Shown here one piece after another: positions 1 through 35,426 of a stretch of DNA of 35,426 nucleotides. This DNA is from Nautiliaceae bacterium (GTDB lineage: Bacteria > Campylobacterota > Campylobacteria > Campylobacterales > Nautiliaceae), in the NCBI GenBank assembly GCA_027036005.1, contig JALVTJ010000027.1:1-35426 (forward strand). Reading direction: 5' to 3'. The stretch's first letter is position 1. Every line of letters begins with the position of its first letter. The notes below the pieces were generated by a model. The model made no database searches. It was not told the DNA's origin and saw only the letters and a list, made by a program, of their open reading frames with translations. Both the position numbers and the translations under genes were made by a program.

Positions 1-125
1 TTTTTTTCCGTTCTCTGTCCATAATTGAAATGAAGGGGTATTATATCATAGCCCTGCTCTTTGGCAATAAACAACGCTGTGGATGAATCCATACCGCCGC
101 TTAAAATCACTACGGCTTTTTTCAT
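1..125 (-). CDS. queC: 7-cyano-7-deazaguanine synthase QueC, N-terminal part
   Basis: Partial gene: only the first ~41 codons lie in the window and the rest runs off the left edge. The start is ATG at 125. The translation begins [19 protein letters not shown], which contains the SGGxDS pyrophosphate loop of PP-loop ATPases. The following '[10 protein letters not shown]' stretch is typical of QueC, which converts 7-carboxy-7-deazaguanine to preQ0 using ATP and ammonia in queuosine synthesis. It is divergent from ybeY, with 43 bp between the two starts. The zinc-binding C-terminus cannot be checked here. Another PP-loop enzyme is possible, but the start of the protein fits QueC closely. Confidence 0.88.
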
Positions 126-131
126 ATAAAC

Positions 132-162
132 GCCTTTTTTGTATAATTTTACTAAAAAAGGC
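132..162. promoter_or_regulatory. Divergent queC/ybeY promoter region with palindrome
   Basis: A perfect 9-bp inverted repeat (GCCTTTTTT at 132-140, AAAAAAGGC at 154-162) brackets a 13-base loop. The loop contains TATAAT at 142-147, a good -10 box for ybeY 22 bases before its ATG. No clear -35 is seen, which is usual for this group. The palindrome may be an operator or simply chance in A/T-rich DNA. Confidence 0.4.
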
Positions 163-168
163 AAATAA

Positions 169-585
169 ATGATAGATTTTGAAAACAGAAGCGATTTTGA
201 TTTTGATGTGTCCGTTTTAAATGAAATATACGAATATTTAACCGATAAAGATATCGAGCTGATTTTAACCACGGATGAAGAAATTAGAAAACTTAATAAA
301 TTATATAGAAACATAGACAAACCAACCGATGTATTGAGCTTTCCTCTTGAAAATTTACCCGATATGCCTCTTGGGAGTATTGTAATTTCTATCGATACGG
401 CAAAAGAAGCAGCGGAAAAATTCGGACACTCTCTAAACGATGAAATAAAACTATTATTTATTCATGCTCTTTTACATTTACTTGGATACGATCACGAAAC
501 CGACAACGGAGAAATGAGACAAAAAGAAAAAGAGATAATAGAAAAATTCAATCTCCCTAAAAGCTTGATAATAAGAAATAATTAA
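169..585 (+). CDS. ybeY: Endoribonuclease YbeY (rRNA maturation factor)
   Basis: 138 aa, the usual length for YbeY, a zinc-dependent single-strand RNase needed for 16S rRNA 3'-end maturation and ribosome quality control in the cytoplasm. The zinc motif HxxxHxxxxxH is seen as [11 protein letters not shown] at residues 99-109 (His99, His103, His109). The upstream TDVLSFPL stretch (residues 53-60) is also characteristic of the family. ATG at 169 is the first codon after the TATAAT at 142-147. A strong Shine-Dalgarno is not obvious. It is monocistronic or leads into the tRNA gene 21 bp downstream, which has its own -10 box. Confidence 0.95.
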
Positions 586-590
586 TATGA

Positions 591-596
591 TATAAT
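591..596 (+). promoter_or_regulatory. -10 box of the tRNA-Lys gene
   Basis: TATAAT lies 11 bases before the 5' end of the tRNA and just after the ybeY stop. The spacing suits initiation at or a few bases before the mature 5' end, so the tRNA is probably transcribed from its own promoter. Confidence 0.6.
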
Positions 597-606
597 TTCA
601 TTCCAA

Positions 607-679
607 GAGCCCTTAGCTCAACCGGCAGAGCACCTGACTCTTAATCAGGGGGTTGTGGGTTCAATTCCCACAGGGCTCA
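607..679 (+). tRNA. tRNA-Lys (anticodon CTT)
   Basis: A full cloverleaf can be drawn. The acceptor GAGCCCT (607-613) pairs with AGGGCTC (672-678), followed by discriminator A679. The D arm contains TAGCTCA..GCAGAGC. The anticodon stem CCTGA/TCAGG closes loop CTCTTAA (638-644) with anticodon CTT at 640-642, reading AAG. The T arm is TGTGGGTTCAATTCCCACA. No 3' CCA is encoded, so the tail must be added after transcription. The last three bases of the gene are also the stop codon of rpoN read from the opposite strand. Confidence 0.95.
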
Positions 680-1900
680 TATTTTGTTTATTTTATATAA
701 TTTTTTTCTCTCCCTGCTTGTAGGAATTTCAAATGCGTCTCTATATTTTGATATTGTTCTTCTTACAAGGTTTAAATTATATTTTTTATTGATAATTTCG
801 GTAATTTTATCATCACTTAAAGGTCTGTTTTTATCTTCGTTTTTGATTATTTTTTTTATCTCTTCTTTAATCTGCATAGCCGAAACATCATCGTCAAGAG
901 CCGTTGAAAAAAATGTTTTTATAGGAATTATTCCTTTATTGCATAAAAGATATTTGTTTGAAATTGCCCTGCTAATTGTTGAAGGAGCATAATCAAGCTC
1001 ATCCGAAAGATCCTTTATTTTCATAGGCTTAATAACACCACCAATAAAAAATTCATATTGAAATTCAGCTATCATCAAAGCTATTTTTTTAAGAGTAGAT
1101 TTTCTAAGTTCAAGTGCATCAACCAAATCTCTGGCTTCTTGAATTTTAGTTTTGCAAAATTCATCCGTTAAATCGCACTCTTTTATGATAATTTCCGGAT
1201 AATATTCTTCATTAAGTCTGATTTCTAATCCGTTTTGGGTATTTAAAATAATAATTTCCGGAATTATTTCTTCATCTTTTACATAATCCATTGCAGGCGT
1301 TACTTTTAACTGTTTAATTATATTTACAGCTTCTTTATAATGTTTAGCATCGTCATATTTATACATATTTTCCAAATCTTCAATCATCTCTTTTGCAAGT
1401 TTAAAAACTTTATCGGATATTTGCATATTATAAAGTTGAAACAACATACATTCTTTAATATCTTTCGCTCCAACACCGGAAGGATTTAAATAAATAAATC
1501 TTTCTCTGATTTTTTTGACTTTTTCAATATTGATATTTAATTTTTTTGCAATTTTCTTTTCATCTCCTTCGAAAAACCCGTCAAGAGAAATATCGTTTAA
1601 TATTTCATAAGCAATATGTTTTGACTTTTGGGTTGGAAAAAGATTGGAATTTTCTATTTGCTCTATTAGATCTTCATAAAGAGTTTTTTGGGATATGCTA
1701 AGGGCTTCAATTTCATCCGTTATTGCATTTTTTAAATTACTAACGGTTATAAATTTTTTGTTTTTTATATCCACAAAAGGATTTTCTCCGGAAGCTTCTT
1801 TAAGCTCTTCATACAACTCGTCCAGCGAAGCTTTTAAAATAGGCAAAAAATTGATAAGTTTTGTTGAAAGTTTGTTCGATGTTTTTGTTTTTAATTTCAT
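677..1900 (-). CDS. rpoN: RNA polymerase sigma-54 factor RpoN
   Basis: 407 aa, compact like other Campylobacterota RpoN proteins. Sigma-54 binds core polymerase and directs it to -24/-12 promoters that need an AAA+ activator; in this phylum it mainly serves flagellar genes (family knowledge). A short activator-interacting region lies at the N-terminus (residues ~1-45). The core-binding region follows, with a helix-turn-helix around residues 293-330 (APSTISRAISNK). The signature RpoN box is seen as VRRTISKYRD at 379-388. The gene is last in tsaE-lptB-rpoN and its ATG overlaps the lptB stop by 4 bases (ATGA). Its own stop overlaps the 3' end of the convergent tRNA-Lys. rpoN next to lptB is a widely conserved arrangement. 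Confidence 0.96.
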   Translation of the reverse strand: MKLKTKTSNKLSTKLINFLPILKASLDELYEELKEASGENPFVDIKNKKFITVSNLKNAITDEIEALSISQKTLYEDLIEQIENSNLFPTQKSKHIAYEILNDISLDGFFEGDEKKIAKKLNINIEKVKKIRERFIYLNPSGVGAKDIKECMLFQLYNMQISDKVFKLAKEMIEDLENMYKYDDAKHYKEAVNIIKQLKVTPAMDYVKDEEIIPEIIILNTQNGLEIRLNEEYYPEIIIKECDLTDEFCKTKIQEARDLVDALELRKSTLKKIALMIAEFQYEFFIGGVIKPMKIKDLSDELDYAPSTISRAISNKYLLCNKGIIPIKTFFSTALDDDVSAMQIKEEIKKIIKNEDKNRPLSDDKITEIINKKYNLNLVRRTISKYRDAFEIPTSRERKKLYKINKI

Positions 1901-2616
1901 AAACTAAACTTTTCTCCCAAATAATGTTTTCTAACTTCACTATTATTTACAATTTCTTTCGAATTTCCATGCGTTAAAATTTGCCCATCTTTTAATACAT
2001 AAGCTCTATCGCATATTGAAAGTGTTTCCCTTACGTTATGGTCGGTAATAATTATTCCTATATTATTTTCTTTTAATAATTTTATTAAATCTTTTATATC
2101 AATTACATTCACGGGATCAACCCCCGCAAAAGGTTCATCAAGAAACAAAAATTTCGGTTTTGGCACAAGAGCTCTTGCAATTTCCACTCTTCTTCTCTCG
2201 CCTCCGCTTAAATTTATTCCTTTTCTTTTTCTTATAGGTTCGATATTAAATTGTTCGAGCAATTCTTCAACAACATCTTTTTGTTTTTCTTTGTTATAAT
2301 ATTCCTCGGCTATTATATACAAATTATCCTCAACACTTAAATCCCTGAAAATAGAACTCTCCTGAGGTAAATATCCGATACCTAACCTTGCTTTTTTATG
2401 AAGAGGCAAAGAAGTTATATTTTTATCATCCAAAAACACTTCCCCCTCATCAGGTTTTAAAAGACCGCAAATAAGATAAAAAGTGGTGGTTTTCCCGGCT
2501 CCATTTGGTCCGAGTAATCCTACAATTTCAGAAGTAGTAGCTTTAATGCTTACACCTTTTATTATTTGCGTTTTTTTAAAAGATTTTTTTAAATTATTAG
2601 CTTTTAATATTGACAT
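1897..2616 (-). CDS. lptB: LPS export ABC transporter ATP-binding protein LptB
   Basis: 239 aa cytoplasmic ATPase that drives LptFG to extract lipopolysaccharide from the inner membrane. All ABC motifs are present: Walker A GPNGAGKT at residues 36-43, Q-loop LPQ (~83-85), signature LSGGE at 136-140, Walker B FLFLDE at 156-161, and the H-loop His193 in TDHNVRE. The 'GIGYLPQESSIF' and 'DHNVRETL' stretches are LptB-like rather than generic ABC. It overlaps tsaE by 13 bases upstream and rpoN by 4 bases downstream, so the three genes are probably translated from one message. No lptA, lptC or lptFG is in the window. Confidence 0.95.
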   Translation of the reverse strand: MSILKANNLKKSFKKTQIIKGVSIKATTSEIVGLLGPNGAGKTTTFYLICGLLKPDEGEVFLDDKNITSLPLHKKARLGIGYLPQESSIFRDLSVEDNLYIIAEEYYNKEKQKDVVEELLEQFNIEPIRKRKGINLSGGERRRVEIARALVPKPKFLFLDEPFAGVDPVNVIDIKDLIKLLKENNIGIIITDHNVRETLSICDRAYVLKDGQILTHGNSKEIVNNSEVRKHYLGEKFSL

Positions 2617-3002
2617 TTTATTATCCTATGATTGTTTTTTAATTCTATATTTATTTTCAAATAATCAAATCCGAAATGTTTAAGTATATCCTCTATTTCT
2701 TCACCCCATTCGATAAAATGAATACCTTTTTTTTCCAACTCTTCCAACATTCCAAGTGCTAAAAATTCATCTTTTTTCTGATACATATCATAATGAAAAA
2801 TTTTATTATCATATATATTTTGTATTGAAAAAGTCGGTGAAACGGCAATATTTTTTATTCCTTCGCTTTTCAAAAACTCTTTTACAAGAGTTGTTTTTCC
2901 ACTTCCAAGAGTTCCGTTAAGTAAAATTATCTTTTTTTTAGAATTTTTTATGCAATTTATTACGTCTTTTAAATCGTCTTTTTTTTCTACTTTAAATTCC
3001 AT
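2604..3002 (-). CDS. tsaE: tRNA N6-adenosine threonylcarbamoyltransferase complex ATPase TsaE
   Basis: 132 aa P-loop protein of the t6A37 tRNA modification machinery, where it works with TsaB/TsaD. The Walker A motif GTLGSGKTT is at residues 30-38. The family motifs SPTFSIQNIY (switch region), HYDMY and FIEWGEE follow at about residues 60, 70 and 96. First gene of the tsaE-lptB-rpoN set. A TATAAT on the minus strand (3024-3029) lies 22 bases before the ATG and probably serves the whole operon. Length and motif order match the family. Confidence 0.93.
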   Translation of the reverse strand: MEFKVEKKDDLKDVINCIKNSKKKIILLNGTLGSGKTTLVKEFLKSEGIKNIAVSPTFSIQNIYDNKIFHYDMYQKKDEFLALGMLEELEKKGIHFIEWGEEIEDILKHFGFDYLKINIELKNNHRIIKCQY

Positions 3003-3023
3003 ACAAACCCTTTAATGGTTGTT

Positions 3024-3029
3024 ATTATA
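3024..3029 (-). promoter_or_regulatory. -10 box of the tsaE-lptB-rpoN operon
   Basis: TATAAT on the minus strand, 22 bases from the tsaE ATG at 3002. No clear -35 is seen, which is common for the housekeeping sigma factor in this phylum. Confidence 0.5.
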
Positions 3030-3077
3030 GCAAATTTGAACGTTTTTAATAATCTTTATACTTTTGCACCCCTTTGA

Positions 3078-3083
3078 TATAAT
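3078..3083 (+). promoter_or_regulatory. -10 box of recR
   Basis: TATAAT in the context GATATAATTTT, 31 bases before the recR ATG at 3115. It is the only strong candidate between the divergent tsaE and recR starts on this strand. Confidence 0.5.
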
Positions 3084-3114
3084 TTTAAATATTTTATCTG
3101 AAAATAGGAGAAAA

Positions 3115-3678
3115 ATGAAAGATTTAAAATCAATAAATCAACTCGTTGAAATATTACAAGAATTCCCGAGTATCGGCAAAAAAAGTGCCACAAGACTTGC
3201 TTTGTCGCTTGCAAAAGATAAATTCAAAGCCTTAAAACTTGTAAATGCACTTGAAAATGTCATTTCCAATATACAAGAATGCAAAATTTGCGGAAATTTC
3301 AGTGAACACGAAATATGCGAAATATGCGATAATCCGATGAGGGAGAAAATACTGGCTATTGTTGAAAGTCCAAAAGACATTATGACAATTGAAGAGAGCG
3401 GAAGTTATAACGGTTATTATTTTGTTTTAACCCGAATCAACGATGAAAAAATAGAACAAATAAAAAATATAATAAAAGAAAAACAAATAAAGGAAATTAT
3501 TTTCGCTTTTCCTCCCTGTGTGGAAAACGAAGCAAAATCACTTCTTTTGGAAGATAAACTTAAAGATTTAAATATAGAATTTTCACAAATAGCCCAAGGG
3601 GTTCCAACAGGAGTGCATTTTGAAAATGTTGATATAAACTCTTTGGCAAAAGCCATAAAACTAAGATTTAAAATTTGA
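3115..3678 (+). CDS. recR: Recombination mediator protein RecR
   Basis: 187 aa. RecR acts in RecF-type recombinational repair, helping RecA load on SSB-coated DNA. The helix-hairpin-helix region FPSIGKKSATRLAL is at residues 17-30. A C4 zinc finger follows with Cys56, Cys59, Cys68 and Cys71 (CKIC...CEIC). A Toprim fold begins at ILAIVES (79-85). The C-terminal AQGVPTG stretch is a slightly altered version of the usual ARGVP motif. An in-frame TTG upstream at 3064 is rejected as start because ATG 3115 has AGGAG five bases before it and the family begins there. A small MIP18-like gene follows after 24 bp. Confidence 0.95.
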   Translation: MKDLKSINQLVEILQEFPSIGKKSATRLALSLAKDKFKALKLVNALENVISNIQECKICGNFSEHEICEICDNPMREKILAIVESPKDIMTIEESGSYNGYYFVLTRINDEKIEQIKNIIKEKQIKEIIFAFPPCVENEAKSLLLEDKLKDLNIEFSQIAQGVPTGVHFENVDINSLAKAIKLRFKI

Positions 3679-3702
3679 TATACTTTTAAAAAAGGAGTTA
3701 TA

Positions 3703-3999
3703 ATGGATTATTCAAAAGTTATTCAGGCTATTGAAAGCGTTAAACATCCCGCCATTAACGCCTCATTAACAACGCTCGGGATATTGCAAGATATAGATAT
3801 TGAAGATGGAAAAGTAAAAGGAACATTAGTATGGCCATTTGAATTGGTGCCTCCTCAAATCAAACAAATCATAATTTCTTCAATTCAAAATGCCTTGCAA
3901 CCTTTCGGACTTAATTTCGAATATGAAGAAAGATTAATGAATGAAGAAGAAAAGAACAGATTTTTAGAACTTGAAAAAGCCAATTGGAAAGGATTTTAA
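3703..3999 (+). CDS. Small MIP18/DUF59-like protein
   Basis: 98 aa. It resembles the N-terminal MIP18 (DUF59) domain found on Mrp/ApbC-type Fe-S carrier proteins: 'VIQAIESVKHPAI..SLTTLGILQDIDIEDGKVKGTLVWPF' is the typical pattern of that fold. It stands alone without the P-loop ATPase, and no cysteine is present, so direct Fe-S binding is unlikely. A role in Fe-S assembly is inference only. The start ATG 3703 follows AAAGGAG. It shares a transcription direction with recR, 24 bp upstream, and its stop codon overlaps the stop of the convergent gene at 3996 by three bases. Confidence 0.6.
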   Translation: MDYSKVIQAIESVKHPAINASLTTLGILQDIDIEDGKVKGTLVWPFELVPPQIKQIIISSIQNALQPFGLNFEYEERLMNEEEKNRFLELEKANWKGF

Positions 4000-4444
4000 A
4001 CCTCACTCAATTCATCTCTGTGAGGTTTATAGCATTCATTAAAAAATTTACTCTCTTTTTTAAGTGTTTCTTCATTGCAATTATCGATTATTTTTTGTGC
4101 CCATTCTTCTATTTTTTTACCGATATTTTCACCGAATTTTAAAAAAATAGCCCTTTTATAATCATCACTTGCATAAATTTTACCTCTACAAAAGGCAATC
4201 CATCAAGTGCTTGAAGTTTAAAAATTTCATAAGTTTTATCATCAAGTTCCTTTTTTCCTTTATACTGTTTAATAATCTCTTCTTTTTCTTTGGCAACTCT
4301 TTTTCTATAAGAAAGATTTTTAAAAATCGCATATTTAACAGCTTCAGCTATTCCTATTGCCTCAGCCGTATTTTCATCAAATCCAAGTTTTATCGCTCTG
4401 AATTTTTGAAGAGCCGCCATTTTAGGAAATCTGTTTATTTTCAT
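3996..4444 (-). pseudogene. Conserved small protein gene interrupted by a one-base frameshift
   Basis: The ATG at 4444 follows a strong GGAGGGG and overlaps the ychJ-like gene by 23 bases. The first frame gives ~87 good codons (MKINRFPKMAALQKF... to LDGLPFVE), then runs into an unrelated tail and stops at 4139. Shifting frame near 4183-4187 continues smoothly as KIYASDDYKRAIFLKFG and on to a TAA at 3996-3998. If one G is restored in GAGGTAAAA (as GAGGGTAAAA), the two parts join as VEGKIYASDD in a single 149-residue protein. The family appears to be a conserved hypothetical of Campylobacterota; I know no function. A sequencing error, a recent mutation or, less likely, programmed frameshifting could explain this. 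Confidence 0.75.
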
Positions 4445-4847
4445 TTTCCCCTCCTACGTAATACCATTTATCTTCTTTTAAAAAATAACTTTTTTCATGC
4501 ATAACATAATCGTCAATATAAGCTTTGAATTCAACAAAAGCCTCTTTTTCGCCGTCTATAAATTCAATTATTTCCAACTTTTTAAAATTGCTTGTTGAAA
4601 ATTTTTTTATTTCTTTAATCCATTTTTGTTTGTTTTTTTCAAAATGAGAAGAATTTTTATGAGTTGTTTTTATTATATAATTTGCTTCTCCCGAGGCATA
4701 TGCGCTATATCTGCTTTTCATCAGTTCAAGTGCGTTTTTGGCATTAGCTCCTTTATGAAATCTTAAACAGCACTCTTTATATTTCTTCCCGCTTCCGCAA
4801 GGACATTTTGAGTTTTTAGATATTTTCATTCCATTCATAATAAGCAT
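4422..4847 (-). CDS. YchJ-family SEC-C motif protein
   Basis: 141 aa. The SEC-C zinc motif is seen as CPCGSGKKYKECC at residues 15-27 (Cys15, Cys17, Cys26, Cys27). An NTF2-like YchJ domain follows (ALELMKSRYSAYASGEANYI..T). The biochemical role of YchJ proteins is not established; SEC-C is a small metal-binding module also found on SecA. ATG 4847 is chosen because AAGGGGAG lies just upstream, although the spacing is tight. ATG 4838 and ATG 4829 are alternatives, the last giving the usual short lead to the motif. It overlaps the molybdopterin enzyme upstream and the frameshifted gene downstream, so all three seem translationally coupled. Confidence 0.85.
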   Translation of the reverse strand: MLIMNGMKISKNSKCPCGSGKKYKECCLRFHKGANAKNALELMKSRYSAYASGEANYIIKTTHKNSSHFEKNKQKWIKEIKKFSTSNFKKLEIIEFIDGEKEAFVEFKAYIDDYVMHEKSYFLKEDKWYYVGGENENKQIS

Positions 4848-6486
4848 TTCTCCCCTTAGCTTTTAAAAATTCATTAATAATAACGCCTCCTCTTGCAAAT
4901 ATGATATTTTCAGGTAGCTTTTCGTCATACACTACTTTTTCTTTATCTATATTTTCTCTAACCCAATTTAACATAATATTCTTACTCTTTGGGTTTATAT
5001 ATATTTTTTCATCTCGAAGAAACTGCGAATTAAGAGATTTTGCATATTTTGCGGTTATTATTTCAAAATCTTTTTCTTTGTATTCAAAGTCCTCATTTAA
5101 AAAATGAAACTTTTTATCTTCGGTATAAAAACCGTTTTCATAAGGAATTTTGTTAACCGCCGGGTTTATTCCAAACTCTTCATCAATCCATTTCACGTTT
5201 TTTGCAAATTCGTTCAGATATTCATCATCGCTTTTAAGTCCTTCAAAATTAAATTTTTTAAATAAAAACTTTGTTAGCTCATATTCACTTATACATTTTT
5301 CATTTTTCACTTTACACTTTTCATTTTTTAATATATACTCGTGAAAATAACTTCCTCTTATATCTTTTTTTTCATAAAAATCTTTTGTAGGAATAAAAAG
5401 AGTTGAAATTCGAGCAGTTTCGTCATAATATTTCCCAAAAACAATTGTTGTTTTTTCTTTTAATTTCTGCCATTCATTTCGATTTACAAAACTTACAAGT
5501 GGATTTGCTCCTTGAATAAGAACAACATCAAAATCATCAATATTAACATCAAAAAGCGGCACTTTGTTTTTGTGTTCTATCTTAAAAAGATTTTCAAGCC
5601 CGAATGAAGAACTACCGAGAAAAGCAACCCCTTTGTTGCTCTTTCCGAACATATCAAGCAAAAATGCCAATGAATCAATAGCCCATGTTGTTTTCCAGCA
5701 CTCTTTACATTTAGCAACCCCAAGTCCTTCAAAAATAATAGCGCCTTCAATAAGTTTATTTAATAAAATTTCCGCACTTTTAATATCAACGCCGCATTTT
5801 TTAATTAATTCCTCTTTTGAATATCCATTAATAATTTTTTTAAACTCTTCAAATCCAATTGCATCGATTCTTTTGACTAAACTTTTCTCAAAAATCAGTT
5901 TAGTTAAAAGAATTGCCAGATAATAATCGCTATTAGGTTTTACTCTGATGAAATAATTTGAATTTTTAGCTGTTTTAGTGTTTATAGCATCAATAGTTAA
6001 GATGAATTTATCTTTTATCAAGTCCAAAAGATGTATATTTGTAACATAAGGATTTCTACCCCAAATTATTATATTTTTTGCATTTTTAATAACCCAAGTG
6101 GGCAATATTAAAGATTTTCCCCGTCCTTTAATTATCCCTTCCTCTCCCATACCATCACACGTGCTACCAACTGCAAAAATTGCACCGTATTTTTCAAAAA
6201 ATAATTTTGTTATATTTTGCATAAAGCCCATATTACCGGAGCCTTTTACAAACAATACTCTTTTGGGATTTGTATTTTTTAGAAAATAGACAAGTTTTTG
6301 CAAACCTTCACTTAACATAATATTTTTACTCTTATATTTAGTGTGAATTTCTCGCTGAAATTTGAAGTAATTATTCAGTTTCCAACAAAGATAAGAAGAA
6401 AAGCCATCCCCCCTAAATTTAATTCTCCCTTCTCTATTCTCAATTTTACATTGACATGTGTCCCAACAATCAAGCGGACAAAACAT
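4816..6486 (-). CDS. Molybdopterin oxidoreductase family protein
   Basis: 556 aa member of the complex iron-sulfur molybdoenzyme (formate dehydrogenase/DMSO reductase) catalytic family. The N-terminus carries a [4Fe-4S] pattern with Cys3, Cys7, Cys11 and Cys34. The molybdopterin-binding region contains GSTCDGMGEEG, whose Cys could be the metal ligand, then NIIIWGRNPYVTN. A short molybdopterin-binding C-terminal domain ends the protein. No twin-arginine signal is seen, so it is probably cytoplasmic, and no electron-transfer subunit is adjacent; the substrate is unknown. ATG 6486 is chosen over an upstream TTG at 6489, with AAGGA five bases before. Odd features are two in-frame copies of a dispersed ~21-bp repeat (KSKNIML at ~52-58 and ~500-506) and a repeat-encoded KNEKCKVKNEKC near 386-397. 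Confidence 0.85.
   Translation of the reverse strand: MFCPLDCWDTCQCKIENREGRIKFRGDGFSSYLCWKLNNYFKFQREIHTKYKSKNIMLSEGLQKLVYFLKNTNPKRVLFVKGSGNMGFMQNITKLFFEKYGAIFAVGSTCDGMGEEGIIKGRGKSLILPTWVIKNAKNIIIWGRNPYVTNIHLLDLIKDKFILTIDAINTKTAKNSNYFIRVKPNSDYYLAILLTKLIFEKSLVKRIDAIGFEEFKKIINGYSKEELIKKCGVDIKSAEILLNKLIEGAIIFEGLGVAKCKECWKTTWAIDSLAFLLDMFGKSNKGVAFLGSSSFGLENLFKIEHKNKVPLFDVNIDDFDVVLIQGANPLVSFVNRNEWQKLKEKTTIVFGKYYDETARISTLFIPTKDFYEKKDIRGSYFHEYILKNEKCKVKNEKCISEYELTKFLFKKFNFEGLKSDDEYLNEFAKNVKWIDEEFGINPAVNKIPYENGFYTEDKKFHFLNEDFEYKEKDFEIITAKYAKSLNSQFLRDEKIYINPKSKNIMLNWVRENIDKEKVVYDEKLPENIIFARGGVIINEFLKAKGRNAYYEWNENI
4968..4989. repeat. Dispersed ~21-bp repeat, copy 1 (inside the molybdopterin enzyme gene)
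   Basis: Core AACATAATATTCTTACTCT, matching the copy at 11475-11495 exactly over 21 bases and the copy at 6312-6333 with one mismatch over 22 bases. Here it is read in frame on the minus strand as KSKNIML near residue 500 of the molybdopterin oxidoreductase. Confidence 0.7.
5294..5330. repeat. A/T-rich mini-repeat (TTTTCA/TTTTCACT type), in coding sequence
   Basis: Tandem variants of CATTTTTCATTTTTCACT and CACTTTTCATTTTT occur here, read on the minus strand as KNEKCKVKNEKC in the molybdopterin enzyme. Close relatives are seen at 12041-12073 and 12647-12726 in or beside efp. Confidence 0.55.
6312..6333. repeat. Dispersed ~21-bp repeat, copy 2 (inside the molybdopterin enzyme gene)
   Basis: Same core as the copy at 4968 with one change (TATTTTTACTCT for TATTCTTACTCT). 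Read on the minus strand as KSKNIML at residues 52-58 of the same protein, so one gene carries two copies in the same frame. Confidence 0.7.
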
Positions 6487-6494
6487 CAAAATCC

Positions 6495-7589
6495 TTACAC
6501 ATTAAATCTAAAATGCATTACATCACCGTCTTGGACTACATAATCTTTACCTTCAAGCCTCATTTTTCCAGCTTCCTTAGCACCCTGCTCGCCTTTATAT
6601 TTGATAAAATCTTCATAACTGATAACCTCAGCTCTTATGAATCCTTTTTCAAAGTCGCTGTGTATTACCCCTGCCGCTTGCGGAGCTTTTGTTCCTTTTT
6701 TAATTGTCCAACTTCTAACTTCTATTTTACCTGCTGTAAAATACGAAATAAGTCCCAATTTTTCATATGCTTTTCTAATAATCTGATCAAGGCCGCTCTC
6801 ACTTGCGCCCATACTTTCAAGAAATTCCGCTTTTTCCGTATTATCCATATCAACCATCTCTTCTTCTATTTTTGCACACAGCTTGATAACCTCACGATTG
6901 TTTTTCGCTGCATATTCTTTAAGCGCCTTAACATATTCGTTATCATATCCAAGACCATCTTCATCAACATTAGCTCCGTAAAAAATCTCTTTATTAGTAA
7001 GGAAATTAAGCTCTCTTTCCAAAACTTTAAAAGCATCTTCATCTTTTTTAGAAAAGCTCGAAACGGGATTTCCATCTGCCAACCATTCCATAAGTTCCTG
7101 AGCAAATTCCAATTGAGCTTTTGCTTCTTTATTTCCTTTTGCCTGTTTTTTAAGCTTATCCATTCTTTTTTCAAGCGTCTGAATATCAGCATACAAAAGT
7201 TCCTGTTCAATTATTTCGACATCCCTTATAGGATCGACACTGTTTTCTACATGTATTACATTCGGATCGTCAAAACATCTGACCATATGCAAAATTATAT
7301 CCGTTTCCCTGATGTTTGCTAAAAATTGATTTCCAAGTCCTTCACCTTTACTGGCACCCTTTACAAGTCCCGCAATATCAACAAATTCTATTACGGAATG
7401 CTGAATTCTATCAGGCTTTACAATTTCAGCCAATTTTTCGATTCTCTCATCAGGCACCGGCACAACCGCTTTATTAGGCTCAATCGTGCAAAACGGAAAG
7501 TTTGCAGCCTCTGCATTTTGGGTTTTTGTAAGTGCATTAAACGTAGTAGATTTTCCAACATTCGGAAGTCCGACAATTCCAACTTTCAT
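6495..7589 (-). CDS. ychF: Redox-regulated ATPase YchF (Obg family)
   Basis: 364 aa, full family length. YchF is an Obg-like P-loop protein that binds ATP rather than GTP and associates with ribosomes. G1 is GLPNVGKST at residues 7-15, G3 is DIAG at 71-74, and the base-recognition motif is NVDE at 207-210 instead of NKxD, as expected for YchF. A coiled-coil insertion spans ~125-165 and a C-terminal TGS domain carries GTKAPQAAGVIHSDFEKGF. ATG 7589 begins the conserved MKVGIVGLPN. pepA and dedA lie upstream in the same direction, matching an order I recall in Campylobacter. The molybdopterin gene starts 8 bp after the stop. Confidence 0.97.
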   Translation of the reverse strand: MKVGIVGLPNVGKSTTFNALTKTQNAEAANFPFCTIEPNKAVVPVPDERIEKLAEIVKPDRIQHSVIEFVDIAGLVKGASKGEGLGNQFLANIRETDIILHMVRCFDDPNVIHVENSVDPIRDVEIIEQELLYADIQTLEKRMDKLKKQAKGNKEAKAQLEFAQELMEWLADGNPVSSFSKKDEDAFKVLERELNFLTNKEIFYGANVDEDGLGYDNEYVKALKEYAAKNNREVIKLCAKIEEEMVDMDNTEKAEFLESMGASESGLDQIIRKAYEKLGLISYFTAGKIEVRSWTIKKGTKAPQAAGVIHSDFEKGFIRAEVISYEDFIKYKGEQGAKEAGKMRLEGKDYVVQDGDVMHFRFNV

Positions 7590-7630
7590 TAAATTCCTTT
7601 TTTTGTGAAATTATAACGAAAAGAAAAGAA

Positions 7631-8995
7631 TTAAAAAGATTTTAGATAGGATATAACAGTGTCAAATGCGAATCCGCTTGCTCCGTGAGGATTATATCCC
7701 CACTCTTTTTCTACATAAGCCGGTCCTGCTATGTCAAAATGAGTCCATTTTTCTTTATTTTGCACAAATTCGCTCAAAAACAGCCCAGCTGTAAGTGCTC
7801 CTCCATATCTGCTTGACGCTATATTGCATATATCGGCAATATTACTTTTCAAAAGTTTAGACAAATATTTATTAAACGGCAAATATGCGAAATGTTCACC
7901 CGTTTTTTCGCTTGTTTTTAAAATTTCTTCGATCTGATTTTTATTAAATCCCATAATACCTGCCGTATACTCTCCAAGCCCCACCACACATGCACCGGTT
8001 AAAGTAGCAAAATCAAATATTTTATCAAAATCTTTAATGTTCTCTTCCGCATAGCAAAGACAATCGGCCAGGACAAGTCTTCCTTCGGCATCAGTATTTC
8101 TAACTTCGATTGTTTTTCCGTTTTTTGCTTTTAACACATCATCGGGTTTATATGCATTAGAGCCTATCATATTTTCAGCCGCTCCAAGAATTGCATGAAT
8201 TTCTATGTCGAGTTTTAATTCACTTGCGGCTTTTATAATTCCAAGAACAGTAGCGGCACCGGATTTGTCGCTCTTCATAGTTACCATATAATCGGCAGGT
8301 TTAAGACTAAGACCTCCACTATCATAACAAAGTCCTTTTCCTATTAAAACAATTTTTCTTTTAGAATTTTCAGGTTTATAACTCAAATGAATTAATCTCG
8401 GAGGATTTTTGCTTGCTTTACCCACTGAATAAAATGCATAATAACCGTTTTCATACAGATAATTTTCATCATATATTTTGCATTCTAAATTATTTTTTAA
8501 AGCCACTTCCTCGGCAATTGCCGCTAATTTTGCAGGTGTTATTTCATCAGGCATTGAATTTATTATATCTCTTATAAAATTAATATTTTCAGCTCTGATT
8601 TCCGCTTCTTTTGTAATTTCATCAAATTTTCTTTTTGAATTTATGCAAATTTCTTTAACAGGATGTTTCGCTTTTTTCGATTTGTATTTGTCAAATTCGT
8701 AATCTCCCAATAAAAACCCTTCAAAAAAGGCAATTAATAAATCTTTATCTTTGATATTAGGAGGTGTAATTTCAACACTTTCGAATTTATATTTTTTAAG
8801 GGCTTTAATAATACTTGCCGTTGCAGTTTTTAAATTTTCAGCATTGATTTTTTCAATTCCTACATAAATCTTTTTTCTTTCAGGCAAAAATAAAACCTCA
8901 CCATCTTTGCCTTCAAAAGCATATTTTTCGAATTTTTTTGCACCGTTAATTACAATATAAGCTTTAATTTCGCCTTTACCGATTTTAAATTTCAT
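7631..8995 (-). CDS. pepA: Leucyl aminopeptidase PepA (peptidase family M17)
   Basis: 454 aa cytosolic, two-metal, hexameric aminopeptidase. The M17 signature NTDAEGRL is at residues 300-307. Metal ligands are visible as Lys220, Asp225 (YDSGG), Asp243, Asp302 and Glu304, and the GGLSLKPADYMVTMKSD stretch links them. The N-terminal domain (1-~140) is poorly conserved, as usual. Some M17 enzymes also bind DNA and regulate genes; nothing here shows that. ATG 8995 overlaps the dedA stop by 4 bases, so the two genes are coupled. Confidence 0.95.
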   Translation of the reverse strand: MKFKIGKGEIKAYIVINGAKKFEKYAFEGKDGEVLFLPERKKIYVGIEKINAENLKTATASIIKALKKYKFESVEITPPNIKDKDLLIAFFEGFLLGDYEFDKYKSKKAKHPVKEICINSKRKFDEITKEAEIRAENINFIRDIINSMPDEITPAKLAAIAEEVALKNNLECKIYDENYLYENGYYAFYSVGKASKNPPRLIHLSYKPENSKRKIVLIGKGLCYDSGGLSLKPADYMVTMKSDKSGAATVLGIIKAASELKLDIEIHAILGAAENMIGSNAYKPDDVLKAKNGKTIEVRNTDAEGRLVLADCLCYAEENIKDFDKIFDFATLTGACVVGLGEYTAGIMGFNKNQIEEILKTSEKTGEHFAYLPFNKYLSKLLKSNIADICNIASSRYGGALTAGLFLSEFVQNKEKWTHFDIAGPAYVEKEWGYNPHGASGFAFDTVISYLKSF

Positions 8996-9630
8996 GATTC
9001 CTCCTTTTTATTTAAATACCATAAAATTCCCCATAAAACCAAAACAAAAATTATTCCAATATACCAATGGTGTTTTAACCATGTTAAAATCACCAATATT
9101 TCTTCACCGAAATAATAACTCGGAATTATTGTTACACTCGCCCATACGAACGCAGAAAATAAATTAATCAAGGCGAATTTTTTCGGATTATATCCGCTAA
9201 GACCTATTGTCATAGGGATAATTGTCCTCATCCCATATACAAATCTTTGAATAAATATCACCCAACCACCGTATTTTTTAAGCAAAAGTCTTGCTTTTGC
9301 AAATTTTCTTCTGTGTTTTGAAAACTCTTTTAAAACCCATTTTTTATTTATTCTACCAAGATAAAAATATATCTGATCCCCGACAAAGCCTCCAAAAGCA
9401 GCCACAATAATTGAAAAAAATAAATTCATATTTCCCGTATAAGATAAAACACCGGCCATTACAAGACCGGTTTCTCCCTCAAAAATAGACCAAAAAAAGA
9501 GAATAATATAACCGTATTCTTTAAGCAAATGAACCAAATTATCGGTTGTGAAAAATGCTTGAAAAGAATGAAAATCAAATCCATATAAAAAAACAACACT
9601 TAATAAAAATAAAATCATCCATTTTTTCAT
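8992..9630 (-). CDS. DedA family inner-membrane protein
   Basis: 212 aa. About five hydrophobic segments are seen, at residues ~4-18, ~38-68, ~72-92, ~135-170 and ~188-206. Family motifs include FWSIFEGETGLVMAG, GGFVGDQIYFYLGR and RFVYGMRTIIPMTIGLSGY. DedA proteins form the VTT fold; members take part in membrane lipid (undecaprenyl-phosphate or phospholipid) flipping and membrane homeostasis. The substrate of this one cannot be read from sequence. It overlaps pepA by 4 bases, and is first in dedA-pepA-ychF. TAATATAC upstream is a weak -10 candidate. Confidence 0.92.
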   Translation of the reverse strand: MKKWMILFLLSVVFLYGFDFHSFQAFFTTDNLVHLLKEYGYIILFFWSIFEGETGLVMAGVLSYTGNMNLFFSIIVAAFGGFVGDQIYFYLGRINKKWVLKEFSKHRRKFAKARLLLKKYGGWVIFIQRFVYGMRTIIPMTIGLSGYNPKKFALINLFSAFVWASVTIIPSYYFGEEILVILTWLKHHWYIGIIFVLVLWGILWYLNKKEES

Positions 9631-9669
9631 AATACTTCTTTTTGTATATTATTTACAAACTTTTTGTAA

Positions 9670-9792
9670 TTATTTAATATCATAATAAAATCTATGGAGT
9701 GCAGTCCCACCAGTTAAATAAAATGATTTTGTTACTTGAAAAACTGCTTTTAAAACTTTATCTTGAAGTTCATATAATTTTATATAATCCAA
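9670..9792 (-). pseudogene. N-terminal remnant of an AbiEii-type nucleotidyltransferase toxin
   Basis: A 40-codon frame from TTG 9792 reads LDYIKLYELQDKVLKAVFQV and then SFYLTGGTALHRFYYDIK before a TAA. The 'FYLTGGTALxRFY' block is the start of the AbiEii/AbiGii nucleotidyltransferase fold, where GG and the following SxDLDF hold the NTP and metal. The SxDLDF block and the other ~200 residues are missing, so the gene is truncated and cannot be active. The sequence between the stop and dedA shows nothing toxin-like. The TTG start overlaps the end of the preceding broken reading frame, the usual layout of a coupled toxin-antitoxin pair. Confidence 0.7.
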
Positions 9793-10081
9793 CTCATCTC
9801 CTTGATATCAGGCAGTTCATTAAAAAATAAATTTTTTAAAATCAAATATCTTTTTTTATGATATTTATTGAAAGGCTTATATTCGTTCAAATATTTTTTT
9901 ATCTCTTTATCACTAAAATTTTGTTTTAATTTTTTATAATAATCTTTTTCATATTGCAAAATTTTAAAAAAAGTGTTTTTCTATCTATTTCTTTATAATC
10001 ATTCCAAAAAAGATGTTCCAAACTATGCCTTTTTAGTGGAATTGTAGCATATTTTAAATATAGAAAAGAAAAGACACTCAC
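9780..10081 (-). pseudogene. Broken partner gene upstream of the AbiEii remnant
   Basis: Two frames join here. The upstream frame reads YATIPLKRHSLEHLFW then NDYKEIDRKTLFLK. After a frame change at the A7 run 9966-9972 the protein goes on as ILQYEKDYYKKLKQ to KEMSWII and a TAA at 9780. A GTG at 10081 is the only possible start in frame, with no good ribosome site. The basic, aromatic, helical protein is probably the companion (antitoxin-side) gene of the AbiE-like pair, judged by position and coupling only; I do not recognise its family. At least one frameshift and a missing start mark it as decayed. Confidence 0.55.
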
Positions 10082-10226
10082 TAAATAAAGCGAAACAATT
10101 GCAAATTTGAGTGAAGCAAAAGCTCTAAATTAAGCATTTTGTTTGAGCGATGCGAGTTAATGCTTTTTAGCTTTTGTGAAACGGAAAAAAATTTGCACTT
10201 CTTGTTAAGTGTATTTAATCAGTGCC
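10073..10226. repeat. Long imperfect inverted repeat (~66-bp arms)
   Basis: The arms 10073-10138 and 10159-10226 are imperfect reverse complements around a 20-base centre. Shared blocks in order are CACT, TAAATA, AACAA, TGCAAATTT, CAAAAGCT and AAGCATT, with small gaps between them. It lies between the decayed AbiE-like pair and the trpB stop. It could be a miniature inverted-repeat element, a structured RNA, or a two-sided terminator. No transposase is present. Together with the pseudogenes it fills the ~610-bp gap between dedA and trpB; nothing else is seen there. Confidence 0.55.
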
Positions 10227-10243
10227 AAAGAAAAAGAAATATC

Positions 10244-11440
10244 CTATTCAAGCTCCAAAATATTTTTTGCAGAAATCATATCCTTATCACCTCTTCCCGA
10301 AAGATTTACTATTACAATTTTTCCTTCAATATCGGATAATTTTTTTAGATATGCAACGGCGTGAGAGCTTTCAAATGCGGGAATAATCCCTTCTTTTTGA
10401 GAAAGCCACACAAATGCATCAAGTGCTTCTTTGTCGGTTATATAATCATACTTTACATTTCCTTTTTCAAAATGAAACGCATGCTCGGGTCCTATTCCCG
10501 GATAATCAAGTCCGGCTGAAATTGAATATGCTTCTAAAATCTGCCCGTCTTCATCTTGAAGCAAATAACTCATCTGACCATGCAAAACACCCGGTTTACC
10601 CGCATTAAGACTGGCACCGTGTTTGCCGCTTTCAATTCCAAGACCTCCGGCTTCTATCCCTATACATTGAACATTTTTTTCTTCCAAAAAATGAGAAAAT
10701 ATTCCTATTGCGTTGCTGCCTCCTCCTATACATGCTATTACAAAATCGGGTAATTTGTTTTCTTTTGCTAAAATCTGGGCTTTTGCTTCATATCCGATAA
10801 TTCCCTGAAAATCTCTTACAAGCATTGGGTATGGATGAGGACCTGCAACAGTGCCTATTACATAATACGTATCCCTTGCATTCGTAACCCAATACCTTAT
10901 TGCCTCGTTCATAGCATCTTTGAGCGTTTTACTGCCGCTTTTTACCGAATGAACCTTCGCACCTAAAAGCTCCATTCTAAATACATTAAGGGATTGTCTC
11001 TCAACATCTTTTTCACCCATAAAAATATCGCATTCAAGTCCGAAAAGTGCAGCTGCGGTAGCGGTTGCAACACCGTGCTGGCCCGCCCCTGTTTCTGCAA
11101 TCACCTTTTTTTTGCCCATTTTTTTGGCAAGCAAAACCTGACCTATTGTATTATTTACTTTATGAGCACCCGTATGATTTAAATCTTCTCTTTTGAAATA
11201 AACTTTCGCTTTTAATTCTTCCGAAATATTCGGGGCAAAATAAAGCCCGGTAGGTCTTCCTATATATTCTTTGTAATAATAATCCATTTCTTTCCAAAAT
11301 TCTTTGTCAAATCTTATTTTTTTATAAAATTCTTCAAGTTCCAAGAGAACGGGCATTAAGGTTTCCGGAACATATCTTCCTCCGAATTTCTCAAAATGAC
11401 CGTTTTCATCAGGATCATATATAGGCTTTGGAATATACAT
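10244..11440 (-). CDS. trpB: Tryptophan synthase beta chain TrpB
   Basis: 398 aa, PLP-dependent; it condenses indole with L-serine as the last step of tryptophan synthesis. The PLP lysine is Lys94 in [28 protein letters not shown] (116-134) and the phosphate-binding GGGSNAIG (~233-240) are standard TrpB1 features. The N-terminal [12 protein letters not shown] block is also conserved. No trpA is next to it: the neighbours are apt upstream and the decayed toxin locus downstream, while trpE is 15 kb away, so the trp genes are scattered. Start ATG 11440 has AAGGA just upstream. Confidence 0.97.
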
Positions 11441-11474
11441 TATTTTCCTTTTTAATAAAAATTATTCTTAACTA

Positions 11475-11495
11475 TTAACATAATATTCTTACTCT
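11475..11495. repeat. Dispersed ~21-bp repeat, copy 3 (apt-trpB intergenic)
   Basis: Exact match over 21 bases to the copy at 4968-4988 in the molybdopterin gene. Here it is noncoding and begins inside the apt stop codon region, 34 bp before the trpB start in the direction of transcription. Confidence 0.7.
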
Positions 11496-12024
11496 AATAT
11501 TTTATTAAGCTGTCTACATTTACATTTATCTCTTTAAGTTTTTTTGCTCCTTCTAAGAAAGTAAGTTCTATCAAAAAAACGGCAGCAACGATATTTCCAC
11601 CCGCTTGTCTGATTAATTTAACGGCAGCTTCGGATGTTCCTCCCGTCGCTATTAAATCATCAATTAGTAAAACTTTCGGATTTTTAACATCTCTAAAAGC
11701 GTCTATATGAATTTCTATTTCGTCAAATCCGTATTCAAGAGCATATTTTTCAGAAACAGTTGTAAACGGAAGCTTTCCTTGTTTTCTAACCGGAACAAAA
11801 CCTTTCTTGATTTTTGCCGCAAGAGCCGCTCCGAAAATAAATCCCCTGCTCTCAATTCCGCATACAAAATCCACATCTTTATATTTAGTCGCTAAAAAAT
11901 CAATATATTCGCTAAAAACAGAAGTATTTAAAAAAGTTGTAATGTCTTTGAAAATTATCCCTTTTTTAGGGAAATCAGGAACATCTCTAATAAGAGTTTT
12001 TATTTTTTCTTCTAACTTCTCCAT
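11494..12024 (-). CDS. apt: Adenine phosphoribosyltransferase Apt
   Basis: 176 aa purine-salvage enzyme making AMP from adenine and PRPP in the cytoplasm. The PRPP-binding loop [13 protein letters not shown] is at residues 118-130. The [14 protein letters not shown]-terminal block (19-31) and [10 protein letters not shown] (56-65) are diagnostic for Apt as opposed to other phosphoribosyltransferases. ATG 12024 is preceded by AAGGAA. The stop lies at the edge of the dispersed repeat at 11475-11495. efp is 31 bp upstream in the same direction, separated by A/T mini-repeats. Confidence 0.96.
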
Positions 12025-12040
12025 TTTAAATTCCTTAACA

Positions 12041-12073
12041 TTTCATTTTTCACTTTTAATTTTTCACTTTTTC
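12041..12073. repeat. A/T-rich mini-repeat at the efp 3' end
   Basis: Tandem TTTCATTTTTCACTTTT and AATTTTTCACTTTTT units cover the end of efp and the efp-apt gap. The last efp codons (KVKN and the stop) are made of the repeat. Confidence 0.5.
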
Positions 12074-12622
12074 TAAGTATTCTCCCGTTCTTGTATCTAT
12101 TTTTAATTTATCGCCTTCGATTATATGACATGGAACCGTTACCACAGCTCCCGTTTCAAGCTTAGCAGGTTTTCTACACGCTCCACTTCTATCTCTATTG
12201 CTTACAGGCTGAGTTTCTACAACTTCAAGTTCTACTGTCATAGGAAGCTCAACTCCTATAACTTTTCCGTTATGAAAAAGTATATCAACTTCCATACCTT
12301 CAAGCAAAAAAGCTTTGGATTCTTCAAAAATTTTTAAATCCACAGGTAACATTTCGTATGTATTCATATCCATAAAATAATAAATATCCCCTTCATTATA
12401 AGAATATTGATATTTTTTTCTTTCCAAATTTGGCTCGTCTGCTTTATCACCTGCGTGAAAAGTTTTTTCAATTACTCTTCCGTCTATTAAATTTTTAAGT
12501 TTAGTTCTAACAAAAGCCGCTCCTTTACCCGGTTTTACATGATGATATTCTACTATTTTATAAGGTATTCCATCAAGTTCAATATTAAGATATTTTTTTA
12601 AATCGCTCATACTATATGCCAT
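12056..12622 (-). CDS. efp: Translation elongation factor P
   Basis: 188 aa, three OB-like domains, full length. EF-P binds between the P and E sites and relieves stalling at polyproline. The tip loop VKPGKGAAFVRTK puts the residue that is modified in many bacteria at Lys33. The C-terminal LKIDTRTGEYLEKV is the EF-P signature (usual form 'VxTxxGxYxxR'); here the final residues KVKN come from a local mini-repeat. No epmA or epmB lies in the window, so the modification state is unknown. ATG 12622 has AAGGAG seven bases upstream. Confidence 0.97.
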   Translation of the reverse strand: MAYSMSDLKKYLNIELDGIPYKIVEYHHVKPGKGAAFVRTKLKNLIDGRVIEKTFHAGDKADEPNLERKKYQYSYNEGDIYYFMDMNTYEMLPVDLKIFEESKAFLLEGMEVDILFHNGKVIGVELPMTVELEVVETQPVSNRDRSGACRKPAKLETGAVVTVPCHIIEGDKLKIDTRTGEYLEKVKN

Positions 12623-12646
12623 TTTTACTCCTTTATTTATTAAATT

Positions 12647-12726
12647 AAAAGTTAAAAGTGTAAAGTGAAAAGTGTTTTTTTAATTTACTTAATTGTCCTC
12701 TTTTCACTTTTAAATTTTCACTATTC
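12647..12726. repeat. Mini-repeats in opposed orientation between serA and efp
   Basis: AAAGTGAAAAG at 12662-12672 is the exact reverse complement of CTTTTCACTTT at 12700-12710, leaving a 27-base loop. Further degenerate AAAAGTG and TTTTCACT units flank both arms. The whole efp-serA gap is built of this material. It could fold as a weak hairpin in either transcript, but it lacks the G/C stem of a good terminator. Confidence 0.5.
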
Positions 12727-12728
12727 AT

Positions 12729-14297
12729 TTAAATTTCAGCGTATCCCACGCTAATAGCAGCTTTTAACCCTCTTAATTCTCTTAAAACTTCATCATTTAC
12801 ATCATTATCTACAATAATAACAGCCATAGCTTGATTTTCTTTGTTTCTCCCAAGTCTGAAATCGGCAATATTTATATTGTATTTTGCAAGCGTCATTCCA
12901 ACTTCGCCTATTACTCCCGGAACATCCGTATTTTTAAAGAAAATCATTTTACCCTTAGGTTCGAATTCCAAATCAAATCCTTTAAATTCCACAATTCTCG
13001 GATAATTTTCAAGCATTGTCCCGCTAATGGAATATTCCTCTTCATCAGTTAAAATTTTTAAATTCACAAAGTTTCTATAAGTAGAATTTTTAACTTCTTT
13101 CGCTTCAAGTTTAATACCTTTTTCATTTGCTATAAATTCTGCATTTACATAATTTACGCTATCGGTTATATTTTTAAGAAGTCCCACAAGTGCAAAGGTC
13201 ATTATAGATTTATTTTCTTTTGCAATATTACCGCTCAAATTCACTTTTACTTTTTTAATAGGAGATTTTATTATCTGCGATAGTATATAACCCATTTTTT
13301 GAGAAAGTTCCAAATATTTAATTACCCACTCAGGAGTGCTTGTTGTATTTATTGGAAGATTAAGCGCATTCGGATAACTACTACCTCTTAGCGCTTCAAT
13401 TATGGCTTCGGCAGCCTGAGTTGCTATTCTTTGCTGAGATTCTTTTGTATTAGCGCCAATATGAGGTGTTACAGAAGTGTTTTCAAGTTCAAAAAACGGA
13501 TGTTCTTTTGCTGGTTCTTTTTCAAACACATCAATTCCAAGCCATCTTATTTTCCCAGATTTAAGCCCTTCATACACATCTTCTTCATTATAAAGTCCCC
13601 CTCTTGCACAATTGATTAACACAACTCCGTCTTTCATTTTTTCAATCTCTTTTTTGGTAATCATATTAATTGTTTCCGGAGTTTTTGGGGTATGAATGGT
13701 AATAAAATCGCATTTTAATATTTCATCAAAATCGGTTGTATATTTACATCCCAAATCAGTTGCTTTGCTCGGATCAATATAAGGATCATACGCAATTACG
13801 TCCATCTCCAATGCTTTTGCTCTAATCCCCACTCTGCTTCCAATATTTCCAAATCCTATAATTCCGAGTTTTTTTCCTGCAAGTTCAATTCCAAGCCACT
13901 TTTCTCTATTCCATTCGTGCTCTTTTTTCAAATTCCAAACAGCATTTGTAAAACTTCTTGCAGCAGCAAACAGATGAGCCATTGTAAGTTCAACCGCCGC
14001 AAGCGTATTTGCAGTAGGAACATTCATTATCACAACACCTTTTTTGCTGGCAGCCTTTATATCGACATTATCAACTCCCACTCCCGCTCTAACCACGGCT
14101 TTAAGTTTTTTAGCATGAGATAAAAATGTTTCGTCCACAGGTGTGGGGCTCCTTGTAATCACACCATCAGCATCTTCAATTACATTAAGCAGTTCTTTTT
14201 TGGGAGTTTTACTTGCATCAACAACTTCTATATCTTTTACTTTTTTTAATATTTCAAATCCCGCTTTGTGTATCGGATCACAAACTACTACTTTCAT
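12729..14297 (-). CDS. serA: D-3-phosphoglycerate dehydrogenase SerA
   Basis: 522 aa, the long form of the enzyme that starts serine synthesis from 3-phosphoglycerate with NAD. The nucleotide-binding GFGNIG loop is at residues 148-153. The catalytic set appears as Arg232 (NCARGG), Glu261 and His279 (TPHIGA). An intervening domain (~320-440) and a C-terminal ACT domain (~451-522) follow, the ACT domain being the usual site of serine feedback. The ATG directly abuts the stop of the anchored protein upstream, with AAAAGGA as ribosome site. Last gene of the pheS-pheT-aroA-ispH-rpsA-serA run. Confidence 0.96.
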   Translation of the reverse strand: MKVVVCDPIHKAGFEILKKVKDIEVVDASKTPKKELLNVIEDADGVITRSPTPVDETFLSHAKKLKAVVRAGVGVDNVDIKAASKKGVVIMNVPTANTLAAVELTMAHLFAAARSFTNAVWNLKKEHEWNREKWLGIELAGKKLGIIGFGNIGSRVGIRAKALEMDVIAYDPYIDPSKATDLGCKYTTDFDEILKCDFITIHTPKTPETINMITKKEIEKMKDGVVLINCARGGLYNEEDVYEGLKSGKIRWLGIDVFEKEPAKEHPFFELENTSVTPHIGANTKESQQRIATQAAEAIIEALRGSSYPNALNLPINTTSTPEWVIKYLELSQKMGYILSQIIKSPIKKVKVNLSGNIAKENKSIMTFALVGLLKNITDSVNYVNAEFIANEKGIKLEAKEVKNSTYRNFVNLKILTDEEEYSISGTMLENYPRIVEFKGFDLEFEPKGKMIFFKNTDVPGVIGEVGMTLAKYNINIADFRLGRNKENQAMAVIIVDNDVNDEVLRELRGLKAAISVGYAEI

Positions 14298-14744
14298 TTA
14301 TATCCTTTTTTTGATTTTAGTTATTTTGATATTGAAATTATACTCTTTAAATAAATTTAAAACAGTATTGGCCTGTGATAAATTTTTAAAAAAAATATAA
14401 ATTTCACTTTTTTTTGCATTATACACCGAATAATTCACATTATAATTATCAAGAATCGTTTTGATATTAAACAAAGCGTAATTATCCGTATTTTTTAATG
14501 TAACTTTATAAATAATTTCGTATTTAAAAGGATTAAATCCTATTTTCATATATAAAATCCTAACCGGAAAATTATACACAAAATCTGGTTTTGTAATTTT
14601 AATCTGATTTATAGTTTTCAATTCGCTATTATTTATATTAATTTCCGTTTTTTTCACCGATACAACGGGAGAAGAAATTTTAATATAAATAAAACTCAAT
14701 ATTAAAAAAATTGAAAATAATAAAATACCTATAAAATATTTCAT
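14298..14744 (-). CDS. Single-pass membrane-anchored protein, unknown function
   Basis: 148 aa, not recognised by fold. One N-terminal hydrophobic segment (residues ~3-22) acts as a signal anchor, so most of the protein is probably periplasmic. The rest is a lysine- and asparagine-rich mixed alpha/beta stretch without cysteines or known motifs. Its place between rpsA and serA corresponds, as I recall, to a putative periplasmic protein at the same position in Campylobacter jejuni, so it is a conserved gene despite poor sequence conservation. It overlaps the rpsA stop by 4 bases and abuts serA. Confidence 0.75.
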   Translation of the reverse strand: MKYFIGILLFSIFLILSFIYIKISSPVVSVKKTEININNSELKTINQIKITKPDFVYNFPVRILYMKIGFNPFKYEIIYKVTLKNTDNYALFNIKTILDNYNVNYSVYNAKKSEIYIFFKNLSQANTVLNLFKEYNFNIKITKIKKRI

Positions 14745-15901
14745 TCTGAAAGTTTAATTCTATCCCCGTTTATTTCAATAATTTTTCCTTTGAATGTATC
14801 GCCTATATTATATTCGTTTTGATAATCTTCTTTTCTGACAAGAGCTTCAACATCTCCCAGATCTACAAACATCCCGAAATCCGTAATATATTTTACTTTT
14901 CCTTCGCACTCATCTCCTATGTTATGGTTTTTTGCAAATATATCGTAAGGATTAGGCATTGCATCTTTTCTCGAAATGATAACTTTATTGTTTTCTTCAT
15001 CGATAGTAATGACCTTAAATTCAGCCTTTTCCCCTATTTCAAATACTTCGTTTGCTTTTTCGCCCTTTTTGAACGATACAAACTTATTAGGCAATAATAC
15101 GCTAATTCCATCTATTTCAACAAATGCTCCCACATTTATAAATTTGGTAATAACACCTTCTACTTTATCCCCTGCTTTATACTTCTTGGCAAATATACTT
15201 GCCGGTTTTGTAAGTAAATTTTTTCTTGTAACTCTTAATTTTTCTTCTTGTGGATTAATTTCCAAAATTTCAACTTCAATTTCTTCCCCAAGAGTCAAAT
15301 CATTAATACCTTCCCAATTTATTTCGCTAATATGCAAAAATCCTTCAACTCCGTTTCCTATATCCACAAAAGCACCGTATTCGGTAATATGAGAAACACT
15401 TGCTTTTATTCTATCTCCAATATTCAAGTTTTTAACTTCTTCCCAAGGATTAGGGAGCAATTTTTTTATTGAAAACACTCTTCTATCCGGATCAATCAAT
15501 GTTACTTCTATTTCGTCACCCTCTTCGAAATATTTTTTATGATCGATTTTTTTGTAAAAAATTTCATCTTTTGGAACAAATCCGCTTATTCCATCAATTT
15601 CAATTACCAAACCATTTGACTTTACCTTTGTAATATTTGCATTAACAACTTTGCCTTCCAGTTCTTTAACTTTTTCTTTTATTTCATTTAAATAAGCTTT
15701 TCTATCAACCACAACGGAATTTTGTTTGAATTCTTTTACTTTGGCTTTTATATTTTTGCCTATTACGCTTTCATCTTCTTTAAGTCCGCTTAAACTCTTA
15801 GGAAGAAAAAACTCAACATCGTCTTTTTTACCTACAAAACCGCCTTTGATTAACCTTTCAATTTGAAACTCGATAATATCGCCTTTTTTAAGTTCACTCA
15901 T
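14741..15901 (-). CDS. rpsA: Ribosomal protein S1-like protein with five S1 domains
   Basis: 386 aa. Five S1 RNA-binding repeats lie at about 5-70 (degenerate), 81-147, 160-228, 243-312 and 327-386. The third has the classic EYGAFVDIGNGVEGFLHISE. S1 helps the 30S subunit load mRNA. Typical proteobacterial S1 has six domains and ~550 residues, so this one is short. ATG 15901 is chosen because it overlaps the ispH stop (ATGA) with AAAGGA upstream and begins MSELKKGD; an extended frame to 15943 adds 14 residues that overlap ispH. The position after ispH agrees with the conserved ispH-rpsA pair. Confidence 0.9.
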   Translation of the reverse strand: MSELKKGDIIEFQIERLIKGGFVGKKDDVEFFLPKSLSGLKEDESVIGKNIKAKVKEFKQNSVVVDRKAYLNEIKEKVKELEGKVVNANITKVKSNGLVIEIDGISGFVPKDEIFYKKIDHKKYFEEGDEIEVTLIDPDRRVFSIKKLLPNPWEEVKNLNIGDRIKASVSHITEYGAFVDIGNGVEGFLHISEINWEGINDLTLGEEIEVEILEINPQEEKLRVTRKNLLTKPASIFAKKYKAGDKVEGVITKFINVGAFVEIDGISVLLPNKFVSFKKGEKANEVFEIGEKAEFKVITIDEENNKVIISRKDAMPNPYDIFAKNHNIGDECEGKVKYITDFGMFVDLGDVEALVRKEDYQNEYNIGDTFKGKIIEINGDRIKLSE

Positions 15902-16728
15902 GTCAATTCCTTTATTTTTGAGATTATTTTTTCTACAAGCCATTCAGGTGTGCTTGCTCCGGCACTGATACCGCAGAGATTTTTATTGCTAAACCATTCT
16001 TTTTTCAATTCGTTTTCATTTTCCACAAGATAAGCTTCGCAAAATTCTTTTGCTATATTAAAAAGCTGTTTGGTATTTGAGGAATTTTTACCACCAACTA
16101 TTATCATAATATCGGCTTGTTTACTTAATTCTTTTACAGCAAGTTGATTTTCAAATGTTGCATTACAAATAGTATTAAAAACTCTTACTTCTTTATAATT
16201 TTTAATTAAATAATCCGTTATTTTTAAATAATCATCAATTTTTCTCGTTGTTTGTGCGACCGTTGCTATTTTTTCTCTTAATTTTACTTTTTCCAGCTCA
16301 TCCAAACTTAAAACAACATAACATCTTTTATGAGAGCAGTAACTTTTTACTCCTTTTATTTCAGGATGGTTGATATCTCCGAAAATTACTATGTCATATC
16401 CCTTTTTACTCATTTCTTCCACTATTTCCTGAGGTTTTTTTACAAAAGGACACGTCGCATCTATTATTTCAATGTTTTTTGATTTTAATTTTTCATAATT
16501 TTCTTTGGGAATACCGTGTGTTCTGACTATAACCCTTTTTATATTTCCATCTATTTGTTCAATATTATTTACATAATTTACATTATAATTTTTTGCAAGT
16601 CTTTTTATTTCCAGAGGATTATGTATTAAAGGTCCGAGAGTTACAGCGTTTTGAGAATTTTGGGCAATTTCAACTGCTCTTTTCACTCCGAAACAAAAAC
16701 CGTAACTTTTCGCTTTTTTAATCAGCAT
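15898..16728 (-). CDS. ispH: 4-hydroxy-3-methylbut-2-enyl diphosphate reductase IspH
   Basis: 276 aa [4Fe-4S] enzyme of the last MEP-pathway step, giving IPP and DMAPP. The three cluster cysteines are Cys12 ([10 protein letters not shown]), Cys93 (DATCPFVKK) and Cys188 ([11 protein letters not shown]). Active-site histidines lie in GPLIHN, RTHGIP and INHPE. ATG 16728 gives the conserved start [15 protein letters not shown]; an in-frame TTG four codons upstream is less likely. It overlaps aroA upstream by 11 bases and rpsA downstream by 4. Confidence 0.96.
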
Positions 16729-18013
16729 CGGCAATTCCAAAACCGGTAATTTTTTCTAATAATTTGAAAAAATTCGGAAATGAAGTATTAATGCATTCTG
16801 CATCTTTTATTTTCATACCTGATATTAATCCTAAAACGGCAAAACTCATAGCAATTCTATGATCTCCAAACGAATCAATTTCGGCTCTTTTAACACAACC
16901 CCCTTTTATTTCGTATCCGTCTTCATATTCTTTGGCATCAATCCCGCATTTTTTAAGATTTTCCACCACAGCCGTTATTCTATCGCTCTCTTTTACCCTT
17001 AGCTCTTTTGCGTTTTTAACCCTGCTTATTCCATTCGCCACTGCCATAGCCATCGATAAAGCAGGAAGTTCGTCTATAAGCCAAGGTATGTTTTCACTAA
17101 CCTCAATCGCTTTTAAATCTTGACCTTCAACGATAATATCGCCTAATGGTTCATATTTATCTTCTTTTAAAACATAAGTGATTTTCGCTCCCATTTTTTC
17201 GAGCTGTTTGTAACTTTCTATTCTTGTGGGATTTAACGTTAGATTTTTTAATATCGCTTTTGAGCCGGTAATTGCAGCAGCGACGGCAAAGAAAAATGCA
17301 CTGCTCGGATCATTTGGAACTTCGATATTTAAAGGATTTAACTTATTTTTAAGAGGATTTATCTCAATTTTCCATTCTCCATTTTCCATTTTACATTTAA
17401 TATCAGCCCCCATTCCTTTAAGCATTCTTTCGGTATGATCCCTGCTTAAAAACGGTTCGGTATAAAAAGATTTGCCGTTTGTATTTAAAGCCGCCAAAAT
17501 CATTGCGGATTTAACCTGAGCTGAAGCTATTCGGGATTTATAAGAGAAATGTTTAAGCTCACCTCCTCTAATTGCCACAGGAGCTAAATTTCCGTTATTT
17601 CTGGCGTCTATTGTAGCGCCTATTTCATTTAAAGGAGCTATTACTCTTTTCATAGGTCTTTTTCTTAAATATTTATCGCCGTTTAATACAAAAAAGCCTT
17701 CAACCCCTGCTAAAAGCCCCATATAAATTCGAATCGTAGTTCCTGAATTTCCGCAATACAAAACATCATCCGGCTCTTTTATTCTCTCGGGAGCGGTTAT
17801 TATTATTCTATCTATCTCATCTTCAACCTTAGCGCCCAAACTTTTTGCAATTTCAAGAGAATTTAGCGTATCTTCCGCTCTTAAATAATTTTTTATAATA
17901 TTTTCGCCTTCACTCAAAAGTGAAAAAATAGCACATCTATGAGAAATCGATTTATCCGCATCTACGCTGAATTCTTCATTAAATTTCTTTGCTTTTGCTA
18001 TCTCCAATATCAT
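16718..18013 (-). CDS. aroA: 3-phosphoshikimate 1-carboxyvinyltransferase (EPSP synthase)
   Basis: 431 aa shikimate-pathway enzyme that adds enolpyruvate from PEP to shikimate-3-phosphate. The signature [15 protein letters not shown] is at residues 85-99, the substrate-binding KSISHR at 21-26, and RVKESDRI near 325. The sequence MENGEWKIE at 209-217 sits in a loop normally shorter and differently composed, and its DNA (CCATTTTCCATT-type units) looks like a repeat insertion. Overlaps pheT by 4 bases upstream and ispH by 11 downstream. Confidence 0.96.
17367..17396. repeat. TTTTCCATTCTCC-type mini-repeat inside aroA
   Basis: Tandem TTTTCCATT and CTCCATTTTCCATT units, read on the minus strand as [11 protein letters not shown] in a loop of EPSP synthase. 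Similar in style to the TTTTCACT units elsewhere in the window, though not identical. Confidence 0.45.
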
Positions 18014-20253
18014 CTAAGCTTAATTCCTTTTGCTTCCAACGCTTTTAAAATTTTTTCCATTATATCATTTATTTCATTCTCTTGTAAAGTTTTTTGACCT
18101 TGAAGAATAAATCTTATTGTTAAAGAGTTTTTTTCGCCCAAATCATATATATCAATAGGATAAAAATCTATAAGTTCATCTATTTTTAATGAATTTATAA
18201 GTTCAAACATATCTTTATATTTCAGTTCTTTATCTACAACAAGGCTTAAATCCCTCGTTACTTTTTGAAATTTATTTATCCCTTTTGCTTTTTTTTCTTC
18301 AAAACTTATTTTATCCAAATCTATTTCGCAAAAATAGGTATCATCTATATCAAACTCTTTTGCTATTTTAGGATGTAATTTTGCCAATGTCCCTATCTTT
18401 TTGCCGTATTGAATAATATCGGCACACTGATATGGATGCGCTAAATTATAAGACGAATTTTTCAATTCAAATTCTCCTATTATTTGCGATAATTTATCCA
18501 CAGCGTCTTTAAATCCGACTTTTTTAGGTTTTCCGCTGTTCGCCGTATTTTCATAATCATTAAACCCGTTTAAAACAAAAGCGAATTTTTCTTTTTCGTT
18601 TCTGTCTTTATCATATACACTTCCGATTGTAAAGAGATATATTCTCTTATAACCGTTTGATTTATTGAATTTAATATCGTCCAATAATTGCAACAAAAGA
18701 GTTGTGCGAAGCGTATCAAACTCTTTTATAATCGGATTGATTAAATCAATATTATCTTGAACGGTTTTAAATCCGTATTTTTTTAATCTTTCTTTATCTT
18801 CGAAAATAAAATGAATGACTTCATAAAAACCGTTTGCAACGGATTTTAATTTTAATGTATTTATCTTATCGATTTTTCGAATTATTTCATTTGTTCGATC
18901 GGCTTCTTTGAATTCCATTGCTTTACTATTGATATTGTCTATTCCGTAAATTCTAAGTATTTCTTCCGCAATATCCTGAATATTTTGAATATCGTTTCTA
19001 AAAAGTGGCACGCCTACTTTTATGCTCCCATCACTTATTGAGAGTATATCAAATTCAAGTTTTTTGAGTATTTCGACTATTTTTTTCTCTTCAATGTCAT
19101 AACCTACAATTTCATTTATTTCTTTTATATCGATATTTATAATTTTTTGTTTGATTTCATTAATCAAATCGATTTCGCCGCTGTAAGTAGGAAGTTTTAT
19201 TTCATTTAAAAGATAATCGATTCCGAATTTTAAATTTACTTCGCTGCCTCTGCTTGCTCTGAAAAAATACTCATCCGTTTTTAAAGAATTTAAAAATACG
19301 ATTTCGCTCACATATTTAGGATCGATATAATTTGCATCAATTACATATTTCCCGTTTTCTTCAACATTAATATCGTTTTTTATTCCAACCGCATATTTTC
19401 CGAAACATTGGAGGATATCAACACCGTTTTCATCAACAAATTCCATATCGCAAACATTCATAGGCACTAAAAGCACTCCTGTCGCATGCATTGAATATTT
19501 TACAAATTTATCCAAATTATTTTTTGATTCGCTCTCAATTAAAGCTAATCTGTAATTAATTTTAAGAGGAACTCTTACATTTCCTTCAAAAGCTTTCAAA
19601 AGATGAGAAGAATGTTTAATTTCGTTTTTTTCAATTTTTACTATTCTACCGATACCCTCCGGTAACTCTTCATAAGAAAATTCAGGCAGTTTAACTTCTT
19701 TATTAAGACCGGCCGCAAGCTCTCTTGCGATTCCGTAAATACTGAAACAATCCCCCCTGTTTGCGGTTATTCCAAGTTCGATAATCTCATCGTTAAAATA
19801 TTTTCCGGCGTATTCTCCTACTTTTAATTCTCCCAAAGAATTATCCATAACCAAAATTCCATCATGAAAATCGGGCAAACCTATCTCCCTCGCAGCGCAT
19901 ATCATTCCAAAACTCTCAACCCCTCTTAATTTAGCTTTTTTTATTTTAAAATCGCCAGGTAAAACAGATCCTATCAATGCAACCGGCACAAATTGCCCCG
20001 CCGCCACATTTGAAGCTCCGCATACTATTTGAAGTTCTTCTTGCGCAACTTTTACCTTACATACATTCAGTTTATCGGCATTCGGATGTCTTTCGCATTC
20101 AATAACTTCGCCAATTACGACATTTTCCGGAATTTCTATTTTTTTATAACCTTCAACTTCTTGCCCTATTCTGTTTAAAGTGGTTATAATTTCTTGGGTG
20201 GATATATCGCTTAAATCAATAAATTCTTCCAACCATTTTCTTGTAACTATCAT
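18010..20253 (-). CDS. pheT: Phenylalanine--tRNA ligase beta subunit
   Basis: 747 aa; with PheS it forms the alpha2-beta2 enzyme charging tRNA-Phe. Domains in order are an N-terminal tRNA-binding OB fold (~40-150, with [12 protein letters not shown] and QIVCGASN), the B3/B4 editing region (~200-360, rather diverged), B5 (~370-450), the catalytic-like core (~450-640), and a C-terminal anticodon-binding FDX-ACB domain ([12 protein letters not shown] to the end). All expected parts are present. ATG overlaps the pheS stop by 4 bases and its stop overlaps aroA by 4 bases. Confidence 0.97.
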
Positions 20254-21233
20254 TTAAACTGCTCCATAAGTCTTATATCTCCTTCATACATACTTCTTAA
20301 ATCGTTAATTCTGTTTAAAAGCATGGCGAATCTCTCAACTCCAAGCCCAAAGGCATATCCGCTGACATTTTCATATCCTACGGCTTTGAAAACATTCGGA
20401 TCAACCACGCCGCATCCCAATACTTCAAGCCAACCTGTTTGAGAACAAACCCTGCATCCTTCCCCTTTGCAAAATATGCAACTTATATCGACTTCCGCAC
20501 TCGGCTCCGTAAAAGGAAAAAACGAAGGTCTGAATCTCACTTTAACATCTCCGAACATATGTATTAAAAAACTTTCAAGTATGAATTTCAAATTGGCAAA
20601 ACTAACTTTCCCTTTTTCATCTACGACAAGCCCTTCTACCTGATGAAACATAGGTGTATGTGTCAAATCGTAATCTCTTCTGAAAACGGCTCCCGGACTT
20701 ATCATTCTAATAGGAGGTTCATATTTTAACATTGTTCTGATTTGAACGGGAGATGTATGAGTTCTTAATAAATTTCCGTCTTTAAAATAAAAAGTATCTT
20801 GCATATCTCTTGCAGGATGATATTTCGGAAGATTTAGCGCCTCGAAATTATGAAAATCATCTTCTATTAAAGGACCCGTTTCCACTGAAAAATTCATTTT
20901 TATAAAAAAATCTATTATTTTATTCATCGTATCGGTAATGGGATGAATAGCTCCTGTTGATTTCGGATTATACAAACTGACGTCTATTGCTTCAAGTTTT
21001 AATTTTTTATTTAATAATTCCTCTTCAAGTAATATTTTTTTTTCATTTATAAGATTTATTGCTTTTTCTTTTAATTCATTGAGATCTTTTGCAACCTTTT
21101 TCTTTTCGTCATTAGAAAGATTTTTAAGTTCTTTGAATTTTTTTGTAATAATTCCGTTTTTTCCAAGAAGCGATACTCTTAATTTTTCAAGATCTTCTAA
21201 TGTGGCAACATTTTTAATTTCGCTTAAATCCAC
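20250..21233 (-). CDS. pheS: Phenylalanine--tRNA ligase alpha subunit
   Basis: 327 aa class II aminoacyl-tRNA synthetase subunit with the active site for phenylalanine activation. An N-terminal coiled-coil arm spans ~1-85. Motif 2 is seen as [21 protein letters not shown] and motif 3 as [10 protein letters not shown] near the C-terminus. A pair of Cys-X2-Cys units ([12 protein letters not shown]) precedes [10 protein letters not shown], as in many PheS proteins. First gene of a seven-gene run, with AAGGAG before ATG 21233. The upstream gap to the divergent HIT gene holds overlapping -10 candidates. Confidence 0.97.
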
Positions 21234-21248
21234 CGAAACTCCTTAAAA

Positions 21249-21291
21249 TTTTTGGATATAATACCAAAAATATAATTCCTTTGTAAAGGAA
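21249..21291. promoter_or_regulatory. Divergent pheS / HIT-gene promoter region with two palindromes
   Basis: TTTTTGG (21249-21255) and CCAAAAA (21264-21270) form a perfect 7-bp inverted repeat round the loop ATATAATA, which contains TATAAT (21257-21262) and, read leftwards, TATTAT for pheS. A second palindrome, TTCCTTTGTAAAGGAA, lies at 21276-21291, right behind another TATAAT (21271-21276). Regulation by an unknown factor is possible; no T-box-like leader is seen. Confidence 0.4.
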
Positions 21292-21333
21292 CTAAAAAAC
21301 GGACAATGAGTAAATAACAAAAAAGGAGTAAAA

Positions 21334-21669
21334 ATGGATTGTATCTTTTGTAAGATAATTAAAGGTGAAATTCCAAGCAAAAAAGTTTTGGAAAACGAAA
21401 AATTTCTGGCTTTTTACGATATTAACCCAATAGCACCCGTTCATGTATTGATTATACCAAAAGAGCATTTTGAAAAATTCGATTCCACACCAAGCGTTCT
21501 TTTAGCCGAAATGGCCGAATTTATAAAAGAAGTGGCAAAAGAACTTGATATTAACGATTACAGACTAATAACAAACAACGGAGCAAATGCAGGGCAGGAA
21601 GTTTTTCATTTGCATATACATATGGTTGCAAATCCTAATGGAAAACTTTCTTGGCCTAAACTTGCATAA
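21334..21669 (+). CDS. HIT family protein (HinT-like nucleotide hydrolase)
   Basis: 111 aa. The histidine triad HxHxH is seen as HLHIH at residues 92-96, the catalytic core of nucleoside-phosphoramidate hydrolases of the HinT branch. An N-terminal CIFCKII (Cys3, Cys6) is typical. Such proteins hydrolyse AMP-lysine and similar adducts; the physiological substrate is not known. ATG 21334 follows AAAAGGAG. nfo follows after 55 bp. Confidence 0.93.
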   Translation: MDCIFCKIIKGEIPSKKVLENEKFLAFYDINPIAPVHVLIIPKEHFEKFDSTPSVLLAEMAEFIKEVAKELDINDYRLITNNGANAGQEVFHLHIHMVANPNGKLSWPKLA

Positions 21670-21724
21670 AGAAGAGGAAGAGAGTAGGAAAAGAGGAGGA
21701 AAAGATAGGTAAAAAGGAGTTATA

Positions 21725-22582
21725 TTGAAATATGTTGGAGCTCATGTAAGTGCAGCAGGAGGTGTTGAAAATTCCGTTAAAAACGCACTTGATATAGGAG
21801 CGGACGGATTTGCCTTGTTTACAAAAAACCAAAGACAGTGGTTTGCAAAACCTTTGAGTGAAAAAAATATAATAAAGTTTAAAGAATATATGCAAAAGCA
21901 CGGATTTAGTGCGGATGCTATCTTGCCGCATGACAGTTATTTGATAAATTTGGGACATCCTGAAACTGAAAAAAGGGAAAAATCTTTAAAATCTTTCATA
22001 GATGAAGCAAAAAGGGTTGAAAGCTTAGGGCTTAAATATCTCAATTTTCATCCGGGAAGTCATCTTAGAAAAATAAGTGAAGAAGAGTGTTTGGATTTAA
22101 TTTGCGAGAGTTTGAATTTTGCTATAAAAGAGAGTGAAAGCTGTATATTCGTTTTGGAAACAACAGCGGGACAAGGAAGCAATTTGGGATACAAATTCGA
22201 ACATCTTGCATATATTATTGATAATATTAAAGACAAAGAGAGAATCGGCGTATGCATAGATACCGCCCATATATTCGCAGCAGGATACGATATTCGCACA
22301 AAAGAAGCATATGAAAACACAATGAAAAAATTCGATAAAACAATCGGTTTCAAATATTTAAAAGGTATGCATATTAACGATTCGAAAGCAAAATTTTCTT
22401 CTCGGGTAGATAGACACCATTCATTGGGAAAAGGTGAAATAGGTCTTGATGCGTTCAAGTTCATTATGCAAGATAAAAGAATAGACAATATTCCATTGAT
22501 ATTAGAAACAATAAATCCTGAAATTTGGCCACAAGAAATAAAACTTTTAAAACAAATGAAAAACGAGGAATCAAATGTATAA
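21725..22582 (+). CDS. nfo: Endonuclease IV (AP endonuclease)
   Basis: 285 aa TIM-barrel enzyme with three zinc ions that nicks DNA 5' of abasic sites in base-excision repair. Family motifs are [14 protein letters not shown] at the N-terminus, [36 protein letters not shown], and [11 protein letters not shown], supplying the metal-binding His, Glu and Asp residues. The start is TTG at 21725, supported by AAAAGGAG a few bases upstream and by no ATG nearby. Its end overlaps the murA start by 8 bases. Confidence 0.95.
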
Positions 22583-23843
22583 ATATTTAAAAATACATAG
22601 ATCCCCTAAACTCAACGGAGAAGTTGAAATAAGCGGTGCAAAAAATGCGGCTTTACCTTTGATTGCCTCATCCATTCTCTCCAAAAATGAAGTTAATTTT
22701 ACCAACGTGCCGGAAGTTGCAGATGTAAAAACACTGCTTAAATTACTAAAAAATTTGGGATGCGAATTTGAATTTCAAAACGGTAATTTGAAAATAGACA
22801 CTTCAAATATTAATAACACAACTGCCGTTTATGAAATTGTAAAAACAATGAGAGCTTCCATACTTGTTTTGGGTCCTTTATTGGCAAGATTTGGCAAATG
22901 TAAGGTTTCCCTTCCGGGAGGATGTGCAATAGGTGCAAGACCTGTCGATTTGCACTTGAAAGCTCTTAAACTTATGGGAGCAGATATAAAAATACAAAAC
23001 GGTTATATAAACGCAAGCGGCAAACTTAAAGGCTGCGATATCGTTTTTGACAAAATTACGGTTACCGGAACGGAAAATATAATAATGGCAGCAAGTATGG
23101 CAAAAGGCAAAACCAGAATTATAAATGCTGCGAAAGAGCCGGAAGTTACTCAATTGTGCAATGTTTTAAAAGAAGCCGGAATTGAAATTGAAGGTATCGG
23201 TAGCGATGAAATAATAATAAACGGCACTGAGGGTGAACTTTTAAAATTTAAAAATACTTCTATTATACCGGATAGAATAGAAGCAGGCACATATCTTGCA
23301 GCCGGAGCAATAACAAACTCTAAAATTACTTTGAATAATGTAATTACGGAACATTTGGAAGGAATTCTGGTTAAATTTAGAGAAATGGGATTTTCTTTTG
23401 AAGAAAAAGCAAACTCACTTACTATTTTACCTGCAAAAAAAATAAATCCCGTAACAATAATAACAACGGAATATCCGGGTTTTCCCACTGATATGCAAGC
23501 TCAGTTTATGGCTATTGCAACTCAGGCCGAAGGTGTCAGCATTATTGAAGAGAGACTTTTTGAAAACAGATTTATGCATGTTCCGGAGCTAAACAGACTT
23601 AATGCTAATATTTCAATTAACTCCAAAACCGCCACGATTATCGGCAAAAGCAAATTGATAGGGGCGGATGTAATGGCAACAGATTTAAGAGCTTCAAGCG
23701 CGCTAGTTCTGGCAGGTCTTATTGCAAAAGGACAAACAAATGTGCATAGAATTTATCATCTGTTTAGAGGATATGAAAAACTTATAGAAAAATTTACAAA
23801 AATAGGCGCAAAAATGGAACTGCTAAGCGAAGAAAGACCTTAA
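22575..23843 (+). CDS. murA: UDP-N-acetylglucosamine 1-carboxyvinyltransferase MurA
   Basis: 422 aa enzyme for the first committed peptidoglycan step, adding enolpyruvate from PEP to UDP-GlcNAc. The catalytic, fosfomycin-sensitive Cys117 lies in [13 protein letters not shown]. The N-terminal [17 protein letters not shown] (with the conserved Lys23 and Asn24) and C-terminal [14 protein letters not shown] are standard. It is translated from inside the end of nfo. The convergent aroE stop is 2 bp away, so no separate terminator fits between them. Confidence 0.97.
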
Positions 23844-23845
23844 AT

Positions 23846-24613
23846 TCATTTTAAAATATTAAAATAAATTTCAGCAACTTCTTCTTTGTTTAATTTCCTT
23901 CCCAAAAACAGCTCCATTGCCAAAACCCCCTGATATACCAATAAATACAAACCGTCTCTTGTTGTTAAATTATCTTTTTCGGCTAATTTTAAAAAAGGGG
24001 TTTTTTTACCGTAAACCACATCAACGGCGTATTTTGCATTATGAAATAAAATTTTTAGCATTTTTTCTGGCATTGGGAGAAAATTATCTTTAAGCCCTGC
24101 CGATGTTGTATTAATAATCAAATCATAATTTTTAAACTCAAAATTTTCCCAAGTATAAACATTAAAACCTTTTTGTTTAAAAAATTCAAGCCTTTTTTCA
24201 CTTCTGTTTACAATATCGGCTTTTAACAAATACGAAATCGCCCTTGCAGTTCCGCCCGCACCTATTATTAACGGTTTTTTATAATCGAAATTTTTTATAA
24301 TTTCCATAAATCCGGGCCCGTCCGTATTATAACCGACTATTTTACTATTTTCCAAAACAAGCGTATTAACCGCACCCATCTCTTTTGCAACGCCTCTTAC
24401 TTCATCAGCCAGTTTAAAAGCCCACTCTTTATGCGGAATTGTTACATTCGCACCTTTTATTTTAAGCTCTTTGAATTTTTCAATTATTTTTTCTCCGTTT
24501 TCAAGTCGATATCTCGTATAACAATGCGGCAAATTAAATTTTTTAAAAAAAAAGTTATGCATCAAAGGAGATTTGGAATGTTTTACCGGATTGCCGAAAA
24601 TTGTAAATACCAT
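23846..24613 (-). CDS. aroE: Shikimate dehydrogenase AroE
   Basis: 255 aa, NADPH-dependent, reducing 3-dehydroshikimate to shikimate. The substrate site FGNPVKHSKSPLMHN is at residues 6-20, the catalytic Lys62 in NVTIPHK (57-62), with Asn83 and Asp98 (NTDGPGF). The cofactor loop is GAGGTARA (118-125). The usual TTSAGL motif is present. Last gene of the long leftward run; the CheX-like gene ends 4 bp upstream. Confidence 0.96.
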   Translation of the reverse strand: MVFTIFGNPVKHSKSPLMHNFFFKKFNLPHCYTRYRLENGEKIIEKFKELKIKGANVTIPHKEWAFKLADEVRGVAKEMGAVNTLVLENSKIVGYNTDGPGFMEIIKNFDYKKPLIIGAGGTARAISYLLKADIVNRSEKRLEFFKQKGFNVYTWENFEFKNYDLIINTTSAGLKDNFLPMPEKMLKILFHNAKYAVDVVYGKKTPFLKLAEKDNLTTRDGLYLLVYQGVLAMELFLGRKLNKEEVAEIYFNILK

Positions 24614-24617
24614 TTTC

Positions 24618-25991
24618 TCACCTTAACAAATAAAAATAAAATTCTTCACCCTCAAAATAAAATTTAACTTCTATTCCTTTTCTGTTAATTACTATATTTT
24701 GAAGATTTTGAATTTCATCAAACACTTTCGGAAGCGTTACGTTGATTTTCAAATCGTGTTTTTGAATTTCTCTTTTAACGGTTCCTAATATAATATTTGC
24801 AAATTCATTTACCATATCGTTAAGTTCTTCTTTTGTTTTATATTCTTCCCCGAGTAAAATTTTGGATATTCTTTTGGTTAAATTTTCAGTTAAAATAAGT
24901 ATCATCATACCGTCCATATCGCCGTAAAATCCTATTGAACTTGCAACATAATTTTTTGATTTGTCAATCGATACTTCCGTAATTCTCGGAGATTCTTTTT
25001 CCGCTTTGACACCCGTCATCATCTCAACGGTAGAAATAGTCGAATTTACAAAATAAGGCAATAAATTTACAAAATTTTTCGTAATTTTTTTACTTTTTTT
25101 AAAAATAGCTTCACTTGAATTTATCGCTTCTTTATATTCTTCGGAATTTAACATCTCTTCTTCATTTGCAAAAAACAGATACCCTAAATCGATTAAATCT
25201 TCTATCAATTTAGGTTGTATCCCTTTTTTATTAAGACCTATAATAACAAGCAATGCTCCGTATTCCGCTGCTTCGACGCCAAGTTTGTTTAAAAATCTGA
25301 CGGCATGAACATTCATACCCTTAACTCTGTTCATATCAAAAACAAAAACTTTAAATCCTATCAAAAGATTTCTTCTGAAATATTCTATATCAAACATATC
25401 CGAAAGTTTTGCATCCAAAAAACCGTCAAAAAAAAGATAAACTATTGAATTTTTAACAACCGCACCTATTCTGTTTGAAATTTTTAAAATTATTGAATTT
25501 TTTATAATAATGGCATCTTCATTGATTTCGTCTTCGCTTTTTATCTCTTTTGGTGCATATCCCTTTTTTAATAGATAATAAATAAGCATATTTCTGTTTT
25601 GATCATCTTTAATACAGCATAAATAAATGGGCTTTTCTTCGAGATAATCGTCATCGAAAAAAATTTTTTCAACCTCATCGCTTTCAAATACATTAAAATA
25701 CAAATCATCCAAATTGTTAATAATCTGATATATATTTTTATTGGGATTAAAAATACAGCTTTCTATGTTTTCCTTTTTGAAAAGCTCTTCGAATATATCG
25801 TTTAAAAACCTAAGAGCATTCATATTCGCCGCAATTATTTTGCTAAAATCAATGCTTATGTATTTTATTTTTAAATTTTTGATTTTATTTATATCAATCG
25901 GTGTAATATATTCGCTTGCGGCATTTGCATCCAAAAAACCCTGAGGTTTTATTAAAAATTTGTTTCCTCTGAAATTTTTAATCACCCCCAT
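24618..25991 (-). CDS. STAS-like / CheX-like protein, possible chemotaxis phosphatase or scaffold
   Basis: 457 aa. Residues ~1-90 and ~150-270 look like two related STAS-type repeats: each has a strand followed by 'D.....MNA.RFLN' or 'D.....MNVHAVRFLN'. Residues ~300-457 resemble a CheC/CheX phosphatase-type domain, with ELNDMVNEFANIILGTVKRE as the likely helix carrying the catalytic acidic/Asn pair (E-x2-N), and GDMDGMMIL upstream. CheX dephosphorylates CheY-P in other bacteria, so a role in chemotaxis or another response-regulator circuit is inference. The start at 25991 overlaps trpE by 14 bases. No che genes are near. Related long CheX-like proteins occur in other Campylobacterota, as far as I recall. 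Confidence 0.65.
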   Translation of the reverse strand: MGVIKNFRGNKFLIKPQGFLDANAASEYITPIDINKIKNLKIKYISIDFSKIIAANMNALRFLNDIFEELFKKENIESCIFNPNKNIYQIINNLDDLYFNVFESDEVEKIFFDDDYLEEKPIYLCCIKDDQNRNMLIYYLLKKGYAPKEIKSEDEINEDAIIIKNSIILKISNRIGAVVKNSIVYLFFDGFLDAKLSDMFDIEYFRRNLLIGFKVFVFDMNRVKGMNVHAVRFLNKLGVEAAEYGALLVIIGLNKKGIQPKLIEDLIDLGYLFFANEEEMLNSEEYKEAINSSEAIFKKSKKITKNFVNLLPYFVNSTISTVEMMTGVKAEKESPRITEVSIDKSKNYVASSIGFYGDMDGMMILILTENLTKRISKILLGEEYKTKEELNDMVNEFANIILGTVKREIQKHDLKINVTLPKVFDEIQNLQNIVINRKGIEVKFYFEGEEFYFYLLR

Positions 25992-27390
25992 TTTCCAGTT
26001 CCCTTAATGTTGAAACCAAAGCTTTCAATTTATTGTTTACCTCTTTATATTCAAGCTCGGGTTTACTATCCGCTACTATTCCTGCACCGGCTTGAAAAAT
26101 AATTTCATTATTTTTTATAAGAGCCGTTCTGATCGTTATTGCACTGTCCATATTTCCGTCAAACCCGAAATACCCTACGCTTCCGGCATAAAATCCTCTT
26201 TTTATGCCTTCATATTCGGCAATAAGCTCCATTGCTTTTATCTTAGGGGCTCCCGTTACCGTTCCTGCCGGGAAAGTCGCTTTAAACAGATCAAACATAT
26301 CATATTTTTCATCAAGAATTCCGTAAACATCGCTTACCATATGCATAACATGAGAATATCTCTCAACCCTCATCAACTCCTCAACTCTCACACTCCCGCC
26401 ATTTGAAACCCTGCCTACATCGTTTCTGCCAAGATCAACAAGCATAATATGTTCGGCAACTTCTTTTGGATCGTTAATCATTTCTCTTTCAAGTTCCAAG
26501 TCTTTTTTTGAATTCTCACCTCTTTTTCTTGTTCCAGCAATAGGTCTTAATAGTATTACATCATCGGTAAGTCTAACCATTACCTCCGGAGAGCTGCCTA
26601 TTATCGCAAAATCATCAATATCAAGATAATAAAGATAAGGAGATGGATTTTTACTTCTCAATTTTCTGTAAAATGAAAGTCTATCTACTTTTGCTTTTAC
26701 TTTAAGCCTGTTTGAGAGAACTATTTGAAAAATATCTCCCGCTTTTATATTTTCTTTTGCATTTTCCACCATATTAAAAAACCTGTTTTTATCAAAAACA
26801 AACTGAGGCTCGCTTATAAGATCAACTTTTTGTAAAGGCTTGTGTTTATAAACCGATTGCAAAGAATTTTTAATCTCTTTTAATTTCCCCTCCAATGATT
26901 TATCATTAATAACTATTGTAAGTTCGGATGTTTTATGGGAAAAACTGATAATAATTTTTGGTCTTATCATATATAAATCAGGAATTTTAACTTCATCTTT
27001 CAAATTATCCATATATTTTTTTAAAACCGGCTCCATTATTTTCACCGTATCGTATACAATATATCCTATAAACCCGTCAACAAACCCCAAATTAAGCTTT
27101 TTTGTTAAATTTTTGAAATAATTTTTATCAATATTTTTGTAATAATCCTTAAAAAAAGAAAAAGGATCGATTTCAAAGATTTCTTCCTTCTTTCCGTCGA
27201 AATAGTATGTTTTGTCGTTTTTGTATATTACTCTTTCCCTTTCGCCTACGCTAATAAAAGAATAATTTCCGTTATCGTTGTTTATAACGCTTTCAAAAAG
27301 AAACATTTTTTCATTAACAAAAATTTCCTTTAAAACGCTATATATGCCTATTACGGAAAGTTCGTCTATCAAAAATTTCTCGTAAATCAT
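25978..27390 (-). CDS. trpE: Anthranilate synthase component I TrpE
   Basis: 470 aa chorismate-utilising enzyme, first step of tryptophan synthesis; it needs a TrpG/glutamine amidotransferase partner not in the window. The C-terminal chorismate-binding domain (~205-460) carries AGDIFQIVLSNR, PSPYLYYLD, SSPEVMVR, PIAGTRKRG, LVDLGRNDVGRV, and GTVTGAPKIKAMELI. PabB is the main alternative, but PSPYLYYLD and overall length favour TrpE. The start forms TAATG with the stop of the SPOR gene. Confidence 0.93.
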   Translation of the reverse strand: MIYEKFLIDELSVIGIYSVLKEIFVNEKMFLFESVINNDNGNYSFISVGERERVIYKNDKTYYFDGKKEEIFEIDPFSFFKDYYKNIDKNYFKNLTKKLNLGFVDGFIGYIVYDTVKIMEPVLKKYMDNLKDEVKIPDLYMIRPKIIISFSHKTSELTIVINDKSLEGKLKEIKNSLQSVYKHKPLQKVDLISEPQFVFDKNRFFNMVENAKENIKAGDIFQIVLSNRLKVKAKVDRLSFYRKLRSKNPSPYLYYLDIDDFAIIGSSPEVMVRLTDDVILLRPIAGTRKRGENSKKDLELEREMINDPKEVAEHIMLVDLGRNDVGRVSNGGSVRVEELMRVERYSHVMHMVSDVYGILDEKYDMFDLFKATFPAGTVTGAPKIKAMELIAEYEGIKRGFYAGSVGYFGFDGNMDSAITIRTALIKNNEIIFQAGAGIVADSKPELEYKEVNNKLKALVSTLRELENGGD

Positions 27391-28064
27391 TATTTAACCT
27401 TGAAGATATATGCGTTTTGCGTTATGTATTTTTTGACTTTTGATAAATTTTCTTTTGCCTCTTTTTTATCAAACGGACCTATTAAAACTTTTGTTACTCT
27501 AATTTTTTGATTGCCTCTATTGATATAAGTTGTGTAAAATCTATATCTATAACCGTATTTTTCAATTAATTGTAAAAATTTCTTATTCGGTTTTTTATAT
27601 TTTAAAAGTGCTGCCACTTGAATATAATATTTTTTTTCTGTTTTTTGAACTTTTTTACTTTCAGGTTTTTTCGGCGCTGTTTTTACAACGACATTCGTTT
27701 TCGGTTTTGTTTGTTCGGTATTTGGGGTAGCACTGTTTTTAGAATTATTCATAAGCTCTTTTTTTATATTTTGCAAATTAGGATTTTCTGTTGTTTTTGT
27801 TTGTTCCGATTTATTTATTTCAATATTTTCATTCGTTTTCACACTGGCATTTTTTTCTATCGGAAGTTGTTTGAAAAGAGGCTCTTGTTTAACCTGCGGA
27901 GGAAGTATACTCTCCTCTTTTGAAGGATGCATATTTTTATAAATGGCAAAAGCTATCACCCCTATTACAAAAATCAAAAATACAATTACTCCGTATATAA
28001 GGACTTTTTTTAAATCTTTTTTGTTATTATCGGGATTTATATTTAAAAGATCGTCTTTATTCAT
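27390..28064 (-). CDS. SPOR-domain membrane protein
   Basis: 224 aa. A cytoplasmic N-terminus (1-19) is followed by one membrane helix (~20-42), a low-complexity K/T/N/P-rich linker (~45-140), and a C-terminal SPOR domain (~145-224, starting KKYYIQVAALLKYKK). SPOR domains bind denuded glycan strands of septal peptidoglycan, so a periplasmic division- or wall-related role is likely. ATG 28064 with AAGGAG seven bases upstream is chosen; an extended frame to 28205 would overlap the previous gene by 131 bases. A SPOR protein at this place after glyA and the DUF1882 gene matches the Campylobacter order I recall. Confidence 0.88.
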   Translation of the reverse strand: MNKDDLLNINPDNNKKDLKKVLIYGVIVFLIFVIGVIAFAIYKNMHPSKEESILPPQVKQEPLFKQLPIEKNASVKTNENIEINKSEQTKTTENPNLQNIKKELMNNSKNSATPNTEQTKPKTNVVVKTAPKKPESKKVQKTEKKYYIQVAALLKYKKPNKKFLQLIEKYGYRYRFYTTYINRGNQKIRVTKVLIGPFDKKEAKENLSKVKKYITQNAYIFKVK

Positions 28065-28074
28065 TTTTTCTCCT

Positions 28075-28623
28075 TTACATATGTCTTGCCCAAGAAGCTC
28101 CTCTTTCTTTTTTGAAAACCTCATATGGCAGATTAAGAATATTAAATTCATCCGGCAATTCATCCGTTGGAAAAACTCTCCATTGCTTAGGAAGTTTTGA
28201 GGCAAGTTTCATAGAAAGAGCTTTTCCAATCTGAATGGCTTCGTTTAATGTAGTATGTCCTTTATGAACATATAAATGTATATGGCCTTTTGTTTTGGAA
28301 TGATAAGCGGTAAAATTTAAAAATCCCCCTTCTCTTAAAATCAGACTTGCCCTATTCCAAAATTTTTCGGGATCAAAACCGTTATAATCGAAAACAATAT
28401 TTTCTACTATGTTTGTTGTTCTATTGATTAAATCGTGGGCTATTATTTTTTTTCTTTGAAGATGCTCGTTTATAACCTGCATTGTCAAAGGTTTTTCGAT
28501 TTTTTCATATTTATCAAAAAAAGTCCTGCCTTTATATGTTATTTTTTTAACAATTGTGCCTTTATATTCAAAATAATAATTTTTATTTATTTTTATCATA
28601 GAGGTATCGACAGTAAAATTCAT
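28075..28623 (-). CDS. DUF1882 family protein
   Basis: 182 aa conserved hypothetical of Campylobacterota. The N-terminal half (YYFEYKGTIVKKITYKGR, then FFDKYEKIEKPLT) is the part I associate with DUF1882; the second half has HIHLYVHKGHTT and ends WRVFPTDELPDE. No transmembrane segment or signal is visible, so it is probably cytoplasmic. Function is unknown. It sits between glyA (27 bp upstream) and the SPOR gene (10 bp downstream), an order conserved in Campylobacter. ATG 28623 follows AAAGGAGAAG. Confidence 0.8.
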   Translation of the reverse strand: MNFTVDTSMIKINKNYYFEYKGTIVKKITYKGRTFFDKYEKIEKPLTMQVINEHLQRKKIIAHDLINRTTNIVENIVFDYNGFDPEKFWNRASLILREGGFLNFTAYHSKTKGHIHLYVHKGHTTLNEAIQIGKALSMKLASKLPKQWRVFPTDELPDEFNILNLPYEVFKKERGASWARHM

Positions 28624-28650
28624 CTCTTCTCCTTTCCCGAAAGGGAAAAA

Positions 28651-29898
28651 TTAATAAGTAGGCTTATCGTAAATAACAAATTTACTTGCCAAATCTTTTA
28701 ATTCTTTTGATATTTTTTCTTGTAAATCGATATTATAAATATCATCCAAAACATCGGCAATTTTGTTAGCAATAAGTCTAAATTCCTCTTCTTTCATTCC
28801 TCTGGCTGTAAGTGCGGGGCTTCCGATTCTTATACCGCTTGTAACAAAAGGACTTCTTTTTTCACCTGGAACGGTATTTTTATTTACGGTAATTCCGGCT
28901 CTGCCAAGTGCCTCTTCGGCTTCTTTTCCGCTGAATTCTTTATTTAAAAAGCTTACCAATACCAAATGATTATCCGTTCCTCCGCTAACCAAATCATATC
29001 CTCTTTGAAGTAAAACATCTGCCAAAACCCTTGCATTTGCTTTAACCTGTTTGGCATAACTTTTCCAAGATTCATCCAAATTCATTTTAAACCCAACTGC
29101 TTTTGCAGCTATAACGTGAACAAGCGGTCCGCCCTGAATTCCAGGGAAAATCGCCGAATTTATTTTTTTGGCATATTCCGCATTGTTTGTAAGAATAAGC
29201 CCTCCTCTTGGACCTCTTAGGGTTTTATGTGTTGTAGTAGTTACAACATCGCAATGAGGAAAAGGATTAGGATGCTCACCAGCTACCACAAGTCCAGCAA
29301 TATGAGCCACATCCGCCATTAAAATTGCACCTACCTCATCTGCTATTTCTTTGAATTTTGCAAAATCAATCTCTCTTGGATATGCACTTGCACCGCATAC
29401 GATCATTTTCGGTTTGGTTATTTTTGCTATATCTCTCACTCTATCATAATCAATTCTTCCGGTTTTTTCATCAATCCCGTATGAAAAACTATGATAATGT
29501 TTTCCTGAAAAATTTACTTTTGCTCCATGGGTTAAATGCCCTCCATTGCTTAAATCCATTCCGAGCAGTTTATCATAAGGCTTCATTAACGCAACATAAA
29601 CGGCACCGTTTGCCTGAGATCCCGAATGTGGCTGAACGTTTGCATATTCACAGCCAAACAAGGCTTTTGCTCTGTCAATTGCAAGTTGTTCTATCATATC
29701 AGCATATTCGCATCCGCCGTAATATCTTTTATTAGGATAGCCTTCTGCGTATTTATTCGTAAAAACACTTCCCATCGCTTCCATAACTTCCGGAAGCGTA
29801 AAATTTTCGCTTGCAATCATTTCCAAATGATCTGTTTGTCTAACAAGTTCTTTTTCCAAAATAGAATAAACATCACTGTCATAATTTTTTAAACTCAT
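28651..29898 (-). CDS. glyA: Serine hydroxymethyltransferase GlyA
   Basis: 415 aa PLP enzyme interconverting serine and glycine with tetrahydrofolate, feeding one-carbon metabolism. The PLP lysine is Lys225 in [29 protein letters not shown] (26-38), YYGGCEY (59-65) and PHSGSQAN (90-97) are family marks. ATG 29898 follows AAAGGAGC. It lies 13 bp after lysS. Confidence 0.97.
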
Positions 29899-29911
29899 TT
29901 ATGCTCCTTTT

Positions 29912-31420
29912 TTATTTTATATCATCCTGATCAAAAATCTCTTTTTTAGGTTTCATAGTCGGAAACAAAATCACATCTTTAATCGATTCACTGTTTGTCA
30001 AAAGCATCACAAGTCTGTCTATTCCTATTCCTTCGCCCGCAGTTGGAGGCATTCCGTATTGAAGTGCGCGAATATAATCGTAATCCATATCCATTCCCTC
30101 TTCATCACCCTTTGCTTTTGCTTCAAGCTGTGCTTTAAATCTTTCATATTGATCCAAAGGATCATTAAGCTCGTTAAATCCGTTTGCTATTTCCCTGCCA
30201 GCAATAAAAAGCTCGAATCTCTCGGCAAATTCCGGATTTTTATCACTTCTTCTTGCAAGAGGCGATATTTCAACCGGAAATTCCGTAACAAAAGTAGGAT
30301 CAATAAGTTTGCTCTCAACAAATGCGTCAAAAAGTTCCGCCCATAACTTTCCTTTTGAATCTATATGTTCTTCAATCTTAACTCCCGCATTTTCAAGGTA
30401 TTTTTTCATTTCATCTACATTTTCAAGAATGTTTTCGGGAATATTTCCTATTTTCACAAGCGCTTCTTTATAAGTGATTGTCTGCCATTTATCAAAATCA
30501 ATCTCCATCCCTCTAAATTGCAACTTTTTGGGAAGATTTAATTTTTCAAACAAATAATCAAAAAGCTCTTTTGTTAAATTCATCAAATCATCCATTGTAT
30601 GATAAGCCCAGTAAAATTCCAGCATAGTAAATTCCGGATTATGCGTATGGTCAATTCCTTCATTTCTGAAATTTCTGTTCAATTCGAATACCGCTTCAAA
30701 ACCTCCTACAATTAATCTTTTTAAGAAAAGCTCAGGCGCAATTCTCAAATTCATATCTATATCAAGCGCATTATGATGCGTCATAAAAGGTCTTGCGTTT
30801 GCTCCTCCCACAACAGTATGAAGCATAGGCGTTTCCACTTCCAAAAATCCTTTGTTTAAGAAAAATCCTCTTATTAATGAAACAATTTTACTTCTTAATT
30901 TAAACCTCTCTCTCGTTTGCTTATTCATAATCATATCAAGATATCTTTGTCGATATTTTGTCTCAATATCTTGAAGTCCGTGAAATTTTTCCGGTAAAGG
31001 ATGGATTGCTTTTGTTAAAATTCTGACATTATCGGCATGAATACTAAGCTCTCCTGTTTTCGTAACAAAGGGATATCCTTTGATTTCTACAATATCGCCG
31101 ACTTCAAGTGTTTTTTTGAGCAGATTAAAACTTTCACCCAAATCGTTTTTGCTCATATAAACCTGTAAAATGCCGCTTTCGTCTTCTATTTTGAAAAATG
31201 CGGCTTTTCCCATGAGCCTTAAAAACTTAACCCTTCCAGCAACAATAAATTTTTTGCTTTCATCTCTTTTGTTTTCCAGCTTCGAAATATCTTTGTTTTT
31301 TTCAAAAAATTCAGATATTTTAGTATCTCTTTTCGAATAATGATCATACGGATTTAATCCCGATTCTTTTAATTTTTCGGCTTTTGCCATTCTAAGTTGG
31401 ACATATTCGTTAGAAAACAT
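29912..31420 (-). CDS. lysS: Lysine--tRNA ligase (class II)
   Basis: 502 aa. An N-terminal OB-fold anticodon-binding domain (~55-150) is followed by the class II core. Motif 1 lies around [12 protein letters not shown], motif 2 is [18 protein letters not shown], and motif 3 is [11 protein letters not shown] near the C-terminus. It charges tRNA-Lys, one isoacceptor of which (CTT) is encoded at 607-679. It is followed by glyA and preceded by cvpA, as in Helicobacter and Campylobacter to my knowledge. Confidence 0.97.
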
Positions 31421-31434
31421 TAATCTCCTTTAAA

Positions 31435-31959
31435 TTATTTAATTGGAATTTTAACATTTTTAATGGAATTTTTTACTTTTTGAGGATTAATATTAATAAT
31501 ATCATCTCCTAATTTAACCATAAAAGGATAAATTACGCTTTTTTTTGTATAAGGTTTGATTTTTTGGTTGATAAATTCTATTTTTATTAAAAGAGCAAGT
31601 ATTATACTTACCAAAATAAAAAATTTGGCACCTGAAAAAATAAACCCCAAAATCCTATCAAGTGAACCGAGAGCACTCATTTTTAAAATTTTACTAAGCA
31701 AAAAACCGATAAAAACTGCCGATATCCAAAAACCCACGAAAACAAATATAAAACCTACCAAATCTACTGCGGAAGAATTTTTAATCTCAAAAAGATGATT
31801 GCTTATATACATTCCCGCTTGATGAAAATAAACACTGGCAAGATAAAGCCCGCCTATTATACCTATTAATCCGGCAATTTCTTTTAAAAATCCGTTAAAA
31901 AATCCTTTTATTGCAAGTATTAAAGTAATTGCCAATATTATTCCGTCAAACATACTCAT
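31435..31959 (-). CDS. CvpA family membrane protein
   Basis: 174 aa with four hydrophobic segments at about 3-20, 25-45, 64-90 and 103-123. GIILAITLILAIKGFFNGFLKE at the N-terminus is the CvpA start pattern. CvpA was named for colicin V production in E. coli; the broader role in envelope stress is not settled. ATG 31959 overlaps the diguanylate cyclase stop by 4 bases. lysS follows after 14 bp. Confidence 0.88.
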   Translation of the reverse strand: MSMFDGIILAITLILAIKGFFNGFLKEIAGLIGIIGGLYLASVYFHQAGMYISNHLFEIKNSSAVDLVGFIFVFVGFWISAVFIGFLLSKILKMSALGSLDRILGFIFSGAKFFILVSIILALLIKIEFINQKIKPYTKKSVIYPFMVKLGDDIININPQKVKNSIKNVKIPIK

Positions 31960-32837
31960 GTGTTTACTTTATATGTATTTTTTGTTAGCTTTGCTTCGTA
32001 TAATGCATCATCGGCTCTTTTTAACAAAGTATCGATATCGTCTCCTTTTTTATGAGGTGCAATACCTACTGAAACATTTAAACTTATAATAAAATCTTTA
32101 TATTTGAGTTTTGTTTTATGAATTTTGTCAATTATTCTTTCAATTGTTTTAATAGCGCTGATTAATGGAGTTCTATTGAATACTATAACAAATTCATCTC
32201 CTCCATATCTATATATTTTATCAGAACTTCTTGTTAGTGCTTTTAACATTTTTATAAATTTAATCAATACAAAATCTCCTACCAAATGACCATATGTGTC
32301 ATTGATATATTTAAAATCATCCAAATCCAAAAAAGCAATAACCAAATCCAAATCCCTCTTTTTACCTTTTTCCAAAATAGTAAGCAAATCCCTCTCAAGC
32401 GCTTTTCTATTGTAAACTTTCGTCAAAGGATCTATCAAAAGCTCTTTGTAGGCTTTATCAAGTTCACTTTCAAGCTCTTTTATTTTATTTTCCATTTCAT
32501 TGACACTGTTTATTAAAAAAGCAGAAAATTTTATTACCGTTTCTTTAATCTCTTCCGGGTTTGCTTCATTAATTTCTTCAATAATATCCTGAGAGGAAGT
32601 TTTTATTGTTTTTGACGTGTCTTCAACATGATTAATCATTTTTTTTGTAGCTTCAAGCAATGTTTCATTGATATTAGGGCTTAAACATAAAAGTTTGGGA
32701 TTTAATTGTTCAATTATACCTTTTTCTTTTGCAATCGAATTAAATACATTTTTATAATACAAAGGATACGGCAATTTATTTGCTTTTTGCAATTCCTGCA
32801 ATGTTTTTTTAGAAATTTCTATAATGGTTTCTTCCAT
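31956..32837 (-). CDS. Diguanylate cyclase (GGDEF domain)
   Basis: 293 aa. The C-terminal GGDEF domain (~128-293) starts with a short coiled coil (~112-133) and LLIDPLTKVYNRKALERDL. The active-site loop is intact, YGGDEF with GGDEF at 212-216, and the metal-binding Asp171 and Asp173-174 lie in FLDLDDFKYIND. RSSD at 203-206, five residues before GGDEF, is a canonical inhibitory I-site, so product feedback is likely. The N-terminal ~110 residues are helical and not a sensor domain I recognise; no membrane segment is seen. It should make c-di-GMP in the cytoplasm. It heads the cvpA-lysS-glyA run. Confidence 0.92.
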   Translation of the reverse strand: MEETIIEISKKTLQELQKANKLPYPLYYKNVFNSIAKEKGIIEQLNPKLLCLSPNINETLLEATKKMINHVEDTSKTIKTSSQDIIEEINEANPEEIKETVIKFSAFLINSVNEMENKIKELESELDKAYKELLIDPLTKVYNRKALERDLLTILEKGKKRDLDLVIAFLDLDDFKYINDTYGHLVGDFVLIKFIKMLKALTRSSDKIYRYGGDEFVIVFNRTPLISAIKTIERIIDKIHKTKLKYKDFIISLNVSVGIAPHKKGDDIDTLLKRADDALYEAKLTKNTYKVNT

Positions 32838-32865
32838 TATTAATCCTTTTTTGATATTATCTTGA

Positions 32866-32871
32866 ATTATA
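32866..32871 (-). promoter_or_regulatory. -10 box upstream of the GGDEF-cvpA-lysS run
   Basis: TATAAT on the minus strand, 29 bases before ATG 32837, within the 54-bp gap between this gene and the divergent mqnC. Confidence 0.45.
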
Positions 32872-32891
32872 CAAAAAAATAAGGAGAAATT

Positions 32892-33938
32892 GTGAGATTA
32901 AGTGTAAAAGAAGCAGTAAATTTAATAAAAAATGAAGATTTACTCACCCTTGGAAAAATGGCACTTGAAAAAAAAAGAGAACTTCATCCTAAAAAAATAA
33001 CCACATTTATAGTTGATCGCAATATAAACTATACCAATATTTGCTGGTGCGATTGCAAATTTTGCGCTTTTTACAAGAAAAAAGGAGACAAAAACGCTTA
33101 TATTTTAAGTTTTGAAGAAATCGATAAAAAAATAGACGAATTGATTGAAATAGGAGGAACTCAGATTTTATTCCAAGGAGGGGTTCATCCCAATTTGAAA
33201 ATAGACTTTTACGAAAATTTAGTAGAACATATCCATAAAAAATATCCGCAAATCACTATTCATGGCTTTTCGGCGCCGGAAATCGATTATATTGCCAAAG
33301 TTTCAAAAATAAGTGTTAAAGAAGTATTAATAAGACTTAAAGAAAAAGGTCTTTTTTCTATGCCGGGCGCCGGAGCGGAAATACTTAGCGATAGAGTTAG
33401 AGATATAATAGCACCTAAAAAAATAGATGCTGATGTATGGCTTAAAATCCATAAAACTGCCCACGAAATAGGCTTGAAAACAACAGCTACAATGATGTTC
33501 GGAACGGTTGAAACGATTGAAGAAGTGGTTGAACACTGGGATAAAATAAGAAGACTTCAAGATGAAACAGGAGGATTTAGAGCGTTTATAATGTGGTCAT
33601 TTCAGCCTTATAATACAGAACTTTTCAAAAAAGGCATAGTAACTCAAAAAACATCTCCGAACAGATATTTAAAATATTTAGCCGTTGCAAGACTTTTTTT
33701 GGATAATTTTAAAAATATACAAAGTTCATGGGTTACACAAGGAAGCTATATAGGTCAGCTTGCGTTAAAATACGGTGCAAACGACCTCGGCTCAACTATG
33801 ATGGAAGAAAATGTGGTTAGGAGTGCCGGAGCACAAAACAGAATGAATCAAATGGAAATGATAAATTTAATTAAAGATGCGGGAGAAATACCGGCCAAAA
33901 GAAATACCGCTTATGAAATATTAGAAGTGTTTAATTGA
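32892..33938 (+). CDS. mqnC: Cyclic dehypoxanthinyl futalosine synthase MqnC
   Basis: 348 aa radical SAM enzyme of the futalosine menaquinone pathway, cyclising dehypoxanthine futalosine. The [4Fe-4S] motif CxxxCxxC is seen with Cys51, Cys55 and Cys58 in ICWCDCKFCAFY; Cys53 is an extra cysteine within it. QGGVHPNL, SAPEI, PGAGAEILSDRVR and GTVETIEE are standard for MqnC and separate it from MqnE. The start is GTG at 32892 with AAGGAG six bases before. The stop region overlaps the convergent nitrilase-fold gene by 18 bases. Confidence 0.93.
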   Translation: MRLSVKEAVNLIKNEDLLTLGKMALEKKRELHPKKITTFIVDRNINYTNICWCDCKFCAFYKKKGDKNAYILSFEEIDKKIDELIEIGGTQILFQGGVHPNLKIDFYENLVEHIHKKYPQITIHGFSAPEIDYIAKVSKISVKEVLIRLKEKGLFSMPGAGAEILSDRVRDIIAPKKIDADVWLKIHKTAHEIGLKTTATMMFGTVETIEEVVEHWDKIRRLQDETGGFRAFIMWSFQPYNTELFKKGIVTQKTSPNRYLKYLAVARLFLDNFKNIQSSWVTQGSYIGQLALKYGANDLGSTMMEENVVRSAGAQNRMNQMEMINLIKDAGEIPAKRNTAYEILEVFN

Positions 33939-34694
33939 TTTTTCCAAAAATTTAAACCTCCACTCCTTTCTTGCTTCTTTTATTCTGTTTTTATCAACTT
34001 CGATAATGCCGATTTCTTCTTTATTTCCCAAGATATTTATTATCTCACCTTCCGGAGAGATAGCAAAACTTTTCCCGTAAAAATCCCATTCTTTAAAACT
34101 TCCGATTCTGTTTGCCCTTATTACATATATATGATTCAAAAAAGCTTTTGTTTTTAATATTTCAAGCCATCTTTTATTTGAATTAAACGTCCCGACGCTC
34201 GGGATTAAAACACAATCCACTCTTTTTTCGCTAAAATAACGCCAAAAATTTTCAATATGCGATTCAAATCCGAACATTATCCCGAATTTAATTCCTTCAT
34301 TTATAAAAATCAAAGGAAAATCTCTTTTTTTATCGAAATATTTCTCTTCGTTCCAATGCGGATAAGGAATAAAGACTTGTTGATAATAATATCTTGCATT
34401 TTTGTCTATTTTTGCAATGACTTTATATTTTTTATTGTTTAATATTCTTACAATGGGAGCGATAATTGTTATATTGTAAATTTGAGCCAAATGTTTTAAA
34501 TGTTTTATCTGATGATTGGTTTGATTTTTAATAAAACTTAAAGGAGTTTTTTCAAGTTCTTTAAAAAATCTATTAAGAACGTATTCCGGTAAAACAATCA
34601 AACTTGCGCCATTTTTCTTTGCATTTTGAATTAAAAGACTAAGCTTTGCCTTATCATAAGGCAGATTATCCGTTTGTAAAATAGCTATTTTCAT
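33921..34694 (-). CDS. Nitrilase-fold (carbon-nitrogen hydrolase) protein lacking the catalytic Cys and Lys
   Basis: 257 aa of the CN-hydrolase fold. The first catalytic residue Glu37 is kept in LIVLPEY, and the second Glu (Glu116/117 in WNEEKYF) is present. The nucleophile position, usually 'GxxICxE/D', reads GIMFGFES, giving Gly142 where Cys is expected. The catalytic Lys, usually 'YRKxHxP', reads YYQQVFIP, giving Gln at ~106. On this evidence the protein is unlikely to be a normal amidase and may be a pseudoenzyme or binding protein. It starts 3 bp after xseB and is convergent with mqnC. Confidence 0.8.
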   Translation of the reverse strand: MKIAILQTDNLPYDKAKLSLLIQNAKKNGASLIVLPEYVLNRFFKELEKTPLSFIKNQTNHQIKHLKHLAQIYNITIIAPIVRILNNKKYKVIAKIDKNARYYYQQVFIPYPHWNEEKYFDKKRDFPLIFINEGIKFGIMFGFESHIENFWRYFSEKRVDCVLIPSVGTFNSNKRWLEILKTKAFLNHIYVIRANRIGSFKEWDFYGKSFAISPEGEIINILGNKEEIGIIEVDKNRIKEARKEWRFKFLEKSIKHF

Positions 34695-34697
34695 TTA

Positions 34698-34874
34698 CTA
34701 TCCGCTAATTTTTTCAAATTCAAGTTTAGCTTCTTCAATCATTTTACTTGCTTCTTCAAGCAGTTTAACGCCCTTTTTGTAATATTCCATTGCATCATAA
34801 AGAGTAATTTCCGGATCATTGAGTTTTTCGAGCAGTTTTTTTGCTTCTTGAAGTTTTTTTTCAAAATCTTGCAT
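34698..34874 (-). CDS. xseB: Exodeoxyribonuclease VII small subunit XseB
   Basis: 58 aa. The sequence MQDFEKKLQEAKKLLEKLND then ALYDAMEYYKKG-like middle (TLYDAMEYYKKGVKLLEEAS) is the XseB pattern of two helices with 'FEExLxxLexIVxxLExxxLxLexAlxxyxxGxxLxxxC'. XseB subunits coat the XseA catalytic subunit and regulate single-strand DNA degradation. No xseA lies in the window. ATG 34874 overlaps metX by 14 bases, and the nitrilase-fold gene starts 3 bp after its stop. Confidence 0.9.
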   Translation of the reverse strand: MQDFEKKLQEAKKLLEKLNDPEITLYDAMEYYKKGVKLLEEASKMIEEAKLEFEKISG

Positions 34875-35426
34875 CCATTTCTCCTTTTAAGATATCGTTT
34901 ATTAAAAAATCAAATTTATTTACTTCAACCAAAAAAGAATCATGCCCGTAATCGCTATCGATTTCAAAATACTGGCACCTGCCTCCGAGTTTATCCATAT
35001 ATTTTTTAATATCTCTCATCTCTTCGGGGAAAAAGAGCGTATCCCCACTGAAAGAAATCAAAAACAACTTGTCTTTAATCTGAGAAAACGCTTCATCCAA
35101 AGAATTAAATCCCCTGCTGATATCAAAAAGCGAAATTGCTTTTAAAAGATAAATGTAACTTAACGCATCAAACCATTTGGGGAAATTAGCCCCGTTATAT
35201 TCAAGATAACTCTCAACCTGAAATCTACCGAAAAGTTCGAACATTCCATCTGTTTTGACATATTCCCTGCCGAATTTCCTCTCAAACGTTTTAGGCGAGA
35301 TATAATTTAAATATCCTATCATTCTGGCTGCTGCCAAACCTTTTAATTCGGCTCCTATTTTATAATTTCCGTTGTTAAATTCCTTATCCGCCCTTATTGC
35401 TTCTATCATCGATTTGTTTATTGCGA
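34861..35426 (-). CDS. metX: Homoserine O-acetyltransferase MetX, C-terminal part
   Basis: Partial: the frame is open to the right edge of the window, giving ~188 C-terminal residues of a protein of about 370. It acetylates homoserine with acetyl-CoA in methionine synthesis. Family marks are ESYLEYNGANFPKWFDALSYIYL (a MetX-specific stretch), SGDTLFFP holding the catalytic Asp, and YGHDSFL holding the catalytic His. The nucleophile Ser is outside the window. The last codons overlap xseB by 14 bases, suggesting metX-xseB-nitrilase-fold is one transcript. Confidence 0.92.
   Translation of the reverse strand, partial: AINKSMIEAIRADKEFNNGNYKIGAELKGLAAARMIGYLNYISPKTFERKFGREYVKTDGMFELFGRFQVESYLEYNGANFPKWFDALSYIYLLKAISLFDISRGFNSLDEAFSQIKDKLFLISFSGDTLFFPEEMRDIKKYMDKLGGRCQYFEIDSDYGHDSFLVEVNKFDFLINDILKGEMDARF

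Follow-up and report, generated by a model that had tools for sequence, protein, structure and literature searches.

From sequence comparisons, we consider it rather probable that a gene of a Nautiliaceae bacterium (contig JALVTJ010000027.1) encodes a non-hydrolytic, ligand-binding pseudoenzyme of the nitrilase superfamily, vertically inherited and orthologous to Cj1056c of Campylobacter jejuni. Such a protein probably binds something and does no cutting, because the catalytic Cys and Lys are lost, yet the gene is intact, strongly selected and found in most of the sampled Campylobacterota. This widespread, conserved protein of the phylum has a structure that is already public while no function was found for it in the literature, and its residue pattern (a Glu pair kept, Cys replaced by Gly throughout, an invariant Lys91) makes for a precise, testable hypothesis.

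A tightly packed gene behind metX and xseB

The window, by which we mean the whole stretch of 35,426 nucleotides that was analysed, carries the pseudoenzyme gene next to xseB, metX and mqnC:

33921..34694, minus strand: nitrilase-fold pseudoenzyme gene, 257 aa, ortholog of Cj1056c (ORF; PF00795; 9wpn by phmmer and Foldseek; AlphaFold2)
34698..34874, minus strand: xseB, 58 aa, small subunit of exodeoxyribonuclease VII, immediately before the pseudoenzyme gene (PF02609, 40.8 bits)
34861..35426, minus strand: C-terminal part of metX, homoserine O-acetyltransferase (NF001209, 164 bits)
32892..33938, plus strand: mqnC, cyclic dehypoxanthinyl futalosine synthase, convergent with the pseudoenzyme gene (TIGR03699, 513 bits; NF006277, 667 bits)

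The pseudoenzyme open reading frame runs on the minus strand from an ATG to a TAA (34694..33921, 257 aa), and the plus-strand frame across 33921..34694 holds many stops. An earlier reading of this DNA, made from the sequence only, had described the gene as tightly packed after metX-xseB, and this is indeed what we observed: the start of xseB overlaps the end of metX by 14 nt, and the pseudoenzyme gene starts 3 nt past the xseB stop. metX reaches the contig end and is incomplete, the start of the operon lying outside the window. On the other side, the convergent mqnC shares its last 18 nt with the 3' end of the pseudoenzyme gene (window 33921-33938).

The protein belongs to the nitrilase superfamily by fold and descent

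The protein carries a Pfam CN_hydrolase domain (PF00795, 85 bits for a cut-off of 23.2), and an AlphaFold2 model built from an ortholog alignment of 70 rows reached a mean pLDDT of 96.1 and a pTM of 0.93. By searching the PDB with Foldseek, we found 9wpn/9wpo first (E 1e-32, TM 0.94, 41-42% identity), followed by the N-carbamoylputrescine amidase of Medicago (MtCPA) and many nitrilases; phmmer also matched the protein to 9wpn, with an E-value of 1e-56. Membership of the nitrilase (C-N hydrolase) superfamily, with its alpha-beta-beta-alpha fold, is thus supported by both the domain and the structural matches, in agreement with the fold first proposed for this gene. The confident model, like the C. 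jejuni ortholog solved by crystallography, bears out the proposal that the rest of the fold is intact.

Both active-site glutamates are kept while the cysteine and the lysine are replaced

We compared the active-site positions in an alignment of 85 sequences, made up of the window protein, 83 ortholog loci and 9wpn. The codons concerned are the following:

34584..34586, minus strand: Glu37, first catalytic Glu of nitrilases (kept in 85/85; aligns to MtCPA Glu48)
34422..34424, minus strand: Lys91 (85/85; Asn in 17/18 Cys-intact paralogs; aligned to MtCPA Y-N-S)
34377..34379, minus strand: Gln106, position of the catalytic Lys (Q in 73/85; others N, K, R, A, H, E, D, T)
34347..34349, minus strand: Glu116, second active-site Glu (kept in 85/85)
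34269..34271, minus strand: Gly142, position of the nucleophile Cys (G 83, A 2, C 0 of 85)

A profile alignment to MtCPA (5h8i) pairs E37, within VLPE, with Glu48; Q106, within YYQQVF where it follows Q105, with Lys121; E116 with Glu132; and G142, within IMFGFE, with Cys158. In MtCPA, Glu48 is the proton acceptor, Lys121 the proton donor and part of the oxyanion hole, Glu132 a supporting residue and Cys158 the nucleophile (PMC4812014). Against a CN-hydrolase of known structure, Gly and Gln therefore do stand at the Cys and Lys positions, as the sequence-only reading had it when it described a triad reduced to glutamates with the Glu of LPE kept; E116, the second Glu, is kept as well. The protein thus has the two active-site Glu of a competent nitrilase, and neither its catalytic Cys (G142) nor its strand-5 Lys (Q106).

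That reading also asked whether Gly and Gln would be common to the orthologs, which holds for one position better than for the other: position 142 is Gly in 83 sequences and Ala in the remaining two, while Gln106 is found in 73/85 only. Lys106 occurs solely in L031 and L059 of genus g55 (YEQK), where Lys91 is present and position 142 is Gly.

Since 84 further sequences besides the window protein have no Cys at position 142, Gly142 is no isolated defect. In addition, all 18 of the 18 aligned Cys-bearing C-N hydrolase paralogs of the phylum keep Cys142, E37 and E116, and L005, a second short C-N hydrolase in the window's genome that lies outside this 18-paralog alignment, also keeps its Cys (motif ICFE). 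The loss is therefore specific to the family and is not caused by genome-wide decay.

Could the protein be an active amidase that uses another Cys and Lys of the site, or else a decaying relic? We consider either to be very improbable. Cys161 is present in the window protein and in 26/85 sequences, and Cys189 in 47/85, but position 161 is variable (V/C/L/A/I/M), position 142 is never Cys, and none of the columns of the 85 sequences holds a conserved Cys, the 47/85 at position 189 being the maximum. Cys161, which the sequence-only reading had named as a possible replacement nucleophile, was rejected for this reason. The relic is contradicted by purifying selection and intact frames, as described below.

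The family forms one clade and is under purifying selection

With a threshold of E <= 1e-10, we found matches in 349/397 sampled Campylobacterota genomes and 56/68 genera, a set that includes paralogs among a few of its weakest matches. Besides the Glu pair and Lys91, the invariant positions are Q7, Y38, F43, W114, E144, R175, W176, R193, G198, F205, Y206 and G207. In a tree built by a quick method, with support values given as SH-aLRT only, all members of the pseudo-family fall on one side of a single branch (SH-aLRT 100, one change). The simplest reading of the sequences is that a single loss of the Cys preceded the divergence of the sampled members and was retained thereafter.

The closest pair, L011/L012, is the sole unsaturated one (dS 0.16) and gave a dN/dS of 0.019; the other pairs above 68% identity gave 0.02-0.20, with dS near or past saturation. 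Such purifying selection, the intact frame and conservation across the phylum speak for a functional rather than a decayed gene, and, together with the single ancestry, the confidently predicted fold and the solved crystal structure of an ortholog, for the conserved pseudoenzyme initially suspected. The gene is absent in the lineages f6, f13, g15, G086, G062 and G082, and is therefore not universally required. No viral relatives of the pseudoenzyme were found. A contig scan with window-specific patterns returned 10 loci only, the named ones from Campylobacterota; these patterns are insensitive and give no measure of spread outside Campylobacterota.

The operon does not assign the gene to methionine synthesis or DNA repair

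In 80/84 loci the gene immediately before the pseudoenzyme gene is xseB, and the two usually touch or share a few nt; metX lies upstream in 68/84, and a ThiF-like gene follows downstream within the locus in 40 of 84. The window shares this xseB neighbourhood, as expected for a member of the Cj1056c family. Such an arrangement could mean that the pseudoenzyme works with ExoVII (through XseB) or with methionine synthesis (through MetX) as a structural or regulatory partner, hence the operon; we regard this as a rather unlikely explanation. First, the gene is kept in genomes in which metX was not found, such as G011, G001 and G019. Second, neither XseA nor XseB was detectable in G393, where the pseudoenzyme gene is present right after metX. 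Third, family f6 has metX-xseB without the pseudoenzyme gene, and in G095 and G071 xseB is located elsewhere, away from it. The link to methionine or DNA-repair genes that had been suggested from the window alone is thus not supported as a functional one: the gene outlives the loss of metX or of both ExoVII subunits, and many genomes that retain metX-xseB, those of f6 among them, do not have it. In our reading, the metX-xseB-gene order is an ancient operon from which members were lost independently, and it does not prove a shared function; since neighbours have been lost independently, the operon offers no basis for assigning the gene to either process.

Several loci show individual variants of this order. 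In L128 (G393:C109, 527-2427), metX is joined directly to the pseudoenzyme gene, which takes the usual place of xseB. In L124 (2378-4771), from G086 of the window's own family, metX-xseB is followed by mqnC and the pseudoenzyme gene is cleanly missing in between. G044 and G210 have xseB and then directly the ThiF-like gene. In L120 (G134, 1727-2387), a 220-aa protein, which by its appearance we take to be YgjP/DUF45-like, stands between xseB and the ThiF-like gene at the usual place of the pseudoenzyme.

A pocket that may bind a ligand

Because the nucleophile Cys is gone, the thio-acyl intermediate of nitrilases should be impossible, and amides or nitriles would not be hydrolysed by that route. 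Judging from the alignment, the replacement of Cys by Gly would enlarge the former active-site pocket, which would retain the invariant E37 and E116, with the family-specific invariant residues K91, R175 and R193 nearby in sequence. We propose that this pocket is kept for binding a small metabolite, probably a zwitterionic one (amino-acid- or amine-like), and that the pseudoenzyme would act by binding, as a sensor, a regulator or a partner subunit; the ligand and the downstream partner are the most doubtful steps of this proposal, and we found neither a ligand nor a partner nor a phenotype for the family. In MtCPA, the Glu pair holds Lys121 charged and probably attracts the NH2 group of the substrate, and cadaverine lies bent past Cys158 toward the Glu pair (PMC4812014). 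By analogy, the kept Glu pair opposite Gly is a plausible binding site.

Since the Lys is gone from position 106, the Glu pair needs another positive charge, which could come from a cationic group of the ligand or from one of the invariant residues R175, R193 and Lys91, the last of them on the adjacent strand. This leads to the possibility, which we hold to be doubtful, that the protein is a repurposed enzyme in which the catalytic Lys has shifted from position 106 on strand 5 to position 91 on the neighbouring hairpin strand, so that a Glu-Lys-Glu cluster is kept for a different, non-covalent reaction. Lys91 is found in 85/85 members against Asn in 17/18 Cys-bearing paralogs, while position 106 has turned from Lys to variable, mostly Gln. 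In the model, the strands 88-96 and 100-104 are consecutive and separated by a three-residue turn, so a hairpin is likely. A deep Glu pair moreover calls for a counter-charge, which Lys121 provides in MtCPA (PMC4812014). However, the register of the hairpin could equally put K91 on the other face, and the family has no conserved Cys, nor is a Ser or Thr known to occupy the former nucleophile site.

Lys91 may be the lysine moved to the neighbouring strand, and as such it could restore part of the catalytic machinery; a water- or Glu-driven reaction needing no Cys is possible in the family. A comparable relocated lysine is known in WNK kinases. As a tentative scenario, to which we give limited credence, a nitrilase of an early Campylobacterota ancestor would have lost its nucleophile, with Asn91 changing to Lys and Lys106 to Gln, and the resulting Glu-Lys-Glu-Gly site would have been kept by selection, either for sensing a metabolite or for a new, Cys-free reaction. 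Compared with these scenarios, we still favour non-hydrolytic ligand binding.

Comparison with known nitrilases and with Cj1056c

Deaminated glutathione amidase and the glutaminase domain of NAD synthetase share the fold and the Glu with the window protein and are weaker matches; both enzymes possess the Cys and the Lys. The same is true for PH0642 and the P. abyssi nitrilase, which have the fold and the Glu in common with our protein and match it less well, PH0642 being aligned with its Cys and Lys. Closer to the window protein is N-carbamoylputrescine amidase (AguB/CPA; 5h8i-l), with a fold TM of 0.79-0.86 and both active-site Glu in common. TIGR03381 (AguB/CPA) is the curated family matched by 70/70 members, but the score of 71.6 bits is far below its equivalog cut-off of 410.25 and does not make the protein an AguB. 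Unlike MtCPA, the window protein has Gly for Cys158 and Gln for Lys121, and the alignment has a gap in the segment holding the MtCPA specificity residue Glu187. The window's genome encodes a separate Cys-bearing paralog, L001, of 301 aa.

The best structural match remains Cj1056c, the nitrilase superfamily protein CJ1056C of Campylobacter jejuni in PDB entries 9wpn/9wpo (released 2025-10-08), which is annotated as a 'putative carbon-nitrogen hydrolase family protein'. Full-text literature searches gave no paper that deals with what Cj1056c does or with its structure, nor one on HP1481, a gene of H. pylori that we assume to be a possible ortholog; expression of cj1056c is listed in one table as modulated at low pH (PMC5841378). 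The genomic context differs among relatives, the nearest sampled one (L070/G011, 73% identical) having xseB and no metX, in contrast to the window with its upstream metX-xseB and convergent mqnC. At 41-42% identity and a TM of 0.94, Cj1056c has the same Gly at the Cys position (FGFE), the same QQ at the Lys position (YEQQ), K91 and the Glu pair, so that sequence, structure and the G/Q/K/E pattern all place the window protein in the Cj1056c family. As Gly and Gln are common to both, the window protein is the ortholog of this solved protein, and the annotation of Cj1056c as a hydrolase in C. jejuni is probably wrong.
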